Shown: positions 1 through 10,157 of the stretch, one piece after another | How the letters are laid out: each line of letters starts with the position of its first letter | How positions within the stretch are numbered: position 1 is the stretch's first letter | DNA from: Epulopiscium sp. Nele67-Bin004 | GTDB lineage: Bacteria; Bacillota_A; Clostridia; Lachnospirales; Cellulosilyticaceae | Assembly: GCA_002007315.1 (NCBI GenBank) | Contig: LNZQ01000148.1 | Location: forward strand, 1-10,157 | Reading direction: 5' to 3' | DNA length: 10,157 bases | Made by a program: the position numbers and the translations under genes | Notes under the pieces: generated by a model | Databases searched by the model: none | What the model saw: the letters and a program-made list of their open reading frames with translations, nothing else | Told to the model about the DNA's origin: nothing

Positions 1-1121
1 TTATTAGAAAAGAGGAAACAAATTTGTTTTCACTAAGTGGAATCTAGTCCGATCAGTCTGCAGATCAAGTCCAAGATTTGTCAGCTGATATGTGAAGGTC
101 GGCCGTTCTCCTTGAATGATTCAGAAGCATACAACAGCAGACTGAACATGACAGAAGGAATTAAACAACCATACGTCTTTGTACTTAGAGCGGTAAAATA
201 GCGCGCCGTACTGACATGGCGCTTCTCCTCAACTCTTTGTGGGAAACTTCCACTCTGATGACATCCTGTTTGTGTTTGGCTCAATGTGGCTGCAACACAC
301 AGTGTTTGGCTGTGGGACTCTGACAACCTGAGGGCTGTGAGGCTTTACGTGCAATGTGAACCAATGTGTGAAGTAACTGGCTACACAAAAAAAGATCCTG
401 CCAAACACCGATTGAGGCAAAATAAGCTGCCCGGCCAGTCAATCATTCATTGCACATCTAATTTTGAGTCTGTCAAAAAAAATCGCGGCTCCTACCATTC
501 GGATATTTAACTTGTCTGTGGTGCCATTTCAGTTATATTTTGATCAGTAGCTGAGTCCTTATTTGAACCTTTTATTATGTGGTTTGATGAAGTGGCTGAA
601 AGCTGTATACAGCTGCTGAATGAGAATTTAATCTCAGTAGAATTTGTAGTACTAGCGCCAGAATAGAACTGGAGTGAAGTCAATTCAGTATAATAATGTA
701 AAACATTGCATGATGGAATTTTGTCCCATAGATGATTTTTTTTTTAAGAGTGGTATGCATTTTCTCATTACTCAGTTATTCCTCCAGTATCTAAACACTT
801 TAAACACAAATAAGAATCATTAGATTTTGTGTAGGTGCTTTTCTCTTATTGAGATTCTCTTTAAAGCAGCAATGCATCAAACCTTAAACCACAGTGGATC
901 ACCTGTAAGTGTAACCTGCCTTCTTTACGTCTATATCTTTAGACAAGCCATTCATTGTGCAACCATGGCAACCTCTACGTCCTTGTCATCTGACTGCATA
1001 GATCCATACTCAAGTAGTCATGGTAACAGTGTCCTCTCATTCTCCTGTGATGACTTAGTTCTCAGGGACTGAGGCTAAATATTTACAGGCTCATGGTTTT
1101 ATCCCAGCACTGTTACTGAGC

Positions 1122-1129
1122 TGACGTCA
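1122..1129. promoter_or_regulatory. Full CRE octamer TGACGTCA
   Basis: A perfect palindromic cAMP-response element word in the fish-like block. An 8-mer can arise by chance, and no promoter or exon is visible beside it. Confidence 0.25.
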
Positions 1130-1159
1130 AACCTGGAACTGTTTTTGTAAATAACTTGA

Positions 1160-1178
1160 AAAGGTAATTATTACCTTT
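1160..1178. repeat. 19-bp near-perfect palindrome
   Basis: AAAGGTAAT and ATTACCTTT are perfect 9-bp arms around a single T, with a central TAATTA homeodomain-like word. It lies in fish-like DNA, and its function is unknown. Confidence 0.5.
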
Positions 1179-1377
1179 CATAAATGTATAGGGAGGTGGG
1201 TCGTACCATTATAGAGACGTAATGTGCACACTGTAATTTTCTTATGCTTTGCTTCCTGTCTGAGCAGCTGTATCACAGTGTAAGTAAGTCCAGTTGATCG
1301 CTGCACTCACACTGGAGGCTCTTCAGGTCAAAAGGAGGGCTATATTTGACTTGTACACAAACCAGGCTAAAGACGGT

Positions 1378-1390
1378 GTTGCTAGGCAAC
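1378..1390. promoter_or_regulatory. X-box-like RFX site GTTGCTAGGCAAC
   Basis: Five-base arms GTTGC/GCAAC around TAG match the known RFX X-box layout. A related word, CCATGGCAAC, lies at 962-971 and ATGGTAAC near 1020. It is in fish-like DNA with no gene visible, so only the motif is claimed. Confidence 0.35.
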
Positions 1391-1537
1391 TGTTCATCTT
1401 CATTCAACAATCATCTAGTTGAGCTGATAAATTATAAATCAGCGAATTGTTGATAACTCTCATGCTTCAACAAACATACACCAAAATACTGTCCTAATGT
1501 GCTTATTTCAGTCCCAGAATAATGTTTCAATCTGGTG

Positions 1538-1933
1538 TCAATCCATTTGGACAGAGTGGTCAATAACCAAATCCACTTGAATCTCAGGAGTGATTTTTTT
1601 AGGGTTTTTGTGCGCGTCTTTCATGCCTTCTCTAAGCGATGCCAAATCCACCACAGCAGGCACGCCTGTCAAATCTTGCAAAATAACTCTGGTAGGTTTG
1701 TAAGGAACGCTCACCGAATCCCCTTTGCCGTAAGCTTGTGCGATTGTTTTTGCGTAAGCAAATGGAAAATCGACCTCTTCTCCATTGCGGATGATATTCT
1801 CTAACAACACGCGAATAGAATAAGGAGTCTTTTCAAAGTCCCCACCTTGCTCTTGAATAAACTTTTTAACATCGTAAAATGAGTATTCTTTGTCGTTCAC
1901 AGACATTTTGGACATATAATCGTTGTACTGCAT
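1538..1933 (-). CDS. acnA: Aconitate hydratase (AcnA type), N-terminal fragment
   Basis: Aconitase is a cytosolic 4Fe-4S enzyme that interconverts citrate and isocitrate in the TCA cycle. The 132 codons present carry the AcnA/IRP-type N-terminal signature: PYSIRVLLENIIRN, then TRVILQDLTGVPAVVDLASL, then VDLVIDHSVQMD. These match the start of roughly 900-residue AcnA proteins; the three cluster cysteines would lie in the missing part. I chose ATG at 1933 because GGAG stands 7 nt before it; a further upstream in-frame ATG at 1960 lacks such a site and overlaps the 13-base motif of the 5' region. The frame meets TGA right after VQMD, exactly where family similarity stops, so the gene is cut by a sequence join and is not a natural pseudogene. 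It lies downstream of, and on the same strand as, the GntR regulator, with its own promoter. A paralogue acting on 2-methylaconitate cannot be excluded from the N-terminus alone. Confidence 0.88.
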   Translation of the reverse strand: MQYNDYMSKMSVNDKEYSFYDVKKFIQEQGGDFEKTPYSIRVLLENIIRNGEEVDFPFAYAKTIAQAYGKGDSVSVPYKPTRVILQDLTGVPAVVDLASLREGMKDAHKNPKKITPEIQVDLVIDHSVQMD

Positions 1934-1944
1934 GCAGTGTCTCC

Positions 1945-1957
1945 TGTATTTTTGTAT
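1945..1957 (-). promoter_or_regulatory. 13-base motif in acnA leader, shared with regulator leader
   Basis: On the minus strand this reads ATACAAAAATACA, two ATACA units separated by AAA. The identical 13-mer occurs at 2729-2741 upstream of the GntR gene. Here it lies just before the acnA Shine-Dalgarno. It could be a second operator or a shared leader element; the role is inferred from the repetition alone. Confidence 0.4.
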
Positions 1958-1965
1958 CATTGTGT

Positions 1966-1979
1966 AATTGTATACAATT
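1966..1979. promoter_or_regulatory. Palindromic operator candidate AATTGTATACAATT
   Basis: This is a perfect 14-bp palindrome lying between the acnA -10 box and the acnA start codon, about 14 nt downstream of the -10, where a bound protein would block early transcription. The core TTGTATACAA resembles known operators of FadR/FCD-type GntR regulators, and the gene for such a regulator is the next one upstream. Binding is inferred. Confidence 0.6.
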
Positions 1980-1993
1980 TTTACTACATGAAT

Positions 1994-2021
1994 ATTATAA
2001 CATGTATAATTTTTTTTGCAA
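1994..2021 (-). promoter_or_regulatory. acnA promoter
   Basis: On the minus strand, TTGCAA (2016-2021) is followed after 16 nt by a perfect TATAAT (1994-1999). This places transcription start just before or within the palindrome at 1966-1979. It lies in the gap between the regulator stop codon and acnA, so acnA has a promoter separate from the regulator. Confidence 0.65.
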
Positions 2022-2044
2022 GCTTTTTTTCATTTATTCTGCAA

Positions 2045-2710
2045 TTATTTTTTTGACTCTGACATCTGGTGGATAATGGTCTGGCAAGCAGTCATCAAAT
2101 GTCTTTTGTTTACTTTTTGTAATTGTAGAATATCCCTGCTTTTAATTAATTCCAGCATTTCTTTATGGTCGTTGTAAGCTTGTTTTATCCGCTCTGTAGA
2201 TGCCAGCGATTTTATTTTTAATTTTGATAAAAAAAAGTTGTATTGGTCTAATATTTTTGAAGAAACCGTATAATTTGAGCTGGCTAACATCTCCTTACTG
2301 AATGTGGTTATGCTTTTTCTAGCATCTTCCCATTCTTGATTTTGGATTTCTCTTTCGTTTACGTCGACAATCTTTTGCAGTTTGTTTATAAATTCACTCG
2401 TGCAGTTATTTTCGTTTTCTAAAATGTTTTCTAAAATGACATTTTCTAATGATATTCTTATGTGGTAAATCTCTCTGACCAGTGCATCGTCTATTTCTAT
2501 GATTTTTATGCGTCCATTAGGCAAACGTGTCAAAATACCCTCGACCTCCAATCTCTTGAAAGCCTCGCGGATAGGCGTCCTGCTGATATTTAACCTATCG
2601 GCAAACTCTTGTTCTATTATGGTGTCTCCAAAATCCAATACATCATCTAAAATGTCTTGCTTGACTATTTGATATATTCTATCACTGACGTTAATACGCT
2701 TGCTAATCAT
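2045..2710 (-). CDS. GntR family transcriptional regulator, FCD (FadR) subfamily
   Basis: This is a DNA-binding regulator of about 221 residues, the usual size for the FCD subfamily. Residues about 8-70 form the GntR winged helix-turn-helix, with the family core ISRTPIREAFKRLEVEGIL followed by the wing. Residues about 78-215 are the all-helical FCD ligand-binding domain, including NDHKEMLELIKSRD and KRHLMTA near the end, which carry two of the usual metal-binding histidines. The usual FH pair in the earlier FCD helix reads FS (TTFSKEM), so one metal ligand may be missing. I chose ATG at 2710 because GGGAGG lies 8 nt upstream; a GTG at 2719 would overlap that site. FCD proteins commonly sense organic acids. 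With a palindrome in front of acnA, the likely job is control of acnA and perhaps of its own gene, with a TCA-cycle acid as a possible signal. Ligand and target are inferred. Confidence 0.88.
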   Translation of the reverse strand: MISKRINVSDRIYQIVKQDILDDVLDFGDTIIEQEFADRLNISRTPIREAFKRLEVEGILTRLPNGRIKIIEIDDALVREIYHIRISLENVILENILENENNCTSEFINKLQKIVDVNEREIQNQEWEDARKSITTFSKEMLASSNYTVSSKILDQYNFFLSKLKIKSLASTERIKQAYNDHKEMLELIKSRDILQLQKVNKRHLMTACQTIIHQMSESKK

Positions 2711-2728
2711 CTCAAACACCTCCCATAA

Positions 2729-2741
2729 TGTATTTTTGTAT
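2729..2741 (-). promoter_or_regulatory. 13-base motif in regulator leader, shared with acnA leader
   Basis: The minus strand carries ATACAAAAATACA, identical to 1945-1957. It begins within about a base of the gntR -10 box and ends before the Shine-Dalgarno, a position suited to autoregulation. Function is inferred. Confidence 0.4.
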
Positions 2742-2771
2742 ATTATAGCATAGATACCACGATAAAAGCAA
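2742..2771 (-). promoter_or_regulatory. Promoter of the GntR regulator gene
   Basis: On the minus strand, TTGCTT (2766-2771) is followed after 18 nt by a perfect TATAAT (2742-2747), about 31 nt before the chosen ATG. The region between this promoter and the cas9 promoter is an A+T-rich divergent intergenic space. Confidence 0.6.
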
Positions 2772-2860
2772 ATTTATTTATAGTGTGATGATATTGTTGA
2801 TTTTTTAGCATACATATTAGTGTGGACTTATATTTACCTTAAATTACTATCTAAATGGTA

Positions 2861-2889
2861 TTGTAATTTTTTGATAAATATACTATAAT
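2861..2889 (+). promoter_or_regulatory. Promoter of the cas9-cas1-cas2 operon
   Basis: TTGTAA (2861-2866) is followed after exactly 17 nt by TATAAT (2884-2889). It is the best sigma70-type site upstream of cas9 and implies a 5' leader of about 130-135 nt. That leader holds no open frame that I would call, only two copies of TGCATATT (2927-2934 and 3011-3018). Confidence 0.6.
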
Positions 2890-3030
2890 TAATCCTAAAA
2901 AATGTAAAAATACTTGAGAGCATATCTGCATATTCCTGAAAATTGAAAGAAATTAAATATAAAGATATGAGATAATTACTTTAGATTGCTTAAAATAGAA
3001 TAGTTTACACTGCATATTATGGAGAAATAT

Positions 3031-6000
3031 ATGAACACATCATATCTGAATGATAAATTACAATTAAGACATTTATTGGCTGGCAAGCCTTATCGCGTGG
3101 GTTTGGATTTAGGGGTAGGCTCTATAGGCTTTGCAGTAGTATCATTAGAGTGCATAGACGATAAAACTATACCTACGGACTTAATATTAAATGGTTCAAG
3201 GATATTTGAGACTTCTATAGGAGCTGCAGAACGCAGAGGCTTTAGAGGCGGTAGAAATGCCCACCACCATGATAGAAATAGAAAATTGTGGCTGTGGAAA
3301 GTGCTTTCCGAACATTCAATGATGCTGCCTCCAGAATACAAAGGTATATTTATTGACCATAAAAACAGAAGGCGGCACAGTGATACTTCAAAAGTAATGT
3401 TCTCCAAATCTGTTTTGAGCTGCTCTCCTTATGATTTGAGATATAAAGGATTAACGCATAAATTAGAATTACCGGAGCTTGGGTATGCATTGTATCACCT
3501 GTCAAATCATAGGGGCAGTTCTGCAATGCGGGTAAATCCGGATGCTACGGAGGAGGAAAAAACAGCTCAAAAAAGCATACAGGAAACCCAAGAGTTTGCT
3601 AAGAAACACAGCACAGCAAATACATTTGTGGAATTGTTAATTATAAATAATCAAGAGAATAATACAGGTTTTAGAAACAAGCTGAAAAGAAAATACGCAT
3701 TAATGCCTACAAGAAATTTAATATTAAACGAGCTGAGTACACTTCTTGATACGCAGAGTAAGTTTTATCCTGATATATTTACCGAAGAATTTATAAATCA
3801 GATAAAATATATTGTCAATTATGAGAACGAAATGATAGTTCCCGATTCAGGGAGATGTATATTTTTTGAAGATGAGCCTAAGCTTCCTAAATGTAATTTT
3901 TTGAATGAAGAACGCCGTATATGGGAAGCGTTAAACAATACCAGAATAGACGGCAAACCATTATCAATGGAGCAAAAACAAAACTTCTACGAGCATTTGA
4001 GAGCAGGTAATGATTTGACACCGGCAATAGTCAAAAAAGAGGTTAAATATGACAATATTACGCTTCAAGGTAGGAATAAAGACAATCAAAAAATACAAGG
4101 TTTTCGATTTAAAGATTTAGAAAATAAAGATTTCTGGAGTAGATTGGATGATGTGCAAAAAGATCGGTTTTTTGCAGATTGGACGAATTGTGCAGATGAT
4201 AATAAATTATTAGATATTTTGCAATGTGAATATAATCTTACTTACGATGAGGCGTACGATACGCTAAACAGCATAAGCCTTATTGGAGATTATGCGCCTA
4301 TCGGTAAAACCGCTATGCAGATAGTGGTTGAATATATAAAAAATGATTCATTATCGTATTTAGAGGCTGTCAATAAAGCCATCGAAGACGGAAAGCTCAA
4401 ATCTAACGCAGAAAATATAGTATACGATACGCTGCCTTATTATGGAGCTGTTTTAAGCGAGTCTACGCAAGGGTTTATAGGTAAGGCGTGGCATAGCTCC
4501 CTCAAGGATAAGTTCAAACAAGAACCCAAGCGCTACAAAACGCCTCATACAAATAAAGATGAAAAAAAATACGGGCGTATCGCCAATCCTGTAGTACACC
4601 AAACATTAAACGAACTTCGTAAATTAGTCAATGAGATAGTTGATATATTTGGTTACAAACCTGCAGAGATAGGCATAGAGCTGTCACGTGAATTAAAAGT
4701 AGGTACTAAAGAACGTGACAAAATCATCTCAGATCAGAATGCTAACGAAAAACAAAATAAACGAATCATGGATGAGTATTGTATTCCAAACGGTGTAGAC
4801 GAAAAATATATTCTTAGATTTCAATTAGCTGAAGAACAAGGTTGCATATGTCCGTACTGCTTAGAAAGATTTAAGGTTAAAGATGTCGTTTCAGGAGATG
4901 TGGATATAGACCATATTTTTCCTCAATCCCAATCTGCAGATAACTCAAGAAACAACCTTGTAATGGCGCATAAAACTTGCAATGTACAGCTCAAAGGTAA
5001 CAGGACTCCATATAATGCTTTTTCCGGTGATAAAAACTGGAGTGAGATAATACATTTTGTTAAAGAGCAACTGCCGAACAAATTATGGCGATTCACGAAA
5101 AACGACGAAGAGTACAGAGAATGGCTCAATCACAGAGGATTTCTAGCGAGATTCAGCACGGATACCAGCTACATAGCAAAAGCCGCTGCAGCTTATATGC
5201 AATGTTTGTATGTTGATAAATCAAAGAAAAATGTCAGGACGCTGAAAGGCGGCGAAACTGCAACTTTACGAAAAGCTTGGGGGCTGCATGGAATCACCCA
5301 TGAGCTTGGTAATAGATTTGTCGATGATAACAATGGAGTGTATTTTCACCCTGCTAAAAAAATGCGTTTGGATCACAGGCATCATGCATTAGATGCTGTT
5401 ACGATAGCATATTCCACAAACGGCTACAGTAAACTTATAAACACTCTGAGCGGAAAGGGCTTTGAGCTTCAAGCAATTAGAGAAATGATACCCCTGCCTA
5501 ATATAGCCAAAATCTACCAAAACCAAAATATAGACGAGACAGCTCTGGGCGATAAAGAAACATTTGCGACCTACATAAAAGATAAAATCACCAATCATTC
5601 TTATATCAGCATAAAGTATGACCACAACAAAAACGGGGGATTGTTAAAGCAAACTGCGTATACTATTCTATTTGAAAAAGCCGGCGAGATTGTTTTGTCT
5701 ACTAAGAAAAAAATAGATGGTATAAAGGATAATTTGATAGAAGTGGATAAACAGCTGCTTCCAAAAATGTATACCGAAGAAAAGCTGCTAAAATACTCGG
5801 ATAGCGAAAGAGCCAAGCTGCAAAAACTATTGGAACACAACAAGCTAAAAAGAGAAGATATAATGAATGCAATGCCTACAGCGGAGCAAGAATTAACTTC
5901 TGAAAATGAATCGTTAAAAGCAGAAGGCAAGAAAGAAAGAACTATTAATGAAAACTCTATACTTAAACGAGCTTTGAGTACGGTAGGCAGTTTTTACTAT

Positions 6001-6531
6001 CAAATTTCAAATAACGAAAAAAGCAAAAAATTTATTGTTGTAGAGCCTGCTGAAGACAGGGTAGGGGTGGCATACGACACAGACGAAAATCTAAGAATAG
6101 ACCTGTACCATGATAGCAACGGCAAGCTGTGCGGCGAGGTTATCAGGAAAGTAAACGCCATGAATAAAGATTTTATTCCGGACTATCAGAAATCCGGCTA
6201 TACACTGCTGGAAAGTATATATCAGGGTGATACGCTGGAGATAGATTTGGTAAATCATAAGACATTAACAGATAAATCCAATCTGTTAGAGAAAGCCGCG
6301 TCTGTTAAAGCTCCTAATGCTCCGGCAGGCAGGACATACGTAAGAGTGGCGACATTTACAGAAGTAGGCAGCGGTATACAGATACACTTACAGAATTTAC
6401 TAAAAGCGCAAAAAGGTAATGATGCTTCGTTTAATATTAATTCCATGCAAAAATGGAATGTTAGAAGAGTGGTGTTATCGTCGGTAGGACTTACAAGGTA
6501 TCGTTCGCCAATACTCAAAAACAAGCAATAA
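3031..6531 (+). CDS. cas9: CRISPR-associated endonuclease Cas9, type II-C
   Basis: RNA-guided DNA endonuclease that uses crRNA paired with tracrRNA to find and cut both target strands. From ATG 3031 (GGAG 6 nt upstream) it has 1166 residues; an in-frame ATG at 3019 would overlap that site and add four. Order of parts: RuvC-I VGLDLGVGSIG with catalytic D26; arginine-rich bridge helix about 66-95 (AERRGFRGGRNAHHHDRNRK); recognition lobe about 95-530; RuvC-II IGIELSREL with E550; HNH domain with CxxC at 607-610, VDIDHIFPQS with H628 and N651 (23 residues after the histidine, as in SpCas9 H840/N863); RuvC-III DHRHHALDA with H785 and D788; then the WED/PAM-interacting region from about 975. All nuclease residues are present and the frame is intact. 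Size, three-cas-gene operon and tracrRNA position indicate II-C. The PAM cannot be read from sequence. Confidence 0.97.
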   Translation: MNTSYLNDKLQLRHLLAGKPYRVGLDLGVGSIGFAVVSLECIDDKTIPTDLILNGSRIFETSIGAAERRGFRGGRNAHHHDRNRKLWLWKVLSEHSMMLPPEYKGIFIDHKNRRRHSDTSKVMFSKSVLSCSPYDLRYKGLTHKLELPELGYALYHLSNHRGSSAMRVNPDATEEEKTAQKSIQETQEFAKKHSTANTFVELLIINNQENNTGFRNKLKRKYALMPTRNLILNELSTLLDTQSKFYPDIFTEEFINQIKYIVNYENEMIVPDSGRCIFFEDEPKLPKCNFLNEERRIWEALNNTRIDGKPLSMEQKQNFYEHLRAGNDLTPAIVKKEVKYDNITLQGRNKDNQKIQGFRFKDLENKDFWSRLDDVQKDRFFADWTNCADDNKLLDILQCEYNLTYDEAYDTLNSISLIGDYAPIGKTAMQIVVEYIKNDSLSYLEAVNKAIEDGKLKSNAENIVYDTLPYYGAVLSESTQGFIGKAWHSSLKDKFKQEPKRYKTPHTNKDEKKYGRIANPVVHQTLNELRKLVNEIVDIFGYKPAEIGIELSRELKVGTKERDKIISDQNANEKQNKRIMDEYCIPNGVDEKYILRFQLAEEQGCICPYCLERFKVKDVVSGDVDIDHIFPQSQSADNSRNNLVMAHKTCNVQLKGNRTPYNAFSGDKNWSEIIHFVKEQLPNKLWRFTKNDEEYREWLNHRGFLARFSTDTSYIAKAAAAYMQCLYVDKSKKNVRTLKGGETATLRKAWGLHGITHELGNRFVDDNNGVYFHPAKKMRLDHRHHALDAVTIAYSTNGYSKLINTLSGKGFELQAIREMIPLPNIAKIYQNQNIDETALGDKETFATYIKDKITNHSYISIKYDHNKNGGLLKQTAYTILFEKAGEIVLSTKKKIDGIKDNLIEVDKQLLPKMYTEEKLLKYSDSERAKLQKLLEHNKLKREDIMNAMPTAEQELTSENESLKAEGKKERTINENSILKRALSTVGSFYYQISNNEKSKKFIVVEPAEDRVGVAYDTDENLRIDLYHDSNGKLCGEVIRKVNAMNKDFIPDYQKSGYTLLESIYQGDTLEIDLVNHKTLTDKSNLLEKAASVKAPNAPAGRTYVRVATFTEVGSGIQIHLQNLLKAQKGNDASFNINSMQKWNVRRVVLSSVGLTRYRSPILKNKQ

Positions 6532-6554
6532 AATTAGACTTTCATACAAAAAAT

Positions 6555-6604
6555 AAGTATACTCTAGTAGAGATAATTTCTTGAAACAGGGTATACTTTT
6601 TTTT
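6555..6604 (+). terminator. Hairpin plus T-run between cas9 and cas1
   Basis: AAGTATAC (6555-6562) and GTATACTT (6591-6598) are perfect inverted arms around a 28-nt loop that holds a mini-stem CTC/GAG. A run of eight T (6597-6604) follows and touches the cas1 Shine-Dalgarno GAGGTG (6605-6610). It resembles a weak intrinsic terminator or attenuator that would lower cas1-cas2 relative to cas9. The stem is A+T rich, so strength is doubtful. The left arm overlaps a possible weak promoter (TTAGAC, 18 nt, TATACT at 6558-6563) that could serve cas1. Confidence 0.4.
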
Positions 6605-6614
6605 GAGGTGAAAT

Positions 6615-7505
6615 ATGTGGAGAATAATTGATATTGGCGGAGACGATTTGTTTCTGCATACGGAGCGTGACAGTCTTGTGGCTGTTAGGGATAGTAAAGA
6701 GCAGAGCAGGGTGCATTTTTCGGATATACATTCTATTATCTGTCATAGCTATGGGGCGGTTTATTCTGATAAGATGTTCAAAAAATGTTTGGAGTTTAAC
6801 ATTCCATTGATTATCTGTGACGATAAACACACGCCTCAAGGAATGTTATTGCCTTTTATGCAGCACACAGATGCCGGAAAACGCTTTAAACTGCAGTTAA
6901 ATGCAACTGTACCCCAGAAGAAACGAGCTTGGAAGATGATAATCGAAGAAAAATTACGCAATCAAGCTAAACTATTAGAAGCGGTTGAGTTGCCATTTGA
7001 TAAAATAAAACAATTATCGAAACATGTATTATCAGGAGATTCTGACAACAAAGAAGCACAGGGAGCGAGGATATATTTCCAGAGCTTGTTCGGTAAAGAT
7101 TTTCTGAGGACTTCGGACAATGAAATAAACGCACTTTTGAATTATGCGTATACTGTACTTCGTTCGTGTGTGGCGAGAGCTGTAATAGGTGCGGGATTGC
7201 ATCCCAGTCTGGGACTGCACCACAGCGCAAATCACAATCCTTACTGCTTGGTTGATGATTTGATGGAGCCGTTCCGCCCTTTTGCTGACGGTATTGTATT
7301 GGATATTATTAAAAATTATGATGATATAACAATCTGCCCGCAAATTAAAAAAGATATTATTCATATGAGCAAAATGTCAATTCATTATCAACGAGAAAAT
7401 CTGGAATTTACAACAGCTATGCAATATTACACACAAAATTTTTTCAGATATTTAGAAGGAGGGGAGATGAAATTTCCCAAGTTCGATTATGATTTCGCCT
7501 TATAA
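6615..7505 (+). CDS. cas1: CRISPR-associated endonuclease Cas1, type II
   Basis: Cas1 is the metal-dependent integrase that, with Cas2, inserts new spacers into the array. The protein has 296 residues, normal for type II. The N-terminal beta domain (about 1-85) starts MWRIIDIGGDDLFL. The helical catalytic domain carries KEAQGARIYF with E147, GLHHSANHNP with the catalytic histidine at about H203, and VDDLMEPFRPFAD with E218, the family's metal-binding set. GAGGTG stands 4 nt before the ATG, giving a firm start. The gene follows cas9 by 83 nt, with a hairpin in the gap, and its last codons overlap the cas2 start. No csn2 or cas4 is present, which supports the II-C assignment. The catalytic numbering is by eye against family motifs. 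Confidence 0.96.
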   Translation: MWRIIDIGGDDLFLHTERDSLVAVRDSKEQSRVHFSDIHSIICHSYGAVYSDKMFKKCLEFNIPLIICDDKHTPQGMLLPFMQHTDAGKRFKLQLNATVPQKKRAWKMIIEEKLRNQAKLLEAVELPFDKIKQLSKHVLSGDSDNKEAQGARIYFQSLFGKDFLRTSDNEINALLNYAYTVLRSCVARAVIGAGLHPSLGLHHSANHNPYCLVDDLMEPFRPFADGIVLDIIKNYDDITICPQIKKDIIHMSKMSIHYQRENLEFTTAMQYYTQNFFRYLEGGEMKFPKFDYDFAL

Positions 7506-7815
7506 ATCTATGTGGCTGATAGTGTCTTTTGATATTTCCACGCAAACAAAAATAGACAGACGTCGTGCAAATAATTTTCGAAAGGATTTGATAACGCTAG
7601 GTTTTATAAGACTTCAGCTGTCTATTTATAGTAAATACTGCTATAGTAAGGATAAAGCTGATAGAACTTCAGCGAAAATTAAAACTTTTTTACCTGCTAA
7701 TGGGCATGTCACGATTTTTTTCTTGACAGATAGGCAATTTGGATTGACTAAAAATTTTTTCGGCGGTATAGAAGAGGTTATTGAAGAACCTGAAGATAGT
7801 ATGTTTTTATTTTGA
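7489..7815 (+). CDS. cas2: CRISPR-associated protein Cas2, type II
   Basis: Small ferredoxin-fold partner that bridges two Cas1 dimers during spacer capture. The 108-residue frame contains MWLIVSFDIST with the conserved aspartate D15, the basic stretch KIDRRRANNFRKDL, LQLSIYSKYC, and late VTIFFLTDRQFG, in the usual order, and it ends in an acidic tail, EEPEDSMFLF. The start is uncertain: ATG 7489 overlaps the cas1 end by 17 nt and suits translational coupling, while ATG 7510 would begin directly at MWLIV. Neither has a well-placed Shine-Dalgarno; GGAGGGG at about 7459-7465 is roughly 24 nt before 7489. The stop codon lies two bases from the predicted 3' end of the oppositely oriented tracrRNA. 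Confidence 0.94.
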   Translation: MISPYKSMWLIVSFDISTQTKIDRRRANNFRKDLITLGFIRLQLSIYSKYCYSKDKADRTSAKIKTFLPANGHVTIFFLTDRQFGLTKNFFGGIEEVIEEPEDSMFLF

Positions 7816-7816
7816 T

Positions 7817-7897
7817 AAAAAGGAGCCTCCTTACAAGAAGGAGGCATTTTACGACTAAAGCGTCTTGTCAGAGCACTTTTTGTAAATAAATGTAACA
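7817..7897 (-). ncRNA. tracrRNA
   Basis: Trans-activating RNA of about 80 nt that pairs with the crRNA repeat and binds Cas9. On the plus strand, 7876-7895 (CTTTTTGTAAATAAATGTAA) is identical to 20 contiguous repeat bases, so the minus-strand transcript is perfectly complementary to the crRNA there. Next come a TGCT bulge and CTGAC, which can form the lower stem with the repeat 5' end GTTAG (one G-U pair). A small GAC/GTC hairpin acts as a nexus candidate, and a strong terminator hairpin with T-run ends at about 7817. The start is set by the consensus promoter at 7903-7931; TSS is about 7896-7898. It is transcribed towards cas2 and on the same strand as the crRNAs. Exact ends are predicted. 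Confidence 0.92.
7825..7845. terminator. Bidirectional terminator shared by cas2 and tracrRNA
   Basis: GCCTCCTT and AAGGAGGC form a perfect 8-bp G+C-rich stem with a 5-nt loop. On the minus strand it is followed by TCC and five T, ending the tracrRNA and giving its 3' hairpin. On the plus strand it is followed by ATTTT, a weaker terminator for the cas operon, starting 10 nt after the cas2 stop. Confidence 0.85.
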
Positions 7898-7902
7898 TAA
7901 AT

Positions 7903-7931
7903 ATTATACCACAGATTATCTGGTTTGTCAA
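7903..7931 (-). promoter_or_regulatory. tracrRNA promoter (consensus sigma70)
   Basis: On the minus strand, TTGACA (7926-7931) is followed after 17 nt by TATAAT (7903-7908): both boxes match the consensus perfectly, with ideal spacing. The anti-repeat begins right after it. This is the strongest-looking promoter in the window and suggests high constitutive tracrRNA output. Confidence 0.9.
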
Positions 7932-8043
7932 TCAAAATTACCAAAAAATTGATTATTGCATAATAAACAATCAATGAAATATCAGCTTTTTTGAGGAGGT
8001 TTGCTTGTTATATTTTGTATTACTCAGCACTTAGCGAAGTAAT
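7932..8043. other. Gap between tracrRNA promoter and CRISPR array
   Basis: A+T-rich, no gene. It holds an inverted repeat at 7948-7975 (ATTGATT with AATCAAT, plus an inner TTATT/AATAA) upstream of the tracrRNA promoter. A second one, ATTACT/AGTAAT with a nested ACTT/AAGT, abuts the array (about 8019-8043), at the 3' end of array transcription. Neither has a T-run on the expected side, so I do not call them terminators. Confidence 0.5.
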
Positions 8044-8343
8044 ATTATATTACATTTATTTACAAAAAGCAACCCTAACCACCTGGAGTGTTGAGATAAA
8101 AGACTACGAATTATATTACATTTATTTACAAAAAGCAACCCTAACGATTCTCAGCTCAGGCAAAGATTCTTTAAAATTATATTACATTTATTTACAAAAA
8201 GCAACCCTAACTGGATTGAACAAAGCTTTAGCATTGCAGAAATTATATTACATTTATTTACAAAAAGCAACCCTAACACGATTTGCAAAAACCATTCCAA
8301 CTCATATATTATATTACATTTATTTACAAAAAGCAACCCTAAC
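8044..8343 (-). CRISPR. Type II-C CRISPR array: five repeats, four spacers
   Basis: Five identical 36-bp repeats lie at 8044-8079, 8110-8145, 8176-8211, 8242-8277 and 8308-8343, separated by four unrelated 30-bp spacers (8080-8109, 8146-8175, 8212-8241, 8278-8307), so the period is exactly 66. Read on the minus strand the repeat begins GTTAGGGTTGC and ends ATGTAATATAAT, the usual type II pattern (GTT at the start, AT-rich -10-like end), and the tracrRNA anti-repeat confirms this direction. The minus-strand repeat contains TTGCTT, 17 nt, then TATAAT at its last six bases, so each repeat is also a promoter for the adjoining crRNA. No repeat is degenerate. The plus-strand frame running through the array is only an artefact of the 66-bp period. 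Confidence 0.97.
8308..8330 (-). promoter_or_regulatory. Repeat-embedded crRNA promoter (example, first repeat transcribed)
   Basis: In the minus-strand repeat, TATAAT occupies the last six bases (8308-8313 here). The 17-nt spacer 8314-8330 precedes it and TTGCTT lies just before that at 8331-8336. The same arrangement occurs in all five repeats. Transcription would start about 6-7 nt into each spacer. Confidence 0.75.
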
Positions 8344-8454
8344 AGATTGTATTTGTGTAAACTCCAGCCCTGCTTTAGGCAAACAAGGGTATCAGCGAGT
8401 GGATTTTTATATACTAATCTGTGTGGATGAGTTGTACGGTAGGCGACACAGAGC

Positions 8455-8470
8455 GGGGCTGGATGAATTG
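8455..8470 (+). repeat. 16-bp direct repeat, copy 1
   Basis: GGGGCTGGATGAATTG occurs here and again, identical, at 8855-8870, exactly 400 bp apart. The related word TGATATGCAG occurs at 8474-8483 and 8818-8827. No function is known to me. Confidence 0.6.
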
Positions 8471-8736
8471 TGCTGATATGCAGGCTGTCAGGTGGTTTTG
8501 TTCATGTGCAATCGTGCCGGCAGTTTTGTATATAACTCAAATTATGTATTCTTATATCTAAGTCATGCTAGCGGGTTTTTGAATTATCACAATGCGAGAT
8601 ATGGTGTTTTAAGCTCATGTACAACTAAACAATCGCGCTGGTGTGTGTTGGGGCAGGGTAAGATAATACCTGTGAGCTGTAGGGGCTTTAAAAGGCGGTT
8701 TCTCGCGTTCTAATTATCGGTGATTGATGATTAGTT

Positions 8737-8790
8737 GAGCGGTTTTGCGATGATTTGATTTGTGAATTGGATTTACAATGTTTTGTGATT
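8737..8790 (+). repeat. 54-bp direct repeat, copy 1
   Basis: This 54-bp block beginning GAGCGGTTTTGCGATGATTT matches 8902-8955 with five mismatches and no gaps, 165 bp apart. It has no palindrome or open frame. It may be part of a dispersed repeat family of the bacterium. Confidence 0.7.
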
Positions 8791-8854
8791 GAATTAGTTT
8801 ATGCGGATTTGTTGTGATGATATGCAGATTAGTCGTGTAAGTTATGTAGATTGT

Positions 8855-8870
8855 GGGGCTGGATGAATTG
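8855..8870 (+). repeat. 16-bp direct repeat, copy 2
   Basis: Identical to 8455-8470. It lies between the two copies of the 54-bp repeat. Confidence 0.6.
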
Positions 8871-8901
8871 AGTTTTGTAGAGTAGCTGTATAAATCGCGT
8901 G

Positions 8902-8955
8902 GAGCGTTTTTGCGATGATTTGGTTTGTGGGTTGGATTTATAATGTTTTGTGATT
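8902..8955 (+). repeat. 54-bp direct repeat, copy 2
   Basis: It matches 8737-8790 at 49 of 54 positions. Similarity stops at 8955, which is also where the sequence changes character to fish-like, so this copy marks the right edge of the bacterial segment. Confidence 0.65.
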
Positions 8956-8959
8956 ATTT

Positions 8960-9042
8960 TTGCTGCACTGTATCAGCTGTGGAGGACCTAGGCGGGTTGG
9001 AAAACTTAACAACATCGTGTCTGTGCTCATTGCATCATCCTG
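8960..9042 (+). repeat. Diverged 83-bp repeat, copy 1
   Basis: It begins TTGCTGCACTGTATC and shares ACTTAACAA and CATCAT landmarks, without visible gaps, with 9144-9226, 184 bp further on. The copies differ at many positions, with several C/T and G/A changes, as in old CpG-decayed eukaryotic repeats. Confidence 0.65.
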
Positions 9043-9143
9043 TAGTGTATGTTGCATCACTCCGTTTTCACTCACAGCAAAGTGGGGACGTCAGGAGGAA
9101 TGGGGGCTTGCCATTTCATTTACTGCAGCTGATATATCCATTA

Positions 9144-9226
9144 TTGCTGCACTGTATCCGTTGTGGAAGTCCCAGAAACATTGAAAAACTTAACAATGTT
9201 GTGTTTGTGTTCACAACATCATCTGG
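9144..9226 (+). repeat. Diverged 83-bp repeat, copy 2
   Basis: Counterpart of 8960-9042. The shared frame and spacing suggest a tandem unit of about 184 bp of which only part remains similar. Confidence 0.65.
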
Positions 9227-9609
9227 AAATGCATAAAGTTGTGTTGTATAGCTCCTACAAAAACATTACATCTGCTGTGAAAGCCATCAGAGACTACTGA
9301 TGATGTAGTCTATCGTGTTCTTGAAGGCGTGTCCTATTTCGTGGGGTTAGATTTCAGCCACTTCCCCTTGAAACTTTGTTCTAAGGTCATTAATAAATAG
9401 ACTGATAGTAATAATTATATCTAAAAAAAAAATCCAAATCATTTGGACGTTTGAGGTAAGCCTTACCGACTGATATCAAGTTTTGGACAGACAGTTATGA
9501 ACCTCAGAGGATGACTTTCCTCTAGCGCTACCAAGCTTCCAAATCTTATAATTAGCAAATGTGAGCAAACTTACCAGACAAACCAGGATGTAAATGGTTT
9601 ACAGTGTAA

Positions 9610-9778
9610 TAGGGCTGGACAATTATGGCAAAAGTAATAATCCCGATTATTTTGATTGATATTGTTATCCCGATTTTTTACCATGATTTTTAATTGGCTT
9701 TAAGAACATCATGCATTTTGGAGCACTGACAGTAGTGTTTCCTTTAAAAGCTGCTGTCTTTACTGTTAGGCCTACATA
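9610..9778 (+). mobile_element. hAT-like fish transposon fragment, one end
   Basis: The stretch starting AGGGCTGGACAATTATGGC, then TAATCCCGATTATTTTGATTG and a second TATCCCGAT block, has the look of the terminal region of non-autonomous hAT elements that are abundant in teleost genomes. The other terminal inverted repeat is missing because the fish DNA stops at about 9778. Assignment is from remembered family appearance, not a search. Confidence 0.5.
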
Positions 9779-9782
9779 CAGT

Positions 9783-10157
9783 AAAACTAAAAGAGAAATA
9801 GAAATTGTTACATATATAGAACCAGCACTTACTGATTATATGACAAGTGTAGTACATCCTTCATTTAATAATTTACAAATAGAAACATATTATGATGAAG
9901 AATTAGATAGTATTATAGCTTTAAAAAGATTAAAGAATGAAAAAGATACTGAAATATATATGTATAGCAAATTATTAGGTATTGATTTTGAAAAAGGAAT
10001 TGAAACAGAAAAAACGAAACTTGATACTAATAAAAGTCATGATTTAAATGTTTCTAAATATCCATTATGGCCAGTGCTTTCATATAAGGCTAAAATAATA
10101 TTAGATCCTTATGAAAAACAGTCTTTTTACTATATTGTAGGTATAGAAGAAAGTAAG
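9783..10157 (+). CDS. Cyclic beta-glucan synthase / GH94-type enzyme, internal fragment
   Basis: The frame is open to the window end and gives 125 residues from 9783. Landmarks are REIEIVTYIEPALTDY, then HPSFNNLQIETYYDEELDSI, then YPLWPVLSYKAKIILDP and FYYIVGIEESK. They resemble the beta-sandwich part of NdvB-like cyclic beta-1,2-glucan synthases and GH94 phosphorylases (family pattern: LTSYxE, HPAFxxLxxET, LDPVLxLRxxVxLxPG). Such proteins are very large, and neither end nor catalytic residues are present here. The frame runs back to ATG 9711, but that part is the fish mobile element, so no natural start exists. Codons are almost all A/T ending, unlike the cas genes, which suggests a different bacterium, perhaps a Clostridium-like or Fusobacterium-like species. 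Family assignment is moderate. Confidence 0.6.

Follow-up and report, generated by a model that had tools for sequence, protein, structure and literature searches.

Results

Organisation of the locus

The DNA analysed here, referred to as the window, is a stretch of 10,157 nucleotides. By our own reading of the sequence its bacterial part runs from about 1538 to about 8950, and this core has a G+C content of 36%. The protein-coding genes are as follows.

1538-1960, minus strand: acnA fragment, a truncated gene
2045-2719, minus strand: gntR, a GntR/FCD regulator
3019-6531, plus strand: cas9, type II-C-like, 1170 amino acids (TIGR01865, 493 bits)
6615-7505, plus strand: cas1 of type II (TIGR03639, 264 bits; PADLOC Cas1_II)
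7489-7815, plus strand: cas2 (TIGR01573, 60 bits; PADLOC Cas2_II)

The Cas9 protein contains the RuvC_III and HNH_4 Pfam domains of a type II-C effector, and its 28 matches to solved structures are all Cas9 or Cas9 domains by name or family. The nearest database protein is 65% identical, and a quick tree places the window Cas9 together with seven Spirochaetota rows (98% SH-aLRT). Neither csn2 nor cas4 was found between 2720 and the array, where the list of open reading frames of at least 60 amino acids has no further entry lying clear of cas9, cas1, cas2 and the array. The three cas genes lie on the plus strand, whereas the array and a tracrRNA lie on the minus strand. Judged by its sequence, the locus is an ordinary type II-C CRISPR-Cas9 system, with cas9-cas1-cas2, a tracrRNA and an array opposite to the cas genes.

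Outside the core, positions 1-1537 and about 8956-9780 are non-bacterial in appearance and lack long open reading frames. The flank includes duplicated stretches, for example 8956-9050 and 9140-9234, and 9711-10157 encodes a GH94 fragment; the contig looks chimeric.

The array and its tracrRNA

The features of the array and tracrRNA, all on the minus strand, are listed below.

7815..7896: tracrRNA (anti-repeat, short stem, terminator hairpin 7845-7825, T-run), its start predicted from the promoter
7867..7900: anti-repeat, 34 pairs with repeat bases 1-35 (cofold -42.5 kcal/mol; inverted repeats)
7903..7931: tracrRNA promoter, TTGACA-17-TATAAT with TG before the -10
7932..8043: presumed leader, 112 nt from R5 to the tracrRNA promoter, assigned by position and by the array polarity of relatives
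7948..7975: A+T-rich 10-bp hairpin followed by a T-run (-6.5 kcal/mol, z -1.7)
8044..8343: CRISPR array, five identical 36-nt repeats and four 30-nt spacers, strand from tracrRNA pairing
8308..8343: repeat R1, first in transcription; -35-like TTGCTT 8336-8331, -10 TATAAT 8313-8308
8278..8307: spacer 1, predicted start 8302-8301 (nt 6-7)
8242..8277: repeat R2; TTGCTT 8270-8265, TATAAT 8247-8242
8212..8241: spacer 2, predicted start 8236-8235
8176..8211: repeat R3; TTGCTT 8204-8199, TATAAT 8181-8176
8146..8175: spacer 3, predicted start 8170-8169
8110..8145: repeat R4; TTGCTT 8138-8133, TATAAT 8115-8110
8080..8109: spacer 4, predicted start 8104-8103
8044..8079: repeat R5, the last, adjoining the presumed leader; TTGCTT 8072-8067, TATAAT 8049-8044

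The repeat, GTTAGGGTTGCTTTTTGTAAATAAATGTAATATAAT, is present in five identical minus-strand copies with a unit of 66 nt, and each copy consists of 7 nt (GTTAGGG), TTGCTT, 17 nt and TATAAT, the latter forming its last six bases. Since the tracrRNA pairs with the repeat in this orientation and has its own promoter and terminator on the minus strand, this is the crRNA strand, in agreement with the initial annotation. The tracrRNA region 7899-7823 folds with a z score of -3.7, and a single repeat base, U9 inside the TTG, is the unpaired base in the duplex with the anti-repeat. A repeat:tracrRNA duplex of near full length would be a likely substrate of RNase III. A search of Rfam gave no match at the gathering threshold.

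R5 is a candidate second promoter for the tracrRNA, considered because the majority of tracrRNA species in C. jejuni are said to arise from promoters further upstream (PMC3656092; here and below, PMC numbers refer to the portions of each article consulted). The tracrRNA of the window does have its own promoter, which matches the consensus at 12/12 positions, and a weak terminator-like hairpin lies between the two. The hairpin at 7948..7975, which 15 of 200 shuffles equal in folding, is possibly a weak array terminator.

Over 7876-7905 the anti-repeat keeps its pairing while its copy of the -10 is altered to CATAAA from TATAAT. This change would remove a cryptic antisense promoter; relatives compared by eye were mixed in this respect. 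At 8202-8218, a hairpin resembling an intrinsic terminator, followed by CTTTTTG, spans the junction of spacer 2 and R3, and any spacer ending in the complement of GGGTTG might form a similar structure with the next repeat.

Exact 20-21-mers of the four spacers gave 0 matches each as protospacers in viral_contigs, and blastn of 7820-8343 against phages returned 14 records, none better than E 0.1. A degenerate repeat pattern found 20 stretches in viral_contigs, with one match each.

Promoter boxes in the repeat

The initial annotation held that every repeat is a full promoter. The arrangement on which this was based, TTGCTT, 17 nt and TATAAT on the minus strand, is exact in 5/5 repeats, and the -10 part of the claim stands: all five end at their 3' side in a perfect sigma-70 -10 hexamer, as repeat-encoded promoters do. 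The boxes and their spacing, the strand, the tracrRNA and its pairing are read directly from the DNA. The word "full" goes too far, however; TTGCTT matches TTGACA at only 3/6 positions, the TGn of an extended -10 is absent (TAA precedes TATAAT in the window repeat), and a sigma-70 scan of 7700-8700 requiring at least 4/6 in each box listed none of the repeats, while it did list the tracrRNA promoter, at 12/12.

In shuffles of the window repeat, TATAAT as the exact last six bases has a P of 0.003, a TTG 16-18 nt upstream a P of 0.12, and the two jointly a P of 0.0004. When the last six bases are held fixed, TTG at exactly 17 nt has a P of 0.046, and the -35 score alone, computed with approximate position weights for E. 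coli sigma 70, a P of 0.16, which for the window repeat is within chance.

The boxes of the repeat were also compared with the remainder of the locus. Sites of the form TTGNNN-N16-18-TATAAT number nine on both strands of 1538-8950, five of them being the repeats. The other four are the tracrRNA promoter and the following.

1994..2021, minus strand: putative acnA promoter, TTGCAA-16-TATAAT
2742..2771, minus strand: putative gntR promoter, TTGCTT-18-TATAAT, with the same -35 hexamer as the repeats
2861..2889, plus strand: putative cas9 promoter, TTGTAA-17-TATAAT

These four precede acnA, gntR, cas9 and the tracrRNA, each on the strand of its own gene, and all are intergenic by coordinates, where intergenic sequence makes up 694 of 6506 bases. 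Four sites outside the array (1538-8043) compare with 0.8 expected, and 6 of 1000 dinucleotide-preserving shuffles reach four. These sites are, in our view, the strongest indication that this genome writes its promoters as TTG plus TATAAT and that the repeats follow this grammar. Upstream of R1, no strong promoter on the minus strand emerged from the sigma-70 scan of 7700-8700, which lists two 9/12 sites there (8692-8663 and 8612-8583).

Recurrence of the boxes in relatives

Relatives of the Cas9 were collected from genome_contigs (22 loci), from 10 genomes (10 with a match) and 11 further genomes (2 with a match), from viral contigs (21 loci) and from plasmids (56 records, 16 regions fetched); a search of viral_contigs with alignment A1 found no relative. 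The phyla reached from L005 (Endomicrobium) and L001 (Treponema) were represented by 340 and 392 genomes, of which 87 and 67 matched at E <= 0.001, and 40 genomic regions surrounding matches were extracted. A script identified 64 loci with an array as well as a Cas9 frame; two with 47-nt repeats (L144, L145) were dropped, leaving 62 rows with 56 distinct repeats. The second array of L161 was dropped, as was L138 (72-nt unit, not II-C-like) from the tree, the TTG statistic and the recount, and the duplicates L092 and L093 were left out of the tree and the polarity count. The array is antisense to cas9 in 58/62 rows, counted before L136 was re-oriented by hand. L009 was oriented by its GTTGGG start; by this start the arrays of L009 and L011 run in the direction of cas9, unlike nearly all other rows. 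L018 (G009 contig C19) has a five-repeat array beside a cas9 with 6 TGA, 1 TAG and 8 TAA codons in one match, and this system is probably decayed.

The main statistic was calculated on 62 repeats, 55 distinct ones from the loci and 7 of type II-C printed in Table 1 of PMC4607530. TTG occurs 16-18 nt before the last hexamer in 29 of the 62, always at 16 or 17 nt. All of these come from the loci (29/55), as against 0/7 of the printed repeats, with C. jejuni and N. lactamica among the latter, and the set accordingly favours relatives of the Cas9s used as queries. The II-A repeats of the same table have TTG at 16-18 nt in 0/8 cases. When repeats are clustered at 70% identity, TTG at 16-17 nt is found in 11/29 clusters, with a mean of 0.35 against 0.07 expected when columns are permuted together within clusters (P 2.5e-4, the lowest value that the test can return). 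At 80% identity (42 clusters) the mean is 0.39 against 0.07 (P 2.5e-4), and at 60%, the coarsest level (5 clusters), TTG gives a P of 0.024 and the -35 match a P of 0.084. An earlier, smaller -35 test (42 repeats in 14 hand-made groups) had given P 0.006 to 0.018. TTG is rare at the other distances tested, reaching at most 0.10 of clusters (at 21 nt), the GTTG start of the repeat excepted. It is on account of this recurrence in relatives, together with the locus-wide TTGNNN-N16-18-TATAAT sites, that we place the arrangement above chance despite its weak -35.

The -10 at the repeat end is in strong excess in the set, with a match of at least 5/6 in 32/55 distinct locus repeats, and in 16/55 it is joined to the TTG. 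The repeats of the seven Spirochaetota whose Cas9s group closest to that of the window have no TTG. L002 and L091, of the Sphaerochaeta type and among these seven, have repeats with no -10 at the end; in Sphaerochaeta-type repeats a box a few bases further in has been suggested (PMC4607530). A quick Cas9 tree built on 59 rows requires no fewer than 9 changes of the TTG, a rough figure because the tree has long branches and compositional bias. A trade-off between TTG and TGn was also considered and is not supported. The raw counts among distinct repeats with a -10 of at least 5/6 are nearly exclusive (13 with TTG only, 10 with TGn only, 2 with both, or 3 with L136 re-oriented, and 6 with neither), but independent pairs on the Cas9 tree gave a median P of 0.6 to 1 among the tests listed.

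Cofolds of repeat and anti-repeat were tried for 31 loci, of which 22 have an anti-repeat candidate and 9 do not. Thirteen of the TTG-bearing loci have a candidate, and five of these were set aside as unreliable, four with a match score of 12 or less (L005, L010, L098, L113) and one with its match inside its own array (L097); in all five the TTG is wholly or partly unpaired. Of the eight usable loci, four (the window, L117, L147, L156) have unpaired bases within the TTG and four (L096, L127, L128, L137) pair it completely. The distance from TTG to the last hexamer nevertheless stays at 16-17 nt in both groups (4 vs 4), and such constancy of DNA spacing across differing RNA contexts speaks for a promoter role without proving it.

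Array polarity

The five repeats of the window are identical and so carry no signal of polarity. Of 49 uncut arrays of relatives (8 more are cut by the end of the locus), with the ends named by direction of transcription, 24 have degenerate repeats solely at the upstream end, 0 solely at the downstream end, 3 at both ends and 22 at neither. This pattern agrees with the published polarity of II-C arrays, in which new spacers are inserted at the last repeat and every repeat is equipped with a promoter (PMC12080349, PMC12638026). By analogy with these relatives, the presumed leader at 7932..8043 would be the side of spacer acquisition.

Discussion

From the sequence features described above we consider it probable that, in this II-C locus, the sigma-70 -10 of each repeat can start a crRNA about 6-7 nt into the next spacer, giving a guide of roughly 24 nt; initiation at spacer nt 6 would leave 25 nt and at nt 7, 24 nt. 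At nt 7 the four spacers have G, A, G and T, and the sequence following R5 has T. That the promoters fire, and at these start sites, we infer from their sequence. RNA polymerase would begin each crRNA in this way from the -10 of the preceding repeat; the transcript would then read through the next repeat, where it probably pairs with the tracrRNA, and a cut there, presumably by RNase III, would set the 3' end of the crRNA. Because a repeat is duplicated when a spacer is integrated at the downstream end, a promoter would come with every new spacer, and none would be needed in the leader. The initial annotation further suggested that RNase III may be dispensable, which finds no support here: the tracrRNA is able to pair along nearly the full repeat, and in C. 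jejuni RNase III still makes the 3' end of the crRNA.

The role of the TTG is less certain than that of the -10. It would, in our reading, help as a reduced -35, replacing the TGn found in the repeats of C. jejuni and Neisseria. The earlier claim of a -35 inside the repeat is upheld in so far as the spacing of the TTG recurs in many of the II-C relatives fetched and follows the grammar of the locus, and is weakened by the 3/6 match and by its absence from the 7 printed repeats. There is a real possibility that the repeats act as promoters through the -10 alone and that the TTG is kept for another reason while inactive as a -35, for instance for recognition by Cas9 or Cas1-Cas2 or as a loop of the repeat:anti-repeat duplex. 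This would fit a hexamer that matches at 3/6 and holds the only unpaired base inside the duplex. Furthermore, the first 13 bases are common to the seven Elusimicrobiota GTTAGGGTTGC repeats although their last hexamers vary, which means that conservation is not specific to a -35, and PMC3656092 and PMC4607530 describe II-C repeat promoters by the -10 alone. Against it, the 16-17 nt spacing holds in the usable loci whether the TTG is paired (four) or contains unpaired bases (four), and TTG is rare at the other distances tested, the GTTG start excepted. In addition, the putative gntR promoter in the window uses the identical TTGCTT, and a sigma-70 promoter with neither TGn nor a -35 would be weak.

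Alternatively, the boxes in the repeats may be inactive and the array matured in the classical manner, with a single promoter upstream of R1 and a long pre-crRNA cut by tracrRNA and RNase III. We regard this as unlikely. In its favour, the tracrRNA can pair extensively with the repeat, and in the II-C system of Riemerella no repeat promoter was found in the published account and a leader promoter was proposed (PMC5006608). Yet the scan of 7700-8700 lists no strong minus-strand promoter upstream of R1 but two 9/12 sites, a TATAAT at the repeat end is improbable by chance, and the starts mapped in C. jejuni lie inside each spacer (PMC3656092). It is more improbable still that the boxes are a functionless by-product of A+T-rich sequence. 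The low G+C content of the core and the fact that 16% of shuffled repeats reach an equal -35 score point in this direction, but the terminal TATAAT, alone and with the TTG, is much rarer in shuffles of the repeat, the -10 recurs across different II-C repeat groups, and the TTG/TATAAT grammar extends over the locus.

Returning to the preferred reading, in which the -10 of the repeat drives each crRNA and the TTG assists it, we tentatively suggest, as something a little short of an even chance, that the promoters of II-C repeats are built in two ways: with the extended -10 already described, or in a -35/-10 form contained wholly within the 36-nt repeat. The window, the GTTAGGGTTGC repeats, the GTTGCAGGTTGAC repeats and possibly the GTTGCGGCTTGACC-like repeats would belong to the second form, and their membership is put forward with the same reserve as the form itself. 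That the printed repeats carry no TTG lowers the odds of there being two architectures.

Repeat-encoded promoters let II-C arrays grow at the downstream end and yet express every spacer. If the -35/-10 form is real, one 36-nt sequence would be the integration unit, the tracrRNA partner and a complete promoter at once, and every insertion would clone a promoter. The strength of the promoter would then be written into the repeat itself and might vary from one system to another; the form could also be used in annotating the orientation of II-C arrays, and short portable repeat units might start a guide RNA without an outside promoter. What is gained from the window alone is small, namely one more II-C array.

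Comparison with known systems

Promoters within repeats have been established for type II-C since 2013, in C. jejuni and N. meningitidis, and the core idea is not new; the window array is a new member of this group and the -35/-10 form a variant. No description of a -35 box inside sigma-70-type II-C repeats was found in the literature examined, which consisted of main texts, most of them in part. A -10 closing the repeat is general among II-C systems; in the comparison of 58 II-C species in PMC4607530, the box is placed elsewhere in five, and the II-C -10 consensus given there, gnTAnaaT, does not demand TGn.

The closest functional parallels are with the two systems established first. For C. 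jejuni (Dugar et al. 2013, PMC3656092), differential RNA-seq and primer extension place the crRNA start at nt 5 of every spacer, and the 3' end is produced by RNase III together with tracrRNA. As in the window, a -10 box lies at the 3' end of every repeat and the tracrRNA is nearby. The C. jejuni repeat, however, has the extended -10-like GGTAAAAT and no TTG at 16-18 nt, whereas the window has TATAAT without TGn and a TTG 17 nt upstream. The parallel that the initial annotation drew with N. meningitidis is borne out by published accounts of the work of Zhang et al. 2013, in which promoters lie inside each repeat and RNase III is dispensable (via PMC5006608, PMC5965380); that system is likewise II-C with repeat-internal promoters, functional there, whereas those of the window are predicted from sequence. 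The printed repeat of N. lactamica (PMC4607530) ends in TGCTACAAT, an extended -10, and has CTCCCT where the window has TTGCTT. TGn is present in N. lactamica, C. jejuni and other repeats compared.

Clostridium cellulolyticum has a II-C array which, like that of the window, is opposite to the cas genes and has a -10-like repeat end; its crRNAs carry 23-26 nt of spacer, and its repeat differs in being extended -10-like over the last nine bases, with no -35 noted in that account (PMC7038990). The II-C systems of Flavobacterium columnare and F. psychrophilum resemble the window in having a TTG 33-35 bp upstream of each spacer, which has been proposed as a repeat-encoded promoter directing transcription towards the variable end; they differ in that the promoter is of the Bacteroidota type, and the transcript support in F. 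columnare is eight reads on the array (PMC8092290, PMC10309648).

Two groups of relatives come nearest to the arrangement in the window. The GTTAGGGTTGCCC repeats of the Elusimicrobiota relatives (L005, L008, L010, L014, L018, L019, L086) share the first 11 bases of the window repeat and have the TTG 17 nt before the last hexamer, but with TTGCCC (4/6) as the -35-like hexamer, variable last hexamers and TGn in 2/7. The array of L103 at 10632-11128 has a consensus repeat with a perfect TTGACA-16-TATAAT (12/12). The GTTGCAGGTTGAC-type repeats to which it belongs (L096, L097, L098, L099, L103, L104 and L108, from the phylum of the Treponema record L001) have, like the window, both boxes in the repeat and no TGn, and they are nearer to consensus than the window repeat, with TTGACC, TTGACT or TTGACA, 16 nt and TATAAT, up to 12/12.
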